From positions 434,001 through 498,000 of the forward strand of contig NZ_OMPN01000001.1 in assembly GCF_900291975.1 (NCBI RefSeq): 64,000 nucleotides of DNA, in the 5' to 3' direction. Every line of letters starts with the position of its first letter. Within the stretch, counting starts at the first letter, position 1. A model generated the notes under the pieces. It searched no databases. It saw only the letters and a list, made by a program, of their open reading frames with translations, and was not told where the DNA came from. Both the position numbers and the translations under genes were made by a program. This document shows positions 1 to 64,000 of the stretch, one piece after another. This DNA is from Agathobaculum massiliense. GTDB taxonomy: Bacteria; Bacillota; Clostridia; Oscillospirales; Butyricicoccaceae.

Positions 1-1012
1 ATGGCAGCAGCTCGCGCGGCGCGGCGGTCATGACCTCCAAATGCTCGGGCGCGACCATATCCGCCATTTTGCAGGCCTCCTTCAGATCCTCGAACACGAT
101 CGCGCAGCCGTAACCCGCCACGCTCTCACGGATGATCTCCCAGCGCGGCAGCGCGCGCGCCATACGCTCCATCTCGCATGAAACCGCCTGCGCCTGCGCC
201 ATTGAATCGGTCAGCAGCACGGCGGAAGCCAACCGATCGTGTTCGGCCTGGCTCAGCAGGTCGGCCGCCACCCAGGTCGGGTTGGCTGTGTGGTCGGCAA
301 TGACCAGCACCTCGCTCGGCCCCGCGATCATATCGATATCCACCGTGCCGAAAGCCAGCTTTTTCGCCGCCGCGACATAGGCGTTGCCCGGGCCAACGAT
401 CTTATCCACCTGGGGAATCATGCCCGCGCCATAGGTCAGCGCGGCCACCGCCTGCACGCCGCCCACGGCGATCACCTTGTCCACGCCCACAATCTTCGCT
501 GCGGCCAGCACCTCGATCGACATGTTTTCGGTCGGCGGGGTAACCATGATAATCTCCCCTACCCCCGCGACCTGAGCCGGTATGGCGTTCATCAATACGC
601 TGGACGGATACGCCGCCGTGCCGCCCGGCACATAGATGCCCACGCGCGCCAGCCCGCGCACGGTCTGTCCAAGCGTTTCCCCACTGCCGCGTTCCCATTC
701 CCAAGATTTTATGAGCATCTGCTCATGGTAATCCCGAATATTCGCGGCCGCCTTTTCGAGCGCCGCGGTCAGGCTGGGCGCGCACGCGGCATATGCCGCT
801 TCCAGCTCGGAGGGCGCGACGATATAGGGCGCCTTACCATCGAACTTCCCCGCATATTCGCACACCGCATCCCAGCCGCGCGCCTGCACGTCGTCCATAA
901 TCGCGCGCACGGTCTGCTCAATATCCCCGCGCGCGCCGGCGGCGCGGGCTTTCATCTCGCGGATAACAGCCTGCTCGGCCTGCCCGTCCGCAAGAACGGT
1001 CTTCAAAAACAT
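1..1012 (-). CDS. hisD: Histidinol dehydrogenase, C-terminus cut by window edge
   Basis: HisD oxidises L-histidinol to L-histidine in two NAD-dependent steps, the end of histidine synthesis in the cytoplasm. Translating the minus strand from the ATG at 1012 gives 337 codons open to position 1; the family is about 430 residues, so the C-terminal quarter lies outside. Typical HisD motifs are visible: VGIYVPGGTAAYPSSVLMN, VGPGNAYVAAAKK and DIDMIAGPSEVLVIAD, followed by WVAADLLSQAEHD, which carries the family's Gln/His zinc-site region. The start lies one base beyond the hisZ-hisG stop, so the two genes are co-transcribed and probably translationally coupled. Identification is firm; only the end is missing. 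Confidence 0.95.
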   Translation of the reverse strand, partial: MFLKTVLADGQAEQAVIREMKARAAGARGDIEQTVRAIMDDVQARGWDAVCEYAGKFDGKAPYIVAPSELEAAYAACAPSLTAALEKAAANIRDYHEQMLIKSWEWERGSGETLGQTVRGLARVGIYVPGGTAAYPSSVLMNAIPAQVAGVGEIIMVTPPTENMSIEVLAAAKIVGVDKVIAVGGVQAVAALTYGAGMIPQVDKIVGPGNAYVAAAKKLAFGTVDIDMIAGPSEVLVIADHTANPTWVAADLLSQAEHDRLASAVLLTDSMAQAQAVSCEMERMARALPRWEIIRESVAGYGCAIVFEDLKEACKMADMVAPEHLEVMTAAPRELLP

Positions 1013-1013
1013 A

Positions 1014-2648
1014 TTATCCCTCCAACCCGCTTTCCAGCTCGGCAATCACCTTCTGGATCGCGGCCTTTTTCAGCTTGGCGCTCGCCAGATTGACAATTAC
1101 GCGCGCCGAGATCGGCGCGACGTCCTCGATCACCTCAAGCCCGTTTTCCTTGAGCGTCGTACCGGTTTCCACGATGTCCACAATTGCGTCCGCCAACTCC
1201 AAAAGCGGCGCAAGCTCAACCGACCCCTCGATCTTGATGGTTTCCACGTCCATATTCTTGCGGTTAAAAAACGCCTTAGTGACCGCCGGATATTTGGTCG
1301 CGATGACCGGTGTCCGATAGCCGCCGTAAACGTCCTTCCCCTTTTTGGTCGCCAATGCGAAGCGACATTTGCCGAACCCAAGGTCTACCATTTCGTAAAA
1401 GCTGCCGCCCTTTTCCATGATCGTGTCTTTGCCGACCACGCCCATATCGCAAACGCCGTGCTCGACATAGGTGATCACATCCGCCGCCTTGGCCAGCACG
1501 ATCTCCACGCCCGTATCCGGCAGGGCAAAGATCAGCTTGCGCGAGCCGGCTTCCAGCTCGGAAATATCATACCCCGCGCTTTTGAGCAGCGCGAGCGTCT
1601 TCTTCTCCAGCCGCCCCTTGGTCAGCGCGATGCGCACCGTATCGCGTCGGATTCCGGTTTCCGTACCCGCAGCGCCCTGCAGGCTTTCCGCGACGCTTTC
1701 CACATCGATACCGAAGCCGCCCGCCGGCATGTCCTTGCCGAACTTGGCGCACAGCGCGTTATATCGCCCGCCCGCAAGGATAGCCGCGCCCGCGCCGCCG
1801 ATGTAGCCGCGGAACATCACACCCGTATAGTAATCCATCTCATGCACCAAGCCCAGATCGATCATGATGCGGTCCCCATAGCCGGTTTCGTCCAGCGCGC
1901 GGTACAGCCGGCGCAGATAGGAAACCGCGCCGAGCACACGCACGTTTCCGGTCAGCGCTTCGACCTGATCAAGTACTTCCATGCCTCCAAACAACTGCGG
2001 CATCGCGCGGAGCGCCCCCGCCGCCGGACGGTCGCCATAAGGCGAGAGCGTGTCGCCCAAGGCAGCGAACGATTTATTTTCGATCAGGCGGCGGATGCTT
2101 TCTGCCGCCGCTGCGTCCACGCCCAGCTCCTCAATCAGGGCTTTATAGATCTCCGCATGCCCCAGTTCGATGCGAAAGCCTGCCGCGCCGGTTTCCGTCA
2201 GCGCGCCGAACGCCGCGGAAAGGATATCCTTATCCGCCTCCAGCCCGTCCGCGCCGATTAACTCCGCGCCGACCTGCAGGAATTCCCCCTTGTGGCCATG
2301 CCCGCCCACAACCGAGCGGAACACCTTCTGGCTGTAATACAGCCGTACGGGCAGCGCCGCGTTATCCAGGCGCGTCGCCGCGATACGGGCGATCGGTGTC
2401 GTATTGTCGGGACGCACCACGCAGATGCGTCCCGACCGGTCGATCACCTTGAGCATCTGCTCCTGATCCAGTTCTGGATTGGCCTGCGCAAACACGTCGA
2501 AATATTCGACAGCCGGTGTGATAATCTCACTGTAGCCGCGGTTTTCCAGGGAGGCGCGTATGGTGTTCTCGGTCTGCCGCAAGGCGCGGCAGGAGGAGAA
2601 CAGCAGGTCGCGCGTCCCCTCTGGTGTGGAAATACGAAAACGGTTCAT
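1014..2648 (-). CDS. hisZ-hisG: HisZ-HisG fusion: ATP phosphoribosyltransferase, regulatory plus catalytic parts
   Basis: This catalyses the first step of histidine synthesis, joining ATP and PRPP. One 544-residue frame carries both partners that are usually separate proteins. Residues about 1-330 are HisZ, a histidyl-tRNA-synthetase-like subunit (STPEGTRDLL, then a class II synthetase-like core such as MIDLGLVHEMDYYTGVMFRGY and AGGRYNALCAKFG). From about residue 335 the sequence is short-form HisG (VRIALTKGRLEKKTL, then ADAIVDIVETGTTLKENGLE). It ends at about 210 HisG residues, so the C-terminal ACT-like domain of long HisG is absent, as expected when HisZ supplies regulation. No stop or frameshift separates the halves. 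The ATG at 2648 has an AAAGGAG site upstream. Confidence 0.93.
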   Translation of the reverse strand: MNRFRISTPEGTRDLLFSSCRALRQTENTIRASLENRGYSEIITPAVEYFDVFAQANPELDQEQMLKVIDRSGRICVVRPDNTTPIARIAATRLDNAALPVRLYYSQKVFRSVVGGHGHKGEFLQVGAELIGADGLEADKDILSAAFGALTETGAAGFRIELGHAEIYKALIEELGVDAAAAESIRRLIENKSFAALGDTLSPYGDRPAAGALRAMPQLFGGMEVLDQVEALTGNVRVLGAVSYLRRLYRALDETGYGDRIMIDLGLVHEMDYYTGVMFRGYIGGAGAAILAGGRYNALCAKFGKDMPAGGFGIDVESVAESLQGAAGTETGIRRDTVRIALTKGRLEKKTLALLKSAGYDISELEAGSRKLIFALPDTGVEIVLAKAADVITYVEHGVCDMGVVGKDTIMEKGGSFYEMVDLGFGKCRFALATKKGKDVYGGYRTPVIATKYPAVTKAFFNRKNMDVETIKIEGSVELAPLLELADAIVDIVETGTTLKENGLEVIEDVAPISARVIVNLASAKLKKAAIQKVIAELESGLEG

Positions 2649-2683
2649 GGCCGAAAACTCCTTTATCGATTTATCGCGTTAAA

Positions 2684-2713
2684 ATAATAGCATAAAACGT
2701 CTATCCTTGTCAA
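2684..2713 (-). promoter_or_regulatory. Promoter of the his operon
   Basis: On the minus strand TTGACA (2713-2708) and TATTAT (2689-2684) are separated by 18 bases, about 35 bases before the hisZ-hisG start. It overlaps the last codon of the upstream DUF1835 gene, so the his operon can be transcribed independently of the polC operon. Confidence 0.75.
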
Positions 2714-3660
2714 GACCTGATTTTGCGGATGGTCATGTCCCGATAGGTCGGCGCGTCGCGCACGATCTCCAGCCGTCCCGCCGCGCCGAGCGCGCGGATC
2801 CGCGAGAAGATCATCATATCGCTCACACAGTCGCCCGCCTCAGCGAGTTTAACCAGCGCCTTGCCAACGGTCAACGCAGCGCGTCTCTCCTGCGTCGACA
2901 CACAGGCAAGGATCGCTTCGTCGTAAAAATCTATCGCTGCGGATCGCGGCCTGCCGGATGCCATCACGCGCAGAGGAGCGTTTTCCTCCTGCATGCGCTT
3001 CCATTCGGTCAGCAAAAGCCCCTGCTCAGTCTCGGTCAGCAGGCGGCGGCGCCTGTAAAAATACCGCGCCGCCCCCGAGTCCATCTCCCCTACACCGCTG
3101 TACCGTACCCGTCCCTCTTTTGCCCGCTCGCTCCTGACACGGCGCGAGACGTGCGCCGCATACCGCCGCACCAGCGGCTGCGGCACAAAACGCAGGAGGA
3201 AGTTCAGTACACGGCTGCCTGTAACGACCGAGACCGCACCGCCGATCCTCCCCTCGTCCTCCTCCTTGATCTCACCCAGCGGAATCTCCTCCACTTCGGC
3301 CAGCCAAACCGGCACGCGCCGCTCATACAGCCGGCTGACTACATACCGCAGACCGCACTGCTCCACGGCATTCCCTCCGGCAGCCCAGATCACCGCCTTG
3401 TCCACTTCGTCCAGGCGTCCGAACGCCTCCCAATGCCGGTCAATGTAATCCCGCATCCATGCAGGGTCCGCGTCTTGCTCCTCCTGCCACGGGAAAAGAA
3501 TATCCTCCCGCGCGGCACGGTTGCCTACATTGCGAATATCACCCTGCGTGTAATCATCCAGCAGTGCAATGATTTTTTCTTTCGGCATGTCCGGCGCAAT
3601 GCGGTGTCGTGCAACAGACAGACAGCCTTTGGCGCTTTCCCCAAAGCATATCCAGTACAT
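2710..3660 (-). CDS. DUF1835-family protein
   Basis: This is a 316-residue protein of unknown function. The N-terminus (MYWICFGESAKGCL, then DDYTQGDI and an R..ILFPW segment) fits the DUF1835 pattern of a short beta-strand followed by FGxSxxG. The rest is mixed alpha/beta with a basic RYFYRRRRLL stretch near residue 235. I chose the ATG at 3660 because AAGGAGG lies just upstream; the open frame continues upstream to 3810 but that part overlaps the DUF6054 gene in another frame and has no ribosome site. It starts 13 bases after the DUF6054 stop, so the two are probably co-transcribed at the end of the polC operon. No catalytic residues can be assigned. Confidence 0.7.
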   Translation of the reverse strand: MYWICFGESAKGCLSVARHRIAPDMPKEKIIALLDDYTQGDIRNVGNRAAREDILFPWQEEQDADPAWMRDYIDRHWEAFGRLDEVDKAVIWAAGGNAVEQCGLRYVVSRLYERRVPVWLAEVEEIPLGEIKEEDEGRIGGAVSVVTGSRVLNFLLRFVPQPLVRRYAAHVSRRVRSERAKEGRVRYSGVGEMDSGAARYFYRRRRLLTETEQGLLLTEWKRMQEENAPLRVMASGRPRSAAIDFYDEAILACVSTQERRAALTVGKALVKLAEAGDCVSDMMIFSRIRALGAAGRLEIVRDAPTYRDMTIRKIRS

Positions 3661-3673
3661 CCGCGCGCCCTCC

Positions 3674-4018
3674 TTACCGCCCTGCCGCGTACTCTTCCGC
3701 GACCGGCACCAGCGTTTCCAGAAAGCTTTCCTCTCCCATGGTGTTGACTTTCCAAAACATTGCCTGGCTGCCGCCCGAGGTGATGGCTGACAGGAACAGG
3801 CTGTTCCCATAGCCTGTAAGCATCAGGGTCATGCTCACGCGGTTGCCGCCCGCCCAACTGTAACGCTCGAACACGCGCACCGCGCAGCGCATGCCGTTCG
3901 CTTCCCAGTCGCTCCCATCCTCATAAGAAGCGGACATACTGCCGTTCATCACTGCGTCAAACAGGCGGCTCAGCACGGCGTCAAAGTCTCCGGTCAACTG
4001 TTTTTCGTATTTTGCCAT
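3674..4018 (-). CDS. DUF6054-family small protein
   Basis: A 114-residue protein without a signal peptide or membrane segment. Its pattern (MAKYEKQLTGDF, a central VRVFERYSWAGGNRVS, then AITSGGSQAMFWK and GEESFLETL) matches my recollection of DUF6054, a small clostridial family of unknown function. The ATG at 4018 has GGAGAGG upstream and is preferred over an in-frame start at 4048 inside the polC end. It lies 22 bases after the polC stop and 13 bases before the DUF1835 gene, so it appears to travel in the same transcript. Family assignment is from memory of the motif, not from a search. Confidence 0.65.
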   Translation of the reverse strand: MAKYEKQLTGDFDAVLSRLFDAVMNGSMSASYEDGSDWEANGMRCAVRVFERYSWAGGNRVSMTLMLTGYGNSLFLSAITSGGSQAMFWKVNTMGEESFLETLVPVAEEYAAGR

Positions 4019-4040
4019 GTCTATCCTATCCTCTCCAGTA

Positions 4041-7000
4041 TTACGCAAACAGGCTGATCTGCGTGGTCTTGGGCATCGAGCCGAGCGCGCCGATCTGGTC
4101 GAGCAGCTCGACCACCGCCTTGGACGCCTTGGGGCAGCGCACCGCCATCTCCTCGGCGGAGAGGAACCTGCCGTTCCGCCGTTCCTCCACGATATTCTGC
4201 GCCGCCTGCTCGCCGATGCCGGGCATCGAGGTAAACGGCGGGATCAGTCCCTTTTCGGTCACAATGAAATCAGTTGCGGCCGAGGTGTAAATGTCCATCG
4301 GCTCGAATACGAAGCCGCGCCGGTAAAACTCATGGCACACCTCGAGCGTGGTCATCATTTCCTTTTCCGCCGCGGAGATCGTCTTTTCGCGGTCTTTCAT
4401 CTGCAACTCCTTGATCTTGTCAATGCACACCTTATCGCCCTTGATCATGCAGGACGCATCAAACCCCTTGGCGCGCACGGAAAAATACGCGGAATAGAAC
4501 GCCAGCGGCCGGTGTACCTTGAACCACGCGATACGGAACGCCATCATCACATAAGCGACCGCGTGCGCTTTTGGGAACATGTACTTGATCTTTTTGCACG
4601 AATCGATGTACCAGTCCGGCACGTTCTGCTCGTTCATCGCGGCTTCCATTTCCTCGGTCAGTCCCTTGCCCTTGCGCACGCTTTCCATAGTTTTGAACGC
4701 GAGCTTGGGTTTGACGCCCTGCAATATCAGGTAGTTCATGATATCGTCGCGGCAGCAGATGCAGCCGGACAGCGGAATACCGCGGCGCACCAGTTCGGCC
4801 GCGTTGCCCAGCCACACGTCCGTGCCGTGCGACAGGCCGGAAATGGAGACCAGTTCGGCAAACGTCGAAGGGTGGGTCTCCTTGACCATGCCGCGCACGA
4901 ACTTGGTGCCGAACTCGGGTACGGCCAGGCAGCCGAGGTCGCCCAGGATGGGGTCGGTATCCGGATTTTCGCCCGTGTATTTCAGCGCCTTGCACGAATG
5001 GAACAGGCTCATGGTGTCGGGATCGTCAAGCGGGATTTCCTGCGCGTTAACGCCGGTCAGGTTTTCCAGGTGCTTAATCATGGTCGGGTCATCGTGTCCC
5101 AACTCGTCGAGCTTAAGCAGGTTGGCGTCGATCGAGTGATATTCAAAATGAGTGGTGATGATGTCCGAATCCGGATCATCCGCCGGATGCTGCACCGGAC
5201 ACACGTCGTAAATTTCGATCTCCTTGGGTACCACGACCACGCCGCCCGGGTGCTGGCCTGAGGTGCGGCGTACGCCCGTGCAGCCCGCGGCGAGGCGGTT
5301 CTCCTCCGCGCGCGAACACTCGATGCCGCGCTCGTCCATGTATTTTTTGACATAGCCGTAGGCGGTCTTTTCCGCCACCGTGCCGATCGTACCCGCGCGG
5401 AACACATGGTCGTGTCCGAAAATCTCGCCTGTGTAGTGGTGGATGCGCGACTGGTACTCGCCCGCAAAATTCAGGTCGATATCCGGCACCTTATCGCCCT
5501 CGAAGCCGAGGAAGGTTTCGAACGGGATGTTAAAGCCCTGCTTGGTCAGCGGCTTGCCGCAGGTCGGGCATACCTTGTCCGGCAGGTCCACGCCGCAGGA
5601 ATATTCCTCGTGCCACTCGACGTATTTGTCGTCTGGACACAGGTAATGCGGCGCGAGCGAGTTTACCTCGGTGATATCCGACATAAATGCTGCGAGCGAC
5701 GAGCCGACCGACCCGCGCGAGCCGACCAGATAGCCGTCCGCGAGCGACTTGGTCACAAGCTTCTGCGCGATGATGTACATGACCGCGTAGCCGTTGCCAA
5801 TGATGGAGTTCAGCTCGCGGTCGAGCCGCGCCTGCACCAACTCGGGCAGCGGATCGCCGTAGATGCGCTTGGCCTTTTCATAGCACATATTGCGCAGGTC
5901 GTCCTCGCAGCCGTCGATGTGCGGTGGGTAGTTTTCGCGCGGCACGGGACGGATCACGTCGCACATGTCCGCGATCCTGTTCGTGTTCCTGACCACGACC
6001 TCGTACGCGCGGTCCGCACCCAAGTAGGCGAATTCCTTCAGCATCTCGTCCGTGGACTTGAAGTACAGCGGTGCCTGGTTATCCGCGTCGCCGAAGCCCT
6101 GCCCTGCCATCAGGATGCGGCGGAACGCCTCGTCCTCAGGCTCAAGAAAGTGTACGTCGCCGGTCGCGCAGCAGGGCTTGCCCAGTTCGTCCGCAAGGCG
6201 CAGGATCGCGCGGTTCCAGTCGCGGAGCTGCTCCTCATCCTTAGCCATGCCCTTGCCGATCATAAAGTTGTTGTTGCCGATGGGCTGGATCTCCAGATAA
6301 TCGTAAAAGGACGCGAGCCGTTTCAGCTCGTCCCACTCCGCATTACCCGTCAAGGCGCGGAACACCTCTCCCGCCTCGCATGCCGAGCCAAAGATCAGCC
6401 CCTCGCGGTGGCGGATCAGCTCCGAGCGCGGCATGATCGGCCGCTTATTGTAGTATTCGAGAAAACTCTTGGAGATGAGCTGGTACAGGTTGCGCAGCCC
6501 CGCCTGGTTTTTCACTAGGATGATGAAATGATAGCGCGGCAGGTTTTTCAGCTTGTTCTTGCGGTCGGTCGTCGCGGCGAGCACCGGATTGATATCCGCC
6601 ACAGTCCGCGCGTGCATTTCCTCCCGCAGGCGCGCCAGAAGCTTGACGAAGATGCGCCCCAGCACGGCCGCGTCCTCGCTCGCGCGATGATGTTCGAACG
6701 GACCGACCTGTAGTTCCTTGGCCAGGATGTTCAGCTTGAATTTATGCAGGTGCGGCAGCATCATGCGCGACATTTCCAGCGTGTCGATCGCGGTGAATTC
6801 CCGCTCGATGGAAAGCCGCTTGCAGGCCGCGCGCAGAAAACCCATATCAAAGCCCGCGTTGTGCGCAACAAGGGGATACCGCCCCTCCCCCGCCCAAGCG
6901 AGGAATTTGGGGACCGCCTCGCCGAGGTCGGGCGCGTCCGCGACCGTCTCATCCGAAATGCCGGTCAGCTTGGTAATTTCCTCGGGAATGGGCTTGTGCG

Positions 7001-8423
7001 GGTTGACATAGGTCTGGAACGCGTCATGGATCGCCCCGTCGGTCACGCGCACGGCCGCGATCTCGGTGATCTCCTCGCTCGCGGGATTGAGACCGGTGGT
7101 TTCCAGGTCAAACACGATGAACGTTCCCTCCAGCGGTTCGACCGAGCCGCCCCGCACGACCGAAAGGCTGTCCGCATCGTTGACATAGTACGCCTCAATG
7201 CCATAAATGATCTTCATATCCCCAATAATGTCCTTCTGCTTGCCCTCCTGCGCATGCAGGGCTTCGGGAAAGGCCTGCGCTACACCGTGGTCGGTGATCG
7301 CCATGGCGCGGTGTCCCCACTGCGCAGCGCGGCACAACAGCGCCGCAGTGGAGGACATACCATCCATCGCGCTCATATTGGTGTGCAGATGCAGTTCGAC
7401 GCGCTTCATGCCCTCGGCCTTGTCCTGCCGTACGGGCTTTTTCGCCTTGACGATACCGGTCGGCTCCAAAACCATCTCCTTGGCGAACGAGTCATACACC
7501 ATCTTGCCCTGCACCGTGCAGTACAGGCCGTTTTTGATGTGGGAGGCCGTGTCGCCCGCCTTGTCCGCAGCCAGGAATTTGGACACGCGCACCGAGTTCG
7601 TGCGGTCGGTCATATCGAACGCAATCTTTACATAGTCCTTGCCGGTCTTTTTGCTGTGGATGTCCTTGTTGTCGGTGAAGAACACCTCGCCCTGAATGGT
7701 GACCATATCGTAAGCTGCGATCGCCTCGTTGACCGACACGATCGGGTCCTGTATCAGCTTGCCGAAGATCAGGTCGTCGTCGCGCACCTTTTCCGTGCGC
7801 GGGCGCTGGTAGCCCGCATTTTCCGGCCGGGGCGCGGGACGCGGCTTTTTCGGCTTGGGCGCCGCCGGAGCCGCGGACACTGCTTCCGCGACCGCCTGCT
7901 GCAAAATCTCCTCGCGCTTCGGCGCGTCGGACGGGGGCGCGTAATCCTCTGCCGCCGCGCGCACCGCATGCACCGGACACACCATATCCAGCTCGCGTCG
8001 GATTCGCGCTTCCAGATGGCGCAGCGCGTTGGCAAAATGCTTTTCGCTCACCTCGTCCATCGGAATATACAGCGCGCCGCCCTCGTATTTCCACTTGGCG
8101 CAGTCGAGCAGACCGCGCGCGGAGGGCATGCGGTACGCCATATCCTCATACAGCGAGCCTATGTACGCATCGGTCAGCCCGTCCGGCATGCTGTAGCGCG
8201 GCTCGATACACACGCGCTCCAGCCCGTACTGCTTTGCGATCTGCTTTTCCACCTGGGCGATCGCTTTTCGGCTGACCACCTGCGAAAGTCCCAACTCGAC
8301 CACCATCACGGTATTGTTATCCCCAAACGCGAGAGAACGCACCTCGCCCCCGGCGAGGTGCTGTTCTTCCGCCACGCTTTTATAGTTTCCAAAAATATCA
8401 ATGAGCTTGCCAGACACGGTCAT
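4041..8423 (-). CDS. polC: DNA polymerase III alpha subunit, PolC type
   Basis: The replicative polymerase with built-in proofreading of Bacillota. The 1460 residues match the usual PolC length. In order: an N-terminal domain with a Pro/Ala-rich linker (about 165-215), an OB fold (about 220-330), the first part of the PHP domain (VELHLHTNMSAMDGM near 341), a DEDD exonuclease (FIVFDLETTGLNP near 434), the remaining PHP part, then the polymerase core with the metal-binding PDIDLNF near 979 and an HHH region (MPGIGEQAAQNIVEERR) near 1410. A CPTCGKPL zinc motif just precedes the catalytic aspartates. The start overlaps the ispG stop as ATGA. AAGGAGA sits only one base from this ATG, so the GTG two codons downstream at 8417 is an equally good start. 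Confidence 0.97.
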   Translation of the reverse strand: MTVSGKLIDIFGNYKSVAEEQHLAGGEVRSLAFGDNNTVMVVELGLSQVVSRKAIAQVEKQIAKQYGLERVCIEPRYSMPDGLTDAYIGSLYEDMAYRMPSARGLLDCAKWKYEGGALYIPMDEVSEKHFANALRHLEARIRRELDMVCPVHAVRAAAEDYAPPSDAPKREEILQQAVAEAVSAAPAAPKPKKPRPAPRPENAGYQRPRTEKVRDDDLIFGKLIQDPIVSVNEAIAAYDMVTIQGEVFFTDNKDIHSKKTGKDYVKIAFDMTDRTNSVRVSKFLAADKAGDTASHIKNGLYCTVQGKMVYDSFAKEMVLEPTGIVKAKKPVRQDKAEGMKRVELHLHTNMSAMDGMSSTAALLCRAAQWGHRAMAITDHGVAQAFPEALHAQEGKQKDIIGDMKIIYGIEAYYVNDADSLSVVRGGSVEPLEGTFIVFDLETTGLNPASEEITEIAAVRVTDGAIHDAFQTYVNPHKPIPEEITKLTGISDETVADAPDLGEAVPKFLAWAGEGRYPLVAHNAGFDMGFLRAACKRLSIEREFTAIDTLEMSRMMLPHLHKFKLNILAKELQVGPFEHHRASEDAAVLGRIFVKLLARLREEMHARTVADINPVLAATTDRKNKLKNLPRYHFIILVKNQAGLRNLYQLISKSFLEYYNKRPIMPRSELIRHREGLIFGSACEAGEVFRALTGNAEWDELKRLASFYDYLEIQPIGNNNFMIGKGMAKDEEQLRDWNRAILRLADELGKPCCATGDVHFLEPEDEAFRRILMAGQGFGDADNQAPLYFKSTDEMLKEFAYLGADRAYEVVVRNTNRIADMCDVIRPVPRENYPPHIDGCEDDLRNMCYEKAKRIYGDPLPELVQARLDRELNSIIGNGYAVMYIIAQKLVTKSLADGYLVGSRGSVGSSLAAFMSDITEVNSLAPHYLCPDDKYVEWHEEYSCGVDLPDKVCPTCGKPLTKQGFNIPFETFLGFEGDKVPDIDLNFAGEYQSRIHHYTGEIFGHDHVFRAGTIGTVAEKTAYGYVKKYMDERGIECSRAEENRLAAGCTGVRRTSGQHPGGVVVVPKEIEIYDVCPVQHPADDPDSDIITTHFEYHSIDANLLKLDELGHDDPTMIKHLENLTGVNAQEIPLDDPDTMSLFHSCKALKYTGENPDTDPILGDLGCLAVPEFGTKFVRGMVKETHPSTFAELVSISGLSHGTDVWLGNAAELVRRGIPLSGCICCRDDIMNYLILQGVKPKLAFKTMESVRKGKGLTEEMEAAMNEQNVPDWYIDSCKKIKYMFPKAHAVAYVMMAFRIAWFKVHRPLAFYSAYFSVRAKGFDASCMIKGDKVCIDKIKELQMKDREKTISAAEKEMMTTLEVCHEFYRRGFVFEPMDIYTSAATDFIVTEKGLIPPFTSMPGIGEQAAQNIVEERRNGRFLSAEEMAVRCPKASKAVVELLDQIGALGSMPKTTQISLFA

Positions 8424-9475
8424 TCTCCTTCAAAATGCACGATCTCCTCCATCAGCACGTCCACAAGCTGCTCCTGCGGCACCTTTTTGATGATTTCGCC
8501 GCGGCGGAAGAGCAGACCCACGCCGTCCCCGCCCGCGATGCCGAGGTCGGCCTCGCGCGCCTCGCCCGGTCCGTTGACCGCGCAGCCCATGACCGCCACC
8601 TTCAAGCGCTTGCCGCGTATTTCCATGCAGCGCCGCTCGACCTCTCTGGCAATGCCGATCAGGTCGATGCGGGTACGCCCGCAGGTCGGGCAGGAAACCA
8701 CATTGATGCCTTCCTCCGCACGCCCCACAGCTTTCAGGATCGCCTTCGCCGCGTAAACCTCTTTGACCGGATCATCGGTCAGGGAAACGCGGATGGTATC
8801 GCCCACGCCAAGTGCGAGCAGGCCGCCGATACCGGCCGCGGACTTGACGGTACCCATGTATTCCGTCCCCGCTTCGGTCACGCCGAGGTGGAGCGGGTAA
8901 GCGGTTTTTTCGTGCGCGAGCAAATAGGCCTGCATGGTGTCCGGCACAGAGGAGGATTTGATGGAAATGCAGATATCGTCAAACCCGCAGTCGCCCAGCA
9001 GTCCGGCATGGTACAGCGCGGATTCGACCATGGCTTCCGGCGTCGGCCCGCCGAACTTCTCCAGGATATGCTTTTCCACCGAACCGGAGTTGACCCCGAT
9101 GCGGATCGGGATGCGGCGCGCTTTCGCGGCCTGCACGACCGCGTGTACGCGGTCCGCGCCGCCGATATTGCCGGGATTAAGCCGTATCTTATCCACGCCC
9201 GCTTCGATCGATGCCAGCGCAAGCCGGTAGTCGAAATGGATATCCGCCACGACCGGTATGGGCGAAGCGGCGCAGATCGCTTTGAGCGCTTCCGCGGCCT
9301 GTGCATCCGGCACGGCGCAGCGCACGACATCGCAGCCTGCTTCGGCCAGCGCGCGGATCTGGGCCAGCGTCGCCTGCGCGTCCCGCGTGTCCGTGTTGGT
9401 CATGGATTGGACCGAAACGGGCGCGCCGCCGCCGATCCGCACGTCGCGGAGCCTGATTTGCTTTGTCTGTTTCAT
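8420..9475 (-). CDS. ispG: 4-hydroxy-3-methylbut-2-enyl diphosphate synthase
   Basis: IspG (GcpE) reduces methylerythritol cyclodiphosphate to HMBPP, the penultimate step of the MEP isoprenoid pathway, using a [4Fe-4S] cluster. The 351 residues show the TIM-barrel start (SVQSMTNTDT, PVVADIHFDYRLAL, IRLNPGNIG) and the C-terminal cluster ligands in VSCPTCGRTRIDL plus the later VAVMGCAVNGPGEA. The length is that of the short two-domain bacterial form. A GGAAAGGA site precedes the ATG. It lies between rseP and polC in one operon and overlaps polC by four bases. Confidence 0.97.
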   Translation of the reverse strand: MKQTKQIRLRDVRIGGGAPVSVQSMTNTDTRDAQATLAQIRALAEAGCDVVRCAVPDAQAAEALKAICAASPIPVVADIHFDYRLALASIEAGVDKIRLNPGNIGGADRVHAVVQAAKARRIPIRIGVNSGSVEKHILEKFGGPTPEAMVESALYHAGLLGDCGFDDICISIKSSSVPDTMQAYLLAHEKTAYPLHLGVTEAGTEYMGTVKSAAGIGGLLALGVGDTIRVSLTDDPVKEVYAAKAILKAVGRAEEGINVVSCPTCGRTRIDLIGIAREVERRCMEIRGKRLKVAVMGCAVNGPGEAREADLGIAGGDGVGLLFRRGEIIKKVPQEQLVDVLMEEIVHFEGE

Positions 9476-9522
9476 ATTCCGTCCTTTCCTTTGCCTGTCG
9501 CGGCAAACGGCGGTCCGCCCGC

Positions 9523-10560
9523 CTATCTGCCGGAAACGATGCGCAAAATATCCTGTCCAGTCACATAGACCATCAGCGCAAGCAGCAGCATAAGCCCCGC
9601 CGCGTGGATATATCCCTCATATTTGGGCGGCACCGGCTTGCGGCGGACCGCCTCGATCAGCAGGAATACCAGCCGCCCTCCGTCCAGGGCGGGCAGCGGC
9701 AGCAGGTTCATCACACCGAGGTTGATGGAAATAAACGCCACCAACTGCAAAAACGCCGATATGCTGTATCTGGCTGTGCTCGCCATCACCTCTGCCACAC
9801 CGACCGGTCCGGAAAGCTGGTCCACGCCGACCTGTCCCGTTACCAGCATGCCAAGGCTCGACCAGACGAGCCGCGCGTAATTTACCGAGGTGCGCGCCGC
9901 CATATTCAGGTGCATGCCAATGCTGTTCGGCTGTTCCGCGAAGTTCAGCCCGATCAGCATGCGGCCGTCCTCCCCCTCTATCGCCGGCGCCAGCGTGACC
10001 GCGGGCAGCGTTATTTTCCGCCCATCCCGCCGCACAACGACCTCGTAGACCGTATCCGTGCCGCGAGCCAGCGCGGTTTCAAAATCGCCGCGCAGCAAAA
10101 TATGGTAGCCGTCCACCCGAAGGATCTCGTCCCCCGCCTGTAGGCCGCCCTCCGCTGCGGCGGTGCTTGCCGGATCCACGCTGTCAAGCGTGGAGACAAC
10201 ATAGCCCCCCTCCGGCCCGTTCGGCCGGATAACAGCAAGTACGATAAGGAAGCCGATCAGGAAATTCATCAGCGCGCCCGCCGCCACGATCAGCATGCGG
10301 CGCGGCAGGCTCGCCTTGCCGAACGCGCGCTCGTTTTCGCTCTCTCCGTCCTCTCCCTCCATCACACACGCGCCGCCGAACGGCAGGAGCTTTAAGCAGT
10401 ACAACGTGCCGTTATGCTGCTTTTTGAGCAGCGTCGGCCCCATACCGATCCAGAATTCATTTACCTGAACCCCGCCGCGCTTGGCGGTGATAAAATGGCC
10501 GAATTCATGCACAATGACCAGAATGCCGAACGCTAATATAGCCAGAATGATTTGCAGCAA
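9523..10560 (-). CDS. rseP: Site-2 zinc metalloprotease RseP
   Basis: A membrane-embedded protease that cleaves substrates within the bilayer, such as anti-sigma factors and signal peptide remnants. The 345 residues start with a transmembrane helix carrying HEFGH (residues 18-22, zinc ligands and catalytic Glu). A single PDZ domain follows (about 115-200, VDPASTAAAEGGLQAGDEIL). The C-terminal membrane part contains the third zinc-site motif NLLPLPALDGGR. The start is a TTG at 10560 with AAAGGAGA upstream; no ATG fits. It sits between dxr and ispG, the common clostridial order. Confidence 0.95.
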   Translation of the reverse strand: MLQIILAILAFGILVIVHEFGHFITAKRGGVQVNEFWIGMGPTLLKKQHNGTLYCLKLLPFGGACVMEGEDGESENERAFGKASLPRRMLIVAAGALMNFLIGFLIVLAVIRPNGPEGGYVVSTLDSVDPASTAAAEGGLQAGDEILRVDGYHILLRGDFETALARGTDTVYEVVVRRDGRKITLPAVTLAPAIEGEDGRMLIGLNFAEQPNSIGMHLNMAARTSVNYARLVWSSLGMLVTGQVGVDQLSGPVGVAEVMASTARYSISAFLQLVAFISINLGVMNLLPLPALDGGRLVFLLIEAVRRKPVPPKYEGYIHAAGLMLLLALMVYVTGQDILRIVSGR

Positions 10561-10581
10561 AGCAGTTCTCCTTTCAGCGGG

Positions 10582-11727
10582 TCAGATCGGGCTGTGCGCG
10601 AGTACCAGCTCGCGCGCGGCGGCATCCGCCGCAAGGACGCCGTCCAGTGTGAGTTCCTTTTGACAGGGAATCGCGTCCAGCGCCCGGGCGACGTTTTCCG
10701 CAATCTCGGCAAAGCCGAGCCTGCCCGCGAGGAACAGGCCGACCGCCGCCTCGTTCGCCCCGTTGAGTACCGCGCCGCGGTCGCCCTTTTGCGCCGCCGC
10801 ACGCTGGGCCAAGCCGAGCGCCGGAAACGCCTCGTAATCCGGCGCGAAAAAGGTCAGCTTTGCGGCCTCCGCCAAGCGCAGGCGCGGCACCTTGCAGGCC
10901 GCGCGTTGCGGCCAGGTCAGCGCGTATTGGATCGGCAGGCGCATATCCGGCAGTCCAAGCTGCGCGAGCACCGCGCCATCGTCAAACTCAACCGCAGAAT
11001 GCACGATGCTCTCGCGGTGGATCACGATTTCGATATCCTCCGGCGCCATGTCATACAGCCACATGGCTTCGATCAGCTCGAGCCCCTTATTCATCATGGT
11101 CGCGGAGTCAATGGTGATCTTCGCGCCCATCGACCAGTTAGGATGCGCGAGCGCCTGTTCTCTGGTCACATCCCGCATCTGCGCAGCGGTCCAGCCGAAA
11201 AATGGGCCGCCCGACGCAGTCAGGATGATTTTCGCCAGCCGGTTGCCCTGCGCCGCCTGCGCACACTGGAAAATCGCCGAATGCTCGGAATCCACTGGCA
11301 GGAGCTGCACGCCCTTTTCGCGCGCCGCGCGCATGACCAGCTCACCCGCACAGACCAGCGTCTCCTTGTTGGCCAGCGCAATGTCCTTGCCCGCGTCGAT
11401 GGCGGCAAGCGTGGGCAACAGGCCAACCATGCCGACCACTGCGGTCACGACCATATCCGCGCCGCTCTCCGCGGCGCAGGCGGTCAATCCCCCCATACCA
11501 GAGAGCACGCGGATATCCGTGTCCGCAAGTTTTATTTTCAGGTCGCGCGCCGCCGCCTCGTCAAATGCGCATACCATTTCAGGGTGCAGCGCGCGCGCCT
11601 GTTCCTCAAGTAAGTTTATGCGTTTATTCGTCGTCAATGCGACGACTTCAGCCCCAACCGACGGCAAAATATCGACAGTCTGCGTGCCGATCGAGCCGGT
11701 CGAGCCTAAAATCGCTATTTTTTTCAT
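10582..11727 (-). CDS. dxr: 1-deoxy-D-xylulose 5-phosphate reductoisomerase
   Basis: Dxr (IspC) converts DXP to methylerythritol 4-phosphate with NADPH, the committed step of the MEP pathway. The 381 residues show the NADPH-binding ILGSTGSIGTQTVD at the N-terminus and LANKETLVCAGELV. The metal/substrate site is VDSEHSAIFQC, and SGGPFFGWT and MNKGLELIEAMWL follow. A C-terminal helical domain completes the family length. AGGAGA precedes the ATG. It lies 21 bases before rseP. Confidence 0.97.
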   Translation of the reverse strand: MKKIAILGSTGSIGTQTVDILPSVGAEVVALTTNKRINLLEEQARALHPEMVCAFDEAAARDLKIKLADTDIRVLSGMGGLTACAAESGADMVVTAVVGMVGLLPTLAAIDAGKDIALANKETLVCAGELVMRAAREKGVQLLPVDSEHSAIFQCAQAAQGNRLAKIILTASGGPFFGWTAAQMRDVTREQALAHPNWSMGAKITIDSATMMNKGLELIEAMWLYDMAPEDIEIVIHRESIVHSAVEFDDGAVLAQLGLPDMRLPIQYALTWPQRAACKVPRLRLAEAAKLTFFAPDYEAFPALGLAQRAAAQKGDRGAVLNGANEAAVGLFLAGRLGFAEIAENVARALDAIPCQKELTLDGVLAADAAARELVLAHSPI

Positions 11728-11786
11728 TTCAACAGTCTCCTGTACGCGCCCCTGATGCGGCGCTTTGGCATCTTTCGGTCCTGCAC

Positions 11787-12605
11787 TTACCAGATCAGCC
11801 GGAACAGCATCTCCGCCATCGGCGCGACAAACAGCACGCTGTCGAACCGGTCGAGTACCCCGCCATGCCCTGGGAAGATATGGCCGTAATCCTTGATACC
11901 GGTCTGCCGTTTGATGACCGAGAAGGAAAGGTCCCCGATCTCGCCCAGCACCGCGCCCAGACCGCCAAGCACAGCCGCCGCCCAGACCGGCATATCCAGA
12001 TCGAGCAGGACATTCATCAGCAGCGCCGCAAGCATTACCAGAACCGCGCCGCCTATCACGCCGCCGATCGCGCCCTCAACCGTTTTTTTAGGGCTGACGA
12101 CCGGCGCGAGCCTGTGCTTGCCGAAAAGCATGCCGGAAAACAGCGCGCAGGTATCCGCGCCCCACGCGGCGAGCAGCGGCAGCAGCACGATGAACGGGCC
12201 GCTATGCTCCTCCATCTGGAAGATGCGCAGCAGGCTGAGCAGCAGGTAGGGTACCAGCAACGCGCCGAAAAAGGCCCACGGCACCTGCGAGGCGTTCATG
12301 CTGTCGTGAAAGCGCAGCAAAATCAGGAACGAGCCAACCAGCAGCAGGAACGCCAGACCACGCAGCGTCCAGTCCAGGGAAAACGGGGCCAATGACGAAT
12401 GCCCCGCTGCGAGTAGCAGCGACACCAAGCCGCATAAGATCAGCTCCAGCCGGTTATGCACCAGCTTAGTCGAACCAAGCACCTCATACGTTGCCAGCAC
12501 GCAAAGCGCGGCAAGCGCCGCTTCCAGCACAACAGGCGGGAACACATACAGCGCGAGCAGCACAAAAACAAAGCCGATCACGCCGAACAACACTCTTGCT
12601 TTCAT
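11787..12605 (-). CDS. cdsA: Phosphatidate cytidylyltransferase
   Basis: CdsA makes CDP-diacylglycerol from phosphatidic acid and CTP, feeding phospholipid synthesis at the membrane. The 272-residue protein is mostly hydrophobic with about eight predicted membrane helices. It carries the C-terminal signature as KRQTGIKDYGHIFPGHGGVLDRFDS, including the conserved GHGG and DRFDS residues. SPKKTVEGAIGG is the preceding conserved loop. It sits directly between uppS and dxr in the pyrH-polC operon. Confidence 0.96.
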   Translation of the reverse strand: MKARVLFGVIGFVFVLLALYVFPPVVLEAALAALCVLATYEVLGSTKLVHNRLELILCGLVSLLLAAGHSSLAPFSLDWTLRGLAFLLLVGSFLILLRFHDSMNASQVPWAFFGALLVPYLLLSLLRIFQMEEHSGPFIVLLPLLAAWGADTCALFSGMLFGKHRLAPVVSPKKTVEGAIGGVIGGAVLVMLAALLMNVLLDLDMPVWAAAVLGGLGAVLGEIGDLSFSVIKRQTGIKDYGHIFPGHGGVLDRFDSVLFVAPMAEMLFRLIW

Positions 12606-12629
12606 ATCCTTGCACCCCGAACTTTCGGT

Positions 12630-13382
12630 TTATACCCCGCCGAAGCGGCGGTTTCTCTTGTTAAATGCGTTGATCGCCGCATCCATATCCGCTGTTTTGA
12701 AATCCGGCCACAGCACATCCGTAAAATAATATTCCGAATAGGCGGATTGCCACAGCAGGAAATTCGAGGTCCTGACCTCGCCCGACGGCCGGATGATCAG
12801 ATCCGGATCCGGCATATGGGCGGTGTACAGATGTGCGCCGATCGTCTGCTCGGTGATATCCCCCGGCGCCAGCGCGCCGGCCTGAACCTCCCGCGCGATC
12901 GCGCGGACCGCGTTTTTGATTTCATCCCGTCCGCCGTAGTTGATGCACAGGGAGGCGGTCGCGGCATCCGGTCCCAGCCGGTCGGCGATCCCGTCCACCT
13001 CCCGTATCTGCGCGCGGATATCCTCCGGCAGCGGCGACAGGTCGCCGAGCACACGCACGGCCACGCCGCGCTGGAACATGGTTTCCGCCGCCTCTTTCAG
13101 ATAGGTGCGGAACAGGTTCATCAGCGCGTCCACCTCCTCCTGCGGGCGCTTCCAGTTCTCGGTGGAAAACGCATACACCGTGAAATACTGCACGCCGATA
13201 TCCTTGCAGTAGGTCGCGATCGTGCGAAAGGTTTCCGCGCCGACCTTATGCCCCGCCTGACGCGGCAGGCCGCGTTTTTTCGCCCAGCGCCCATTTCCAT
13301 CCATAATGACCGCGATATGGCGCGGTACCGGCCGGTCCGCCGGCACGGGCGCTCTTTTCCTTTTCCGTGTAAACAGGCCCAA
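12630..13382 (-). CDS. uppS: Undecaprenyl diphosphate synthase
   Basis: A cis-prenyltransferase that makes the C55 lipid carrier for cell-wall synthesis. The 250 residues contain HIAVIMDGNGRWAKKRG with the catalytic Asp, the YAFSTENWKRP region, and the C-terminal pattern DLIIRPSGEVRTSNFLLWQ and SEYYFTDVLWPDF. The start appears to be a TTG at 13382, preceded by GGGGGAAG. The next ATG in frame lies at the MDGNGRW motif and would remove essential residues. It follows frr after a 90-base gap with a strong hairpin and lies just before cdsA. Confidence 0.95.
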   Translation of the reverse strand: MGLFTRKRKRAPVPADRPVPRHIAVIMDGNGRWAKKRGLPRQAGHKVGAETFRTIATYCKDIGVQYFTVYAFSTENWKRPQEEVDALMNLFRTYLKEAAETMFQRGVAVRVLGDLSPLPEDIRAQIREVDGIADRLGPDAATASLCINYGGRDEIKNAVRAIAREVQAGALAPGDITEQTIGAHLYTAHMPDPDLIIRPSGEVRTSNFLLWQSAYSEYYFTDVLWPDFKTADMDAAINAFNKRNRRFGGV

Positions 13383-13402
13383 CTATACTTCCCCCATGCA
13401 AA

Positions 13403-13424
13403 GGGGCGGCGCTCCCGCCGCCCC
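13403..13424 (-). other. Intercistronic hairpin between frr and uppS
   Basis: A perfect 9-bp GC stem (13403-13411 with 13416-13424) encloses a 4-base loop in the 90-base frr-uppS gap. Only three U residues follow on the minus-strand transcript. It could be a weak terminator or attenuator that lowers downstream expression, or an RNA processing or stability element. Confidence 0.5.
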
Positions 13425-13471
13425 CACGTTATTTTCAGCTTTCCAGGGCAGGATGGTCCTCTTTCGAGACA

Positions 13472-14026
13472 TTACACTTCCGCCAGCTCCTTGGACTTCT
13501 TCGCGACCATACCGTCGATCTCCTTGACGTACTTATCGGTCAGCTTCTGCATTTTCTCCTCGCCCTCGTGCAGCTCGTCCTCGGTCATCTCGCTCTTTTT
13601 CTGCGCTGCCTTGAACTTTTCAATCGCGTCGCGCCGGATATTGCGCAGCGCGACCTTGGCTTCCTCGCCGGTCTTGGACACGCCCTTGATCAGCTCCTTA
13701 CGGCGCTCCTCTGTCAGCGGCGGGAAATTCAGCCGGATCTGCTTGCCATCGTTCTGGGGGTTGATGCCCAGGTCCGAGGTCTGGATCGCCTTTTCAATCG
13801 CCTTGAGAACCGAAGCGTCCCAGGGCTGGATCGAAAGCGAGCGCGGGTCGGGCGTCGCGATGGCCGCCACCTGGTTGAGCGGGGTCGGCGCGCCGTAATA
13901 CTCGACCGTGATCTTATCCAGCACCGCGGGATTGGCCCGTCCTGCGCGGACTGCGGCCAGCTCCTTTGCCAGCACGTCGAGCGTTTTCTTCATTTTTTCC
14001 TCATACGCAGTCAGTTGAGCTTTCAT
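13472..14026 (-). CDS. frr: Ribosome recycling factor
   Basis: Frr splits post-termination ribosomes together with EF-G. The 184 residues match the family length and the conserved patterns: an N-terminal helix ([26 protein letters not shown]), the [12 protein letters not shown] turn, [14 protein letters not shown], and the C-terminal helical part [37 protein letters not shown] lies inside the end of pyrH and the two genes are one base apart, suggesting coupled translation. Confidence 0.97.
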
Positions 14027-14027
14027 T

Positions 14028-14750
14028 TTAATTTTCCTCCTCTACGATCGTGCCGATCTTTTCACCGCACACTGCACGGTAAATATTTTCCGGATCGGAA
14101 AGTGCAAACACCAAAATCGGAATGTGGTTATCCATGGAAAGCGAAGTTGCAGTGGTATCCATTACGCCCAAGCCCTGATTAAGCACATCCATGTAGGAAA
14201 GGTGGTCATATTTTTTTGCGTTCGGGTTTTTCGCCGGGTCGGAATCATACACACCGTCCACATTTTTGGCCAGCAGGATGACTTCCGCGCCGATTTCTGC
14301 CGCCCGCAGAACCGCCGCGGTGTCGGTCGAGAAAAATGGGTTGCCCGTGCCGCAGCCGAAAATGACCACGCGGCCTTTTTCCAAGTGGCGCGTCGCGCGC
14401 TGACGGATGTACGGCTCTGCGATGCGGTTCATCTCGATCGCGGTCTGCACGCGCACCGGCACGCCGCGCTGCTCGAGCGCGTCCGCCAGCGCAAGGGCGT
14501 TGATTGTGGTGGCCAGCATCCCCATATGGTCGGCGCGGGTGCGCTCCATCTTGCCGCCGCCGTCCTTGACGCCGCGCCAGAAGTTGCCGCCGCCTACTAC
14601 AACGCCGATCTCGCAACCCTGCTCGTTGCACTTCTTGATCACATCGCACACCGGTCCGATCACATCAAAATTCAGCCCGAAATGCTTGTCACCCGCAAGG
14701 GCTTCGCCGCTGATTTTGATCAGTACGCGTTTATATTTGTGTGCTTCCAT
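14028..14750 (-). CDS. pyrH: UMP kinase
   Basis: PyrH phosphorylates UMP to UDP in pyrimidine metabolism. The 240 residues belong to the amino acid kinase fold: [14 protein letters not shown] at the N-terminus, [11 protein letters not shown], the [17 protein letters not shown] segment and the C-terminal [11 protein letters not shown]. The ATG at 14750 is chosen because AGAGGAG lies eight bases upstream; a GTG at 14759 overlaps that site. It is the first gene of the long pyrH-polC operon. Confidence 0.97.
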
Positions 14751-14786
14751 ATTCCACACTCCTCTTGCTTCATTTTCCTGTTTTCT

Positions 14787-14815
14787 ATTCTACCCTATCA
14801 CGGCTCATTTTGCAA
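14787..14815 (-). promoter_or_regulatory. Promoter of the pyrH-polC operon
   Basis: On the minus strand TTGCAA (14815-14810) and TAGAAT (14792-14787) are 17 bases apart, about 37 bases before the pyrH start. The spacing and sequence fit a housekeeping sigma factor promoter for the operon. Confidence 0.7.
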
Positions 14816-14918
14816 AGGGTTTTAGCGATTTTCAATCGAAACCGCGAGCGGTGCGGCCGCTCCCCCACTTTCGGGCGGCGCCCCGACTTTTTGCTCCTCC
14901 CCCGTTCCGAAAAAGTGG

Positions 14919-14967
14919 TTGACAATCCCGTTTTTTCGTTGTATTATTGTATCATTAATTTAATACA
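14919..14967 (+). promoter_or_regulatory. Promoter and palindromic operator of the BceAB-like exporter
   Basis: TTGACA (14919-14924) and TATTAT (14942-14947) are 17 bases apart, a near-perfect sigma-A promoter. Immediately downstream a 20-base imperfect palindrome runs from TGTATCA (14948) to TAATACA (ending 14967), covering the expected transcription start. A further TGTATTA copy overlaps the -10. This arrangement looks like a repressor site, but no regulator gene lies next to the transporter. Confidence 0.65.
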
Positions 14968-14986
14968 TTGATATGGAGGTTTTTTT

Positions 14987-15751
14987 ATGCTGCTTACGGT
15001 GGATGGTTTGGTAAAGGAATATGTGACCCGCTTTGGCGGGCGCAGGGTGCCTGCGCTGCGCGGCGTCAGCTTCTCAGTGGAACAGGGCGAATTTGTTGCC
15101 GTAATGGGGGAAAGCGGCAGCGGCAAGACCACACTGCTCACCCTGCTCGCCGCGCTCGACCGACCGACGGATGGGCGGATCCTGCTCAATGGAGAGGATA
15201 TGGCCGCGATCCCCAGCCGCGCTCTCTCCGCCTTCCGGCGGGACCGGCTGGGCTTTATTTTCCAGGACTGCAACCTGCTGGACACGCTTTCTCTTCGGGA
15301 AAATATCGTTTTCCCGCTTGTGTTGGCGGGAACCGCCCGCAGCGAGATGGAAGCCCGCCTGCTTCCTCTGACCGGACGGCTGGGCATCACACCGCTGCTC
15401 GAAAAATTCCCGTACGAGGTATCCGGCGGCGAGCGCCAGCGCGCCGCAGCCGCCCGCGCGCTGATCACACGCCCCGACCTGCTCCTTGCGGATGAACCGA
15501 CCGGCGCGCTCGATTCCGGCTCGGCTGCGCAGCTGCTCGGCATGCTGGACGAATGTAACGCGGAGGGACAAACCACCGTCATGGTCACCCACAGTCTGGA
15601 CGCGGCGAGCCATGCCTCGCGCGTTTTATTCCTGCGCGACGGCCTGATTGCGGGCGAGGCGTGCCGAGAGGGGCTGGCGCGCGCGGACTTTTACCCCCGC
15701 CTTGCCGCCTGTCAGACCGCGCTGCAGCAGGGAGGTGTCCGTCTTGCGTAA
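14987..15751 (+). CDS. ABC exporter ATPase, BceA/MacB-like
   Basis: The nucleotide-binding subunit of an exporter of the peptide-antibiotic resistance or lipid-flipping type. The 254 residues contain Walker A GESGSGKTT (41-49), a Q-loop in FIFQDCNLL, the signature VSGGERQRAAAARAL and Walker B LLLADEPTGALD. The H-loop is VMVTHSLDAA. Insertions typical of the MacB/BceA group follow the Walker A region. GGAGG precedes the ATG at 14987. It overlaps the permease start by eight bases, so the two form one unit. Unlike most bceAB loci, no sensor kinase/response regulator pair is next to it. Confidence 0.9.
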   Translation: MLLTVDGLVKEYVTRFGGRRVPALRGVSFSVEQGEFVAVMGESGSGKTTLLTLLAALDRPTDGRILLNGEDMAAIPSRALSAFRRDRLGFIFQDCNLLDTLSLRENIVFPLVLAGTARSEMEARLLPLTGRLGITPLLEKFPYEVSGGERQRAAAARALITRPDLLLADEPTGALDSGSAAQLLGMLDECNAEGQTTVMVTHSLDAASHASRVLFLRDGLIAGEACREGLARADFYPRLAACQTALQQGGVRLA

Positions 15752-17153
15752 CACGCTGCTCCCCCGCCTCGCCCTGCGCGGCCTGTACGGAAACCGCCGC
15801 CTGTACCTGCCGTTCCTGCTTGCAACCGCTTTCATGGCAATGGTGTATTTTGTGATCGCCGCCTTTGTATATAACGAATCGTTCGGGCGGAGCATCCCGA
15901 ACGGCGGGAATATCCAAATCCTGATGAGCGTGGGGTATTTCCTGATGCCGGTCGTCCTCCTGCCGTTTCTGGTCTATATTTACAGCTACCTGCTCAAAAA
16001 CCGCAGCCGCGAGCTGGCCTTGTATGCCATTCTCGGGCTGGGCCGCCGCCATATCGCCGTAATCCTGCTGATTGAAAACACGCTCTGCTTTGCGCTGTGC
16101 ATCCTGCTGGGCGCTGGCGGCGGCGCGCTGGTCTGCCCACTCGTCTTTCGCGGCCTGCTGGCTGCGCTCGGCATCCCGTCCGGCATTGTCTGGGGCCTTT
16201 CTTTCCCACCCCTGCTCGCGACGGTCAAGGTTTTCGCCGCCTGCTTCGCCGTACTCGTTGTGATCGGCGTATGGCGGGCCGCACGTACCCAGCCCTGCTC
16301 ACTGCTGCGCGAACAGACCCAAGGGGAACGTCCCATGCGCGGCCGCCTGCTGGCCGCCATACTCGGCTCATCTTGTCTGTTCGCCGCATATTTTCTCTCC
16401 CTGACCAGCGGAAGAAGCGCCACGCTGGCCAGCTTCACGCTGGCACTGCTGCTAGTCATCCTCGGCACCTACGGCGTGTTCACCGGCGTCATCGCCGAGG
16501 TTTTGCGCCGCCTGCGCAAAGGGCCGCGCTTTTACACGGACGCTTCGGAATTTGTTGTCGTCTCCGGCCTGCAGCACCGGCTGCGCAAAAACGCGGCTGG
16601 GCTGGTTAATATCTGCCTGTTCGGCTGCGCCGCCCTGTTCACGCTTTGCTGCTCGCTCTGCGTCCTGTTCGGACAGGGTGCGGTGATCGCCCGCGTGGGG
16701 CAGACGATCACAAACAGCCAGTCCGGCATCAACTTTACCAACGTGACCGTGGAGGACATCACCATGATGTTCACCACGCTCGCCTTTCTCGGCGTCTTTT
16801 TCGTACTGGTTTTTTTGGCCTGCACCTCGCTGGTCCTATACTACAAGCAACTTTCCGAGGGCATGGAGGACGCCGGCCGCTTCCGCATCCTGCGCTCGAT
16901 CGGCCTGTCTGACGAAATGACGGTGCGCACAGCCCGCCGGCAGCTTCGCGTCGTATTCCTGCTGCCGCTGGGCGGGACCCTGCTGCACATTGCGTTCGCC
17001 ACGCCTTTCCTCTCCACCTTCATGGGTCTCATTTCGATCGACACGCCGCTGGTGCTGTACGGCAGCATCGCGCTTTCCATGCTGGTGTTCGCGCTGTTTT
17101 ACCTTATCTGCTACCAGATCACGATACGCGCCTATCTGCGCACGGTCGCATAG
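15744..17153 (+). CDS. ABC exporter permease, FtsX/BceB-like, compact form
   Basis: The membrane partner of the preceding ATPase. From the TTG at 15744, with GGAGG eight bases upstream and overlapping the ATPase end, it is 469 residues. A GTG at 15735 overlaps the ribosome site and is less likely. Ten hydrophobic segments can be counted, in the BceB arrangement: one, a three-helix FtsX unit, two more, then one, and a final FtsX-like unit beginning MMFTTLAFLGVFFVLVFLA. Classical BceB is about 640 residues because of a roughly 200-residue extracellular domain after helix 7. Here that loop is only about 35 residues (QGAVIARVGQTITNSQSG onward). The substrate is unknown. Confidence 0.85.
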   Translation: MRNTLLPRLALRGLYGNRRLYLPFLLATAFMAMVYFVIAAFVYNESFGRSIPNGGNIQILMSVGYFLMPVVLLPFLVYIYSYLLKNRSRELALYAILGLGRRHIAVILLIENTLCFALCILLGAGGGALVCPLVFRGLLAALGIPSGIVWGLSFPPLLATVKVFAACFAVLVVIGVWRAARTQPCSLLREQTQGERPMRGRLLAAILGSSCLFAAYFLSLTSGRSATLASFTLALLLVILGTYGVFTGVIAEVLRRLRKGPRFYTDASEFVVVSGLQHRLRKNAAGLVNICLFGCAALFTLCCSLCVLFGQGAVIARVGQTITNSQSGINFTNVTVEDITMMFTTLAFLGVFFVLVFLACTSLVLYYKQLSEGMEDAGRFRILRSIGLSDEMTVRTARRQLRVVFLLPLGGTLLHIAFATPFLSTFMGLISIDTPLVLYGSIALSMLVFALFYLICYQITIRAYLRTVA

Positions 17154-17157
17154 GAAA

Positions 17158-17184
17158 ACGCACCCCAGCCAAACTGGGGTGCGT
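17158..17184. terminator. Bidirectional terminator between the exporter and ecsC genes
   Basis: An 11-bp perfect stem (17158-17168 with 17174-17184, 5-base loop CCAAA) lies between the convergent permease and EcsC-family genes. It is followed on the plus strand by a T-rich tract after a short gap and on the minus strand by TTTTCC. Confidence 0.75.
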
Positions 17185-17188
17185 CCGC

Positions 17189-17959
17189 TTATTTTTCCCT
17201 GTTCTCCTGTTCGAGCAGCCAGCGCCGCTCGTATGCCCGTGCAGCACAGGCCGTGACGCGCCGGTAGACCGGAACATTCCGCAAACCGCCCGCCAGGCCG
17301 ACCAGCGGCAGCCCCTGCACGAACTTTGCCGTGAGCATCTCCTCCGCAAGCCGTCCGGCCGCCGCGTCCATACATTCCTCCAAAGAGGGTAAGGCGCCGC
17401 CAGCCGCCACCGCCTCCGCGGACGCCGCAAACCGCTCGCGCTCCTCTCCCTTGCTGAGCGAAGCCGCGACCAACAGGAGCAGGTAGCGGCGCTCCCTGTC
17501 GCTGTGACAATCAAAGCCATAGCTAAGCGCGATACGGTAAAGCCCGCGCAGCAGACCGCCGAGGAACAAGGGGATATCCGGCAGGCCGATCCCCAGCACG
17601 CCCAGCGCCGCGCCCTCCGCCAGAGCGACGCCCGTACCGCCCCGCACAGCCGACCGCGCGCCGCGGCGCAAACGGCGCAGCCGCGCCCCTGTCGCTTTCG
17701 TCCGCACTGCGGCGGCATACTGCTCATAGCGTCCGCAGAGCTGGTCGGCGTCATAAGTTTTGCCGATCAGCCCTTCCCCCTTTTCAAACACCAGCCGGAA
17801 CCCCTTGCAGAACGCCAGTTCCAGCTTGCCGCGCAGGCCGTCCGGTATCTTGTCCTGTACGGTGGCAAAAACAGACGGCTTTGCTTTTTCATACCGTGCC
17901 GCCGCGCGTTTTTCCTGCTTTTCCAAGCGTTCCAGCCGCCTGCGTCCCGCTCTTTCCAC
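17189..17959 (-). CDS. EcsC-family protein
   Basis: A 256-residue protein with the EcsC-family pattern: a basic N-terminal helix (LERLEKQEKRAAARYEKAK), a central hydrophobic glycine-rich segment (GGTGVALAEGAALGVLGIGLPDIPLFLGGLLRG) and a C-terminal KFVQGLPLVGLAGGLRN-type segment. EcsC was named from the Bacillus ecs transporter locus, but the biochemical role of the family is not settled. The only usable start seen is a GTG at 17959 with no clear ribosome site, 15 bases after the malic enzyme stop. It is probably expressed by read-through from that gene. Confidence 0.75.
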   Translation of the reverse strand: MERAGRRRLERLEKQEKRAAARYEKAKPSVFATVQDKIPDGLRGKLELAFCKGFRLVFEKGEGLIGKTYDADQLCGRYEQYAAAVRTKATGARLRRLRRGARSAVRGGTGVALAEGAALGVLGIGLPDIPLFLGGLLRGLYRIALSYGFDCHSDRERRYLLLLVAASLSKGEERERFAASAEAVAAGGALPSLEECMDAAAGRLAEEMLTAKFVQGLPLVGLAGGLRNVPVYRRVTACAARAYERRWLLEQENREK

Positions 17960-17974
17960 GCGTGATTACGCCGT

Positions 17975-19147
17975 TCAGATACGGGCCACGCCCGAATCGC
18001 GCGCCGCCTGCGCGACCGCGTCCGCGACCGCCCGTATCACCTTATGGTCAAACGCCATGGGCATGATGTATTCCGCGGTCAGCTCCTCATCGGACACGCA
18101 GTACGCGATCGCCCTTGCCGCCGCGAGCTTCATCTCCTCATTGATATCTCTGGCGCGCACATCGAGCGCCCCGCGGAAAATGCCTGGGAATGCAAGCACA
18201 TTATTGATCTGGTTCGGGTAGTCCGACCGTCCGGTGCCGACCACCGCCGCGCCGCCCTTTTTGGCGTCCTCCGGCCAGATCTCAGGTACCGGATTGGCCA
18301 TGGCAAACACCATCGGCTTCGCCGACATGGTGGAAACCATTTCCGCAGTCAACACCTGCGGTGCCGACATGCCGAAGAACACATCCGCGCCCTTGACTGC
18401 GTCCGCGAGCGCGCCGGTCAAGTGCGCGCGGTTGGTCAGCTTTGCCATCTCCGCCTGCGCGGGATTGAGACGCTCGTCCCCTTCGCAGACGATGCCAAAG
18501 CGCTCCACCATCGTGATATGCTGCACGCCGAGGAACATCAGGAACTTTGTCACCGCGATCGCGGCCGCGCCGCAGCCATTGACCACCATCCGGATATCCT
18601 CCACCCTGCGGCCGGTCAGCCGGCAGGCGTTAATCAGCGCCGCGCCGCAGCACACCGCCGTTCCATGCTGATCGTCATGGAATACCGGAATGTCGCAAAC
18701 CTCCTTGAGCTTTCGCTCGATCTCAAAGCAGCGCGGCGCGGCGATATCCTCCAGATTAATGCCGCCGAACGAACCCGAAATAAGCTGGATGGTGCGTACG
18801 ATCTCGTCCACATCCTTGGAGGCCACGCACAGTGGGAACGCGTCCACATCCGCAAACGCCTTGAACAGCGCGCATTTGCCCTCCATCACCGGCATGCCGG
18901 CGACAGGGCCGATATCGCCCAAGCCGAGTACCGCTGTGCCGTCCGTAATAACCGCAACCAGGTTATGCCGGCGGGTATAAGTATAGCTCAGCGACGGGTC
19001 ATCCTTAATTTTAAGGCACGGCTCGGCCACGCCCGGCGTATAGGCGACCGAAAGGTCCTCCTTGCTGTTTACCTCACACCGAGCAACGACCTCGATCTTG
19101 CCGCCCCACTGCTCATGCGCCTTGAGCGCGCGTTCTTTCAAATCCAT
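17975..19147 (-). CDS. NAD(P)-dependent malic enzyme
   Basis: Oxidatively decarboxylates malate to pyruvate and CO2. The 390 residues fit the short bacterial malic enzyme. Visible are SVAYTPGVAEPCLKI, the catalytic region ITDGTAVLGLGDIGP and VMEGKCALFKAFADVDAFP, the metal site VFHDDQHGTA, and the Rossmann segment VVNGCGAAAIA. FAMANPVPEI and the substrate-site GRSDYPNQINN follow. The ATG at 19147 has GGAGG eight bases upstream; the ATG at 19162 overlaps that site. Cofactor preference cannot be read from the sequence with confidence. Confidence 0.93.
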   Translation of the reverse strand: MDLKERALKAHEQWGGKIEVVARCEVNSKEDLSVAYTPGVAEPCLKIKDDPSLSYTYTRRHNLVAVITDGTAVLGLGDIGPVAGMPVMEGKCALFKAFADVDAFPLCVASKDVDEIVRTIQLISGSFGGINLEDIAAPRCFEIERKLKEVCDIPVFHDDQHGTAVCCGAALINACRLTGRRVEDIRMVVNGCGAAAIAVTKFLMFLGVQHITMVERFGIVCEGDERLNPAQAEMAKLTNRAHLTGALADAVKGADVFFGMSAPQVLTAEMVSTMSAKPMVFAMANPVPEIWPEDAKKGGAAVVGTGRSDYPNQINNVLAFPGIFRGALDVRARDINEEMKLAAARAIAYCVSDEELTAEYIMPMAFDHKVIRAVADAVAQAARDSGVARI

Positions 19148-19243
19148 ATCGCTTTCCTCCATAGCTTTTTTGCGCCTGTTTTTTTCTATCGCTATTTTAC
19201 AACAAAAAACCCGTGCTGCATAGGGGCAGAATGGAAAAAGCCG

Positions 19244-20608
19244 TCAGTTCTCTGCCTCCCGCCTGCGCATCAGCCGTGGAAACAGCAGGATAAACGCCGC
19301 GCCCGAAACCGTTGCGGACAGGATATCCGATATCGGCTCGGCATACAGCAGCGTCGTTGCGGAAAATAGCGCGGGCAGGAGATACACGCCGGCGAAAAAG
19401 ATACCCTTGCGGAGCAGGGAGAACGTCAACCCCCAGCGTACCAGCCCCATGCCGGTCATGCCGTCTACAAAGGGGTACTGGATCGCCAGGCCGAGTACCC
19501 CCAGCGTATAGGTGCGTATCATCCAGGCCGCCTGCTCGATATGTACCGGATCCGTGGTAAAGATACGGACAAAAGGCGTGGCCATGGTCTGCGCAATCAC
19601 AAACATAACAGCGGTAAAAATGAAGCACAGCAATACGATGCGCTTCTCCGCGCGCATGACGCGGCGGGTATCCCCCGCGCCGTAGTTATAGCCCAGAATA
19701 GACTGCGTACCCGCTGTGATGCCGCCCAGCGGCATGGTGATGATCAGCATAAAGCTCTGCAGGATAGCCGCGCACGCGATCAGCATGTCGCTGTCCGCGC
19801 CGCCGTATTTGCGCAGCATCACGTTCACCGAAATGAGCAGCACGTTATCCAGCGCGATAATCAGCGCCGGCGACAGGCCGACCTGAAAAATACGCCGGAT
19901 CCAGCCGAAATGCAGCGGACAGTTCGTTATGCCCACCAGCGCGCGGCGGCTGAACAGGAACCGCAGCGTATACATGGCCGAGCAGACCTGCGAAAGCACG
20001 GTCGCCACGGCGGCGCCGCGCACCCCCATATCCAGCGCGAAGATGCAGACCGGATCAAGCGCAATATTGACAGCCGCGCCCAGCATGACCGACCGCATCG
20101 CCGTGCCGGAAAAGCCCTGGCTCATCACAATCTGGTTCAGCCCCACACTGAGGAGCGCGAACACCGTCCCCAGCACATAGGTGGTAAAGTACGCCTCCGC
20201 ATAGGGCCAAAGCTGCTCGCTCGCGCCGAATGCAAACAGGATCGGCCTGCGCAGCACCACCACCGGCACTGTGACTACAACCGAAAGCGCCAGGAGCAGA
20301 TAAAAGCTGTTGGCAACGATCTGGCGCGCGCCCTCCAAGTCCTGCCGCCCCATACGGATGCTCATAAGCGGCCCGCCGCCAAAGCCCACCAGCGCGGCAA
20401 ACGCCGTAATCATCGTCACAACCGGCGCGCAGACGCCTACGCCCGCCAGCGCCTCCGCGCCGACCTCCGCAATATGGCCGACGTACATCCGGTCGACCAC
20501 GCTGTACAAAATATTGACGAACTGCGCCAGCATCGCCGGAATGGCGAGCTGCAGCACCAGCTTCCCCTCTGGTGCAGTCCCAAGCGGGCTGTCCAACTGC
20601 TGCGCCAT
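19244..20608 (-). CDS. MATE-family efflux transporter
   Basis: A cation-coupled multidrug exporter of the DinF/MepA group. The 454 residues form twelve hydrophobic segments. The N-terminal half has PAMLAQFVNILYSVVDRMYVG and the GFGGGPLMSIRMGRQD loop. The second half repeats it with LPLGGITAGTQSILGYNYGAG. The ATG at 20608 follows GAGG at good spacing; the TTG one codon upstream is less likely. Its promoter faces away from the Cys-rich gene upstream. No substrate can be assigned. Confidence 0.92.
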   Translation of the reverse strand: MAQQLDSPLGTAPEGKLVLQLAIPAMLAQFVNILYSVVDRMYVGHIAEVGAEALAGVGVCAPVVTMITAFAALVGFGGGPLMSIRMGRQDLEGARQIVANSFYLLLALSVVVTVPVVVLRRPILFAFGASEQLWPYAEAYFTTYVLGTVFALLSVGLNQIVMSQGFSGTAMRSVMLGAAVNIALDPVCIFALDMGVRGAAVATVLSQVCSAMYTLRFLFSRRALVGITNCPLHFGWIRRIFQVGLSPALIIALDNVLLISVNVMLRKYGGADSDMLIACAAILQSFMLIITMPLGGITAGTQSILGYNYGAGDTRRVMRAEKRIVLLCFIFTAVMFVIAQTMATPFVRIFTTDPVHIEQAAWMIRTYTLGVLGLAIQYPFVDGMTGMGLVRWGLTFSLLRKGIFFAGVYLLPALFSATTLLYAEPISDILSATVSGAAFILLFPRLMRRREAEN

Positions 20609-20640
20609 CAACCCTACCTCTTTCTCTCTGATATACCCTT

Positions 20641-20669
20641 ATTATAGGAGTCGGGCCTGCTTTCGTAAA
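20641..20669 (-). promoter_or_regulatory. Promoter of the MATE gene
   Basis: On the minus strand TTTACG (20669-20664) and a consensus TATAAT (20646-20641) are 17 bases apart, ending about 30 bases before the MATE start codon. Confidence 0.6.
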
Positions 20670-20696
20670 GGGGGACTTGCTGTTTTTCCCGCGTTT

Positions 20697-20867
20697 TTAT
20701 TGCTCCGTTTGAGCCGGCTGGTAATTCGCGCAGGCGGCTTTGTCCTCATAGCGCAGTTTACCGCGCGGATAGGTGCAGTGGCCGCCACGGGTCCGGCGAA
20801 ATCCGCAGCCCTTTATTTTTACATAGTGCGGCCGGTAATGCTTACAGGTTTTGCATTTCTTTTCCAT
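20697..20867 (-). CDS. Small Cys-rich protein of unknown function
   Basis: A 56-residue frame starting at an ATG (20867) preceded by GAGGTGATTTGA. Five cysteines at residues 5, 8, 21, 31 and 46 (CKTC near the start, KGCGF, GGHCTYP, AACANY), plus His9, suggest a small metal-binding or zinc-ribbon-like fold. The protein is strongly basic. It is divergent from the XRE regulator gene and separated from it by 95 bases containing a perfect palindrome, so the two are probably controlled together. It also runs in the same direction as the MATE gene, though that gene has its own promoter. I do not recognise a named family. Confidence 0.65.
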   Translation of the reverse strand: MEKKCKTCKHYRPHYVKIKGCGFRRTRGGHCTYPRGKLRYEDKAACANYQPAQTEQ

Positions 20868-20886
20868 TCAAATCACCTCATTTCAA

Positions 20887-20944
20887 TTTTACTATCAAAC
20901 GATAGTAAAATCAACATATTTATTGAAAGTATAGGTAAACTATA
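20887..20944. promoter_or_regulatory. Palindromic operators between the Cys-rich and XRE genes
   Basis: A perfect inverted repeat has arms TTTTACTATC (20887-20896) and GATAGTAAAA (20901-20910) with spacer AAAC. A second, weaker one pairs TATAG (20930-20934) with CTATA (20940-20944) across GTAAA. The two share the ACTAT/ATAGT element and their centres are about 38 bases apart. They lie in the divergent promoter region next to an XRE repressor gene, which makes them its likely binding sites. Confidence 0.6.
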
Positions 20945-20962
20945 TTATATGAGGTGAATGCT

Positions 20963-21166
20963 ATGTATCATTATCCGCGTTTACGGCATATGCGCGAGGA
21001 TTCTGACACCAGTCAGATTCAACTTGCAGAATATCTGAAAATCGACCAACGCACTTATAGTAATTACGAAACTGGTAAACGTGAAATACCGGTGCATTTA
21101 TTGATCCGCTTAGCGCAATATTATGGGGTTTCGCTTGATTACCTCGTTGGGTTAAGCGACCGATAG
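20963..21166 (+). CDS. XRE-family helix-turn-helix regulator
   Basis: A 67-residue protein that is almost entirely one lambda-repressor-like HTH domain: LRHMREDSDTSQIQLAEYL, the recognition part IDQRTYSNYETGKREIP, and the closing helix LIRLAQYYGVSLDYLVGLSDR. There is no effector or dimerisation domain. The ATG at 20963 is preceded by GAGGTGA; a GTG at 20954 overlaps that site. It is divergent from the Cys-rich gene and flanked by a palindrome, so it probably represses one or both. Confidence 0.88.
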   Translation: MYHYPRLRHMREDSDTSQIQLAEYLKIDQRTYSNYETGKREIPVHLLIRLAQYYGVSLDYLVGLSDR

Positions 21167-21174
21167 CGCTATAT

Positions 21175-21204
21175 AAAAAGCGGCAGCCAAAGCTGCCGCT
21201 TTTT
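21175..21204. terminator. Bidirectional terminator between XRE and transketolase genes
   Basis: A 9-bp stem AGCGGCAGC/GCTGCCGCT (21179-21187 with 21192-21200, loop CAAA) is flanked by an A run on one side and a T run on the other. It can stop transcripts from both convergent genes. Confidence 0.85.
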
Positions 21205-21219
21205 CCATTATGGAATGCC

Positions 21220-22185
21220 TTACTTGCGGGAGATCGCTTTTTTCGCCGCCGCCACGATATCGTCGGCAGTGAGGTTGTACTCCTTGCGCAGAAAATCCTC
21301 CGGACCAACCTGGCCGAAGCGGTCCTGCACACCCACCATTTCCATCGGTACGGGCGCGTTCTTGACCAGGCAGTTCGCTACGACGCTGCCCAAGCCACAG
21401 CCGACCTGATGGTTCTCTGCGGTGACGATACAGCCGCACTCCGCAGCGCACTTCTTAACCAGCTCTTCATCCAGCGGCTTCCAGGTGAACATATCCACAA
21501 CCTTTGCGGAGATCCCCTCAGCCTTGAGCGCTTCCTCCGCCTTGAGCGCCTCATCCACCAGGATACCAGAGGCGATGATTGCAACATCCTTACCGTCGCG
21601 CAGCTCAATGCCCTTGCCGATCTCAAAGTCCGAACCGTCCGCATACACTGTGGTGAAGCCCTTACGGACCAGACGGGTGTAGGAGAACTTGCCCGACGCC
21701 GCCAGCTTGCCGGTCAGGCAGTTGAGCATCGCGTAGTCGGTCGGGTCGATAACGACCGCGTCCGGCACGGACAGATACAGCGCCATATCCTCAAACGGCA
21801 TATGGGTGCCGCCGTTGAACGCCGCGCAGACGCCCGGGTCTGAGCCGATCACATGCACCGGCAGGCCGGCGTAGGCCGCGGACATAAACGCCTGATCAAA
21901 CGCGCGGCGGGACGCGAACGGACCGAACGAGTGCATGAACACGGTCTTGCCGGTGGCGGTCAGGCCCGCGGCGATACCCATTGCGTTCGCTTCCGCGATA
22001 CCGGCATTGTATACATTGTTCGGAAATTCCTTGGCCAGCTTGCCCACGTTGCTGCAGCCCTCAAGGTCGCAGTCAATATGTACGACAGGCTCGCCCTTTG
22101 CCATCAGGTCATGTACCGCAGTGACATATGCGTCACGCATTGCACGGGAATCCTTCTCGTGCTTGCCAATCAAAGTAAAGCTCAT
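21220..22185 (-). CDS. Transketolase, C-terminal subunit (pair 1)
   Basis: The pyrimidine-binding and C-terminal half of a split transketolase, which moves two-carbon ketol units between sugar phosphates. The 321 residues show VVHIDCDLEGCSNVGKLAKEF, then NAGIAEANAMGIAAGLTATG with the catalytic Glu that activates thiamine diphosphate. A C-terminal segment (VDMFTWKPLDEELV, ITAENHQVGCGLGSVV) follows. The ATG at 22185 sits eight bases after GGAGG. It follows its partner by 14 bases. This is the first of three such pairs in the window. It is the copy least tied to other catabolic genes, so it may be the housekeeping pentose phosphate enzyme. Confidence 0.93.
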   Translation of the reverse strand: MSFTLIGKHEKDSRAMRDAYVTAVHDLMAKGEPVVHIDCDLEGCSNVGKLAKEFPNNVYNAGIAEANAMGIAAGLTATGKTVFMHSFGPFASRRAFDQAFMSAAYAGLPVHVIGSDPGVCAAFNGGTHMPFEDMALYLSVPDAVVIDPTDYAMLNCLTGKLAASGKFSYTRLVRKGFTTVYADGSDFEIGKGIELRDGKDVAIIASGILVDEALKAEEALKAEGISAKVVDMFTWKPLDEELVKKCAAECGCIVTAENHQVGCGLGSVVANCLVKNAPVPMEMVGVQDRFGQVGPEDFLRKEYNLTADDIVAAAKKAISRK

Positions 22186-22199
22186 TTGCATCCCCTCCC

Positions 22200-23051
22200 T
22201 TACTGTGCCTTGACAGCGGCATACGCCGCTTCAGAGGCCTTAATCGCTTCGTCCCACTGCTCGGGAGTCGGCTGCGAAGAATGCGCGCCGGACGGCTCTG
22301 CAAACGTCGCGCCCTTGCCCTTGACAGTGTTCAAAACGATACAGGTGGGCTTGCCCTTTACATCGTATGCCAGCTGCACCGCGTCGTAGATCGCCTCCAC
22401 GTCGTTGCCATCCGGCAGATCGATCACATTCCAGCCGAACGCGTCGAACTTCGCGCCGATGCCCTTGCCGTGGCTCATAACGTCCTCGCACGCACCGTCA
22501 AGCTGGCGCTTGTTATAGTCGACAAAGCAGATCAGGTGGTCGAGCTTATAATGCGCGGCAAACTGGGCCGCTTCCCAAACCTGGCCCTCGTCGCACTCGC
22601 CATCGCCGACGAACACGAACACATGGCTGTCGCGTCCGTCCATTTTGTTGCCGAGCGCCGCGCCGACAGCCGTGGACATGCCCTGGCCGAGCGAGCCGGT
22701 CGTCAGATCGACGCCGGGGGTCTTCTGGCGGTCGGTGTGGGACGGGAAGTTGGTGTGGGGCTTATTGAGGGTATACGCTTCCTCAACCGGATAGAAGCCC
22801 TTGAGCCCAAGGGTGGCATACATGGCCGGTCCGGCATGTCCCTTGGACATGACGCACCAGTCACGGTCCTCCCAGCGCGGGTTCTTCGGGTCGATGTTCA
22901 TAACACCGCCGTAGAGCACCGCCAGAGCGTCCGCAACCGACATCGAGCCGCCTACATGGCCGAAGCCCAGCGAACCGATCGTCTTGAGCGTTTCGAGACG
23001 GATCTGCGCTGCAAATACGCGTAGCTCCTGCATTTTTTCTGCTTTCTGCAT
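22200..23051 (-). CDS. Transketolase, N-terminal subunit (pair 1)
   Basis: The diphosphate-binding half of the split transketolase. The 283 residues contain the substrate His region GFGHVGGSMSVADALAVLY, SKGHAGPAMYATL, TTGSLGQGMSTAVGAALG and the ThDP motif VGDGECDEGQVWEAAQFA through VDYNKRQLDG. The ATG at 23051 is used because CAGG lies eight bases upstream; the GTG at 23060 overlaps that site. The gene is first in a two-gene operon with its own promoter and has a DeoR-type regulator divergent to it. Confidence 0.93.
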   Translation of the reverse strand: MQKAEKMQELRVFAAQIRLETLKTIGSLGFGHVGGSMSVADALAVLYGGVMNIDPKNPRWEDRDWCVMSKGHAGPAMYATLGLKGFYPVEEAYTLNKPHTNFPSHTDRQKTPGVDLTTGSLGQGMSTAVGAALGNKMDGRDSHVFVFVGDGECDEGQVWEAAQFAAHYKLDHLICFVDYNKRQLDGACEDVMSHGKGIGAKFDAFGWNVIDLPDGNDVEAIYDAVQLAYDVKGKPTCIVLNTVKGKGATFAEPSGAHSSQPTPEQWDEAIKASEAAYAAVKAQ

Positions 23052-23143
23052 TGCATACACCTGCCTAATTCTATATCAGTATTTTCTCTCCGCGGAACAG
23101 ATTCCGGAACACGGCCGTCCTGCCGGACACCGTTTTCGTTTAC

Positions 23144-23172
23144 AGTGTACCACCAAACCAACCAGATTTCAA
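23144..23172 (-). promoter_or_regulatory. Promoter of transketolase pair 1
   Basis: On the minus strand TTGAAA (23172-23167) and TACACT (23149-23144) are 17 bases apart, giving a leader of about 85 bases before the start codon. Confidence 0.65.
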
Positions 23173-23527
23173 CCAATATCCAAGCATTTGTTAACAAAAA
23201 TTTGCCCCTTATTTTTACACCGCATGATAATTTTCACGAGGCGCGCGAACGCTTCAAAGGCAGTATTCCCCTTTGATTTGTTTGGTTTTTCCGTATTTTC
23301 CGCGCAGGCCCCCCTGTTTTATCTGCTTTTCCTGCAAAAATCATGCCAGCGCGCACTTGCGCACAATGCAACAAACACAAAACCACATTCTATGCATCAG
23401 GAAATAATTTTTTACCCATAACTTAACCACTTTTTCCAGCTCGCAAGTATGCGCGGTCCCGTTACCGCGCTATAAACCCCCTGTTTTCCATATCAAAAAA
23501 TGCCGATTTTGGCATGATGCGGCACAG
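23173..23527. other. Intergenic stretch without a recognised gene
   Basis: About 355 bases between the two divergent promoters. I see no convincing reading frame, ribosome site or long palindrome. A short ATGCC/GGCAT hairpin lies near 23500. The region may hold regulator sites, but I cannot point to one. Confidence 0.5.
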
Positions 23528-23556
23528 TGGACATTTTTCTGAATCTTTGATAAACT
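23528..23556 (+). promoter_or_regulatory. Promoter of the DeoR-family gene
   Basis: TGGACA (23528-23533) and TAAACT (23551-23556) are 17 bases apart, about 50 bases before the start. A GATA...TATC inverted repeat overlaps the -10, a possible autoregulatory site. Confidence 0.5.
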
Positions 23557-23611
23557 AAATATCAGTAAATCTGCCATACCTTTAATGGCCCGCGATTGGG
23601 GAATGAGGAAG

Positions 23612-24373
23612 ATGAAAGTCAGCCGTTTAAATGCCATAGAGCAGTATGTCATCTCGCACGAAACGGTCAGCATTGACGAGCTGTGCGAGGTTTTCGAGGT
23701 TTCCAAGAACACGATCCGCCGCGACCTGAACGAGTTGGAAATGCGCGGGCATATTACAAAGGTATATGGCGGCGTTACCGCCACGGTACCCTCCGGCGCA
23801 GTACCCACGCCGATCCGTTCCAGTCTCAATCCGGCGGACAAGTCGCTGATCGGCCGCATGGCCGCTGAGGAGGTCGCGGACGGGGACACCATATTTATCG
23901 ACTCCGGCACAACCACACTCTGCCTGCTGCGTTATCTGGTGGCGAAAAACCGCATCACCATTATCACGCATTCGCTCGGTGCGTTGAGCGAAGCGGCAAA
24001 ATACGAAAACCTGAACATCATCTCGCTCGGCGGCATCTACAGCCCCACGACCGATTCGTTCGTCGGCCTGTCCACGATCGAAGCGCTTTCCAACATGCGG
24101 ATCAACAAGGCGTTCATGGGCGCAACAGGGGTTTCCCTGACCGCCGGCATGACCAACACCACTTTCCTCGAAGCGGAGATCAAGCGCGCGGTCGTCCACC
24201 GTGCAGACAGCATCTACTGCATGGCGGATTCCTCCAAGATCGGGCGCGAGGCCATCGTCACCTTTTGCCACTTAAAGGATCTGACCGGCTTCATCACCGA
24301 TCGGGAGCCTGCCAAGGAATATGTCAGCCTTTGCAAGCAGGAAAACATCAAGCTGCGGTTTGCTGGCAACTGA
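23612..24373 (+). CDS. DeoR-family transcriptional regulator
   Basis: A 253-residue sugar-phosphate-responsive repressor. The N-terminal HTH is typical (VSIDELCEVFEVSKNTIRRDLNELEMRG, then KVYGGVTA). The C-terminal effector domain, related to ribose-5-phosphate isomerase, shows IFIDSGTTTLCLLRYL, ITIITHSLGAL and the IYCMADSSKIGREAIVTF segment. The ATG at 23612 is preferred (GGGGA nine bases before, GAGGAAG closer), although ATGs at 23603 and 23585 are in frame. It is divergent from transketolase pair 1 and is its most likely regulator, presumably sensing a phosphorylated sugar. Confidence 0.88.
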   Translation: MKVSRLNAIEQYVISHETVSIDELCEVFEVSKNTIRRDLNELEMRGHITKVYGGVTATVPSGAVPTPIRSSLNPADKSLIGRMAAEEVADGDTIFIDSGTTTLCLLRYLVAKNRITIITHSLGALSEAAKYENLNIISLGGIYSPTTDSFVGLSTIEALSNMRINKAFMGATGVSLTAGMTNTTFLEAEIKRAVVHRADSIYCMADSSKIGREAIVTFCHLKDLTGFITDREPAKEYVSLCKQENIKLRFAGN

Positions 24374-24393
24374 CGCTTTGCGTATAAAAACCA

Positions 24394-24422
24394 ACCGGCG
24401 GAAGCAGGACGCTTCCGCCGGT
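24394..24422. terminator. Terminator between deoR-type and araC-type genes
   Basis: A perfect 12-bp stem (24394-24405 with 24411-24422, 5-base loop) followed by ATTCTTTT lies between the convergent regulator genes and can serve both. Confidence 0.8.
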
Positions 24423-24429
24423 ATTCTTT

Positions 24430-25338
24430 TCAATGCGCGCGCCCAACAGGCGTTGCGGCGAATTCCCTGTTGTTTTTCCGGTAGACCGATGGCGGGACGC
24501 CGTAAGCCTCCCGAAACCGCTTGATAAAATAGCTGAAATTTTCATAACCGACGCGCAGCCCAATCTCCATGACCGGAAGGCTGCTTGTCCGCAGCAGGCG
24601 CGCCGCCCTTTCGGTACGCAGGAAATTGACATGCTGCATCAGCGTCCGGCCGAAGCTTTCCCGAAACAATGTGCTGAAATACTGAGGGGAAAGCCCAAAC
24701 GCCGCCGCTACGTCCGGAAGCCGGACCGGCTCCGTAAAATGCTCATCCAGATAATCCACGATCGCTTTTTTCTGCCGCAGTCGTTCATCCGCGCCGCAGG
24801 GCGCGTCCACTTTTTCTATCAACGAATAGTCCGCGCACACCGCCACGATCTCCAGCAGGGCCGCCTTGGCTGTCAGCCGCCAACCCAAGCTTTGCCGAAG
24901 GCAGGCACAAACGAGACGGGCCAGCAGCCTGTGCAGCGCCTTTTGCCCCGCCTCCCCTTTCCGTACTTGCCTGGGGAAGCGCAGATGTCCCTCGGCCAGC
25001 GGTTCCAGCAGGCTGGTTTCAGCATCGTCGGCGCGGGCAAACTCCAACAGTTCCAGCGAAAACAAGAACGAGTGAAACTGGTTCCCCTGCCCCGTCGCCC
25101 GTATTTCATGCAGTTCTTCACTTCCGATGAAAAAAATATCTCCGCGCGTTCCCTGGTATGCACGGTCGGCTATGACAAGCGAAACCGTCCCCGCATCGAC
25201 AATGACGATCTCGCTTTCCGTATGCCAGTGGAACGGCACGCGGTCAACCACGTCCGCCTCGCTCCCGTCCAGCGCGGGATATATGCGGAGGGGAATGCCG
25301 GCAGCGGCCTCTTTCTGCTTTTCACTTTGTGCTTCCAT
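24430..25338 (-). CDS. AraC-family regulator with N-terminal cupin
   Basis: A 302-residue activator. The N-terminal half is a cupin sensor (PFHWHTESEIVIVDAGTVSLVI, then GDIFFIGSEELHEI). The C-terminal half holds two HTH motifs: PVRLPDVAAAFGLSPQYFSTLFRESFG and LPVMEIGLRVGYENFSYFIKRFREAYGVPPSVYR. Both look intact. AAGGAGGGGG precedes the ATG at 25338. It is divergent from the IolB-like gene 170 bases away and probably controls it, perhaps with the inducer being its substrate or product. Confidence 0.9.
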   Translation of the reverse strand: MEAQSEKQKEAAAGIPLRIYPALDGSEADVVDRVPFHWHTESEIVIVDAGTVSLVIADRAYQGTRGDIFFIGSEELHEIRATGQGNQFHSFLFSLELLEFARADDAETSLLEPLAEGHLRFPRQVRKGEAGQKALHRLLARLVCACLRQSLGWRLTAKAALLEIVAVCADYSLIEKVDAPCGADERLRQKKAIVDYLDEHFTEPVRLPDVAAAFGLSPQYFSTLFRESFGRTLMQHVNFLRTERAARLLRTSSLPVMEIGLRVGYENFSYFIKRFREAYGVPPSVYRKNNREFAATPVGRAH

Positions 25339-25379
25339 CCATCCCCCTCCTTAAAATCATGTTATTAACCGAGAATATA

Positions 25380-25411
25380 TTGCAAGTATTTTCCGCATTA
25401 TCTGCTATAAT
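25380..25411 (+). promoter_or_regulatory. Possible activator-dependent promoter of the IolB-like gene
   Basis: A consensus TATAAT (25406-25411) lies about 100 bases before the start, but the best -35 (TTGCAA, 25380-25385) is 20 bases away. Poor spacing fits a promoter that needs the divergent AraC-type activator. Confidence 0.4.
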
Positions 25412-25510
25412 TATAGAATAACAGACTGGTCTTTACAATCCGCGGACAGAAAATATTTTTTATTGAATCACGGGCCAGAAAACCACCGATGCCGCATGGA
25501 GGGACAGCAT

Positions 25511-26317
25511 ATGTATATGGATAAGCAGGTCAAGCGGGGATATAATGAATATCTCCGTTTGGAAGAAGGATACGGAAAAAAAGCCATGATGGACGTCGGG
25601 CTTCTTGTCATGGAGGCCGGCGACACCATCTCTTTGCGGGAGGACCGCAAGGAGATGGCCGCGCTGGTGTTCGACGGACGCTGCACGCTGGAATGGGAAG
25701 GGCAGGCCCGCGACGTGGACCGTCCCAACCCGCTTGATTACAACCCATCCTGCCTGCACGTCTGCAAGGGCGTCGAAGTCCGGATCACCGCTCATGGAGC
25801 CTGCCATATTTACATTCAAAAAACAGAGAACGACACGGTTTTCCCCTGCCGCATGTACGGGCCGGAGGATACCGACACTTGGCCGCGCGGCGACCAGGGC
25901 GAGCTGATGGGCTGCACTAAGCGCGATGTCCGTACCTGCTTCGATCTGGATAACGCGCCGTATTCCAACATGGTTTTGGGCGAGGTCGTCAACCTGCCGG
26001 GCAAATGGTCCTCCTACCCACCGCATCACCACCCCCAGCCCGAGGTATATTTTTACCGTTTCGATCACCCCAGCGGCTTTGGCGCGGGCTGGGGCGACGG
26101 GGAGTTATATGAGACCCACCACAACGGCCTGGCTCTGATTACAAAAGGGATGCACCCGCAGGTCACCGCCCCCGGCTATACCTGCTGCTATGCCTGGGGA
26201 ATCCGGCACCTGCCCGGCAACCCGTGGGACAAGACCCGCATCGACGACACTGCGCATCTCTGGCTGACCGAACCGGATGCCAACGCGCACATCTGGCACT
26301 GTCCCACAGGGAACTGA
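25511..26317 (+). CDS. iolB: IolB-like 5-deoxy-glucuronate isomerase
   Basis: IolB converts 5-deoxy-glucuronate to 5-dehydro-2-deoxy-gluconate in myo-inositol breakdown. The 268 residues match the family length and bicupin form. The metal-binding motif is PPHHHPQPEVYFYRFDHPSGFG, and HNGLALITKGMHPQVTAPGY and a C-terminal WLTEPDANAHIW follow. The ATG at 25511 has GGAGGG seven bases upstream, better than in-frame ATGs at 25463 and 25496. No other inositol gene (iolC, iolD, iolE, iolG) is adjacent, so the true substrate may be another uronate-like sugar. It stands alone, divergent from an AraC regulator. Confidence 0.8.
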   Translation: MYMDKQVKRGYNEYLRLEEGYGKKAMMDVGLLVMEAGDTISLREDRKEMAALVFDGRCTLEWEGQARDVDRPNPLDYNPSCLHVCKGVEVRITAHGACHIYIQKTENDTVFPCRMYGPEDTDTWPRGDQGELMGCTKRDVRTCFDLDNAPYSNMVLGEVVNLPGKWSSYPPHHHPQPEVYFYRFDHPSGFGAGWGDGELYETHHNGLALITKGMHPQVTAPGYTCCYAWGIRHLPGNPWDKTRIDDTAHLWLTEPDANAHIWHCPTGN

Positions 26318-26343
26318 CCCCGCCACCCTTTCCAACCCAACAC

Positions 26344-26385
26344 AAAACCGGTGTTTTATTCTAAGAATAAAACACCGGTTTTTGT
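26344..26385. terminator. Strong bidirectional terminator after the IolB-like gene
   Basis: A near-perfect palindrome of about 19 bp per arm (AAAACCGGTGTTTTATT and its complement) centred at 26363, flanked by A and T runs. It separates the IolB-like gene from the convergent Fe-dependent dehydrogenase gene. Confidence 0.85.
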
Positions 26386-26460
26386 AAGAGAGAGAAGCGG
26401 CCGCTATTTCACGGTCGCAAGGCGGCTGCGCCCTCTGCGCCGGCCGCCCGCCGTTTTCCA

Positions 26461-27615
26461 TCAATACGCCGCATAGGTATAGGAGATGTATTCCCTGATC
26501 TCCTCCATACTGGGCGCGCCGGGTGCGTTGCCGAACGCCCCGTCATGCGCGAACTGCTCCGCGGAAGCCAGGCAGTCCTCCAGCAAGAAGCCGGATTCGC
26601 GCAGCGATTTGATCTGTAGTTCTTTCATCAGCCCAACCACGCGCTGCGCCAGCGTCTCCGCAAGCTCCATGGTTCCGGTTTCCGCAGTGCAGGCGACCCC
26701 CATTGCCTCGGCGACTTCCTCCAGATTCCTGCGCTCACCATATTTGGCGGTATAGACCATGACGCCCGGCAACCCCCACGCGCAGCCCAATCCGTGCGGC
26801 ACATGATGGCGCGCGCCGAACGTCTGGCTGAAGCTGTGTCCGATCTGGCAGCCGCAGGCGGAGATCGCCATGCCGCCCAGGCTCGCGGCCAGGGACATCG
26901 CCTCTCGCGCCTGCGCATTCTTCGGCTCTTTTACGGCGACCGGAAGCCACTGCAGCGTCAGCCGAATGCCCTCCTTGCCGAAAATATAGCCATACGGGTT
27001 GTAATTCCGGTTCGTGATCGCCTCCACGCAGTGCGCCAGCACATCCATGCCGGTCGCGGCGGTCACACCCGCAGGCACGGAGTAGGTCAGCGCCGGATCG
27101 ACGATTGCCAGATCCGGCTTATACACCGGCATTTCCTTGGCGCCGGTTTCCACATCGCCGATGACCGCCCACTGCGACAATTCGCTGCCCGTACCCGAGG
27201 TCGTGCTCAGCGTGATCAGCTTGAGGGTATGCTCCGCCTCCTCTATCCCATAGTAGTCGCGGATGGTCGTACCATTCTGGCTGATGACGATGCCGACCGC
27301 CTTTGCGGTGTCCAGCGTGCTGCCGCCGCCGACCGCCACAACGCCGTCGATCGCGTGCTCCCGCACATAGACCGCGCCCGCGTCGCAGATATCGCTCGGT
27401 GCGTCCGCACGGCACCGGTCGAACACGAACACCTCCAGGCCGGCGTCTTTCAGCGCATCGATGACCGGCGTTACCACACCGAATTCGCACAGCGCCTGTT
27501 CGGTGCAGACCATTACCCGATGCATGCCGAGCGCCTTTGCACGCTCCCCTGTCTCCCCGGAAGCGCCCGTCCCGAACAGCGTGGGGCAAAAGGTGTTCCA
27601 CATATAAACGCTCAT
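26461..27615 (-). CDS. Iron-dependent alcohol dehydrogenase
   Basis: A 384-residue group III dehydrogenase that interconverts an alcohol or polyol and an aldehyde or ketone with NAD(P)H. The nucleotide-binding site is AVGGGSTLDTAKAVG. The metal ligands lie in GMDVLAHCVEAITNRNYNP (Asp and His) and IGHSFSQTFGARHHVPHG (two His). STTSGTGSE is the conserved loop. The ATG at 27615 follows AGGAGGA; the long upstream extension to 27681 has no ribosome site. It is last in the seven-gene operon, 66 bases after transketolase pair 2, so it may reduce the aldehyde that pathway releases. Confidence 0.9.
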   Translation of the reverse strand: MSVYMWNTFCPTLFGTGASGETGERAKALGMHRVMVCTEQALCEFGVVTPVIDALKDAGLEVFVFDRCRADAPSDICDAGAVYVREHAIDGVVAVGGGSTLDTAKAVGIVISQNGTTIRDYYGIEEAEHTLKLITLSTTSGTGSELSQWAVIGDVETGAKEMPVYKPDLAIVDPALTYSVPAGVTAATGMDVLAHCVEAITNRNYNPYGYIFGKEGIRLTLQWLPVAVKEPKNAQAREAMSLAASLGGMAISACGCQIGHSFSQTFGARHHVPHGLGCAWGLPGVMVYTAKYGERRNLEEVAEAMGVACTAETGTMELAETLAQRVVGLMKELQIKSLRESGFLLEDCLASAEQFAHDGAFGNAPGAPSMEEIREYISYTYAAY

Positions 27616-27681
27616 CTTATGTCCTCCTCTGCGCGTTCCGGCCGCTCCGCCACGCAGGGCGGGCCGACCGAAGCACCGCAT

Positions 27682-28632
27682 TTATCCTAACAGCTTGCTC
27701 ACATATTCCCAAACGGCTTCCGGGTCATAGCCGTACAGGTGATACAGGTCCTCCGCGCTGCCAAAGCCCGGGTACACCTGCGGGATGCCGAAGCGCTTGA
27801 ACGATTTGAGTGCGATACCGTTGTCGCACAGCAGGTCCGCAACCGCGCTGGCCAGGCCGTTTTTCATCAAGTGGTCCTCCCAAACGATGATGCGGCCGGT
27901 TTCCTCGGCGGCCTTGCGCACGATCTCTTCGTCCAGCGGCTTGACCGTGAACATATCGATCACGCGCATACCGATGCCAGCCTTCTTTGCCTTGTCGTGC
28001 AGCTGCAGCGCATAGCTGACCATCTCGCCGCAGGCGATGATGGTGATATCCTTTCCGTCCCGCGCCAGGTGGCCCTTGCCGATCTCAAACCTGTCCTCCG
28101 CCGTGTACAGCACGCGGTTTTCCTTGCCTGGGTCAATGCGGATGGAAAGCGGGCCTTCGTAATACAGGCTTTTCTCGATGATTTGGCGCAGCTGCACCGG
28201 ATCGGATGCCGCGCAGACCGTCATGTTGACCAGCGAGGAATACAGCGCCATGTCCTCCATCGCATAATGGGTGGAGCCGCCGTTGCCGGTCAGTCCCGCA
28301 TAGTTGGCGATGAGGCGCACCGGCAGGTTGGGATAGCATACATCCGTGCGCACCTGTTCGAGCGCGCGCATGCTCATGAACGGCATCATGCCGATGATGA
28401 ACGGGATGTTCCCGTCATACGCCAGGCCGGCCGATACGCCGACCACATCCTGCTCCGCGATGCCGGTGTCGATGAAACGGTCCGGATATTTCTCATGAAA
28501 CTCCTTGCAGCCGAAGCCGATATCCGGCGTGAGCAGCCAGACGCGGCTATCCTTTCCGCCAAGCTCCGCTATCGTGTCGCCCACCACAGAACGCGCGGAG
28601 TTATATTCATCCAGAGTATATGACTGCTTCAT
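27682..28632 (-). CDS. Transketolase, C-terminal subunit (pair 2)
   Basis: The 316-residue second half of a split transketolase. It carries TPDIGFGCKEFHEKYPDRF, then DTGIAEQDVVGVSAGLAYDG with the catalytic Glu. LTGNGGSTHYAMEDMALY, a C-terminal VIDMFTVKPLDEE and IVWEDHLMKNGLASAVADLL follow. Its ribosome site AAAGGAG overlaps the end of the N-terminal subunit gene. The sequence differs clearly from pair 1 (for example IAEQD instead of IAEAN), so this is a paralogue kept for a distinct substrate rather than a recent duplicate. Confidence 0.92.
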   Translation of the reverse strand: MKQSYTLDEYNSARSVVGDTIAELGGKDSRVWLLTPDIGFGCKEFHEKYPDRFIDTGIAEQDVVGVSAGLAYDGNIPFIIGMMPFMSMRALEQVRTDVCYPNLPVRLIANYAGLTGNGGSTHYAMEDMALYSSLVNMTVCAASDPVQLRQIIEKSLYYEGPLSIRIDPGKENRVLYTAEDRFEIGKGHLARDGKDITIIACGEMVSYALQLHDKAKKAGIGMRVIDMFTVKPLDEEIVRKAAEETGRIIVWEDHLMKNGLASAVADLLCDNGIALKSFKRFGIPQVYPGFGSAEDLYHLYGYDPEAVWEYVSKLLG

Positions 28633-29496
28633 TTATAACTCCTTTCTCTGCCGGTCCAGCGCCGCGTCCAGGTCGGCCAGCGCGGTCTGCAGATCCGCAT
28701 CGTTCATGCTGCCCGCATGCCATTTGATCTCCCGTTCCATAAAGGAAATATTCTTGCCCTTGACCGTGTCCGCGATAACCGCGGTCGGCACGCCGCTGCT
28801 GCTTTCCGGCAGGCGCTCGAGCGCGTCGGCCACCTGCTGCATGTCGTTGCCATCCGCAATCTCGATCACGTTCCAGCCGAACGCGCGCCATTTATCCGCA
28901 TAGGGGGCGAGCTTAATCGAATCCTCGGAAAAGCTGGTCATGAGCTGCCTGTTGCGGTCCACGACCGCCACCAGATTGCCCAGGCCAAGCGCGTGGCCCG
29001 CCATCGCAGCCTCCCACACTGAGCCTTCACAGGTCTCGCCGTCACCCATCAGGCAAAACACGCGGTTCCGGCGCCCCTTCTGGCGGGACGAGGCCGCTAG
29101 GCCGACGCTGAGCGGCAGGCCGTGGCCGAGCGAACCAGTGGAGGCGTCCAGCATCGGCAGTCGGGTCTTGCAGGGATGTTGTCCGAACTTGCTGCCCACC
29201 TGGCCGTAGGTCTCGCAGATCTCCTGGTAATCAAAAAACCCCTTTTGCGCCATCACGATGTACATGCCGACCGCGCCGTGTCCCTTGCTGAGAATGAAGC
29301 GGTCGCGGGCGGGGTCCTGCTCCCGTTCGGGAGAGACGTTCATCGTGCGGTGGAACAGGCAGGTCAGCACATCGAGCATGGACATGTCGCCGCCCATATG
29401 GATGTTGCCGCTGTACGCCCCGCACAGTTTGCACAGGTCGCGGCGCGCCTGGTATGCCAGCTCGGTCAGGCGCAATACCTCTTTTTTATCTACCAT
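28633..29496 (-). CDS. Transketolase, N-terminal subunit (pair 2)
   Basis: The 287-residue ThDP-binding half. Visible are GNIHMGGDMSMLDVLTCLFH, LSKGHGAVGMYIVMAQKGFF, DASTGSLGHGLPLSVGLA and the ThDP motif MGDGETCEGSVWEAAMAGHA through VDRNRQLM. AAAGGACA precedes the ATG. The stop abuts the C-terminal subunit. Its operon partners are two dehydrogenases, an isomerase-like TIM barrel, an oxidoreductase and a symporter. It therefore probably acts on a pathway-specific ketose phosphate. Confidence 0.92.
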   Translation of the reverse strand: MVDKKEVLRLTELAYQARRDLCKLCGAYSGNIHMGGDMSMLDVLTCLFHRTMNVSPEREQDPARDRFILSKGHGAVGMYIVMAQKGFFDYQEICETYGQVGSKFGQHPCKTRLPMLDASTGSLGHGLPLSVGLAASSRQKGRRNRVFCLMGDGETCEGSVWEAAMAGHALGLGNLVAVVDRNRQLMTSFSEDSIKLAPYADKWRAFGWNVIEIADGNDMQQVADALERLPESSSGVPTAVIADTVKGKNISFMEREIKWHAGSMNDADLQTALADLDAALDRQRKEL

Positions 29497-29512
29497 TCCG
29501 CGCTGTCCTTTC

Positions 29513-30544
29513 TCACAGGTCCATGGAAACGAATACCTTGCCGCACTGGCGGCTCGCCGCCAGGTCGAGCGCCTCCTGATAACGGGAGGCCGGTATCACA
29601 TCGGTCACGATCTTATCGAGCGGCAGAATGCCGGATTCTATGATCTGCGCGACCTTGCGCATATAATACTTGCCCAGATAGCCGCCGTAAACCTCGATCT
29701 CGTTCTTGAGCAGCTCGGCGACCGGAAATTCCGGGCGGGCCAGCTCATCGTGTCCGAACTGCAGCACCTTGCCGTGCGGCCGCACCAGATAGACGCAGTC
29801 CACCAGCATCGCGGCCACCGCCTCTACACAGTGGTCCACGCCCAGACCGCCGGTTTCCTCCTTGACAATCTGCTGCAGGTTCTCGGTATCTGGATTGACC
29901 ACGCGGGTCGCGCCGACCTCCAGCGCCAGCTTGCGGCGGTGTTCGATCGGCTCGGAAACGATGATCTTGCGGCAGCCGTTCGCCTTGAGCAGCGCGATGA
30001 ACATCAGGCCGATCGGGCCGGCGCCCAGTACGCATGCGGTATCGCCCACATGCACGTTCAGCTTTTCCAGCGCGCAGCCGCAGCCCGCGAGCGGCTCGGC
30101 CACGCCCATCAGCTCAGGCTTGGTTTCCGGCGCTACCTTATAGCAGTACTGCTTGGGCAGTACGACGTAATTGGTCAGGCCGCCATCCGCGAACACGCCG
30201 CGTGAGCTGACGTGCTGGCAGGCTTCGGGCAGACCGGCCAGGCAGTTGTCGCACTCGCCGCAGGGGCCGTGTGGGTCGATGACCACCTTATCGCCCGGCT
30301 TGAGGTCGGTGACGCCTTCGCCCACCTCCGCGACCTCGCCGCAGAACTCATGGCCGAAAATAATATCCTGCTTGCACGGATGCTTCTGGGGCGTGGCAAA
30401 AATATTCACGTCCGTACCGCAGACCGCGCAGCCGTAACTTTTGATCTTGACATCGTTCCGGTTCTTGATCTCGGGAATAGGGCGGTCCTCATAGGCGAAT
30501 TGGCCCGGCCCCTTGTAAACGATTGCCTTCTGCATGTTTGCCAT
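29513..30544 (-). CDS. Zinc-dependent alcohol/polyol dehydrogenase
   Basis: A 343-residue medium-chain dehydrogenase. Catalytic zinc ligands are Cys42 (CGTDVN), and the pair His65-Glu66 in FGHEFCGEVAEVG. Structural zinc ligands are the four cysteines of CGECDNCLAGLPEAC. The Rossmann motif is VLGAGPIGLMFIALLK. These resemble sorbitol, threonine and galactitol dehydrogenases. The ATG at 30544 follows AGGAGG; the frame extends further upstream but overlaps the preceding gene. It lies 16 bases before transketolase pair 2. Confidence 0.9.
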   Translation of the reverse strand: MANMQKAIVYKGPGQFAYEDRPIPEIKNRNDVKIKSYGCAVCGTDVNIFATPQKHPCKQDIIFGHEFCGEVAEVGEGVTDLKPGDKVVIDPHGPCGECDNCLAGLPEACQHVSSRGVFADGGLTNYVVLPKQYCYKVAPETKPELMGVAEPLAGCGCALEKLNVHVGDTACVLGAGPIGLMFIALLKANGCRKIIVSEPIEHRRKLALEVGATRVVNPDTENLQQIVKEETGGLGVDHCVEAVAAMLVDCVYLVRPHGKVLQFGHDELARPEFPVAELLKNEIEVYGGYLGKYYMRKVAQIIESGILPLDKIVTDVIPASRYQEALDLAASRQCGKVFVSMDL

Positions 30545-30576
30545 TGTCTTTTCCTCCTGTTCCGGTCCGGCACGGA

Positions 30577-30593
30577 CAGGGCCGGCCGCCCTG
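30577..30593 (-). other. Intercistronic hairpin between oxidoreductase and dehydrogenase genes
   Basis: CAGGGC (30577-30582) pairs with GCCCTG (30588-30593) around a 5-base loop in the GC-rich 70-base gap. No U run follows, so a processing or stability element is likelier than a terminator. Confidence 0.35.
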
Positions 30594-30615
30594 CCCCTGC
30601 CAGGCCGTTCTGCTC

Positions 30616-31752
30616 TTAGTTGATCTCCACCCACTTGGAGTTGTTCTGCGCGCTCTCAACGACAGCGTGGAAGAACTTGACGCCGTTGACGCCGGTTTCC
30701 ACATCCGGAAAGTCCAGATCCTCCTCGGTCGGGGTCTCGCCGTTTTTGAGCTTGAGGATCGTGTCGATCACGCTGCGGTAGATATTGGCGATCGCGATAT
30801 AGTAGCCTTCCGGATGGCCGAACGGCACGCGCGCCAGCTTGCCTGCGGGTACGTCGATGCCGTCGCCTGCGCGGCAGAGCGTGCGGGGCGCCTCGCCCTT
30901 TTTGATGTAAACCACTTCGTCCGGACGGGTCTGGTGCCACTCCAGGCAGCCCTCCGTACCCATGATCCGCAGGTCGATTTCGTTGGGGCAGCCGCAGGCT
31001 ACCTGGGTGAACCAGTAAGCACCGTGAACGCCGTTTTCATACTCCAGAATAATGTTGTCGTTCAGGTCCAGCTTTTTGCCGAACGTATCAGTCGTGGCCA
31101 GCAGGCGCTTGATCTTCAGGCCGGTGACATAGTGTACCAGATGCTCGACATGCGTGCCATCGTCCGCGCAGGTGTTGGAGATGCCGCTATACTTGGGATC
31201 GGTGCGCCAGATACGGCCGTTGACCTGCTCCTTTTCGGCCAGCAGGCTGAGGAAGCTGTTCTCAATATAGTTGGCATTGACCGCGATGATCTGGCCGATG
31301 TCGCCGCGCGCAATCATCTGCTTCATGACCTTGCACATAACATAGCCGGAATAGCAGTAGTCCACCGCGAACACCAGTTTTTTCTCCTTGGCAATGCGGG
31401 CCAGGTCCTCGGCTTCTTCCACGGTCAGGGTGAGGGGCTTCTCACACACGACGTTGATGCCGTGCTCCAGAAAGGTCTTGGCAGCGGAGTAATGCACAAA
31501 GTTCGGCGTGCAGATGGAAACGAAATCGATCTTGCCAGCCTCAGCCTTTGCCATATCCTCCGCGTTGTAATACACGCGGGATTTATCAACGTGGTACGCC
31601 TCCGCGCACTCGTCATTCAGCTCGTCGATCGCGGAAAAGCAGCCGCAGACCAGCTTCGCGCGCGGATCCAGGCCCAGCGCCTTGCGGTGGCACTCGCCGA
31701 TCAGAGCTTTCAGGTCGCCGCCTACCATACCGTACGTTACTTCCTTGAACAT
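30616..31752 (-). CDS. Gfo/Idh/MocA-family sugar oxidoreductase
   Basis: A 378-residue NAD(P)-dependent dehydrogenase of cyclic sugars, sugar acids or inositols. The N-terminal Rossmann domain starts VTYGMVGGDLKALIGECHRKAL, and DFVSICTPNFVHYSAAKTFLEHGINVVCEKPLTLT contains the characteristic EKP motif. The C-terminal alpha/beta domain includes DDGTHVEHLVHY, with the His expected near the substrate. AAGGAGG precedes the ATG. Together with the neighbouring TIM-barrel isomerase this is the usual pair in polyol and inositol-type catabolism. Confidence 0.9.
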   Translation of the reverse strand: MFKEVTYGMVGGDLKALIGECHRKALGLDPRAKLVCGCFSAIDELNDECAEAYHVDKSRVYYNAEDMAKAEAGKIDFVSICTPNFVHYSAAKTFLEHGINVVCEKPLTLTVEEAEDLARIAKEKKLVFAVDYCYSGYVMCKVMKQMIARGDIGQIIAVNANYIENSFLSLLAEKEQVNGRIWRTDPKYSGISNTCADDGTHVEHLVHYVTGLKIKRLLATTDTFGKKLDLNDNIILEYENGVHGAYWFTQVACGCPNEIDLRIMGTEGCLEWHQTRPDEVVYIKKGEAPRTLCRAGDGIDVPAGKLARVPFGHPEGYYIAIANIYRSVIDTILKLKNGETPTEEDLDFPDVETGVNGVKFFHAVVESAQNNSKWVEIN

Positions 31753-31791
31753 TTTGTCGTCCTCCTTAAAAATTGATGATAGTGGTTGGTT

Positions 31792-32604
31792 TTATTTTGA
31801 AATGGAATCGCAAAGCTTTTTGACTGCGGGGAAGCCGGCCTCGGTGTTCCCTGCCGGAAAATATTCAAAGCAGACCGTCCCCGCGTAGCCGCTTTCCGCC
31901 ACGCCGCGCAGCAGGAAATCAAAGTTGATCTCCCCCGTTCCCGGCTCGTGCCGGTCGGGCGCGTCCGCCAGATGGATGTATTTCACCACGCCCAGGTTGT
32001 TGGTGATGCTGCGCAGCAGGTTCCCGTGCATCAACTGCATATGGAACACATCGCACAGCAGACCGACCCGCTCCGAACCGACCGCGCGCACGATGTCCGC
32101 GCCCTCCTCGGTTGTGGTCAGCGACATGCCCGCGTCGCCCCCCAAATTGTTAAGCGGTTCGACCAGGGCGGTCACCCCGTTTGCCTCCAGCACCGGCGCC
32201 AGCCTGGTAAGCGTATGCGTGATGTTGGCAAGCATCGCGGTATGGCTGTACTGGTCGCGGAAGTCCGCGCAGCCGTTTGGCGTAAAGTGATTTGGGAACA
32301 GGATCAGCTTGTCGCAGCTCAGCATTTTCGCCGCGTCGAGCGACTGCCGGATCCAGTCGATACAGTCCTGGCTGTGCGCCCGATCACACAGGGAGTAGAT
32401 ACTGGTGCCGCTGAACGCTTTGACGGACACGCCCCGTTCCTGGCAGACCCGCCGGATGTCCGCGAGGTCCTTGTCGTGCCAGCTCCAGAATTCGATCGCC
32501 CGAAATCCCGCCGCGCTGACCCGCTCGATTTTCTCGCATACCTCCATGCCTGGATAAATGGTTTCAATATTAATCGCAAAATCTATCATGTCTTCTGTCT
32601 TCAC
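31792..32604 (-). CDS. TIM-barrel sugar isomerase/epimerase, hydroxypyruvate isomerase-like
   Basis: A 270-residue protein of the xylose-isomerase-like TIM-barrel superfamily. It shows FAINIETIYPGMEVCEKIERVSAAGFRAIEFW and EPLNNLGGDAGMSLTTTEE with a metal-binding Glu. GLLCDVFHMQLMHGNL carries Asp and His ligands, and IHLADAPDRHEPGTGEINF the last His/Glu region. This pattern is closest to hydroxypyruvate isomerase (Hyi) and related ketose isomerases. The start is either a GTG at 32604 or an ATG at 32589; neither has an ideal ribosome site. It lies between the symporter and oxidoreductase genes. The exact substrate is open. Confidence 0.85.
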   Translation of the reverse strand: MKTEDMIDFAINIETIYPGMEVCEKIERVSAAGFRAIEFWSWHDKDLADIRRVCQERGVSVKAFSGTSIYSLCDRAHSQDCIDWIRQSLDAAKMLSCDKLILFPNHFTPNGCADFRDQYSHTAMLANITHTLTRLAPVLEANGVTALVEPLNNLGGDAGMSLTTTEEGADIVRAVGSERVGLLCDVFHMQLMHGNLLRSITNNLGVVKYIHLADAPDRHEPGTGEINFDFLLRGVAESGYAGTVCFEYFPAGNTEAGFPAVKKLCDSISK

Positions 32605-32646
32605 CTTCTTTCCGTGTTCTGTGCTGCTTCCTATTGTGCAGCCCGT

Positions 32647-34032
32647 TTACAGGATGCCCTGCTCGTCGCGCTTTTTCAGATCCGCAATCACCTGCGGATA
32701 GAGCTTATCCAGCTTGTAAAGCAGGCAGAGGATCACGATGATGACAGAGAAAATGATTGGCGCATACATGCAGATTGCTTTGATCATCGCCATCGCGTCC
32801 GCGTTCTGTACCGCGGCCAGGCCGTCATACCCGACCGAATCCATCAGCAGGCCGATGCCCGCCGAAGCAAGGCCGCCGCCCAGCTTGGAGCCGACCGAAG
32901 CGGCGCTGAAAATCATGCCGTCCTGCCGGACGTGGGTCTTCCACTGACCGAATTCCGCGCAGTCCGCGATCATCGGGAATACGCAGGCCCACAGCGGCGC
33001 AACACCGATGCCGCGCAGCACGGCGCTGACCATGGCGACGGTGACGCTCATCGGGTTGCTCATCCACACAAACTGCGCCACGATTACCAGCAGAATACCG
33101 GCAAGCGTCAGATTCCTCTTTCCGAAGCGGAGTACAAACTGCGGCACGATCAGCACAACGATGCTCTGCGCGATCAGCTCCGCCGCGTAGATCGGACTGT
33201 ACAAGGCCTCGTTGCCCAATATGTATTTACAGTAATAGGTTTCGATCGTACCGGTGACAGTGCTCATCATGACCATAAAGCCCCACAGCCCCAGGCAGAT
33301 CGCCCAGTACTGGTTGGAAAACAGCGCCTTTAGGCTTCTTCCCACCGATACCTTCTCGGTTTTTGCCGCTTCGATCACCACGCGCTCCTCAATATTGAAG
33401 AAGCAGACCAGCAGCAGCACCAGCGCGATCACGGCGAAGATGATCGAAACGATGATCCAGCTCTGCTGGGTGTTGCCAAACGCCTGCACCAGCGGGATCG
33501 TGGAAACCGTAACCACCATCTTGCCCATCGGCCCGCAGAAAATGCGGATCGCCTGGGTGGAGGTACGGGATTTCTGGTCGCGCGTAATCAGAGAGGCCAT
33601 CGTGGAATACGGCAGGTTGAGCGCGGTATAAACCACCGTATTGACCAGGTTATAGGTGACGAAAATATACACTGCCTGCACCATGACCGGCGCATTCGCC
33701 GGAATGAGGAACAGCAGGACGAACGTCACCGCATACGGCACCGCCATCCACAGAATCCACGGCCGCGCTTTGCCGTACTTGGATTTCGTCCGGTCCGTGA
33801 TAAAGCCCATGATAATATCCGAAACACCGTCAAACACACGCGTAATCAGGAAAATGATACCGACGAGCGCGGCACTGACACCCACATAATCCGTATAAAA
33901 AAAGGTAAGCAGCGTGCTGCACAGGCCGTATACCACGTTACAGGCCGAATCGCCCAAACCATAGCATATCTTTTCCCGCAGGCTGACAACGTGGTCCTCT
34001 CTGCTCCGCTGGATTTCCGAAGTATGCTCCAA
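32647..34032 (-). CDS. GPH-family sugar:cation symporter
   Basis: A 461-residue membrane transporter of the glycoside-pentoside-hexuronide family. About twelve hydrophobic segments are visible, with the family loop RVFDGVSDIIMGFITDRTKSKYGKARPWILW after helix 2. A C-terminal cytoplasmic segment is YKLDKLYPQVIADL. The start is taken as TTG at 34032 because AAAGGAG lies eight bases before it; the frame continues to 34098 without a ribosome site. It heads the seven-gene operon and presumably imports its substrate. Confidence 0.88.
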   Translation of the reverse strand: MEHTSEIQRSREDHVVSLREKICYGLGDSACNVVYGLCSTLLTFFYTDYVGVSAALVGIIFLITRVFDGVSDIIMGFITDRTKSKYGKARPWILWMAVPYAVTFVLLFLIPANAPVMVQAVYIFVTYNLVNTVVYTALNLPYSTMASLITRDQKSRTSTQAIRIFCGPMGKMVVTVSTIPLVQAFGNTQQSWIIVSIIFAVIALVLLLVCFFNIEERVVIEAAKTEKVSVGRSLKALFSNQYWAICLGLWGFMVMMSTVTGTIETYYCKYILGNEALYSPIYAAELIAQSIVVLIVPQFVLRFGKRNLTLAGILLVIVAQFVWMSNPMSVTVAMVSAVLRGIGVAPLWACVFPMIADCAEFGQWKTHVRQDGMIFSAASVGSKLGGGLASAGIGLLMDSVGYDGLAAVQNADAMAMIKAICMYAPIIFSVIIVILCLLYKLDKLYPQVIADLKKRDEQGIL

Positions 34033-34631
34033 CTGAAAAACTCCTTTCTCTTTCCAATCACAATCCGGATCGCCCCAAGGCAATCCGTTTTCCCTCAAGC
34101 ATTGTGCAAGCTGGGAAAATCGTAGCCGGAACTATGCCAACTGGACCGCTTGCATCCAATCGTTTTCCGGTGCCGCCCCGTATATCCATGCCGGTATGAT
34201 GCAGGCGGTCGTCCTTTTCGCTTCTCCGAGAAAAAGTTCTGATTTCCGCACTTTTTACAGCCCCTTTCAATCTTCCGTTCATTTAGGATAATGCTCTTGA
34301 AAATTACCGGCAACTCTTTTATACTGGTATAGTACTATGAAAGCACAAGGGGTTCAATCAATTTAATTTCAGGAATTGTAATTATCCTCCCACGCCACTG
34401 GGAATATCGCAACAGTTTCAGGCAAATCCAACGTCATTTCTATCCCTCTCCAGTCCTGTTATCGTCACATTGAACAACAGCATTTTTGTTTTTTGATTTT
34501 TTCTTAACTATTTATAGGCATATCCGTGGTTAAAACGCAAAATTCGTTTTCCCTATTGTACATTTCTCACAACGCCCTTTTTCCGCCTTCATGAGACTTT
34601 AAAACTACTTCTGCAAAGGAGGAAGCCCTGT
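34033..34631. other. Intergenic region between the symporter and AraC genes
   Basis: About 600 bases without a credible gene. It holds the overlapping promoters near 34297-34357 and long A/T-rich leaders on both sides. No riboswitch or terminator fold was recognised in either leader. Confidence 0.55.
34297..34357. promoter_or_regulatory. Overlapping face-to-face promoters of the symporter operon and AraC gene
   Basis: On the plus strand TTGAAA (34297-34302) and TATACT (34320-34325) are 17 bases apart. On the minus strand TTGAAC (34357-34352) and TACTAT (34334-34329) are also 17 apart. The two elements overlap and point across each other, so only one polymerase can bind at a time. The leaders would be about 300 bases in the plus direction and 290 in the minus. 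Confidence 0.6.
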
Positions 34632-35579
34632 ATGGAAAATATCAGCGCGCTGCACGCAGTAAAAGAGGAATTGACCTATTTGAACCAGATGTTCCCCCTA
34701 TCCGAATTTGTGGACCATTTCGACACGTTTGCAGACGGCAGTTTCCCAAGCCACTGGCACAATGAGTTTGAGCTTCAGATCATGTTGAAAGGAAATGCGG
34801 AATATCGGGTCAACGGCACCCGCTATATAGTTAGCGAGGGCAGCGCTATCTATATCGCGCCGGAAGCCGTACATATGATGAAAGCGCTTTCCTCAAACGC
34901 CATTGGCTACAATGTGGTTTTGCTCCCGCAGTTCCTGACCAATCTGTTTCAAGTCTCCAACTGTGAAAAATATGCGGCCCCGCTGACTTCCCGCCATCCA
35001 GAGGCCTTTGTCATCACGCCGGAACGCAAGGAGGGGCATGTGGTTCTGGAACTGCTCAAGCGCATGTACTACGCCGAAAGCACCCATACCGCCTATGAGC
35101 TGTTCCTGCTGGAGCATTTGATCGGCATTTGGCGCAATCTGCTTGCCATCCTGCCCAAGGCCGCTTCGGTTTCCGAGAACAGCAGCAAATTCCTGCGGGA
35201 GCAGCGCATGCGGACTATGCTGCATTTCATTCGCAAAAATTATGCGCAGCCCATCACGATTTCCGAGATCGCTGCAGCCGCCAACATTAGCAAAAGCGAA
35301 TGCTTCCGCTGCTTTTCCGAGCTTTCCAGAATGACGCCGATCGAATATGTCAACCAGTTCCGCCTGCTACAAGCCGCGCAGCTACTGACAAGCACCAAAA
35401 ACAGCATATCTGATATCTGTTATTCAACCGGCTTCAATAACACCAGCTACTTTACAAAAAATTCAAGGAACAGTATAAGGCTACACCCCGCTCGTACCGG
35501 ACACAAAATCTGCTATAGCGCTTCGGCGCATATCTGCAGCGGCTTTCTGTATCCCCTCTTTGCCGGCCGAGTGTTTTGA
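34632..35579 (+). pseudogene. AraC-family regulator, frameshifted near the C-terminus
   Basis: The frame encodes a cupin sensor (FPSHWHNEFELQIMLKGNAEYRVNG, EGSAIYIAPEAVHMM), then the first HTH (ITISEIAAAANISKSECFRCFSELS) and the start of the second (NSISDICYSTGFNNTSYFTK). After this the family motif is lost. One base inserted in the A6 run at 35456-35461 restores FKEQYKATPRSYRTQ and a stop at 35516-35518, giving about 295 residues of normal AraC pattern. The present frame instead runs 36 unrelated residues to 35579. The start has AAAGGAGGA. It is divergent from the symporter operon and would be its regulator. A sequencing error or slippage at the A run is possible. Confidence 0.85.
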
Positions 35580-35634
35580 TGCGCCGTTCAATCAGCAAAG
35601 TTTTTCCCGCTCCTGCCTGATTTTTATGCAGCAA

Positions 35635-35667
35635 AAAAGCTCTGGTCTGATTCAGACCAGAGCTTTT
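35635..35667 (+). terminator. Terminator after the AraC gene
   Basis: A 16-bp perfect stem (35635-35650 with 35652-35667) with flanking A and T runs. The literal single-base loop will open into a small tetraloop-like turn. It ends the AraC transcript. Confidence 0.8.
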
Positions 35668-35875
35668 CTCAAAGCTTCTGCTATCTCAAGGAAGCAGCAA
35701 AACGCTTCCTTATTTTTTGACAGCGTTAATACCTTTGTTCATTCCCATACCCTCCGCGCGAAATCTGCTATGATATAAGGAATATCCGTCATATCGTTCA
35801 CCTGCCCGTTTATTATCATAGCACAGATCGGCAGCGGATTTATAAAAGTTCAATAAGCTTATCCAAAGTATCTGC
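35668..35875. other. Intergenic stretch before the cobalamin operon
   Basis: No gene is supported. On the minus strand there are short frames with a GGAGGG site (for example a 12-codon one near 35710-35745), too small and unlike any family I know. Confidence 0.4.
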
Positions 35876-35903
35876 TTGACATCTGCGATATAGGTTGTAT
35901 AAT
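35876..35903 (+). promoter_or_regulatory. Consensus promoter of the cobalamin-regulated operon
   Basis: TTGACA (35876-35881) and TATAAT (35898-35903) are both perfect consensus with a 16-base spacer, just upstream of the riboswitch. A very strong promoter fits a system whose control is entirely at the RNA level. Confidence 0.85.
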
Positions 35904-35929
35904 GAGGAATAGATTCAAAACTGAATACA

Positions 35930-36222
35930 GCGAGCAGTCGGTGCCTGCACTTCCTTATCTGTCGAAGATGCGGGTTAAAAGGGAAACAGGTGGGAAGCCT
36001 GTACGATCTCGTCACTGTAAGCAGGGAATGCGCGTCCATTCAGTCCACTGGTGCAAACCGGGAAGGCGGCCGTGCGTAGCGATCTGCAAGTCAGGAAACC
36101 TGCCGCCTGTTGGTACAGGAATCACATTCCAGATCACGAGTAATTGGTCGTACTGTAGCCGCGTTTGTCTCTTTACGACCCTTTTATTTGCACGTCATAT
36201 GCAGTAAAAGGGTTTTGTTTTT
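35930..36222 (+). ncRNA. Cobalamin riboswitch with terminator platform
   Basis: The leader contains the cobalamin aptamer core: TTAAAAGGGAAACAGGTGGG, then GTCACTGTAAGC, and the B12 box AGTCAGGAAACCTGCC at 36089-36104. Aptamer limits near 35930 and 36125 are estimates. Downstream, ACCCTTTTA...TGCA (36178-36192) pairs with TGCA...TAAAAGGGT (36200-36213), followed by TTTTGTTTTT, an intrinsic terminator. Binding of adenosylcobalamin or a related cobamide should favour termination, so the operon is on when B12 is scarce. The first gene starts 75 bases after the terminator. Confidence 0.93.
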
Positions 36223-36297
36223 CCTGTACTTTTTCAGAAGTGGTGTGCATTTTATATACATCACAGGGGATGTCCCCCAAAAGGAGGAAAAACAAAA

Positions 36298-37299
36298 ATG
36301 AAACTTAAAAAACTGCTGGTTGTCCTGCTATCGGCCGCCCTGCTTGCTTCTCTGCTGGCCGGATGCGCTTCCACTCAAACGCAGGCGGAAGACAACACGG
36401 ATACCCACGCTGAAACCGCGGCCGGCGGGGAGACAGAACAGACTGCCCCCGATGAAAACTATGATACCGGAGACGCCAGTCTGGACGATCCGCTCAATCA
36501 GGACGATATTGGCGAAAACGAACTGCTGGTTGTCAGCTTCGGCACCAGCTATAACGACAACCGCCGGCTTACGATCGGCGCCATCGAGAAAGCCATGCAG
36601 GAAGCATTCCCTGACTACTCGGTACGCCGCGGCTTTACCAGCCAAATCATCCTTGACCACGTCAAGGACCGCGATGGCGAAGTGATTGACAACGTTGGCG
36701 AGGCGCTGGACCGCGCCGCTGATAACGGTGTCAAAAATCTGGTCGTTCAGCCGACCCATCTGATGAATGGTCTGGAATACAATGATCTGGTCAATGAACT
36801 CGCGGAGTACAGCGATTCTTTTGAAAAGGTAGTCATCGGCGAACCGCTGCTGACCAGTGACGCGGATTTCCAGGCCGTCGCGGATGCAATCGTCGCGGCG
36901 ACTGCGGAATATGACGACGGCGAAACCGCAATCTGCTTTATGGGCCACGGGACCGAGGCCGATTCCAACAGCGTATATGCCAGGATGCAGCAGGTGTTGA
37001 CGGACGGCGGCCATGCCAATTACTTTGTCGGCACGGTGGAAGCCTCTCCGACGTTAGAGGATGTCCTGTCGCTTGTCCAGGCCGGCAATTACAAAAAGGT
37101 AGTGCTTCGTCCGCTGATGATCGTGGCAGGCGACCATGCCAACAACGATATGGCCGGCGATGAGGAAGGCGCCTGGAAAACCGCTTTCGAGGACGCCGGT
37201 TATGAAGTGATTACGATCGTAGAGGGCTTAGGGCAGCTCGAAGCGATCCAGGACTTGCTGGTACAGCACGCACAGGCTGCAGCGGCAAAATTAGGCTGA
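36298..37299 (+). CDS. cbiK: Exported CbiK-like sirohydrochlorin cobaltochelatase lipoprotein
   Basis: CbiK enzymes insert cobalt (or other metals) into sirohydrochlorin. This 333-residue protein has a lipoprotein signal peptide with lipobox LLAGC (Cys23). An acidic linker of about 45 residues follows, then a full chelatase domain from about 75: LLVVSFGTSYNDNRRLTIGAIEKAM, FPDYSVRRGFTSQIILDH, QPTHLMNGLEY with His154 and CFMGHGTEAD with His217. The two His match the metal-site pair of the family. It should act outside the membrane, not in the cytoplasm where cobalamin is made. No other cob or cbi biosynthesis genes are adjacent. It may remove or insert metal in a scavenged tetrapyrrole before uptake. 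AAGGAGG precedes the ATG. Confidence 0.88.
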   Translation: MKLKKLLVVLLSAALLASLLAGCASTQTQAEDNTDTHAETAAGGETEQTAPDENYDTGDASLDDPLNQDDIGENELLVVSFGTSYNDNRRLTIGAIEKAMQEAFPDYSVRRGFTSQIILDHVKDRDGEVIDNVGEALDRAADNGVKNLVVQPTHLMNGLEYNDLVNELAEYSDSFEKVVIGEPLLTSDADFQAVADAIVAATAEYDDGETAICFMGHGTEADSNSVYARMQQVLTDGGHANYFVGTVEASPTLEDVLSLVQAGNYKKVVLRPLMIVAGDHANNDMAGDEEGAWKTAFEDAGYEVITIVEGLGQLEAIQDLLVQHAQAAAAKLG

Positions 37300-37350
37300 T
37301 TATTTCAAACAGCTTTCTTTCCTTATCTTTCTGCTTTTTTATACTTCTTG

Positions 37351-37393
37351 TTCTGAACGGGGTGCGGCTTCTCAGGCCGGACCCCGTTCAGAA
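37351..37393 (+). other. Strong intercistronic hairpin between cbiK and the next lipoprotein
   Basis: A 13-bp perfect stem (37351-37363 with 37381-37393) with a structured 17-base loop. No T run follows directly, though seven T lie about 12 bases on. It may be an RNA stabiliser or processing site giving cbiK a different level from the transporter genes, or a weak terminator. Confidence 0.55.
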
Positions 37394-37424
37394 TGTCGAG
37401 GGAACATTTTTTTGCAAAAGGAGG

Positions 37425-38354
37425 ATGCGGTATTCTCACGAAAACCGCGCTAAACACATGAGAACAGGCAACCTTGTACCACTTGCCACTCTAACGGCCC
37501 TGCTGCTGTTCGGGGTGGGCTGCACCGCTGATAGAAATGGTCAGCAATCCGATATTCCACCCGTAAATGACGCAGTCGCTTCCGCCGACGAGATGGCCGG
37601 CGTAGAAGACGTTGTTGCGGAGGATATGACACCGATCGACGGCTCTCAGATCAGGGACGGCGTATACGATGTAACGGTAGACTCCAGCTCATCCATGTTC
37701 CATATCGTCGCCTGTCGGCTTACCGTAAAGGACGGAAGCATGACCGCACAAATGACCATGGGCGGAGCCGGCTACCTGTATGTCTATATGGGTACGGGCG
37801 AGCAGGCCGCAGCCGCAGACGAGACGGCATATATCCCGTTTGTCGAAGAGGCCGCAGGCGCCCACACCTATACCGTGCCGGTCGATGCGCTGGATGCTGG
37901 CATCCCCTGCGCCGCATTCAGCAAAAACAAGGAAAAATGGTACGACCGCACGCTGGTGTTCCGCGCCGATTCCCTGCCGGTTGACGCTTTTGCCTCCGGC
38001 GTCGTAACAACGCCGGAGGAGCTGGCGCTGGCGGATGGCAGCTATCAGGTTGACATCGCCCTGGAGGGCGGCTCCGGCCGCGCGAGCGTGGAATCGCCCG
38101 CGCAGGTGACGGTCAGGGACGGCGAGGTCACGGCAACTATCGTCTGGAGCAGCTCGAACTACGACTACATGAAGGTTGCTGATGTGCGCTATGACGCTGT
38201 CATTGAAAACGACCGTTCGGTGTTTACCATCCCCGTGACCTGTTTTGACTGGAAAATGGCGGTGGTTGCTGATACGGTTGCAATGAGCCAGCCGCATGAA
38301 ATTGATTACGCGCTACGCTTCGATTCGGCTTCCCTTTCTCCGGCGGCATCATGA
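37425..38354 (+). CDS. Lipoprotein with two tandem NEAT-like repeats, function unknown
   Basis: A 309-residue exported protein with a lipobox ending FGVGC. Two related beta-rich modules follow. The first starts DGVYDVTVDSSSSMFHIVAC, then LTVKDGSMTAQMTMGG, and runs to about residue 200. The second starts DGSYQVDIALEGG, then AQVTVRDGEVTATIVWSS and YDYMKV. The second resembles the iron-transport-associated NEAT pattern (DGxY, VxVxDG, final YxxxKV). This suggests binding of heme, a corrinoid or another tetrapyrrole; this is inference. AAAGGAGG abuts the ATG at 37425. The ATG at 37458 gives a more usual signal peptide but lacks a ribosome site. It overlaps the next gene as ATGA. Confidence 0.7.
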   Translation: MRYSHENRAKHMRTGNLVPLATLTALLLFGVGCTADRNGQQSDIPPVNDAVASADEMAGVEDVVAEDMTPIDGSQIRDGVYDVTVDSSSSMFHIVACRLTVKDGSMTAQMTMGGAGYLYVYMGTGEQAAAADETAYIPFVEEAAGAHTYTVPVDALDAGIPCAAFSKNKEKWYDRTLVFRADSLPVDAFASGVVTTPEELALADGSYQVDIALEGGSGRASVESPAQVTVRDGEVTATIVWSSSNYDYMKVADVRYDAVIENDRSVFTIPVTCFDWKMAVVADTVAMSQPHEIDYALRFDSASLSPAAS

Positions 38355-39493
38355 AAAGGCATGGAATGGCGGCGGCCATCCTTTCGCTTGCCGTTCTGCT
38401 GGCCGCCTGCTCCCCCGCATCCGAGCCGGTGTCAGGTGAGCCTTCCGCAGTCAGTTGGGACAGCCTCACGGTGGAAAGCGGCCTTGACCTGCAATACGCC
38501 GACCAGTTCACAGTCGATTATTACACCGGCGGCTATGCGTTAATCCATATTGTCGACGGCAACGATTATCTTGTCGTTCCGGAAAACAAGCCGGTGCCGG
38601 ATGGGCTGGCGGATACGACCGTTGTCCTTACGCAACCGCTGGACCATATCTATCTGGTTGCAACCTCTGCCATGGACCTGTTCTGCGCGCTGGACAGTAT
38701 CGGCAGCATCCGGCTGTCCGGCACAGACGAAAGAGGCTGGTATATTGATGAGGCCAAAGCCGCAATGCAAAACGGAGCGATGCTGTACGCCGGCAAATAC
38801 AGTGCGCCGGATTATGAACTGATTTATGCTGAGCAATGCGATCTGGCGGTCGAATCGACCATGATCTATCATTCACCCGAGGTGAAAGAACAGCTCGAAC
38901 GGTTGGGCGTACCCGTACTGGTAGAGCGCTCCAGCTACGAGAGCAGCCCGCTGGGGCGCATGGAGTGGCTGAAGCTGTACGGAGTGCTGCTGAACCGTGA
39001 GGAGGCGGCGGAAGCCATATATCAGCAGGCGCTCGACAGCCTGCGGCCTGTGATGGAGCAGGAGAACACCGGCAAGACCGTCGCGTTCTTTTATATCAAT
39101 TCCAATGGTTCCGCCAATGTCCGCAAGTCCAACGACTATGTGGCGAAAATGATCGAAATGGCGGGCGGAACATACATCTTCAGCGACCTTGGGAATGACA
39201 ACGCACTCTCTACCATGAATATGCAGATGGAGATGTTTTATACGGGAGCCAAAGACGCGGATGTCATCATCTATAACAGCACGATTGACGGGGAACTGCA
39301 TTCCATCGACGAGTTGCTGGCCAAAAGCCCGCTACTCGCTGATTTCAAGGCAGTCCGGAACGGCGACGTGTGGTGTACCGGACAAAACCTGTTCCAGTCC
39401 ACGATGGGCCTTGGCGATATGATTCTGGATATCCACGCCGTACTGACCGAAGAGGCTCCGGAACCTCTGACCTACCTGCATCGGCTGACATAA
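38351..39493 (+). CDS. BtuF/FepB-like substrate-binding lipoprotein
   Basis: A 380-residue binding protein for the class that carries cobalamin, heme and siderophores. A lipobox LAAC (Cys20) ends the signal peptide. The fold is two lobes joined by a long helix: IYLVATSAMDLFCALDSI, CDLAVESTMIYHSPEVKEQLERLGVPVLVERSS, then VAFFYINSNGSANVRKSNDYVAKMIEMAGG and DADVIIYNST. It overlaps the preceding gene by four bases and lies 12 bases before the permease gene. The riboswitch points to a cobamide or cobalamin precursor as ligand. Confidence 0.9.
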   Translation: MKRHGMAAAILSLAVLLAACSPASEPVSGEPSAVSWDSLTVESGLDLQYADQFTVDYYTGGYALIHIVDGNDYLVVPENKPVPDGLADTTVVLTQPLDHIYLVATSAMDLFCALDSIGSIRLSGTDERGWYIDEAKAAMQNGAMLYAGKYSAPDYELIYAEQCDLAVESTMIYHSPEVKEQLERLGVPVLVERSSYESSPLGRMEWLKLYGVLLNREEAAEAIYQQALDSLRPVMEQENTGKTVAFFYINSNGSANVRKSNDYVAKMIEMAGGTYIFSDLGNDNALSTMNMQMEMFYTGAKDADVIIYNSTIDGELHSIDELLAKSPLLADFKAVRNGDVWCTGQNLFQSTMGLGDMILDIHAVLTEEAPEPLTYLHRLT

Positions 39494-39505
39494 AAGAAGG
39501 TACCT

Positions 39506-40519
39506 ATGGAAGAAAAACGAACCAGGCGTTATATCTTATCCTTCGGCATGCTGGCCATACTGCTGCTGGCCCTGCTGATCTGGAACATCCATTCGGGCAG
39601 CCTGCATCTGTCCGTCAGCGAAGTGCTGCACATCCTGCTGTTTCGCAGCGGTGAAAACGCCGCCGTCATCTGGGACATCCGCCTGCCGCGCATTCTGGCC
39701 GCGGTTTTACTGGGAGGCGCGCTGTCGGTTTCCGGTTTTCTGCTGCAGACCTTTTTTGCCAACCCTATTGCCAGCCCGTTTATTCTGGGCATTTCATCCG
39801 GTTCCCGACTGATGGTTTCGCTGGCTTTGGTGGGCGCACTTGCGCACGGCCTGATCATCGGCTCGGCGCTGATGATTACGGCGGCCTTTGTGGGCGCCAT
39901 GCTATGCATGGGGTTTGTGCTGCTCATTTCCCAGAAGGTCAGGAAAATGTCGCTGCTCATCATCTGCGGCGTAATGATCGGCAATATCTGTTCTGCGGTT
40001 ACGGATTTTGTTGTAACCTTTGCCGATGATTTCAATATCGTCAATCTTCATAACTGGTCAATGGGCAGCTTTTCCGGCATTTCATGGGAAAACATTTACA
40101 TCATGGCACCCGTTGTGCTGGCCGCGCTGCTGCTTACCTTCCTGCTCTCTAAGCCGATCAGCGCCTATCAGATGGGCGAGGTCTATGCGCGGAATATGGG
40201 GGTGAATATTCGGGCCTTCCGCTTATCCCTGATTTTGCTGTCCAGCCTGTTATCCGCATGCGTGGCCGCTTTTGCCGGACCGATCTCGTTTGTCGGCATT
40301 GCGGTACCGCATCTTGTAAAAAGCCTGTTCCAGACTGCCAAACCGCTTCTGATCATCCCCGGCTCTTTTCTGGGCGGCGCGGCCTTCAGCCTGTTCTGCG
40401 ATCTGATCGCGCGCACAGCTTTTGCTCCTACCGAACTAGGCATCAGCTCAGTAACAGCGGTTTTAGGCGCACCGGTCGTCATTTACATCATGGTGCGCCG
40501 CAGGATGCAGGCAGGATGA
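39506..40519 (+). CDS. FecCD-family ABC permease
   Basis: The 337-residue membrane subunit of a type II importer (BtuC/FecCD family). About ten hydrophobic helices are visible. The conserved regions are IRLPRILAAVLLGGALSVSGFLLQTFFANPIASPFILGISSG, then GPISFVGIAVPHLVKSLF and ELGISSVTAVLGAPVVIY near the end. Start ATG at 39506 with AAGAAGG. It works with the binding protein upstream and the ATPase 15 bases downstream. Confidence 0.94.
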   Translation: MEEKRTRRYILSFGMLAILLLALLIWNIHSGSLHLSVSEVLHILLFRSGENAAVIWDIRLPRILAAVLLGGALSVSGFLLQTFFANPIASPFILGISSGSRLMVSLALVGALAHGLIIGSALMITAAFVGAMLCMGFVLLISQKVRKMSLLIICGVMIGNICSAVTDFVVTFADDFNIVNLHNWSMGSFSGISWENIYIMAPVVLAALLLTFLLSKPISAYQMGEVYARNMGVNIRAFRLSLILLSSLLSACVAAFAGPISFVGIAVPHLVKSLFQTAKPLLIIPGSFLGGAAFSLFCDLIARTAFAPTELGISSVTAVLGAPVVIYIMVRRRMQAG

Positions 40520-40534
40520 AAGGAGGAAGCCGCT

Positions 40535-41653
40535 GTGGATACCTATAAAATCCGCACGGAACACATGACAGTAGGGTATCGCGGCGTTCCTCTGATCCGC
40601 GATATTGAGATTCACGTCCGCAAAGGCGAGATCCTGTCGCTCATCGGGCCGAATGGCGCAGGTAAATCCACTATATTGAAAAGCATCATTCGGCAGCTTG
40701 CCCTGATTGGCGGGACCGTATATCTGGACGGCCGCGCGATGCGCAGCCTGTCGGAGCAGACAGTTGCACAGTCGATGTCCGTCCTGATGACTGAGCGTGT
40801 CCAGCCTGAACTGATGACCTGCGGGGATATAGTTAGCACGGGACGGTATCCCTATACAGGGCTTATGGGCGTTTTATCCGCCGCTGACCGCCGCAAAGTG
40901 CGGGAAGCTATGGCGCTGGTGCATGCGGAGGAGCTGTATGACCGCGACTTTTCGCAGATCAGCGACGGGCAGCGGCAGCGCGTACTTCTGGCACGCGCCA
41001 TCTGCCAGGAGCCTGAAGTAATCGTGCTTGACGAGCCAACCTCCTTTCTGGACATCCGCTATAAGCTCGAATTATTGTCTATGCTCAAACAACTGGTGCG
41101 CGAAAAACAACTGGCGGTCGTTATGTCCCTGCACGAGATCGATCTGGCGCAAAAGGTATCCGATCACATCCTTTGTGTCCGGCACAACGCGGTAGACCGC
41201 TACGGTACGTCGGAAGAGATTTTCTCCGGCGGCTATATTGCCGAACTGTATGGAATCACCTCCGGTTCCTATAATGAAGCCTTTGGCTTTCCAGAACTGC
41301 AGGCAGCGCGGGGGCAGCCGCAGGTGTTTGTCATCGGCGGAGGCGGCAGCGGACTCCCGATATACCGCCGCTTGCAACAGCACGGCATCCCGTTCGCCGC
41401 CGGAATCCTGCATGAAAACGACATGGATTATCCTGTCGCGTCCATGCTGGCAGCGGAGGTCATTTCCGAACATGCCTATCAGCCGATCACCAAACAGACG
41501 TTACAGTCCGCATGTGCTGTAATGGATGCCTGCCGATATGTGTTCTGCCCATGCCAAACGTTCGGCCCGCTCAATCAGGCAAACGAACATCTGCGGCAGA
41601 GGGCAGGCCGCAAATTATGCGACGAGATTCCCGACTTGCCTTGCGAAGCATAG
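40535..41653 (+). CDS. BtuD/FecE-like ATPase with C-terminal extension
   Basis: The 372-residue ATP-binding subunit. Walker A is GPNGAGKST (38-46), the signature is the variant ISDGQRQRVLLARAI, and Walker B is VIVLDEPTSFLD. About 255 residues would complete a usual ATPase. The remaining 115 or so form an extra domain with a glycine-rich VFVIGGGGSGLPIYRRLQQHG, then GILHENDMDYPVASMLAAEV and a C-terminal CRYVFCPCQTFGPLN. The extension may bind a nucleotide or sense the substrate; its role is unknown. The start is GTG at 40535 after AGGAGGA. Confidence 0.9.
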   Translation: MDTYKIRTEHMTVGYRGVPLIRDIEIHVRKGEILSLIGPNGAGKSTILKSIIRQLALIGGTVYLDGRAMRSLSEQTVAQSMSVLMTERVQPELMTCGDIVSTGRYPYTGLMGVLSAADRRKVREAMALVHAEELYDRDFSQISDGQRQRVLLARAICQEPEVIVLDEPTSFLDIRYKLELLSMLKQLVREKQLAVVMSLHEIDLAQKVSDHILCVRHNAVDRYGTSEEIFSGGYIAELYGITSGSYNEAFGFPELQAARGQPQVFVIGGGGSGLPIYRRLQQHGIPFAAGILHENDMDYPVASMLAAEVISEHAYQPITKQTLQSACAVMDACRYVFCPCQTFGPLNQANEHLRQRAGRKLCDEIPDLPCEA

Positions 41654-41832
41654 GAGGGCAATGGGATTGGCGCCTCCGGTGTATCCGCACGGTTCACGGG
41701 AAACGGTTTATTTTTGCTCCCACGCCGGTTTTATTTTATCGTAAAAGGCAGGCCGGTGCATGGAGTCAAGCCATATCAGTTTATCATGATACCGAGCGGC
41801 GCGCTATCCTTAAGCGAAATGATTATACCAGA

Positions 41833-41866
41833 GCGGCTGTGGTATCACAGCCGCCCCTTTTTCTTT
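41833..41866 (+). terminator. Terminator of the cobalamin-regulated operon
   Basis: A 9-bp perfect GC-rich stem (41833-41841 with 41846-41854, loop GTAT) is followed by CCCTTTTTCTTT. Between the ATPase stop and this site a 27-codon frame begins at 41661 after AGGAGGG; it shows no family resemblance. Confidence 0.8.
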
Positions 41867-42153
41867 GTGATATAAATTCACTTATAAAAGAAGTTCAAGA
41901 GTATATGTATGTAAAAACGCATTCGCCCTCCACTCCGCGCAAGGCTCATCAGCAAGGGCAAGATCTATCCTATTGTCTAAACAGAAACCGGCTTCACAAC
42001 GCCACAGTTCGGCAGTTTTATCCGGCAGAGCCCCTCCCCCATTTTGGCACTTTGGCAGATCACAACCCACACAGCCTCGGATCTGATCCGAGACTGTTCT
42101 TTGTATATTGACACCCTGTCTGTTCTCACCAACCTAAAGGCCGGTGAAAACAC
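41867..42153. other. Unassigned DNA at the left edge of the decayed region
   Basis: No gene is recognised on either strand. A CTCGGATC/GATCCGAG hairpin (about 42074-42090) followed by ACTGTTCTTT resembles a terminator. A 62-codon minus-strand frame at 41882-42070 has no ribosome site and no family pattern. Confidence 0.4.
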
Positions 42154-42360
42154 TCAGCGCTTTACAGGATGGTAGTCGTTCCGCCACGATACGGAAGAAA
42201 CCAAACAGGGAATGGCCTGATGAGAGGAGGCAGCAACCTGACGGCTGTACAGATCGAGCGTAAACGTATGCCGGTAGATCAGGCAGTTTTTGTCCGACGG
42301 GTTATTGCTGCCGCCGAACACCAGATTCCCCAAAGAATAGGCAATCTGCACCCAAATCAA
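42154..42360 (-). pseudogene. CapA-family (polyglutamate-capsule type) C-terminal fragment
   Basis: The frame reads IAYSLGNLVFGGSNNPSDKN, then CLIYRHTFTL and IPCLVSSVSWRNDYHPV. This matches the C-terminal pattern of CapA metallophosphatase-like proteins (YSLGNFxFGGNxNPxDKDTxIxQQTF, then IPCxxSSxSxRNNYQP). A whole CapA is 350-450 residues and nothing upstream in this frame continues it, so only about 60 residues survive. It marks the start of a run of gene remnants. The family call is from motif memory. Confidence 0.65.
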
Positions 42361-42555
42361 ACTCGTCCGAAACGGCCCTGCTTTGGTAGGCTGCAGCCAC
42401 GCCCTCCTGCGCCCAGCAACTCATCGAGAACTCTGAACCGTCCTATGCGCCCGACTGCAGCCCGGCCAGCACGGCCTTCAACACGGAGGTACAGACTGTT
42501 TTCCGCACCATGCGGCACCTCTCTCTTTCTTATAGTACCAAAGTTACTATATTTC
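42361..42555 (-). pseudogene. Promoter and broken 5' end of an unidentified gene
   Basis: An ATG at 42511 preceded by AGAGAGAGGTG opens a 22-codon frame ending in TAG (MVRKTVCTSVLKAVLAGLQS). Reading through that stop gives SMSCWAQEGVAAAYQSRAVS, which loosely resembles an S-layer-homology motif. Upstream lies TATAGTA...TACTATA, a 7-bp inverted repeat within a weak promoter region (about 42528-42550). It looks like a regulated gene whose body was lost; identity unknown. Confidence 0.35.
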
Positions 42556-42625
42556 AGGCAATATTGCAAAACATTTTGCATAGTTATCCGACGGGAGCAT
42601 GTGGATCGACAAGGAAATTGGGACT

Positions 42626-42662
42626 AAAAAATCGCACTTTTCCATCAAGAAAAAGTGCGATT
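42626..42662 (-). terminator. Terminator downstream of the tRNA-Ser remnant
   Basis: A 12-bp stem (42651-42662 with 42630-42641) followed on the minus strand by a T run. It lies directly after the CCA of the tRNA fragment, as expected for the original tRNA gene's terminator. Confidence 0.75.
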
Positions 42663-42665
42663 ATA

Positions 42666-42688
42666 TGGCGGAGAAGGTGGGATTCGAA
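42666..42688 (-). other. tRNA-Ser 3' end fragment, candidate integration (att) site
   Basis: Read on the minus strand the 23 bases divide exactly into T-loop TTCGAAT, T-stem 3' half CCCAC, acceptor 3' strand CTTCTCC, discriminator G and CCA. The acceptor sequence and G73 fit tRNA-Ser. The base run before it (ATGAC) cannot pair with CCCAC and no tRNA body is present, so only the 3' end remains. This is the classic scar left by an element that integrated through a tyrosine recombinase at a tRNA gene. The missing tRNA body should lie at higher coordinates, beyond the inserted DNA. Confidence 0.75.
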
Positions 42689-42968
42689 GTCATTTTTTGC
42701 AGTATATACCTCCAAAAAACTTCTATTATTTTCATTTTATTGCAGTTATCTCAACTTATTTTTCCATTTGGAGCACATAGATCTCGTTGCTTTCATTATG
42801 TTAGGGGTAACATTAGGGGGAGGCATGTCACGCACACCCGCTCATGTTGCCCCTGCTTGAAGTAACGGCTTGGCAGTATACCAGCTATAGAGGAATTCCT
42901 CAGCGTTCTCCGCTTTCCGGTTACACAGAAGAAAGAAATAATTATCGTCTTAAAGTTGTTCAAGGCTT
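42689..42968. other. A/T-rich DNA inside the inferred element end
   Basis: No intact gene. A/T-rich DNA next to the att core is what an attachment arm would look like. Minus-strand frames here end shortly before the core but I cannot identify an integrase. Confidence 0.35.
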
Positions 42969-43289
42969 TTAAGCAACAGAAATTAGGATAGGTATAATTG
43001 CTGTGGTCACTTTCACCGTGTTAATATCGCAATTTTCACCTATCAAATCCACGATGAATTTTGTCTTTTCGAGGTCTTTCGCCACACGATCCGCCGTCTC
43101 ATAGATACGGAAAACATAGTGGGAGATTGACGAAATGCTGACCTTCGTGCTATGTTGTGTCTCAAGCCAGTGCTGAATGTCACGTTAGCTCATGTTGTCC
43201 TTTGTCAGCATTTCGTTTACCTAATCCCCCCCTTTTGGCAACTGGTACATTCGTGAATCAGAGCGCGGCTTACGCGGTTTATCAGCCAT
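42969..43289 (-). pseudogene. Mu-like phage Gp27-family (DUF3486) gene, broken
   Basis: An ATG at 43289, overlapping the upstream gene as TAATG, begins MADKPRKPRSDSRMYQLPK and soon stops. A second frame continues VNEMLTKDNMS, an in-frame TAA, then RDIQHWLETQHSTKVSIS, SISHYVFRIYETADRVAKDL and EKTKFIVDLIGENC to a TAA at 42971-42969. Together this matches the small Gp27-like protein of Mu-type phages, disrupted by at least one frameshift (near 43215-43230) and one nonsense change. The order with the preceding gene fits a late Mu-like operon remnant. Confidence 0.6.
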
Positions 43290-43614
43290 TACAGATCAAT
43301 CCACGCTTCATCATCGCCGCCGTTCTCAATGAACCGAATCCCCTTGGTGGTCAGACGGGCCACGCCGTCACGCTCATAGGCTGTGTAGGGCGTGATGCGT
43401 ACATCGGTGAACTCAATTAGCCCCATATCGGTAAGATACTTGAGTGGCTCCCAAATGTCAGGATCGGAAACCAGGCCGCCTTTCATCAGGTCGTTGGAGA
43501 TGCGCCGAACCATAAGGCATGCTGGCGGCTCTTGACCAGCATCCGTAAAATGTATCCCCTGATTGTCGCGTTGGCGCGTCCGGCCTCTTCAAATGCGGTT
43601 TTAGAGGTTTTCAC
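43289..43614 (-). pseudogene. Mu-like phage winged-helix-type small gene, frameshifted
   Basis: A GTG at 43614 starts MKTSKTAFEEAGRANATIRG, then YILRMLVKSRQHA. A one-base shift near 43513-43520 then moves the frame to VRRISNDLMKGGLVSDPDI, LKYLTDMGLIEFTD and LTTKGIRFIENGG, ending at 43289. The joined product of about 108 residues looks like a small winged-helix protein found before Gp27-type genes in Mu-like prophages of Bacillota. The assignment depends on neighbourhood as much as on sequence. Confidence 0.5.
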
Positions 43615-44034
43615 GTTTTGTTTATCCTATTTTCACATATTACAGGTAACATGACAACATGCTTGACCACAGCAACAACAGCAATTTTTACAAAACTCTC
43701 TGCCCCCCCTCCCCCCGCAGGAGTCTCTCCAGTCGGCTGAGGCTTGACCGCATGCGTCCGTGTAACACGCGGCCCCGTGCCAGATATTAGGATTTGCCAC
43801 TCAACGTCTTATCAATCAACACTATATTTCCAAAGCGGACGCTACCGCATCTGATCCGAACTGGAAGACGCGCCCCTCTTGTTGTATCCCCGCCTTCTTC
43901 TGATCGCTCCCCGCCTGCTCGCTATCGACTGGCAGCCGTCCGGCATCGCGCTGACGCAGACGACGCACTGCTGTCGCCTCCCCGCTGCAGCCATGCGCTA
44001 TGTTTGACTGTACATTCTCTTTTATTCTTTAAAC
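43615..44034. other. Unassigned DNA between phage remnants and the catabolic operon
   Basis: About 420 bases with C-rich tracts near 43690 and no supported gene on either strand. It may be further decayed element DNA. Confidence 0.4.
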
Positions 44035-44073
44035 AATCAAACGGAGCGGTACAAAGTACCGCTCCGTTTGATT
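44035..44073 (-). terminator. Terminator of the leftward catabolic operon
   Basis: An 18-bp perfect stem (44035-44052 with 44056-44073, loop AAA) overlaps the stop codon of the last gene. On the minus strand it is followed by TTGTTT, so it is likely the operon end. Confidence 0.8.
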
Positions 44074-45268
44074 ATTTCTGCACATAAACCGCGTTATCCG
44101 GTCCAAAATGCTGGAGGATTACCATCGGTTCAGTCTGGCTGTTATTCGTGATTCGGACACCGCTCTGCGCGCGATCCTTGCTCACGAAGAATTCATCCGC
44201 AGTCAAGTCCCCGACCCGCATCATGTTGACTGCCTCCGCGTCGAAACTGCCGAATTTGCCGTAGCCCTGCAGCAGAACACAGCCATAAGCGGCGCGGTCG
44301 GTCAGTGTGACCGTGCTGCGCGGCGCAATGGTCGTTTCCTTGGCGGTGATGTAATCATTGCCGTAGCAGATCCACTTTTCCGTCAGGTTCTCATCCGTCT
44401 TGGACAGCTCTACCGGCGGGCGGAAATAGTGCTCCTTGAAGTCCGGATCGAAGTTTTTCTCCCAGTCCACCGCATCCATGATATAATCCACCTTATTTTC
44501 CTCATCCGGCGGACAGATGTCGGTCAGGAACCTCTCCGCGTATACCTCGCCGCAGACGACATTTTCAAACACACAGTTCAGGTCTGTGCTCCACTGCGGC
44601 TCATAGGTCAGCAGGGAACCTGGCGCGTGCAGCACGCCGGCCGGTATGTACCAGCCTGTGCCGATCTCCAGATCGAACGCGCGGGAAAGCGATGTGATAT
44701 GGGTGTCACGGTCCCCGAAATGCTCGAGCCGTTCCCGCACATCCGCTTTCGTCACATTCGGGTTGAAGCCGAAATAGGTCGAGGGGCGCTCGCCTGCATA
44801 GTTGTTCAACTGCGGTGGGAAGTAATAGCATTCCGGCTTGGCCGAACATCCAACTTTTTCCGCTACTGCGTCGTCCGGATGGAAGTGGAAATACAGCGGA
44901 TTTTTGTAGTCAAAAAACTTGGCGAAAATCGGCCATGTGCCGTACTTCTCCTGCAATTCCCTGCCTATCAATTCCTCTTTCAGTTCCGCGACCGCGTCAG
45001 CCAGCGTGATCTGCTGTCCATCCGGACAGAGAATATAGCTCAGTCCCTCGTCCTCACGCTTCAGGTTATTGTTACGGGTACGGTTCACCGAGCTGAACCA
45101 GCGCTCCATGACCGCGCCCGCCTCCATACCGTAGGCATAATAATCGTCCGGATGGATTTTCAGGCGGTAGCCCGGCAGGTTAAAGGTTCTGGTTACGAAA
45201 GTGGGGACCATACGAAAAATCCCGCCGCCCGCCTCAAATGCCTTGCGGATCGTATCTTTTTTATCCAT
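44072..45268 (-). CDS. Mannose-6-phosphate-isomerase-like cupin protein
   Basis: A 398-residue protein resembling class I phosphomannose isomerases and related sugar isomerases. Metal-site regions visible are PLYFHFHPDD (paired His), a glutamate region in KPECYYFPPQLNNY, and GTGWYIPAGVLHAPGSLLTYEP with a His. A C-terminal cupin strand set is TIAPRSTVTLTDRAAYGCVLLQG. It is divergent from typical ManA and is last of nine leftward catabolic genes, so a non-mannose sugar or sugar acid is likely. The ATG at 45268 is preferred; the GTG at 45280 overlaps the AAAGGAG site. Confidence 0.7.
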   Translation of the reverse strand: MDKKDTIRKAFEAGGGIFRMVPTFVTRTFNLPGYRLKIHPDDYYAYGMEAGAVMERWFSSVNRTRNNNLKREDEGLSYILCPDGQQITLADAVAELKEELIGRELQEKYGTWPIFAKFFDYKNPLYFHFHPDDAVAEKVGCSAKPECYYFPPQLNNYAGERPSTYFGFNPNVTKADVRERLEHFGDRDTHITSLSRAFDLEIGTGWYIPAGVLHAPGSLLTYEPQWSTDLNCVFENVVCGEVYAERFLTDICPPDEENKVDYIMDAVDWEKNFDPDFKEHYFRPPVELSKTDENLTEKWICYGNDYITAKETTIAPRSTVTLTDRAAYGCVLLQGYGKFGSFDAEAVNMMRVGDLTADEFFVSKDRAQSGVRITNNSQTEPMVILQHFGPDNAVYVQK

Positions 45269-45305
45269 ATTGTGTTTCACTCCTTTTTCTGCTGTTTTTG
45301 TCCTA

Positions 45306-46139
45306 TCAGTCCCCGCGCTCGATCAGGGCGACCAGTTCGCACGCCGCTTCATCTGTGGGCGCGGTACCGGTCCAGATCTCCATCGCGCGGATCCCCTGGC
45401 AGGAACTCATCGTATTTCCAACATAGCTGCGCAGCCCGCGTGCGGCCGCCGCAGCCGGCAGCCGGGCAGCCGGATTGGAATAATTGACATCAAACACCAC
45501 CGCGTCCGGCCGAAGCCTGTCCAGGAAGTCCAGCGACGCATAATCGTCATAGCCGACCTGTCCTAAAACGCTGGCGTTGATGAATACATCCGCACCGTCC
45601 GCGCAGGCGCACAGATTTTCCGCATTCAGTATATGACCGGTAAACAGAGGCCCCATCCTGTCGGTCAGCCGCTTTGTCTCTTCCTCGAACAGGTTGAGTA
45701 CATCCACCTTTGCTACGCTATTTACAGAAAGGTTATACGCGATCGACAGGGCAACGCCGCCCGCACCGACCATAGCCACATGCTTTCCGGCAAAATCGAC
45801 ACCTTTCAGCCCAAGCGATTTGATCATGCCCCAGCCATCGGTATTATAGCCGATCAGCTTGCCATCCCGCACAAGGATCGTATTGGCTGAGCCACATTTT
45901 TCTGCCGACTCATCCAACGCATCACAGTATTCCATGATTTTCACCTTATACGGCATCGTCACCGTAAAGCCCTTCATCTGCTCTTTCATAGTCTGCACGG
46001 TTTCGTCCAGCCGTTCCGGCGGCACATTGCAGATGGTGAAATCCACATCCACGCCGATGCTTTTGCCGAAGAACGTATAGGCACGGGGCAGCACGGAATT
46101 ATGGATATCTTTCGCCAAAAGCCCCAATTTGTATTGCAT
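45306..46139 (-). CDS. AroE-family (shikimate/quinate dehydrogenase-like) protein
   Basis: A 277-residue NAD(P)-dependent dehydrogenase. The substrate region is NSVLPRAY at residues 14-21. GFTVTMPYK carries the catalytic Lys65, CGSANTI follows, and NTDGWG holds Asp101. The Rossmann motif is AMVGAGGVALSIAYNL. In true shikimate dehydrogenases the N-terminal motif is SxSP; here the second Ser is Leu17, while Lys65 and Asp101 are kept. The location inside a sugar-acid operon also argues for a catabolic cyclic or polyol substrate rather than shikimate synthesis. GGAAAGGAGA precedes the ATG. Confidence 0.85.
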   Translation of the reverse strand: MQYKLGLLAKDIHNSVLPRAYTFFGKSIGVDVDFTICNVPPERLDETVQTMKEQMKGFTVTMPYKVKIMEYCDALDESAEKCGSANTILVRDGKLIGYNTDGWGMIKSLGLKGVDFAGKHVAMVGAGGVALSIAYNLSVNSVAKVDVLNLFEEETKRLTDRMGPLFTGHILNAENLCACADGADVFINASVLGQVGYDDYASLDFLDRLRPDAVVFDVNYSNPAARLPAAAAARGLRSYVGNTMSSCQGIRAMEIWTGTAPTDEAACELVALIERGD

Positions 46140-46157
46140 GGTTGTCTCCTTTCCTCG

Positions 46158-47393
46158 TTATTTCCGTACGCAACGCATTTCCTGCCCACTCTTGATCAGC
46201 GCCGTACAGCCCCCACACGCCATACAGGGCTTTTGCAGCCGCCGGCCGGACAGGATATCGTCTGCATAGTATGGGGCTGCAACCCACTGGCGGCCAAAGC
46301 CCGCCAAATCGAACCATCCATCCCGTATGCCGCCGGCGGCGACCATCGGCGCATAGTCCCGCAGCCAGGTAAAACCGGAAGCGACGACGCAAACACCCGT
46401 CGCCGCCTGTTTGACCATGCGCGCGGATTGCAGCAAGCGCTCGACACCCTCCAGCGGGTGTTCATCCGGTATCGCCGCACCACGGTCATAGGGCCGGATC
46501 ATATATGGCGTGCAGGCACCGATTCCCGCGCTGACATTGAGGATGGAAACCCCCAGCTCCGCCAGTTCCTGCACCAGACGGAGCGGCTCGGCCATATCCT
46601 GCTTTTTCGCATCGTCCGGATCACAGCCCCATCCATAAGGATACGGCAGACCATCCGTGACATTCAGACGCACCCCTACCGCCAGTCCAGTATGCTCCCG
46701 CACATCGCGCACAATATCGCGCAGCAGTCGCGTCCGATTCTCATAGCTGCCGCCGTAACGTCCCGGGCGATGATATGCGGCGAACAGTTCGTTGAGCAGA
46801 TATCCATGGCAGGCTCGGATATCGACTGCGTCAAAGCCCGCCTGCTCTGCTAACTGGGCAGCGGCTACATAGTCCCCGCGCAGGCCGTCCAGTTCCTCGT
46901 CCGTAATGATACGGCTGTTTTCCTTGGGAATGAGCGGATTGGAAAACGCACAGATCGCCCGACGCTGCCCGTCCGGATTGCTGTATCGGCCGGAATGGGT
47001 GAGCTGTGCCACCACATAGGGGCAGCCGCTTTCATGAATGGTGTCCACCAACCCACGGAACCTATTAACATTATCTTTTGTGATCCAGAGCTGCTTCGCG
47101 CCAGATTTTCCCTCAAAATTGACGGATATCGACTCCATCCAGATCGTACCCGAGCCTCCCTGCGACAAACGCCGGTACCGCTCGACGACCTGCTCATTCG
47201 GACCGCCGTCCGCGTCCGCGTCAAACCCCTCGATCGGCTGAGCGAGCAGGCGGTTTTTTATCGTATGGGTGCCGCACTGCAGAGCCTCTCTCAGAATCGA
47301 AGTATCTTCCGCATAGGGAAGCCCGTGTTGAAGCACGGCGCAATCTGCTTTGAATTCCTCCGCATTTTTATAAGAAAATGGCCTGTGTTCCAT
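46158..47393 (-). CDS. Old-yellow-enzyme-family FMN oxidoreductase with C-terminal Cys cluster
   Basis: A 411-residue flavin enzyme of the NADH:flavin oxidoreductase/dienoyl-CoA-reductase type. The TIM barrel shows KNRLLAQPIEGFDADADGGP at the N-terminus. VVAQLTHSGRYSN, then FDAVDIRACHGYLLNELF and the run RPGRYGGSYENRTRLL carry the substrate His/Tyr region. The C-terminus has CMACGGCTALIKSGQEMRC, a C-x2-C-x2-C-x11-C pattern that in dienoyl-CoA reductases binds [4Fe-4S]. It then stops, lacking their second FAD/NADPH domain of about 250 residues. Electrons would have to come from a separate partner. The ATG at 47393 follows GGGAGG. Confidence 0.85.
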   Translation of the reverse strand: MEHRPFSYKNAEEFKADCAVLQHGLPYAEDTSILREALQCGTHTIKNRLLAQPIEGFDADADGGPNEQVVERYRRLSQGGSGTIWMESISVNFEGKSGAKQLWITKDNVNRFRGLVDTIHESGCPYVVAQLTHSGRYSNPDGQRRAICAFSNPLIPKENSRIITDEELDGLRGDYVAAAQLAEQAGFDAVDIRACHGYLLNELFAAYHRPGRYGGSYENRTRLLRDIVRDVREHTGLAVGVRLNVTDGLPYPYGWGCDPDDAKKQDMAEPLRLVQELAELGVSILNVSAGIGACTPYMIRPYDRGAAIPDEHPLEGVERLLQSARMVKQAATGVCVVASGFTWLRDYAPMVAAGGIRDGWFDLAGFGRQWVAAPYYADDILSGRRLQKPCMACGGCTALIKSGQEMRCVRK

Positions 47394-47435
47394 TGTATTC
47401 CTCCCTTGTCCTGCACGCCGTATCATAATGGAAGA

Positions 47436-47461
47436 GCGGCTGGATGCCGACCGCCAGCCGC
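47436..47461 (-). other. Intercistronic hairpin between RraA-like and oxidoreductase genes
   Basis: GCGGCTGG (47436-47443) pairs with CCAGCCGC (47454-47461) in a 109-base gap, the largest within this operon. A smaller GGAAG stem lies next to it. No T run is seen. A stability or processing role is likelier than termination. Confidence 0.45.
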
Positions 47462-47502
47462 CCTGTTCTCTGCCGGAAGTATTCCTTCCGCAACGCGTGC
47501 GG

Positions 47503-48324
47503 TCAGTCCTCCTTTGCCGGATTGCACCGCAGATGGCAGATCTCGTAGGCATGGATGCATTCATCCACCGTCTTGGCCTGTTCGATCACCTTATTGGTTT
47601 CATCTTCCGCCCACTTTTCCGCTTTGCACATGGCGAGCAGCTCTTCCAGCATTTCGGCCTTGAACTTGACCGCGCCGTCCCGATCCATATGGACCAGCTC
47701 GCCGGGCTCGACCTCCATACCGGCTACTTCCACCTTGCCGTTGAGCTCATAGATCATGGACGGGGCTGTGGAGGCAATGGTTCCTGGGATCATCAGCTGC
47801 ATGCCGTAGCCCTCCAGCTCCTCCACATCGCGGATCGCGCCGTCGCAGATGACATTCTTCACGCCAAGGATATTGCATACCCGTCCATACTGGCCGCCGA
47901 AGTTGCTGTCGGCCAGACGCATGGCCTCCGGCTCGTCCACTTGGATGACCAACGTGACCGGCTTGGGGCTTGCATCGATCAGGCGTAAGAGGTCGTATCG
48001 CGTCGGCGCGTCAAATTCCGGCACCGGCACCCCCACGCGCATAGTCACGACAAAACCACAACGCGCGCCGATCTTGGTATTTGTGCAGTGTAGGGATGCG
48101 TCGGTATAATATTTATCCATGCGCGAGGTATAGTAGTCCACTCTGCGGTGACCTTTTTCCAGGCAGGCCGCTACAAAGCCGCTCGGATACTGCTCCAGCT
48201 CCTTAGCGATCTCCGCCATACGCTCATTAGTCAACGGCTCCTTGTTTTCCGGTTCATATTGAAAGCGGATATTCTCCTGCAGCTTGGCGACCAATTCGTT
48301 CTCCTGTTCCTTTGTCATTGCCAT
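47503..48324 (-). CDS. RraA-like protein, possible hydroxy-oxo-acid aldolase
   Basis: A 273-residue member of the RraA/HMG-aldolase family. The core is FGGQYGRVCNILGVKNVICDGAIRDVEELEG, matching the family pattern GGxxxxxAxxxGxxGxVxDGxxRD in which Arg and Asp bind substrate and metal. Family members cleave 4-hydroxy-4-methyl-2-oxoglutarate or decarboxylate oxaloacetate; others only inhibit RNase E. Here the operon context favours a metabolic lyase on a keto acid. An N-terminal extension of about 100 residues is longer than in simple RraA. AAGGAG precedes the ATG at a spacing near ten bases. Confidence 0.8.
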   Translation of the reverse strand: MAMTKEQENELVAKLQENIRFQYEPENKEPLTNERMAEIAKELEQYPSGFVAACLEKGHRRVDYYTSRMDKYYTDASLHCTNTKIGARCGFVVTMRVGVPVPEFDAPTRYDLLRLIDASPKPVTLVIQVDEPEAMRLADSNFGGQYGRVCNILGVKNVICDGAIRDVEELEGYGMQLMIPGTIASTAPSMIYELNGKVEVAGMEVEPGELVHMDRDGAVKFKAEMLEELLAMCKAEKWAEDETNKVIEQAKTVDECIHAYEICHLRCNPAKED

Positions 48325-48382
48325 TTTTATATGCTCCTTTTCCTGTATATCGTTGTGTTGCTGCGCCCTATCCCACAGGGTA

Positions 48383-49558
48383 TCAGGCTTTATACTTTTC
48401 CACCGTATCCATATTCAGCTCAATGCCGAGCCCCGGTCCCTGCGGCACATAGACGAAACCGTCCGCCGCGATATCGATCTTCTCAGTCAGCAGCTCGTCG
48501 CGCAGCGGATACACGTTGCGGTCCATTTCAAACAGGCCTGCGTTCGGCAGCGAGGCCAGGAAGTGCAGGTTAGCCGCCAGGCTCACGCCCGATGAGAACA
48601 CATGCGGGTTGCACGGCAGATTATGCGCCAGCGCAAGGTTAGCAATTCGGCGGCATTCCGTAATACCACCCGTCCAGACACAATCCGGCTGCACGATGTC
48701 GATCGCCCTCCGCTGGATGAATTCGCGGAATCGATAAAATCCGACCTCGGATTCATATCCTGCCACCGGCATATCAAGCGCGGCGGCAAGCTCCGCCGAA
48801 CCGTCGATATTATCCAGATGAAGCGGCTCCTCCAACCAGTACACGCCCATTTCCTGTAACTTTTTCCCCATCTGTATTGCCGTAAAGGTGTTCCAGTTGT
48901 TATTAGCGTCCACCATGATGCGCGCGCCGTACTCCTTCGCCACGGCGCAGCAGGCCGCCACGCGCTCCAGATCCTCGTCCAAGGAATACCGGCACTCCTC
49001 GGTAAACGCCATGTTATGCAGCGGTGTCATCAGCACCTCCGGATTACGGCCGATCTTGATCTTCGCATACCGGAAGCCGCGTTCGAAATAGCTGCGGCAT
49101 TCTGCGGCGATCGCCTGAGTATCCTTGCCACGCGAGTAGAAGCCCGAGCTGGCGTAGGGCGTCACCTTATCCGCGTAGCCGCCCAGCAGCTTATAAACCG
49201 GCAGCCCAGCCTTTTTGCCCAAAATATCCCACAGCGCGATGTCGATGCCACTCATCGCGGCGAAGATCAGCCCGCTCCTACCGTGCTGACGGGTCCGGTC
49301 AAACATACGCTGCCAGACGAGCTGGATATTGGTCGGATCCTGGTCCAGTACGATGGGCTTCAGCTCAGTCTCGATCACGATTTTTGTCGTTTCCGGAGGT
49401 CCGCCAAAGCAGGCCGACTCCCCAAGTCCAACAATCCCTTCATCCGTGTAGACCTGCACCAGCACAGCGGAACGGATCGAAAAAAAATTCTGCGCGTCCG
49501 CAATGCCGTTCTCGTACTGGTATTTCAGAATCGTTGCTTTTACATCTGTGATTTTCAT
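48383..49558 (-). CDS. Mandelate racemase/muconate lactonizing enzyme family, probable sugar-acid dehydratase
   Basis: A 391-residue enolase-superfamily enzyme. The barrel has the KxK base motif in YAKIKIGRN. Metal ligands lie in MVDANNNW (Asp), LEEPL (Glu) and YESEVGF (Glu). The His-Asp dyad is provided by QPDCVWTGGI (Asp) and NPHVFSSG (His), and FEMD carries the final Glu. That set is the mandelate racemase subgroup, which includes gluconate, galactonate, arabinonate and related acid dehydratases. The product would be a 2-keto-3-deoxy acid, fitting the KDG kinase and KDPG aldolase in this regulon. The ATG at 49558 follows AGGAGG. Confidence 0.88.
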   Translation of the reverse strand: MKITDVKATILKYQYENGIADAQNFFSIRSAVLVQVYTDEGIVGLGESACFGGPPETTKIVIETELKPIVLDQDPTNIQLVWQRMFDRTRQHGRSGLIFAAMSGIDIALWDILGKKAGLPVYKLLGGYADKVTPYASSGFYSRGKDTQAIAAECRSYFERGFRYAKIKIGRNPEVLMTPLHNMAFTEECRYSLDEDLERVAACCAVAKEYGARIMVDANNNWNTFTAIQMGKKLQEMGVYWLEEPLHLDNIDGSAELAAALDMPVAGYESEVGFYRFREFIQRRAIDIVQPDCVWTGGITECRRIANLALAHNLPCNPHVFSSGVSLAANLHFLASLPNAGLFEMDRNVYPLRDELLTEKIDIAADGFVYVPQGPGLGIELNMDTVEKYKA

Positions 49559-49571
49559 GTCCTGCCTCCTG

Positions 49572-50228
49572 TCATGCAAAATATGCCGCAAGCTGCTCCA
49601 AGCCAGACTGGACGCTGGTCAGCACTGGCACACTGAGGCTGCCGCACTGCTCCGCAGCGTCCAGCATCGTTACCTGCGCGAACACCAGCACATCGTAAGC
49701 CGCTGCCGCCTCTTTTGCCTTTTCTACGATCAGTCGGTCGTGCTCCTGCTTATCCCCTGCGTTCAATGCGTCGCGCGCTCCATCCACCACGATCACATCA
49801 ACGGTCACTTCGCACCCACAGTCTGCTGCAAAGGCCAGAGCTGCGGCCTTGGAAGTCCGCGCGGTCGGCGGGAACGTGATCAGCATGCCGATCCGCTCCC
49901 CACTTTGGACCGCTTGCTTGAGCATTGGGCCGTCGATCGTCAACATCGGGATGGATACTGCTTTCTGCGCCTCACGCACGGCAATTCCCAGCGTGGTGCA
50001 TATACAGACGAATACTGCCGCGCCCTGCTCCTGTGCGATCGCGCCGTACTCCACTATCCGCTTGACGATGGATGGGGTCGGCAGCCCACCGTTGGCAATC
50101 ACTTCGGGCAGCACGCCGTCCTCTAGGATCGTGATCAGCTCCGCATCTGGGTACCGCTCATGGAACGCCGCTTTCATCGGCGCGGGCGTCGCCAGAGTCG
50201 TATGGAAAAATGCCGCTTTTTTGGCCAT
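49572..50228 (-). CDS. Asp/Glu racemase-superfamily protein
   Basis: A 218-residue protein of the aspartate/glutamate/hydantoin racemase fold. The first catalytic Cys region is VFVCICTTLGIAV. The second site, usually Cys in racemases, reads VFAQVTMLDAA, so it is replaced. This AQxTM form occurs in superfamily members that are not amino acid racemases, such as decarboxylases or isomerases with one Cys. It lies 13 bases before the dehydratase gene and so probably acts on a sugar-acid intermediate. GGGAG precedes the ATG. Confidence 0.78.
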   Translation of the reverse strand: MAKKAAFFHTTLATPAPMKAAFHERYPDAELITILEDGVLPEVIANGGLPTPSIVKRIVEYGAIAQEQGAAVFVCICTTLGIAVREAQKAVSIPMLTIDGPMLKQAVQSGERIGMLITFPPTARTSKAAALAFAADCGCEVTVDVIVVDGARDALNAGDKQEHDRLIVEKAKEAAAAYDVLVFAQVTMLDAAEQCGSLSVPVLTSVQSGLEQLAAYFA

Positions 50229-50240
50229 GATCCCGCTCCC

Positions 50241-50885
50241 TCAGTCCGCTTTTTTCCGTGTGATGTGGATGCCCATGAATACTGTCGGCGCGAAAGACTG
50301 GAACTGATGCCACTGGTAACCGCCGTTCGCATCAAAAAGCACGTCATGGACGATGCCAGGCGCCATCTGCATCTCACGGAACTTGGTGTCGAAGTCCTTT
50401 TCATGAAACATCTGCATCGCACCTGCGCCGAGCAGCAGGCAGTGGTATTCGTCGATATCGCGCGGATGATTCTGATGCAGGCCAAGGTTATGCGGCTGGG
50501 CGATGCAGTTGCTATCGATATAGATCATACCGTCGTGGACGAATTCGCCCTCGGCATGGTAGAACGGCAAGCCCTTGAAGCGCTCTTCCGGACGCAGGGT
50601 GTACATCTGCGGCCACGCCTCGGCAAACTTGTCGAACACATTGGGATCCGCAGCCAACTCCTCATAGTTTTCCACAATAACCGCCTTGTCGATATGGGGG
50701 ACGGTAGTGTGGCCGACAATCGTGCCTTTCATCGGCTGCAGCGGGATGCCCTCGAGCAGAATGTCCTCCTTCACGTCATAGGACAGGTTGATCAGGATCG
50801 CCATCATGCTGATCTCGTAGTTACTTTCGTCCTCGATGTACTTGACCTTCAGCATCGGTTCGCCGTATTTTAATTTCTGGATCAT
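50241..50885 (-). CDS. Cupin-like protein of unknown function
   Basis: A 214-residue soluble protein. A cupin-like region near the C-terminus includes YIDSNCIAQPHNLGLHQNHPRDIDEYHCLLLGAG, with several His and Glu suited to a metal site, then MAPGIVHDVLFDANGGYQWHQF. The N-terminal half is beta-rich without a recognised motif. I do not know the family. Its place between an aldo/keto reductase and the racemase-like gene makes a lactonase, isomerase or epimerase role on a sugar acid possible. AAAGGA lies before the ATG. Confidence 0.65.
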   Translation of the reverse strand: MIQKLKYGEPMLKVKYIEDESNYEISMMAILINLSYDVKEDILLEGIPLQPMKGTIVGHTTVPHIDKAVIVENYEELAADPNVFDKFAEAWPQMYTLRPEERFKGLPFYHAEGEFVHDGMIYIDSNCIAQPHNLGLHQNHPRDIDEYHCLLLGAGAMQMFHEKDFDTKFREMQMAPGIVHDVLFDANGGYQWHQFQSFAPTVFMGIHITRKKAD

Positions 50886-50912
50886 ACTTTTCTAGTCCTT
50901 TCTGTATGTTTG

Positions 50913-51917
50913 TTATTTCTTGAACACATTGGTGAATTCCTTGAGCTTCATATCCGTGTTGCCCTCATCCTGGATCGCATTGATGCGGGTCACATACTCG
51001 GAAGCCAGCGGCCCCATCTCGACTGTTGCGATGTTATCCTGGATGTGCGCCAGCGCGCGGGCACCCAGCGTATGCGAGTGGATCTCTGGGAAAGACAGGA
51101 CATAGCGCACCGCGAGCTGCACCATATTCAGCCCCAGCTCGTCCGACAAGTCGTACAGCTTGGAGAGCTTGCGCGCCTGCGAGACTACCTTTTCATCCTC
51201 CGACTGCAGGAAAGCCTCCAGCGCCGCACGGTCCTTATTGACCAGCCCCGGGTTGTTCTGCCCTAAGCAGCCGCCGACCAGCACGCCAACATCGTGCTCC
51301 TTTGCCGCCGGAATCAGTTCATCGAACATCCAGCGGTTGAGCAGGCTGATGCCCCCCGCGACCATGACCACGTCGAACCGACCGGTACGCGTCATCTTCG
51401 CCAGCGCGGAGCAGTCCCACGACGAGCCGCCGATATACTGGGTCAGCCCCTCCTTTTTAAGCTGCTCCAGCACCTCCATAATCACGCAGTCCGCCGTATC
51501 AAAGTTCGCCTTCCACTCGCGCTCAACCTCGTGCATAAGCAGGATGTCAAAATGGTCGACGCGCATCAGCCACATGGAATGCTTGATGGTGGCCATGATT
51601 TTTTTCGGATCCTGAAACGCCTCGATCGCGCGCTCCTTCATTCCTGCGAGGATGCCCTCGTGCAGATGCCCCACCTTGGCGCAAATAATCGGCTTATCAT
51701 CCGGATGGCGCTGTAGCGCACGGCCTACGATCGCTTCGCTTTCGCCGCCGCCATAGCACTGTGCGGTATCGATCAGGTTCACGCCATGCGCGATTGCATA
51801 ATCGATGATCGCGTCTGCCTCCTCGGGTGCCACGTCGAACATGCTGGTAAACTGGAAGCCACCCAGTCCTAGCGCGGATACCTCATAACCGGTTCTGCCC
51901 AAAGTACGTTTGATCAT
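50913..51917 (-). CDS. Aldo/keto reductase
   Basis: A 334-residue NADPH-dependent reductase. The start KRTLGRTGYEVSALGLGGF is typical. NLIDTAQCYGGGESEAIVGRAL contains the catalytic Asp and Tyr, ICAKVGHL the Lys, and ILLMHEVER the His, so the tetrad is complete. It resembles the D-threo-aldose dehydrogenase-like group. GGGAGG precedes the ATG at 51917. It is second in the leftward operon, following another aldo/keto reductase by 40 bases. Confidence 0.9.
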   Translation of the reverse strand: MIKRTLGRTGYEVSALGLGGFQFTSMFDVAPEEADAIIDYAIAHGVNLIDTAQCYGGGESEAIVGRALQRHPDDKPIICAKVGHLHEGILAGMKERAIEAFQDPKKIMATIKHSMWLMRVDHFDILLMHEVEREWKANFDTADCVIMEVLEQLKKEGLTQYIGGSSWDCSALAKMTRTGRFDVVMVAGGISLLNRWMFDELIPAAKEHDVGVLVGGCLGQNNPGLVNKDRAALEAFLQSEDEKVVSQARKLSKLYDLSDELGLNMVQLAVRYVLSFPEIHSHTLGARALAHIQDNIATVEMGPLASEYVTRINAIQDEGNTDMKLKEFTNVFKK

Positions 51918-51957
51918 TTTTCTTCCTCCCGTTTTGTTATCTATAGAATATTTCATT

Positions 51958-52821
51958 TTAGAACACGTTGAACGTATCCGGATTATTACCCGAATAACCG
52001 GTCAGCGGCATCGCGTCGATCACCGCCATATCCTCTGCCGAAAGCACGAAGTCAAACACATTCGTATTGTCCTTGATGCGGGACGGCGTAACCGATTTCG
52101 GCAACGGGGCGACCCCGTGCTGTAGGCACCAGCGAACACAGACATGCGCCACAGTTTTTCCGTACTTTTCCGCGATCTGCTTGACGGTCTCGTTCTGGAA
52201 CATCGCTCCGCTGCCCATCGGGCTCCACGCCTCGACCTGTATCCCGTTTTCCTTGCAGTAAGCAACCGTTTCCGCCTGCATATAGCCGGGGTGGAACTCG
52301 ATTTGATCCACCATTGGCTTTACTCCGGTCTCCATCAGGGATTTGAGGTGGTGGGGCAGGAAGTTGGATACGCCGATCGCGCGCACTTTGCCCGCCCGAT
52401 ACAACTCGGTCAGGGCGCGCCAGCTTTCCAGGTTCATCTCGTCCCAGTTTTCACAGTTGCCCGCGTTCGCCGGCCAGTGAATCAGATACAGGTCAAAATA
52501 GTCCAAGCCGAAATCATGCAGCGACTTTTCGAACGCCTCCAGCGTCTTTTCGTACCCGCGGTGCGTTGTCCAGACCTTACTGGTCACAAACAGCTCCTCA
52601 CGGCGCACGCCGGCTGATTCCATTCCCGACCGAATGCCCTCACCCACACTTTTTTCATTTCCATAAACCGCGGCGCCGTCAATATGTCGGTAGCCCGCTT
52701 CGATCGCTGCTTTTACGGCGCGAACTGCGGTCTCTCCATCCGGTGTCTGCCAAGTGCCGAAGCCTACGCAGGGCAGCTTGACGCCATTGTGTAAAACGAA
52801 CGCATCCGTTAACTGTTTCAT
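51958..52821 (-). CDS. Aldo/keto reductase, 2,5-diketo-gluconate reductase-like
   Basis: A 287-residue reductase of the AKR5-like group, to which 2,5-diketo-D-gluconate reductases belong. Visible are LPCVGFGTWQTPDGETAVRA, YRHIDGAAVYGNEKSVGEGI (Asp and Tyr), FVTSKVWTTHRGY (Lys) and DLYLIHWPANAG (His). The C-terminal cofactor site is PLPKSVTPSRIKDN. The ATG at 52821 has GGAG eight bases upstream. It is the first gene after the LacI-controlled promoter and so leads the nine-gene leftward operon. Confidence 0.92.
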   Translation of the reverse strand: MKQLTDAFVLHNGVKLPCVGFGTWQTPDGETAVRAVKAAIEAGYRHIDGAAVYGNEKSVGEGIRSGMESAGVRREELFVTSKVWTTHRGYEKTLEAFEKSLHDFGLDYFDLYLIHWPANAGNCENWDEMNLESWRALTELYRAGKVRAIGVSNFLPHHLKSLMETGVKPMVDQIEFHPGYMQAETVAYCKENGIQVEAWSPMGSGAMFQNETVKQIAEKYGKTVAHVCVRWCLQHGVAPLPKSVTPSRIKDNTNVFDFVLSAEDMAVIDAMPLTGYSGNNPDTFNVF

Positions 52822-52904
52822 TCTTCTCACTCCATTTTGTCGTATTGGTTTCGTTATCCAACGGTGTCTGTGCGTCTCCCCTCCATTTCATTGTCAAGCA
52901 ATTA

Positions 52905-52984
52905 TTAAAACGATTCATTTTATTTTTACAAAGTGTTATATGGTATTTTTTATGATTATTTTCAAAAACATTGAATCGTTTTAT
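52905..52984 (-). promoter_or_regulatory. Promoter with two LacI-type operators for the leftward operon
   Basis: On the minus strand TTGAAA (52965-52960) is followed by CATATA 17 bases on, or TATAAC 19 bases on. It is flanked by two copies of an AAAACGATTCA-type element: one just upstream (52970-52984, centre 52977) and one just downstream (52905-52918, centre 52911). The centres are 66 bases apart. Paired operators around a promoter fit repression by DNA looping by the adjacent LacI-family protein. Confidence 0.65.
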
Positions 52985-53028
52985 TTTATAAATATGATGG
53001 TATACAGAGTATTCCGCACCATATCAGC

Positions 53029-54096
53029 TTATATTTTTTCCAAACTGCTTTTCCGCACCATCAGACGCGGACGGAAATAAAGGTTCTGAGGCTCCTCCGC
53101 CGGATACTTCAGTCTGGCAAGAATCATTCTGGCCGCCTCCTCGCCCATTTCGTCTTCGTGCATGCCAAACGAGGTAATGTCGAGAATCTTGGAAATTTTC
53201 AGATTATCCAAACCGGTCAGCGCAATATCCTCTGGAATTTTTCCGTTCAGGTCATGCACAGCTTCCCAGCATCCGATCGCCTGTTGATCGTTGGACGCAC
53301 AAATCGCCGTCGGCCGGTCCTGCATCTGGAACAGGATGCGTCCTGAATTATATCCTCCACGCTCATTATAATCGTTCCACTGCACATATGTTTCAGGGCA
53401 GATAAGCCCGCACTCTTCCATAGCCGTCTGGAACCCTTCATAGCGCTGCCGATACACTTCCAACCCTTTGGGCCCCGCCAAATATCCGATCCGGCTGTGC
53501 CCCATCGAAGCGAGGTGCTTGACCGCGTCATGTATTCCCTGTTGAACATCGATGGAAATAGTATCGAACGGATACCCCTGGTTCGCCCACAGATGGTTGC
53601 ACATACCACACAGCACGATCGGCGCCGGCGTTTGCAGAACGGCGTCCAACAGCTCCTGGTCATAGGAGAAGTGTACCATGAACAGGCCGTCCACAACACG
53701 CTCCTGCAACAACCGGACCGCTTGCAGTTCCTCGTTTAGTTTACCATTGGTATAGTACAGCAACATGGAGTAGCCTTGCTTTTTAACCGTTTCCTGCACG
53801 CCTTCTATCATACCGAAGTATATCTCATTGGACGTATCCGGCAATGCCAGCATGATCAAACCGGTTTTCGCGGTTTTCAAAATCCGCCCGGCGCGGTTAG
53901 GCACATAACCCAGCTCTTTTGCTGCGTCCAGTACCAGCTTCCGGGTGGAATCCTTAACATATCCCACCGAATTAAGCGCGTTGGATACCGTGCCAACTGA
54001 CACACCAGCCAGACGGGCCACATCACTGATTGAGCTTTTACCCTGTCGGCGCGCTTTTCTGTTTTCCTTTTTGACGTTTTCTCTTGTCTCCGCCAT
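53029..54096 (-). CDS. LacI-family repressor of the sugar-acid cluster
   Basis: A 355-residue regulator. The N-terminal HTH with hinge helix is SSISDVARLAGVSVGTVSNALN through YVPNRAGRILKTAKTG. The periplasmic-binding-protein-like effector domain follows (IMLALPDTSNEIYFGMIEG, RIGYLAGPKG, AICASNDQQAIGCWEA, DIALTGLDNLKISKIL). About 20 basic residues before the HTH are longer than usual. GGAGG precedes the ATG at 54096. Matching operator sites lie beside this gene and before three other promoters in the cluster. The inducer is probably a sugar-acid intermediate. Confidence 0.93.
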   Translation of the reverse strand: MAETRENVKKENRKARRQGKSSISDVARLAGVSVGTVSNALNSVGYVKDSTRKLVLDAAKELGYVPNRAGRILKTAKTGLIMLALPDTSNEIYFGMIEGVQETVKKQGYSMLLYYTNGKLNEELQAVRLLQERVVDGLFMVHFSYDQELLDAVLQTPAPIVLCGMCNHLWANQGYPFDTISIDVQQGIHDAVKHLASMGHSRIGYLAGPKGLEVYRQRYEGFQTAMEECGLICPETYVQWNDYNERGGYNSGRILFQMQDRPTAICASNDQQAIGCWEAVHDLNGKIPEDIALTGLDNLKISKILDITSFGMHEDEMGEEAARMILARLKYPAEEPQNLYFRPRLMVRKSSLEKI

Positions 54097-54121
54097 ATTG
54101 CCTCCAATTAATTGTTATTAC

Positions 54122-54228
54122 AGACAAATCGTTTCCCTTTCTTTCATTGTAGCCTGATTTCTACTATATTGCAATTGTGTAATTTGCCCGCACAAACCTG
54201 AATCGTTTTTTGTTGAAACGTTTTAATC
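54122..54228 (-). promoter_or_regulatory. lacI promoter with adjacent operators
   Basis: TTGCAA (54174-54169) and TACAAT (54151-54146) on the minus strand are 17 bases apart. Upstream lie two operator copies: TGAATCGTTTT (centre 54204) and a full TTGAAACGTTTTAAT (centre 54219). A weaker GAAACGATTT (centre 54130) is in the leader. Autoregulation is likely. Confidence 0.65.
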
Positions 54229-54339
54229 ACATTTTGATTATACACCTCGCGCATTTTTTTGCAATATCGTTTCTGTACATATTTCCTTGCATTTTTTCGG
54301 ATGTTTTTTACAAAAATTCGAATTTTTCAAAAATAGGTC
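54229..54339. other. A/T-rich divergent region upstream of transketolase pair 3
   Basis: Part of the 396-base gap between lacI and the rightward operon. No reading frame is supported; T-rich tracts dominate. Its function is likely to be regulatory spacing between the two promoters. Confidence 0.45.
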
Positions 54340-54413
54340 TTGATTTTTCCGTATGGTTTCGTATTCTTAAATTAAGACCGCTCCTTATCGCTTTTTTCAT
54401 GAAACGTTTTAAT
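54340..54413 (+). promoter_or_regulatory. Promoter and operator of the rightward transketolase operon
   Basis: TTGATT (54340-54345) and TATTCT (54362-54367) are 16 bases apart. A TGAAACGTTTTAAT operator copy is centred at 54405, about 30 bases after the expected start, where a bound repressor would block elongation. The promoter is weak by consensus. Confidence 0.55.
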
Positions 54414-54492
54414 ATCCAAATCATTCAATACAGTTTAGCACATACAAACTACTTGCATCATGATTATCTCTACAACACAAGGAGAAGCGTTT

Positions 54493-55329
54493 ATGGACGA
54501 TTTAACCGCATTGCAAAAGCGTTCTTTCGAGCTTCGAAAGGATATCGTTGAGCTGATCCGTACCGGAAAGGCCGGTCATATTGGCGGCGATATGAGCGTT
54601 CTGGAAATTTTGATGACGCTCTATCTGCGCAGGATGCGCATCACACCGCAAACCGCTGCCTCCCCGGACCGTGACCGCTTTATTCTCAGCAAAGGGCACT
54701 CCGTAGAGGCCTATCTGACTGTTCTTGCCGCTGCCGGCTTTCTGGACATTGCTGAGGCGACAGAAAAGTTCTCTCAATTTGGTTCCCCCTACATCGGTCA
54801 CCCTAACAACAAGCTTCCGGCGATTGAAATGAATACAGGCTCGCTCGGGCATGGATTGCCAGTGGCCGTCGGCATGGCTCTTGCCGCCAAAATGGACGGC
54901 AAAGACTACCGCGCCTATGTTGTGATGGGCGACGGCGAGCTGGCGGAGGGCTCGGTCTGGGAGGGTGCGATGTCAGCCGCACACTACCGGCTCGACAATT
55001 TGTGCGCGGTCGTGGACCGCAACCGTCTGCAAATCTCCGGCAGTACAGAAGACGTCATGGCGCTCGACGATTTGCATGCACGCTTCCGGTCTTTCGGCTG
55101 GCATGTGATCGATGTAGCCGATGGCAACAGCGTAGCCCAGTTGGATGCCGCTTTCGCGCAGGCGGAATGGCATAAGGGCCAGCCCAGCGTCCTGATCGCG
55201 AACACCGTCAAAGGCTGCGGCTCCGCCATCATGGAAAACAAGGCCGGCTGGCACCACAAAGTGCCCAACGATGAGGAATACCAGCAGATCTTGCAAGATC
55301 TCGCGGCAAGAAAGGAGGCCGTACAATGA
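54493..55329 (+). CDS. Transketolase, N-terminal subunit (pair 3)
   Basis: The 278-residue ThDP-binding half. Visible are TGKAGHIGGDMSVLEILMTLY, LSKGHSVEAYLTVLAAAGF, MNTGSLGHGLPVAVGMALA and VVMGDGELAEGSVWEGAMSA through VVDRNRLQISG. The ATG at 54493 has AAGGAG nine bases upstream; the frame opens at 54460 without one. It overlaps its partner by four bases (ATGA) and leads an operon with an FGGY kinase. It is more like pair 2 than pair 1 in motif detail (GGDMS, VDRNR). Confidence 0.93.
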   Translation: MDDLTALQKRSFELRKDIVELIRTGKAGHIGGDMSVLEILMTLYLRRMRITPQTAASPDRDRFILSKGHSVEAYLTVLAAAGFLDIAEATEKFSQFGSPYIGHPNNKLPAIEMNTGSLGHGLPVAVGMALAAKMDGKDYRAYVVMGDGELAEGSVWEGAMSAAHYRLDNLCAVVDRNRLQISGSTEDVMALDDLHARFRSFGWHVIDVADGNSVAQLDAAFAQAEWHKGQPSVLIANTVKGCGSAIMENKAGWHHKVPNDEEYQQILQDLAARKEAVQ

Positions 55330-56255
55330 ATACGATTGCGAACCGTCAGGTCATTTGCGACACTTTGATACAGGCAGCGCAGTCCGATAATGATATTGTC
55401 GTCCTGTGTAGCGATTCCCGCGGCTCCGCATCGCTCGCCCCCTTTGCACAGGCTTATCCAGCGCAGTTTATCGAAACAGGTATCGCGGAGCAGGATCTGG
55501 TCGGCATTGCCGCCGGCCTTGCAAGCTGCGGCAAAAAGCCGTTTGCCGCCTCCCCTGCTTCGTTCCTTTCGACGCGCAGCTACGAGCAGATTAAGATCGA
55601 CGTGGCCTATTCTTCCACCAATGTCAAGCTGATCGGCATTTCCGGCGGCATCAGCTACGGCGCGTTGGGTATGAGCCACCATTCGCTGCAGGACATCGCC
55701 GCCCTATCCGCGATCCCCCATATGCGCGTCTATCTGCCGAGTGACCGTTTCCAGACTGCAAAGCTGATGAAGGCGCTTTTGCAGGATGACAAAGGCGCCT
55801 ATATCCGCGTGGGCCGCAATCCGGTAACGGATGTATATGAAGAAAACAACATCCCGTTCGAAATGGACCGCGCGACCAAAATCGGCGCAGGGGAAGACGT
55901 ACTGATCGTTGCCTGCGGCGAAATGGTGCGGCCCGCCGTTGACGCCGCTGCACTTCTGCAGTCCAAGGGCATCGCGTGTACCGTACTGGATATGTATTGT
56001 CTCAAGCCACTGGACAAGCAGAGCATTATAGAAAATGCGCGGGAAACAAGGCTGGTCGTCACAGTGGAGGAACACGCACCCACCGGCGGGCTTGGTTCGA
56101 TGGTCAGCCAGGTCCTGTCTGCCCACTACCCGAAAAAGGTAGTAAACCTGTCCCTTCCCGACGAGCCGGTCATCGCCGGCACTTCCAAAGATGTGTTCGC
56201 TTATTACGGCCTTCATGCCGAAGGAATCGCCGCCTCTGTAGAACAGAACCTGTAG
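55326..56255 (+). CDS. Transketolase, C-terminal subunit (pair 3)
   Basis: The 309-residue second half. It has VVLCSDSRGSASLAPFAQAYPAQF, TGIAEQDLVGIAAGLASCG with the catalytic Glu, ALGMSHHSLQDIAALSAIP, and a C-terminal VLDMYCLKPLDKQSII and VTVEEHAPTGGLGSMVSQVL. The short serine-rich loop SYGALGMSHHS replaces the longer GNGG loop of pair 2, so substrate recognition probably differs. The kinase gene begins 12 bases after its stop. Confidence 0.92.
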   Translation: MNTIANRQVICDTLIQAAQSDNDIVVLCSDSRGSASLAPFAQAYPAQFIETGIAEQDLVGIAAGLASCGKKPFAASPASFLSTRSYEQIKIDVAYSSTNVKLIGISGGISYGALGMSHHSLQDIAALSAIPHMRVYLPSDRFQTAKLMKALLQDDKGAYIRVGRNPVTDVYEENNIPFEMDRATKIGAGEDVLIVACGEMVRPAVDAAALLQSKGIACTVLDMYCLKPLDKQSIIENARETRLVVTVEEHAPTGGLGSMVSQVLSAHYPKKVVNLSLPDEPVIAGTSKDVFAYYGLHAEGIAASVEQNL

Positions 56256-56267
56256 GAGGGCGTCGCA

Positions 56268-57752
56268 ATGAATATGCGTTACGTCCTTTCCGTTGACCAA
56301 AGTACGCAGGGTACCAAAGCCTTGCTATTCGACCAAGCTGGGCGCCTGCTTCACCGCAGTGACCTGACGCACCAACAGGTCATTGACGCGCACGGCTGGG
56401 TATCCCACGACCTTGAAGAGATCTATCAAAACCTGATCCGCTGTGTCCAGGCCGTTGTTCAGCAAGCCGGTATCCGCAAAAGTGATATCGTCTGTCTTGG
56501 TATCAGCAACCAACGTGAAACCGCTGCCGCGTGGAACCGTGAGACTGGCAAGCCGATATGCGGCGCCGTGGTCTGGCAATGCTCACGCAGCAACGCGATC
56601 TGTGAGCGCATCGCCACAGCCGCGTCCACGAAGCAGATCCAGCGCCGTACCGGCATCCCGCTTTCACCCTATTTCCCCGCTTCCAAGTTCACATGGATAC
56701 GGGAAAATGTAGCCGAAGCAGCATTGCTCGCACAGCAGCACGCGCTGTGCCTGGGTACGGTAGATACCTGGCTGATCTACCGGCTGACGCAGGGCGCGAG
56801 CTATAAGACCGACTACTCCAACGCTTCGCGGACGCAGTTGTTCAACATTTCCACCCTGCAATGGGATCCTGACATCTGCCGCATGTTCGGTCTGGAGCCG
56901 GCAGAGCTGGCAACGGTCTGCGATTCTGATTCAGTTTTCGGTTTTACCGATTTGGAGGGCTTCCTGCCCGCCCCTATCCCCATCTGCGGCGTGCTGGGCG
57001 ATTCCCACGGCGCGCTGTTCGGGCAGGGCTGTCTGCGCAGCGGAGAACTCAAGGTGACCTACGGCACGGGGTCTTCCGTAATGATGAATATCGGTTCTAC
57101 CCCCAAATACAGCATGCACGGCCTGGTCACCTCGCTGGCCTGGCGCAGAAACGGCCAGACCCAATATGTCATGGAGGGCAACATCAATTACACCGGCGCG
57201 GTTATCACCTGGCTGCAGGAGCTTGGCCTGATTGCTTCGCCGCCGGAATCCGAGCAGCTTGCCCGACAGGCACACGCGGCAGACACGACTTATCTGGTCC
57301 CCGCCTTTACCGGACTTGGCGCCCCCTACTGGGACGGGGAAGCACAGGCAGCCCTATACGGCCTGACCCGACAGACCGGCCGAGCAGAAATCGTCAAAGC
57401 CGGCCTAGAAAGCATTGCTTACCAAATTTCAGACGTACTCCGCACCATCGAGCAGGACATCGGGATTCCCGTGCGTGAAGTATTGGCAGACGGTGGCGCA
57501 ACCAAAAATGCCTATCTCATGCAGTTCCAGAGTGATATCAGCGGCACCCCCGTCCATGTTACGGATGCGGAAGAGCTGTCCGGTATCGGCGCGGCTTATA
57601 TGGCGGGGCTTTCTTTCGGTATATATGATCCATCTGTCTTTTCCATCATCCAACGTACACCATACACACCGCAAATGGACGATCAGACCCGCTTGGCAAA
57701 ACACGCCGGCTGGGAAGACGCAGTCCGCCGGACGCTGCGGCGTCAAGCGTGA
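56268..57752 (+). CDS. FGGY-family sugar/polyol kinase, glycerol-kinase-like
   Basis: A 494-residue ATP-dependent kinase. The pattern is close to glycerol kinase: LSVDQSTQGTKALLFD, then LGISNQRETAAAWNRETGKPI and VVWQCSRSNAIC. RRTGIPLSPYFPASKFTWI, GTVDTWLIYRLTQG and YSNASRTQLFNIS follow, with the C-terminal FGGY signature region LADGGATKNAYLMQFQSDI. Glycerol itself seems unlikely given the neighbours; a three- to five-carbon ketose or polyol is a better guess. It follows transketolase pair 3 by 12 bases, so it may phosphorylate the transketolase substrate. Confidence 0.9.
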   Translation: MNMRYVLSVDQSTQGTKALLFDQAGRLLHRSDLTHQQVIDAHGWVSHDLEEIYQNLIRCVQAVVQQAGIRKSDIVCLGISNQRETAAAWNRETGKPICGAVVWQCSRSNAICERIATAASTKQIQRRTGIPLSPYFPASKFTWIRENVAEAALLAQQHALCLGTVDTWLIYRLTQGASYKTDYSNASRTQLFNISTLQWDPDICRMFGLEPAELATVCDSDSVFGFTDLEGFLPAPIPICGVLGDSHGALFGQGCLRSGELKVTYGTGSSVMMNIGSTPKYSMHGLVTSLAWRRNGQTQYVMEGNINYTGAVITWLQELGLIASPPESEQLARQAHAADTTYLVPAFTGLGAPYWDGEAQAALYGLTRQTGRAEIVKAGLESIAYQISDVLRTIEQDIGIPVREVLADGGATKNAYLMQFQSDISGTPVHVTDAEELSGIGAAYMAGLSFGIYDPSVFSIIQRTPYTPQMDDQTRLAKHAGWEDAVRRTLRRQA

Positions 57753-57943
57753 CCTAAACAGTTTATGTTGCCTTTCCCCCCTGTTTTCGGAGGTGGTGCT
57801 TTTACAAAAATTTCCCGCATCGTGTGCCGCAGTTATTTCATCACGCATCGAACATCCCCTGTGGCAACCGATCCGGCTGGTGCTTCTTCCTATCATGCAT
57901 GGTAACACACAAAAAAGAAATAAGAAAAGAGAGGTAAATTATT

Positions 57944-58945
57944 ATGAAACGAATCGTAGCTTCCTTGTTAAGTGCAACGATGATCCTGGGCCTTGGCGCC
58001 TGTAGCTCGAGTGGTTCGGATGCAAACAGTCAGGCCGGGGGTACTGTTGAGTTAACGCTTGACAGCGGCCTGACGCCGACCCATATTATCAACAAATGTG
58101 GCGAAGCGCTGGTAGATCTGGTAAACGAAAAGACCAACGGTGAGGTGCAGATCACCTTTTATCCCGCTGATACGCTTGGCAATTCCTCTGAGCGCGTAGC
58201 TATGTTGATGGGCGGTGAAACCGATATTTCGATGCAGGCACTGAGCGCATTCGACAGCTATAACCCACGCCAGGGCGTAGTCAATGCATTCTTCATGTTC
58301 AATGATTGGGATCACTACCAGAAGTACATGGAGTCCGATATCTATGGCGAGGTAATGTCCGGCCTCGAGGAGGCAACCGGCGCCACTGTACTCGGAGAAG
58401 TCTACTACAACCGCCGTCATATCGTCTCTAAAAAACCGGTTCAATCTCTGGCTGACCTGAAAGGGCTGAAGTTCCGCGTTCCAAACGAACCCATGCCAAT
58501 CGCCTCTATTGAAGCGCTTGGCGCGTCCCCCACACCGATGGCAGGCAACGAGGTTTATATGGCGCTGCAGAACGGTACCATCGATGCAACCGAAAACGGC
58601 GCGGAACAGATTGTTGCACAGGCATTTTATGAGGTAGCGCCTTATATGACCTTTACTGCCCATCAGTATCAGACTCAGCTGTTTGTTTTGAGCGACGCTG
58701 GACGCCAGAAGCTTTCCGACGAACAATTTGAACTGCTCTGCGAGGCGGTCGATGAGGTTACTGCGGAATATAATACGCTTATCCAGGAATCCGAGGCAGA
58801 ATATGAAGAGCAGCTCCGCAGCCAGATCAGCTGCTACGACATCGACACCTCCGAATTCCGCACAGCCTGCGAGGCAATGTACGACCAGCATGACGACGAA
58901 TGGGGCGACGGTACCTGGGAGGCCATCCGCGCGCTTGCAGAATAA
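57944..58945 (+). CDS. dctP: TRAP transporter solute-binding protein (DctP)
   Basis: The 333-residue exported binding protein of a tripartite transporter, usually for organic or sugar acids. The lipobox LGLGAC gives Cys20. The DctP fold is visible in VDLVNEKTNGEVQITFYPADTLGNSSERVAMLMGGE, the carboxylate-binding region LADLKGLKFRVPNEP with the conserved Arg, and GNEVYMALQNGTIDATENG. Anchoring as a lipoprotein suits a cell without an outer membrane. It is 190 bases after the kinase gene; GAGAGG precedes the ATG. Confidence 0.92.
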   Translation: MKRIVASLLSATMILGLGACSSSGSDANSQAGGTVELTLDSGLTPTHIINKCGEALVDLVNEKTNGEVQITFYPADTLGNSSERVAMLMGGETDISMQALSAFDSYNPRQGVVNAFFMFNDWDHYQKYMESDIYGEVMSGLEEATGATVLGEVYYNRRHIVSKKPVQSLADLKGLKFRVPNEPMPIASIEALGASPTPMAGNEVYMALQNGTIDATENGAEQIVAQAFYEVAPYMTFTAHQYQTQLFVLSDAGRQKLSDEQFELLCEAVDEVTAEYNTLIQESEAEYEEQLRSQISCYDIDTSEFRTACEAMYDQHDDEWGDGTWEAIRALAE

Positions 58946-58978
58946 CGCATATTTCCCACACATAAAGGAGGGATTGAT

Positions 58979-59521
58979 TTGATTAAAAAGCTTGCGCGTT
59001 ATTATACTGCCTTTGAGACATGGTTTTTGACCGTCTTATTTATGGGCGCGTTCGTCGTTGTTGCCATACAATCGGTTAGCCGCTATCTGTTCAACAGCCC
59101 AATTATTTGGACAGACGAGGTATCCACCATGCTGCAAATGTTCATGGCCTTCCTAGGGATTGGCTATGGTATACGGACTAAAAGTCATATCCGCATTGAT
59201 GGAATATTTGTTTTCCTGCCTAAAAACGCACAGCGTATTTTATCGCTGATTTTCGATATTGCATTCATACTGCTTTGTATCGTTTTAATCCAGGACGGTA
59301 TCAAGTATTCGATGAGCGAATGGAACGTTTCTTTTGGTACCTTTGCACTGGATCGCGGCAAAGCGTTCCTGGCTGTTCCCATCGGCTATGGACTTGCACT
59401 GCTTTACAGCGCGCTCAGTTGCATCGACTCTGTACGTGAGCTGTGTCACAAAGAACCTTGGTTCCGCTTCGGAGAAGGCGAGCAATCAGTTACTGATCTG
59501 GAAGACGAGGAGGCGAACTGA
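58979..59521 (+). CDS. dctQ: TRAP transporter small membrane subunit (DctQ)
   Basis: A 180-residue protein with four hydrophobic helices, as in DctQ: TWFLTVLFMGAFVVVAIQSVSRYLFNSPIIWTDEVS, then MLQMFMAFLGIGYGIRTKSHIRID with the family motif. It ends in an acidic cytoplasmic tail. The start is TTG at 58979, six bases after AAAGGAGG; no ATG fits. It bridges the binding protein and the large permease. Confidence 0.9.
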   Translation: MIKKLARYYTAFETWFLTVLFMGAFVVVAIQSVSRYLFNSPIIWTDEVSTMLQMFMAFLGIGYGIRTKSHIRIDGIFVFLPKNAQRILSLIFDIAFILLCIVLIQDGIKYSMSEWNVSFGTFALDRGKAFLAVPIGYGLALLYSALSCIDSVRELCHKEPWFRFGEGEQSVTDLEDEEAN

Positions 59522-59525
59522 ACAA

Positions 59526-60800
59526 ATGGATTTCCTATGGTTGTTTGTATTTCTAATCGCCTTTATGGCACTGGGCGTTCCTGTGGCTATTTCGATGCTG
59601 ATGGCTTCATTTATCTATATGCAGATGTTCGACATCAGCTTTTATAGCGCTGTTATTCAGTCTGTTGCAGCTCCCATGTCCCAAACGTTGCTTGCGGTAG
59701 GCTTCTTTATCCTGGCAGGCAACCTGATGAACCTGGGCGGTGTCACGCGGCGTATCTTCACTTTCGCGCAGGACGTTGTCGGCTGGATTCCCGGAGGCCT
59801 AGGACATGCCAATGTGCTCGCCAGTGTCATATTCGCGGGCATGAGCGGTTCTGCCACTGCCGACGCAGCCGGACTTGGAAAAATCGAGGTCAAAGCAATG
59901 ACCCAAAACGGCTACGACAAGGAGTTTTCTGCCGCTATCACCGGAGCCTCCTCTGTGTTGGGGCCAATTATCCCACCCAGCGTGCCGATGATTCTGATGG
60001 CTACCCTCACCGGTGTTTCTACCGGACGGTTGTTTGCTGCAGGGATTCTTCCTGGTATTACCTGCGCGCTGATACTGATGATCATCGTATTTCTGCTGGC
60101 TCTGAAAAACGGCTATCCTCGGACGCCGTTCCCCACCGCACGCCTTTTCTGGGTTGACTTGAAAATGGCTTTTCTTCCCATGATGACCCCTGTCCTGATG
60201 CGTTTGAGCATTTACAGCGGTGTCTTTACCCCCTCGGAAGTTGCAGTCTTTGCAGGCATGTATGCGATCTGCCTGGGTCTTATCACCCACGAGCTTCCCC
60301 TGCGTCAGATACCACATATTTTCCGCGAATCCGCGCAGCTCCTCTGCAATATCCTGTTTATCGTTGTCGCTGCCAAGGTGTTCGGGTACGTCCTTACCCT
60401 TGAGCGTGTGCCGAATATCATTACGGAAATGATGATGAGCTTTGTTTCTTCGCCGACCGGCTGCATGATCGTCATTGTCATCATCATGCTGATCGTAGGC
60501 TGCATTATGGATGGTACCGCGGCAATTTTTATTGTTGCACCAATCCTGTATCCGGTAGCAACCTCCTTTGGTATCGATCCAATTCATTTCTGTATGGTAT
60601 TCGTATTCACGCTAATGGTTGGCGTTGTAACCCCCCCATTCGGCATGGTACTGTTCATTCTTCAGAAGGTGGCCAAGGTCGATTTCGGCAAGCTATGTAA
60701 GGCCATGATTCCGTTTTTTGCTGGTCTTGGCATTGTCATCCTGTTACTGGCGTTTGTACCGCAGCTCTCTACCCTGATGCCTGCAATCATGTACGGATAA
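59526..60800 (+). CDS. dctM: TRAP transporter large permease (DctM)
   Basis: The 424-residue sodium-driven permease. Conserved regions are ALGVPVAISMLMASFIY, ILAGNLMNLGGVTRRIF, GGLGHANVLASVIFAGMSGSATADAAGLGKIE, and GASSVLGPIIPPSVPMIL. PFGMVLFILQKVAKVDFGKL lies near the end. The ATG at 59526 follows the dctQ stop by four bases, with GAGGAGG further upstream; an apparent longer frame overlaps dctQ. Together the three genes import an acid, probably the sugar acid processed by the cluster. Confidence 0.94.
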   Translation: MDFLWLFVFLIAFMALGVPVAISMLMASFIYMQMFDISFYSAVIQSVAAPMSQTLLAVGFFILAGNLMNLGGVTRRIFTFAQDVVGWIPGGLGHANVLASVIFAGMSGSATADAAGLGKIEVKAMTQNGYDKEFSAAITGASSVLGPIIPPSVPMILMATLTGVSTGRLFAAGILPGITCALILMIIVFLLALKNGYPRTPFPTARLFWVDLKMAFLPMMTPVLMRLSIYSGVFTPSEVAVFAGMYAICLGLITHELPLRQIPHIFRESAQLLCNILFIVVAAKVFGYVLTLERVPNIITEMMMSFVSSPTGCMIVIVIIMLIVGCIMDGTAAIFIVAPILYPVATSFGIDPIHFCMVFVFTLMVGVVTPPFGMVLFILQKVAKVDFGKLCKAMIPFFAGLGIVILLLAFVPQLSTLMPAIMYG

Positions 60801-60809
60801 AATGCATAT

Positions 60810-60849
60810 ACGGAAAACGGCAGCACCCTAATCCGCTGCTGTTTTCCGT
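60810..60849 (+). terminator. Terminator after the TRAP genes
   Basis: A 15-bp stem with one G-U pair (60810-60824 with 60835-60849) lies just after dctM. The T run is weak, so some read-through into the next operon is possible. Confidence 0.6.
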
Positions 60850-60881
60850 TCTACCTGCGCAAAATAAATTTTTCGTCCAAT

Positions 60882-60897
60882 ATTGAAACGTTTTAAT
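60882..60897 (+). promoter_or_regulatory. LacI-type operator before the cupin-eda-kdgK operon
   Basis: ATTGAAACGTTTTAAT at 60882-60897 (centre 60889) matches the operator at 54219 over the whole core. It lies about 40 bases before the cupin start and overlaps the likely promoter (TTTAATATAAAAT region). This ties the aldolase/kinase operon to the LacI regulator 6.5 kb away. Confidence 0.7.
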
Positions 60898-60928
60898 ATA
60901 AAATTATCACGAGGTGAAACAAACAGAT

Positions 60929-61384
60929 ATGAAGTTACCCATCCATAACATTAATGAAATGAAAATCAGCGGCGTTTCCATACAGCTTAATCCGCAGGAG
61001 AACGAATACAAGGAGCGCTATTTCCAGTGGACGCCCTACAATCTGAAAACCTCTTTTAACGGACAGGAAATCATCTCCGGCCGACTAATCGGCTGGCATC
61101 ATGCACCAGTATTCACGGAAGTAGAAACACATGGCAGCGATGAAATGTTTTTCTTCACCCACGGTGAATGTATTATGATCTTCTGCGATCTGAAAAATGG
61201 TATTCCTGCACTGGAAACCGTACAGCTTGCCCGTATCCCTGCTGGGACCCAGGTGCTAGTTCATGCGGGCAAAGCTCACTTTGTCCCTGTAGCCACGGGT
61301 GATTATTTTGAAGCTGTACTGTATGCCCCTGTGCAGGATTCCCCGCGAGCCAGTCTTGCAGAACCCATAGAGGGTATTGTATAA
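60929..61384 (+). CDS. Cupin protein, ureidoglycolate-lyase-like fold
   Basis: A 151-residue single-domain cupin. Its central part GRLIGWHHAPVFTEVETHGSDEMFFFTHGECIMIFCD and the later IPAGTQVLVHAGKAHFVPVATGDYFEAVLY carry His/Glu residues at cupin metal positions. The arrangement recalls AllA-type ureidoglycolate lyases, but the context is sugar-acid breakdown. A lyase, isomerase or lactonase role on the pathway is possible. The ATG at 60929 is preferred; the GTG at 60914 overlaps the GAGGTGA site. Confidence 0.65.
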   Translation: MKLPIHNINEMKISGVSIQLNPQENEYKERYFQWTPYNLKTSFNGQEIISGRLIGWHHAPVFTEVETHGSDEMFFFTHGECIMIFCDLKNGIPALETVQLARIPAGTQVLVHAGKAHFVPVATGDYFEAVLYAPVQDSPRASLAEPIEGIV

Positions 61385-61412
61385 TCTATTCCTTTTCGAG
61401 AGGTCTGACCAT

Positions 61413-62063
61413 ATGAGAAAAAATATTATTCAACAGGTCGAACTGCATAAACTGATCGCGATCGTCCGCGGCATTCCGCACGATCAATGCATGCCGCTTG
61501 CGCAGGCGCTTTACGACGGCGGCATCCGCCTGCTTGAGATCCCTTTCAACCAACAGGAGCCGGACTCTTTCCTACAGACCGCGCGGACTATTTCCGACCT
61601 TTCCAACGCATTTAGCGGAAAGCTACTCATCGGTGCGGGCACAGTCGTCAGCACAGAACTGGTGCGCCTTGCCGCTGACGCAGGCGCACAATATATCATT
61701 TCCCCCGATACCAAAGAGTCGGTTATCGCGGAGACTCGCGAGCGCGGACTGGTATCCATGCCCGGCGCGATGACACCTACCGAGATCACACTGGCGCACC
61801 AGTCCGGTGCGGACTTTGTCAAGCTGTTCCCCGCCGGCGCGCTGAGTGTGGATTACTTCAAAGCGGTCTTTGCGCCGCTGGGACATATCAAGTATTTGGC
61901 GGTCGGCGGTATCAACACCGAAAACATCCCCGCGTTTCTCAAGGCCGGCTGCTGCGGCTTCGGCATCGGCGGTAATCTTGTCAACAAAACGTGGGCAGCT
62001 GAAGGCGCTTTCGACCGGATCACCGCAGTCGCGCAGGACTTTTGCTGCGCAGTAAGGAGTTAA
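61413..62063 (+). CDS. eda: KDPG/KHG aldolase
   Basis: A 216-residue class I aldolase that splits 2-keto-3-deoxy-6-phosphogluconate to pyruvate and glyceraldehyde 3-phosphate. Visible are LIAIVRGI, then GGIRLLEIPFNQQEP with the catalytic Glu, LLIGAGTVVSTELVRLAADAGAQYIISPDTKESVI, and DFVKLFPAGAL with the Schiff-base Lys. AVGGINTENIPAFLKAG binds phosphate. GAGAGG precedes the ATG at 61413. It sits four bases before the kinase gene. Confidence 0.94.
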   Translation: MRKNIIQQVELHKLIAIVRGIPHDQCMPLAQALYDGGIRLLEIPFNQQEPDSFLQTARTISDLSNAFSGKLLIGAGTVVSTELVRLAADAGAQYIISPDTKESVIAETRERGLVSMPGAMTPTEITLAHQSGADFVKLFPAGALSVDYFKAVFAPLGHIKYLAVGGINTENIPAFLKAGCCGFGIGGNLVNKTWAAEGAFDRITAVAQDFCCAVRS

Positions 62064-62066
62064 ACC

Positions 62067-63089
62067 ATGCCCAAGATCATTACCTTTGGCGAAATCATGA
62101 TGCGCCTGAATCCGGAGGGATACCGCCGGATTGTACAGGCCGATCGTTTTGAGACCAGCTATGCCGGCGGCGAGGCGAATGTTGCCGTTTCCTTGGTACA
62201 GTACGGGATGGACACCGCCTTTGTTTCTAAGGTTCCTGCCCATGAGATCGGGCAGGCCGCAGTCAACGCGCTGCGCCGGTACGGGGTGGATACCGCGTAT
62301 ATGCTGCGCGGCGGACCGCGCCTTGGCACCTATTATGTGGAGAAAGGCGCTTCCCAGCGTCCGTCCAAAGTCATCTATGACCGCGCGGGTTCATCTATTG
62401 CGCTGGCAAAATCTGCGGAGTTCGATTGGCCAACAATCTTCAATGGAGCAGACTGGTTCCATTTTACCGGTATCACGCCGGCACTCAGCGAAACGCTTCC
62501 GGTCATTTGTCTGGAAGCGGTCCAGGCTGCGAAAAGTGCTGGCCTTACCGTCAGCTGTGATCTGAATTACCGCAACAAGCTTTGGAGCCGCGAAGAGGCG
62601 CGGACGGTCATGGAAACGCTGATGCCGTACGTCGACATATGCATTGCTAACGAGGAGGATGCGGCCGATGTATTTGGCATCCACGCAGAAAATACAGATG
62701 TCGACAGCGGCAAACTGTCGCATGAGGGCTATATCAGCGTAGCCAGGCAGCTCAGCGAGCGATTTAAATGCAGGGCGGTCGCCATTACGCTTCGCGGAAG
62801 CATCTCAGCCAGCGAAAACAACTGGGCAGCGATGCTGTATAACGGCAAACAGGCTTTCTTTTCACAGCAGTACCGCGTCCATATCGTCGATCGGGTCGGC
62901 GGCGGCGACAGCTTTGGCGGTGCGCTGATTTACGCTCTGCTCTCGCAGTACGACAACCAAAAGGCGATTGACTTCGCGGCGGCCGCCTCCTGCCTCAAGC
63001 ATTCTATCGAGCAGGACTTCAACCTGGTCAGTGTGGCAGAAGTCGAGTCGCTCGCAACTGGAAATACCTCTGGCAGGGTACAGCGCTAG
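62067..63089 (+). CDS. kdgK: 2-keto-3-deoxygluconate kinase, PfkB family
   Basis: A 340-residue ribokinase-type enzyme that phosphorylates KDG to KDPG. The start KIITFGEIMMRLNPEGYRRIV, the GGEANVAVSLVQYG motif and SCDLNYRNKLWS are typical of KdgK. The anion-hole and catalytic Asp lie in DRVGGGDSFGGALIYALL. Length and motifs point to KDG rather than fructose or ribose. With eda it closes a modified Entner-Doudoroff route from the dehydratase product. Confidence 0.92.
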   Translation: MPKIITFGEIMMRLNPEGYRRIVQADRFETSYAGGEANVAVSLVQYGMDTAFVSKVPAHEIGQAAVNALRRYGVDTAYMLRGGPRLGTYYVEKGASQRPSKVIYDRAGSSIALAKSAEFDWPTIFNGADWFHFTGITPALSETLPVICLEAVQAAKSAGLTVSCDLNYRNKLWSREEARTVMETLMPYVDICIANEEDAADVFGIHAENTDVDSGKLSHEGYISVARQLSERFKCRAVAITLRGSISASENNWAAMLYNGKQAFFSQQYRVHIVDRVGGGDSFGGALIYALLSQYDNQKAIDFAAAASCLKHSIEQDFNLVSVAEVESLATGNTSGRVQR

Positions 63090-63117
63090 GCACATGCACC
63101 CCCATATCTTTTAAAAA

Positions 63118-63148
63118 CAAACGGCAAGACAATGCGTCTTGCCGTTTG
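63118..63148 (+). terminator. Terminator after kdgK
   Basis: A 13-bp stem (63118-63130 with 63136-63148, loop AATGC) followed by CTTCTGCTTTCC, ending the sugar-acid cluster. Confidence 0.75.
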
Positions 63149-63193
63149 CTTCTGCTTTCCTATATTTTCGCAAACCGATCGCGAGGTGATCTC

Positions 63194-64000
63194 ATGATCA
63201 GCCTTATGCTGGCGAAAAAAATCTTATCCCTTTTTATTATCATGTTCATGGGCGTAGTTTTGGTAAAAAGCAAACTTGTTACACCCGAAAACAGCAAATG
63301 TCTTTCCGTCATATCGCTGTATGTCATCACACCATGCGTGATTCTCTCCGCTTTTCAAGTCGACTATACGCCGGATATTCAAAGCGGCTTTATCCTTGCC
63401 CTGATCGCTGCTGTTCTGGTTCATATCGTCCTGCTGCTTGTGACCAAAGCCTGCGGACATCTTTTCCATTTGACCGCGCTGGAGCGCGCGACGACGATCT
63501 ATTCCAATGCGGGCAGTCTGATTATTCCCATTGTATCCTCTGTCCTCGGAATAGAATGGGTCATCTACACCACCCCCTTTGTCGCGGTGCAGCTTTCTTT
63601 GATCTGGAGCCACGGAAAAATGCTGTTATCCGGTGATACGCATATCGAATGGCAGAAGATCTTCAAAAACATCAATATGGTGTTTATTTTTATCGGTATC
63701 TTCCTTTTTATCGCAGGGATCCGTTTCTCGCCCGTGCTGCAGGAAGCCATCGTGTCTACGGGAGATATGACCGGCCCGTTGGCCATGCTCGTAACGGGTA
63801 TCCTGATCGGCTCCATGGACTGGCGCAGGGTTCGCTCCTACCGCCGGCTATGGCTGGTCGCGCTGCTGCGCTTGATCGTGTCCCCCCTCCTGATCATTGC
63901 CGTTTTCTATTTTTCCCGACTCGCCGCCCTCGCGCCGGAAGGCGCACGCATCCTGTTCATCACGTTGCTTGCCGCCAGCACGCCCTCTTCGGCCGGCCTA
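63194..64000 (+). CDS. AEC-family (auxin efflux carrier-like) permease, cut by window edge
   Basis: The ATG at 63194 follows GAGGTGAT and the frame stays open to the window end (269 codons). About eight hydrophobic helices are visible: MLAKKILSLFIIMFMGVVLV at the start, ISLYVITPCVILSAF, ATTIYSNAGSLIIPIVSSVLG with the helix-break Asn/Gly typical of the family, and LLIIAVFYFSRLAAL. Bacterial AEC members export or exchange small organic acids such as malate, malonate or lactate. It may move an acid product of the preceding cluster, but a terminator separates them. Confidence 0.85.
   Translation, partial: MISLMLAKKILSLFIIMFMGVVLVKSKLVTPENSKCLSVISLYVITPCVILSAFQVDYTPDIQSGFILALIAAVLVHIVLLLVTKACGHLFHLTALERATTIYSNAGSLIIPIVSSVLGIEWVIYTTPFVAVQLSLIWSHGKMLLSGDTHIEWQKIFKNINMVFIFIGIFLFIAGIRFSPVLQEAIVSTGDMTGPLAMLVTGILIGSMDWRRVRSYRRLWLVALLRLIVSPLLIIAVFYFSRLAALAPEGARILFITLLAASTPSSAGL

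Follow-up and report, generated by a model that had tools for sequence, protein, structure and literature searches.

The window analyzed here, a stretch of 64,000 nucleotides from Agathobaculum massiliense (contig NZ_OMPN01000001.1, positions 434,001 to 498,000), carries at 35876-41862 a real module composed of a promoter, a cobalamin riboswitch, three lipoproteins, a permease and an ATPase. This module likely serves the B12-repressed uptake of an early B12 precursor, in which an exported CbiK would insert cobalt, lipoproteins would hand the product over and the importer would feed the Cbi pathway; the support is comparative, and there are no ligand, activity or expression data. Gene content and order, the riboswitch, the export signals, the conserved chelatase residues, the NEAT fold and the nested absence of upstream pathway genes are computed results.

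The features of the module are listed in Table 1. A promoter scan of the region returned two sites matching at least 9 of 12 consensus positions, against 0.7 in shuffled sequences. The riboswitch exceeds the RF00174 gathering score of 31.5, meeting family membership, and is the only above-gathering RNA match in the window; the stem proposed as its expression platform does not appear in the consensus terminator scan listing. Lipobox-type cysteines are seen in the translations of all three lipoproteins, and the binding-protein and NEAT genes share 4 bases, the start codon of the latter being uncertain (ATG 37458 or the in-frame ATG 37425). The original prediction of a perfect-consensus promoter, a cobalamin riboswitch and three lipoproteins with a FecCD importer held, the last by Pfam families and lipobox-type cysteines.

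Table 1. Features of the riboswitch-controlled module, in positions of the window.
Feature	Position	Strand	Evidence
Sigma-70-type promoter, TTGACA-16-TATAAT	35876..35903	+	Consensus matched 12/12
Cobalamin riboswitch aptamer, RF00174	35922..36121	+	111.7 bits, E 3.7e-27
Probable expression-platform terminator hairpin and U run	about 36177..36222	+	RNA fold -16.2 kcal/mol, z -3.03
Exported CbiK-family chelatase lipoprotein	36298..37299	+	PF06180, E 2.1e-78
Tandem-NEAT lipoprotein	37458..38354	+	PF05031, E 3.6e-6; AlphaFold fold
Class III substrate-binding lipoprotein	38351..39493	+	PF01497, E 5.1e-31
FecCD-family permease	39506..40519	+	PF01032, E 1.2e-77
ABC ATPase with C-terminal extension	40535..41653	+	PF00005
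Operon terminator-like hairpin and T run	41833..41862	+	9-pair stem at 41833-41854, then T run

The first lipoprotein meets membership of the CbiK family (PF06180, 263.7 bits against a cut-off of 26.2) and carries the lipobox LAGC with the lipoprotein cysteine at Cys23, so the prediction of a complete, exported CbiK-like chelatase held, with activity remaining an inference. The site histidines had been given as 154 and 217, which is half right: visual inspection of the alignments places H217 and H280 opposite residues 145 and 207 of CbiK and 154 and 216 of CbiKP, and E160 opposite CbiK residue 89, whereas H154 does not belong to the pair. H217, H280 and E160, which we take to be the catalytic residues, are invariant across 62 aligned exported CbiKs, as is H154. 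The solved relatives of the protein are FetB, CbiK and CbiKP, the closest chain being PDB 9b86 (FetB, E 1.2e-43). The sirohydrochlorin cobaltochelatase equivalog NF047852 is not met (228 bits against a curated cut-off of 400), and the cytoplasmic CbiK of the same genome misses it too, at 270 bits. In a tree built by a quick method from every second eligible exported CbiK, the exported proteins cluster together, separate from 12 cytoplasmic CbiKs (SH-aLRT 99). An ordinary cytoplasmic CbiK was set aside as a candidate, since, among 84 exported-type relatives of sufficient length, 78 have a lipobox under a permissive pattern; five of the remainder look Sec-type by eye, and the start of one (L074) is most likely misassigned. 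Among control genomes with HemB, no export signal was found on CbiK in any of the 11 whose CbiK was read.

The module recurs in Clostridia; at least 568 stretches were confirmed, of which 80 were kept. The genome-neighbourhood search proposed together with the original prediction places an exported CbiK directly before the NEAT gene in 84/85 loci with enough sequence, on which a chance neighbourhood was set aside; 3' of the NEAT gene follow a binding protein (77/81), a FecCD permease (73/78) and an ATPase (73/78). Of the 83 loci having at least 400 bases upstream of CbiK, 72 carry a B12 box in the 1 kb preceding that gene, other matches numbering 5 in 2.67 Mb with both strands counted; loci whose ends cut a gene are excluded from the B12-box and gene-order denominators. 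The Rfam riboswitch was confirmed upstream of CbiK in all seven named loci tested, and a same-strand cobamide gene occurs within 1.5 kb in 36 of the 70 loci that span 12 kb or more. Natural fusions join CbiK to NEAT (L100) and NEAT to the binding protein (L051, L087).

Pathway genes were surveyed in 41 genomes chosen for carrying the module and of unknown mutual kinship: 32 of the 80 sampled, eight NEAT-matching genomes of the source organism's order and the window's own genome (G000). Two further genomes were left out because contig ends cut the module; G051 has cbiD without HemB, and G107 (87% complete) has neither. One family model was used per step, and beyond CbiL only cbiD was covered genome-wide. 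Over the cut-offs, cbiD is present in all 41 genomes, CbiL in 26, SUMT in 12, HemC in 9 and HemB in 6, and the presence sets of CbiL, SUMT, HemC and HemB are perfectly nested. HemB is thus missing from 35/41 genomes, and HemB, HemC and SUMT together from 29/41. These module-bearing relatives show the precursor-salvager pattern, as judged without genome-wide data on HemD and the majority of the remaining ring genes. Incomplete assembly was rejected as the cause of missing HemB: eight module genomes besides G000 have a stated completeness (90-100%), and all are without it.

Within the source organism's order, HemB occurs in 1/10 cbiD-positive genomes with the module against 19/24 without it (Fisher p 3e-4), and, counted by genus, in 1/6 against 10/14 (p 0.05); the over-cut-off counts include one marginal match (G008, 24.5 bits). 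Neighbourhoods were read in 20 of the 24 controls without the module (not in G082, G085, G104 and G139). Some cbiD-positive genomes lack both HemB and the module, which counts against the proposal: a cytoplasmic CbiK is encoded in G023 and G092, and the stretches read in G019 and G114 showed no part of the module. In G069 an importer sits next to cbi genes, but neither CbiK nor NEAT lies close by; that its module is merely cut by a contig end was dropped as an explanation, since the contig continues for 2.7 kb past the binding protein without matching NEAT or CbiK.

The exported protein is the only CbiK over the cut-off in 33/41 genomes (location checked in 32 named genomes), and no separate CbiX was seen by eye at E 0.001 in the module genomes. 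Two culturable carriers, Agathobaculum butyriciproducens DSM 100391 (G197) and Evtepia gabavorous KLE1738 (G198), have CbiL and the exported CbiK alone, while HemB, HemC and SUMT are missing from both. An additional cytoplasmic CbiK is present in 6/12 genomes with SUMT against 1/29 without it, the latter a contig-end fragment (p 0.001). One rival explanation holds that the cell's own sirohydrochlorin exits, is cobaltated outside and returns, avoiding wrong metals inside. In its favor are the six SUMT-positive genomes with only an exported CbiK (G200, G201, G203, G204, G205 and G226, three of them also with HemB and HemC), which likewise speak against the uptake proposal, and the locus L074, which has same-strand matches to hemC, cobA-hemD, hemB and hemL upstream of the module. 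Against it stand the 29/41 genomes without HemB, HemC and SUMT, which therefore have no precursor of their own, and we regard this reading as very unlikely.

The window's own genome does not meet the salvager pattern: it has HemA, HemL, HemB, HemC, SUMT, CbiL and a cytoplasmic CbiK, and therefore no need of precursor salvage, a point against the proposal. Since it makes B12 de novo, the module would be supplementary there. That no cytoplasmic B12 gene is adjacent, as first stated, holds for the window (of which 1-31 kb were scanned only for RNA families); the genome's B12 cluster lies elsewhere, outside the window, and in many relatives the two stand side by side. One translated stretch of this cluster (L006:7-810) had no NCBIfam match.

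The second lipoprotein comprises two modules (approximately residues 66-174 and 188-294) in an AlphaFold model with a pLDDT of 90.8. Two beta modules had been proposed, the second being NEAT-like; the second held, and the first also has the fold. Module 2 meets the NEAT beta-sandwich fold with Z 12.3 over 106 aligned residues (rmsd 2.4 to 3sik_A), and module 1 alone with Z 11.0 over 98 (rmsd 2.0 to 4h8q), both matching tetrapyrrole-binding heme hemophores in structure. PF05031 scores 27.9 bits on the window protein, under the Pfam cut-off of 32.8, and matches 58 of the 67 aligned members at E 0.01 or better. Searches by phmmer with a single NEAT protein or a single binding protein gave chance matches only, and profiles did better in both cases. 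An alignment that set the CbiK-NEAT fusion against unfused CbiK and NEAT sequences was discarded, the NEAT rows having fallen on the CbiK part.

The binding lipoprotein is nearest by profile to Lmo2184 and IsdE, and its conserved residues do not settle its ligand. The permease has HmuU (4e-48) and then BtuC (3.3e-44) as nearest solved relatives and does not meet the NCBIfam BtuC equivalog (212.2 against 334 bits). The NCBIfam corrinoid ABC ATPase model spans ATPase residues 7-337 (E 6.3e-56), under that model's cut-off. As a counterpoint to the proposal, the binding protein, the permease and the NEAT modules have heme proteins as their nearest solved relatives.

Two further rivals bear on these proteins. 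The first is heme (iron) acquisition, with the exported CbiK working in reverse to strip heme iron and the NEAT and IsdE-like proteins acting as a heme relay. It is favored by the title of the nearest solved chelatase, the heme-binding protein FetB, and by the kinship of the NEAT fold to heme hemophores, of the binding protein to Lmo2184/IsdE and of the permease to HmuU; IhtB has been termed a putative ferrochelatase or reverse ferrochelatase (PMC13227078). However, this reading leaves no place for the cobalamin riboswitch, the cbi neighbours, cbiD in 41/41 genomes or the nested absence of upstream genes. YxxxY is the heme-iron motif of NEAT domains, and the pair is not plainly kept: the proposed positions hold K158/Y162 in module 1 and H280/Y284 in module 2, where the first position is His in 58, Tyr in 8 and Arg in 1 of 67 members, the register being uncertain in both. 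We consider heme acquisition unlikely. The second rival is a cobamide or cobinamide importer in which the CbiK domain serves for binding or storage and has no chelatase activity. In its favor, btuFCD importers are commonly under B12 riboswitch control, the permease resembles BtuC and the ATPase resembles the corrinoid ABC ATPase model. Against this stand the invariant site His pair and Glu and the missed BtuC cut-off; no class II chelatase is known to swap the cobalt of a corrin, and cobinamide-only salvagers would not retain cbiD and its neighbours, yet module cells do. This explanation, too, appears improbable.

In the favored precursor-uptake model, the exported CbiK would insert cobalt into metal-free sirohydrochlorin (factor II) outside the membrane, the substrate probably being factor III in species without CbiL. 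The tandem-NEAT lipoprotein would hold the tetrapyrrole and pass it to the binding lipoprotein, the FecCD/ATPase importer would carry the cobalt tetrapyrrole in, and cytoplasmic Cbi enzymes would then complete the cobamide; in the source organism this may provide a supplementary salvage route at low B12. Insertion into a scavenged sirohydrochlorin-like compound followed by handover and import had been suggested from sequence alone, and it is now supported by genome comparison and NEAT folds: the module and riboswitch are conserved, upstream genes are absent in a nested manner, the exported CbiK is mostly the sole one and both modules have the NEAT fold; the source organism itself is not a precursor auxotroph. 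The substrate, metal insertion outside the membrane, the order of handover, inward transport and B12-mediated repression are inferred only, without biochemistry. A finished corrinoid is disfavored as chelatase substrate because module cells keep corrin-building genes, while metal exchange, for instance on siroheme, remains possible. A bolder reading, for which we see as much reason to doubt as to believe, is that the first cobalt-specific B12 step occurs outside the membrane in many Clostridia, the exported CbiK cobaltating sirohydrochlorin or factor III that neighbouring cells have lost, with import of the cobalt complex by the NEAT relay.

Shelton et al. (PMC6461909) predicted cobamide makers without early tetrapyrrole steps and defined the genome pattern of tetrapyrrole-precursor salvagers in 180 species; in the sections bearing on salvage, only ALA use was tested and no uptake machinery was named. 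A precorrin-2 salvager class of 0.6% has been described (PMC8123684), and for many gut genomes Rodionov et al. regard B12 and precursor transport as an open problem. The module offers a concrete candidate for the uptake step that is missing here: its substrate can be predicted, it has a riboswitch, and some of its carriers can be cultured. If the proposal is true, bacteria unable to start the ring could still finish B12, a usually cytoplasmic biosynthetic step would occur on compounds shared among cells, cross-feeding would include uncobaltated ring intermediates, and annotations that take an exported CbiK as a sign of B12 prototrophy of the usual kind would be misleading. The bolder reading, if true, would add a class of vitamin-precursor capture system not recognised before and explain the life of ring-auxotrophic cobamide producers.

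Several known systems share parts of the module. FetB/IhtB of Porphyromonas gingivalis (we take FetB of PDB 9b86 and IhtB to be the same protein) is, like the window CbiK, an exported CbiK-family protein, and P. gingivalis is without the steps to precorrin-2 (PMC6461909). FetB, however, is described as acting on heme or protoporphyrin, with Mn insertion into protoporphyrin IX attributed to it in a review (PMC13402209), and the relevant literature sections are silent on a NEAT protein, a cobalamin riboswitch or neighbouring cbi genes. The cobaltochelatases CbiK of Salmonella and CbiKP of Desulfovibrio vulgaris belong to the same family, with site His and Glu residues that align. CbiK is cytoplasmic and CbiKP periplasmic, whereas the window's uptake operon encodes the enzyme as a lipoprotein, and this type is often the genome's only CbiK. 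The Isd/Hup heme relays of Gram-positive bacteria have a NEAT protein, an IsdE-like receptor and a FecCD importer in common with the module, which differs in its cobalamin riboswitch, its exported chelatase and the B12 synthesis genes adjoining it in many loci. BtuFCD importers likewise combine a FecCD permease and an ATPase under a cobalamin riboswitch, but the module adds a chelatase and NEAT proteins and sits in cells that keep corrin-ring genes.

The genes and regulatory elements of the window operon are listed in the table, together with features of other loci (L-numbers) and genomes (G-numbers) discussed below. The scanned neighbours of the operon comprise a regulator of the AraC type, which lies upstream, a sugar-type MFS transporter and a protein resembling xylose isomerase; no B12 gene was found among them, open reading frames further downstream having only been listed, not scanned.

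Coordinates of features in the window operon and in related loci
Feature	Location	Strand	Remark
Promoter, exact TTGACA-16-TATAAT	window, from 35876	+	start of the operon
Cobalamin riboswitch	window, 35922-36121	+	111.7 bits
Hairpin with U run	window, between riboswitch and first gene		
Five genes	window		in order: CbiK-family lipoprotein, two-beta-module lipoprotein, class III binding lipoprotein, FecCD permease, ATPase
Terminator-like hairpin	window, 41833		closes the operon
CbiK-NEAT fusion	L100, 9161-10843		single frame
NEAT-binding protein fusion	L051, 9806-11872		single frame
NEAT-binding protein fusion	L087, 10061-11806		single frame
Tandem CbiK-CbiK fusion	L081, 8073-9845		single frame
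NiCo riboswitch	L019 (G071), 12450-12521		~1.2 kb upstream of exported CbiK, with an intervening gene
Binding protein, permease, ATPase	G069, L124 13014-16157 and L142		beside cbiA-cbiC-cbiD; CbiK and NEAT not nearby; HemB absent

Residues 76-328 of the window chelatase match the CbiK family PF06180 (E 2.1e-78), the closest solved relatives being FetB (E 1.2e-43), CbiK (5e-40) and CbiKP (9.9e-36); structure papers exist for the latter two. By visual inspection of the alignments, H217 and H280 stand opposite CbiK positions 145 and 207, and E160 opposite position 89. These three, which we take to be the site residues, are invariant across 62 aligned exported CbiKs, so that the His pair 154/217 of the original prediction is half right, the aligned pair being 217/280. 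A lipobox (permissive pattern) is present in 78 of the 84 exported relatives long enough to judge and five have a Sec-type appearance, while one (in L074) very probably has a misplaced start. When 43 exported CbiKs were placed in a tree with 12 cytoplasmic ones, the exported proteins formed a single group (support 99); the tree was built by a quick method from every second eligible exported row, and several cytoplasmic branches are long.

The AlphaFold model of the second lipoprotein (67 rows) has a mean pLDDT of 90.8. Module 2 of this model resembles heme-bound IsdX1, a hemophore (Z 12.3 over 106 residues, rmsd 2.4), and module 1, predicted alone (pLDDT 96.4), resembles IsdX2-NEAT5 (Z 11.0, 98 residues, rmsd 2.0). 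Since both modules match NEAT hemophore folds and prove related when compared directly (hhalign 98%), the predicted structure identifies a tandem NEAT lipoprotein. The window protein falls below the Pfam NEAT cut-off, and a NEAT match with E no worse than 0.01 is seen in 58 of the 67 members. Heme binding by NEAT domains uses a Tyr pair; in the likeliest register, the two modules carry Lys/Tyr and His/Tyr at these positions, a replacement that hints at a ligand other than heme without proving it.

Within the order, 11 of the 197 genomes searched gave NEAT matches, and a scan of the genome_contigs collection found at least 568 encoding stretches. The 80 kept for analysis all bear Clostridia or Bacillota-type titles, many being from the rumen or gut by isolate name. 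Where enough DNA is available (85 loci), CbiK stands immediately 5′ of NEAT in 84; downstream of NEAT follow the binding protein (77/81), permease (73/78) and ATPase (73/78). L041, L070, L077 and L102 show no recognised importer gene next to the CbiK-NEAT pair, and of the importer genes only the binding protein was found in L093 and L099. Of the 70 loci spanning 12 kb or more, 36 have a cobamide gene in the same orientation as the module and no further than 1.5 kb from it. In 72/83 loci a B12 box precedes CbiK by at most 1 kb, with five matches elsewhere in 2.67 Mb, both strands counted. Rfam riboswitches were identified upstream of CbiK in all seven named loci tested and in 4/10 loci of the order (the upstream stretch is missing from L021 and L028). 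At the NiCo-riboswitch locus of G071, the 1 kb preceding the exported CbiK yielded no B12 box.

The cobalamin pathway was examined in 41 module-bearing genomes (40 and the window's own). All encode cbiD, whereas CbiL (26), SUMT (12), HemC (9) and HemB (6) exceed their cut-offs in progressively fewer; these sets are perfectly nested, as in none of 100,000 same-size random draws (relatedness ignored). Nested absence is what one would expect were an imported intermediate to make every earlier step dispensable. Fourteen genomes keep CbiL without SUMT, from which we infer that entry is likely at sirohydrochlorin; in another 15 with cbiD and no SUMT, CbiL is also missing (G053, G071, G083, G109, G170, G207, G211, G212, G213, G217, G218, G222, G223, G225, G227), and entry at factor III rather than sirohydrochlorin is the probable inference. 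Of the post-CbiL ring enzymes, cbiD alone was tested genome-wide, the others being observed in loci.

The exported protein is the sole CbiK over cut-off in 33/41 module genomes, its exported place agrees in 32/32 named genomes, and no separate CbiX was seen, all PF01903 matches coinciding with CbiK places. A cytoplasmic CbiK accompanies it in 6/12 genomes with SUMT versus 1/29 without (Fisher p 0.001), this last (G223) being a fragment of 156 residues where a contig ends; the second copy in G218 is likewise exported.

Several genomes depart in detail. HemC and SUMT are present without HemB in G199 (L053), G201 (L065) and G204 (L105), a pattern that may reflect porphobilinogen dependence. HemB, HemC and SUMT are all present in G200, G203 and G226, where the exported CbiK is the sole one over cut-off; separate CbiX was not seen, leaving the site of cobalt insertion there unexplained. 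CbiK and CbiL matches share a 551-residue open frame in L131 (G199 C79), probably a cytoplasmic fusion, and G170 has in L139 a further set of binding protein, permease and ATPase, separate from its module copy, at the head of a cbiA-cbiC-cbiD cluster.

Across the order sample, cbiD exceeds its cut-off in 34/197 genomes and HemB in 24/197 (one marginal). Among cbiD-positive genomes, HemB occurs in 1/10 with the module versus 19/24 without (p 3e-4), and by genus in 1/6 versus 10/14 (p 0.05). Twenty of the 24 module-less controls were read by neighbourhood: CbiL lies beside cbi genes in 15/15 with HemB, and no export signal was found in the 11/11 HemB-positive controls whose CbiK was read. As exceptions, G023 and G092 lack HemB and have a cytoplasmic CbiK with no module found nearby, and G069 has an importer beside cbi genes without CbiK or NEAT, perhaps for the uptake of an already cobaltated precursor. 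In the stretches read of G019 and G114, likewise exceptions, nothing of the module was found.

The window's own genome encodes an anaerobic B12 cluster, headed by its only other cobalamin riboswitch (cbiM, D, L, F, G, H, J, ET, A, C, P, B, cobT and cobD, with a cytoplasmic CbiK, hemA, hemC, SUMT, hemB and hemL); there, we infer, the module is likely a supplement. cbiD exceeds its cut-off in the three sampled congeners and 9/11 other sampled family members, none of these twelve showing a NEAT match. In the tree, the window CbiK clusters among copies from Lachnospiraceae and Oscillospiraceae, sharing 80% identity with that of Lachnoclostridium An14. Because of this grouping and the absence of NEAT from sampled congeners, the operon was probably gained horizontally; its G+C content (0.56 over 36298-41653) is similar to that of the window (0.57).

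We propose that exported CbiK would add cobalt to metal-free factor II (sirohydrochlorin) or III lost by neighbours, thereby marking the compound for relay; the NEAT modules and binding lipoprotein would hand it on, and the importer would carry it inside, where Cbi enzymes would finish synthesis. All steps beyond gene content are inference. In a variant that is not excluded, siroheme would first undergo reverse chelation and would then receive cobalt. The observation of an exported CbiK-like chelatase beside a NEAT-like lipoprotein held with two corrections, and, of the readings originally offered, scavenging of a sirohydrochlorin-like compound is the best supported.

The component families are already known; for their combination, spread and tie to a missing early pathway, no description was found in the literature searched. 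Searches combining cobalamin riboswitch, CbiK and lipoprotein, or NEAT domain, cobalamin and riboswitch, returned no paper in the open-licence literature, most subscription papers and preprints lying outside its scope, and the relevant passages of PMC13402209, PMC7689651, PMC6461909, PMC13227078, PMC8123684 and PMC6593275 do not describe the module. Roper et al. 2000 reportedly addresses cobalamin synthesis in P. gingivalis as an enigma.

The nearest solved structure to the binding protein profile (35 rows) is Lmo2184 (E 6.5e-9), which we take to be HupD, followed by IsdE (E 0.001), both of them heme receptors with NEAT proteins as partners. For the window permease, the closest matches are HmuU (4e-48) and BtuC (3.3e-44). 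The solved relatives of the importer are tetrapyrrole importers, of both the heme and the B12 kinds.
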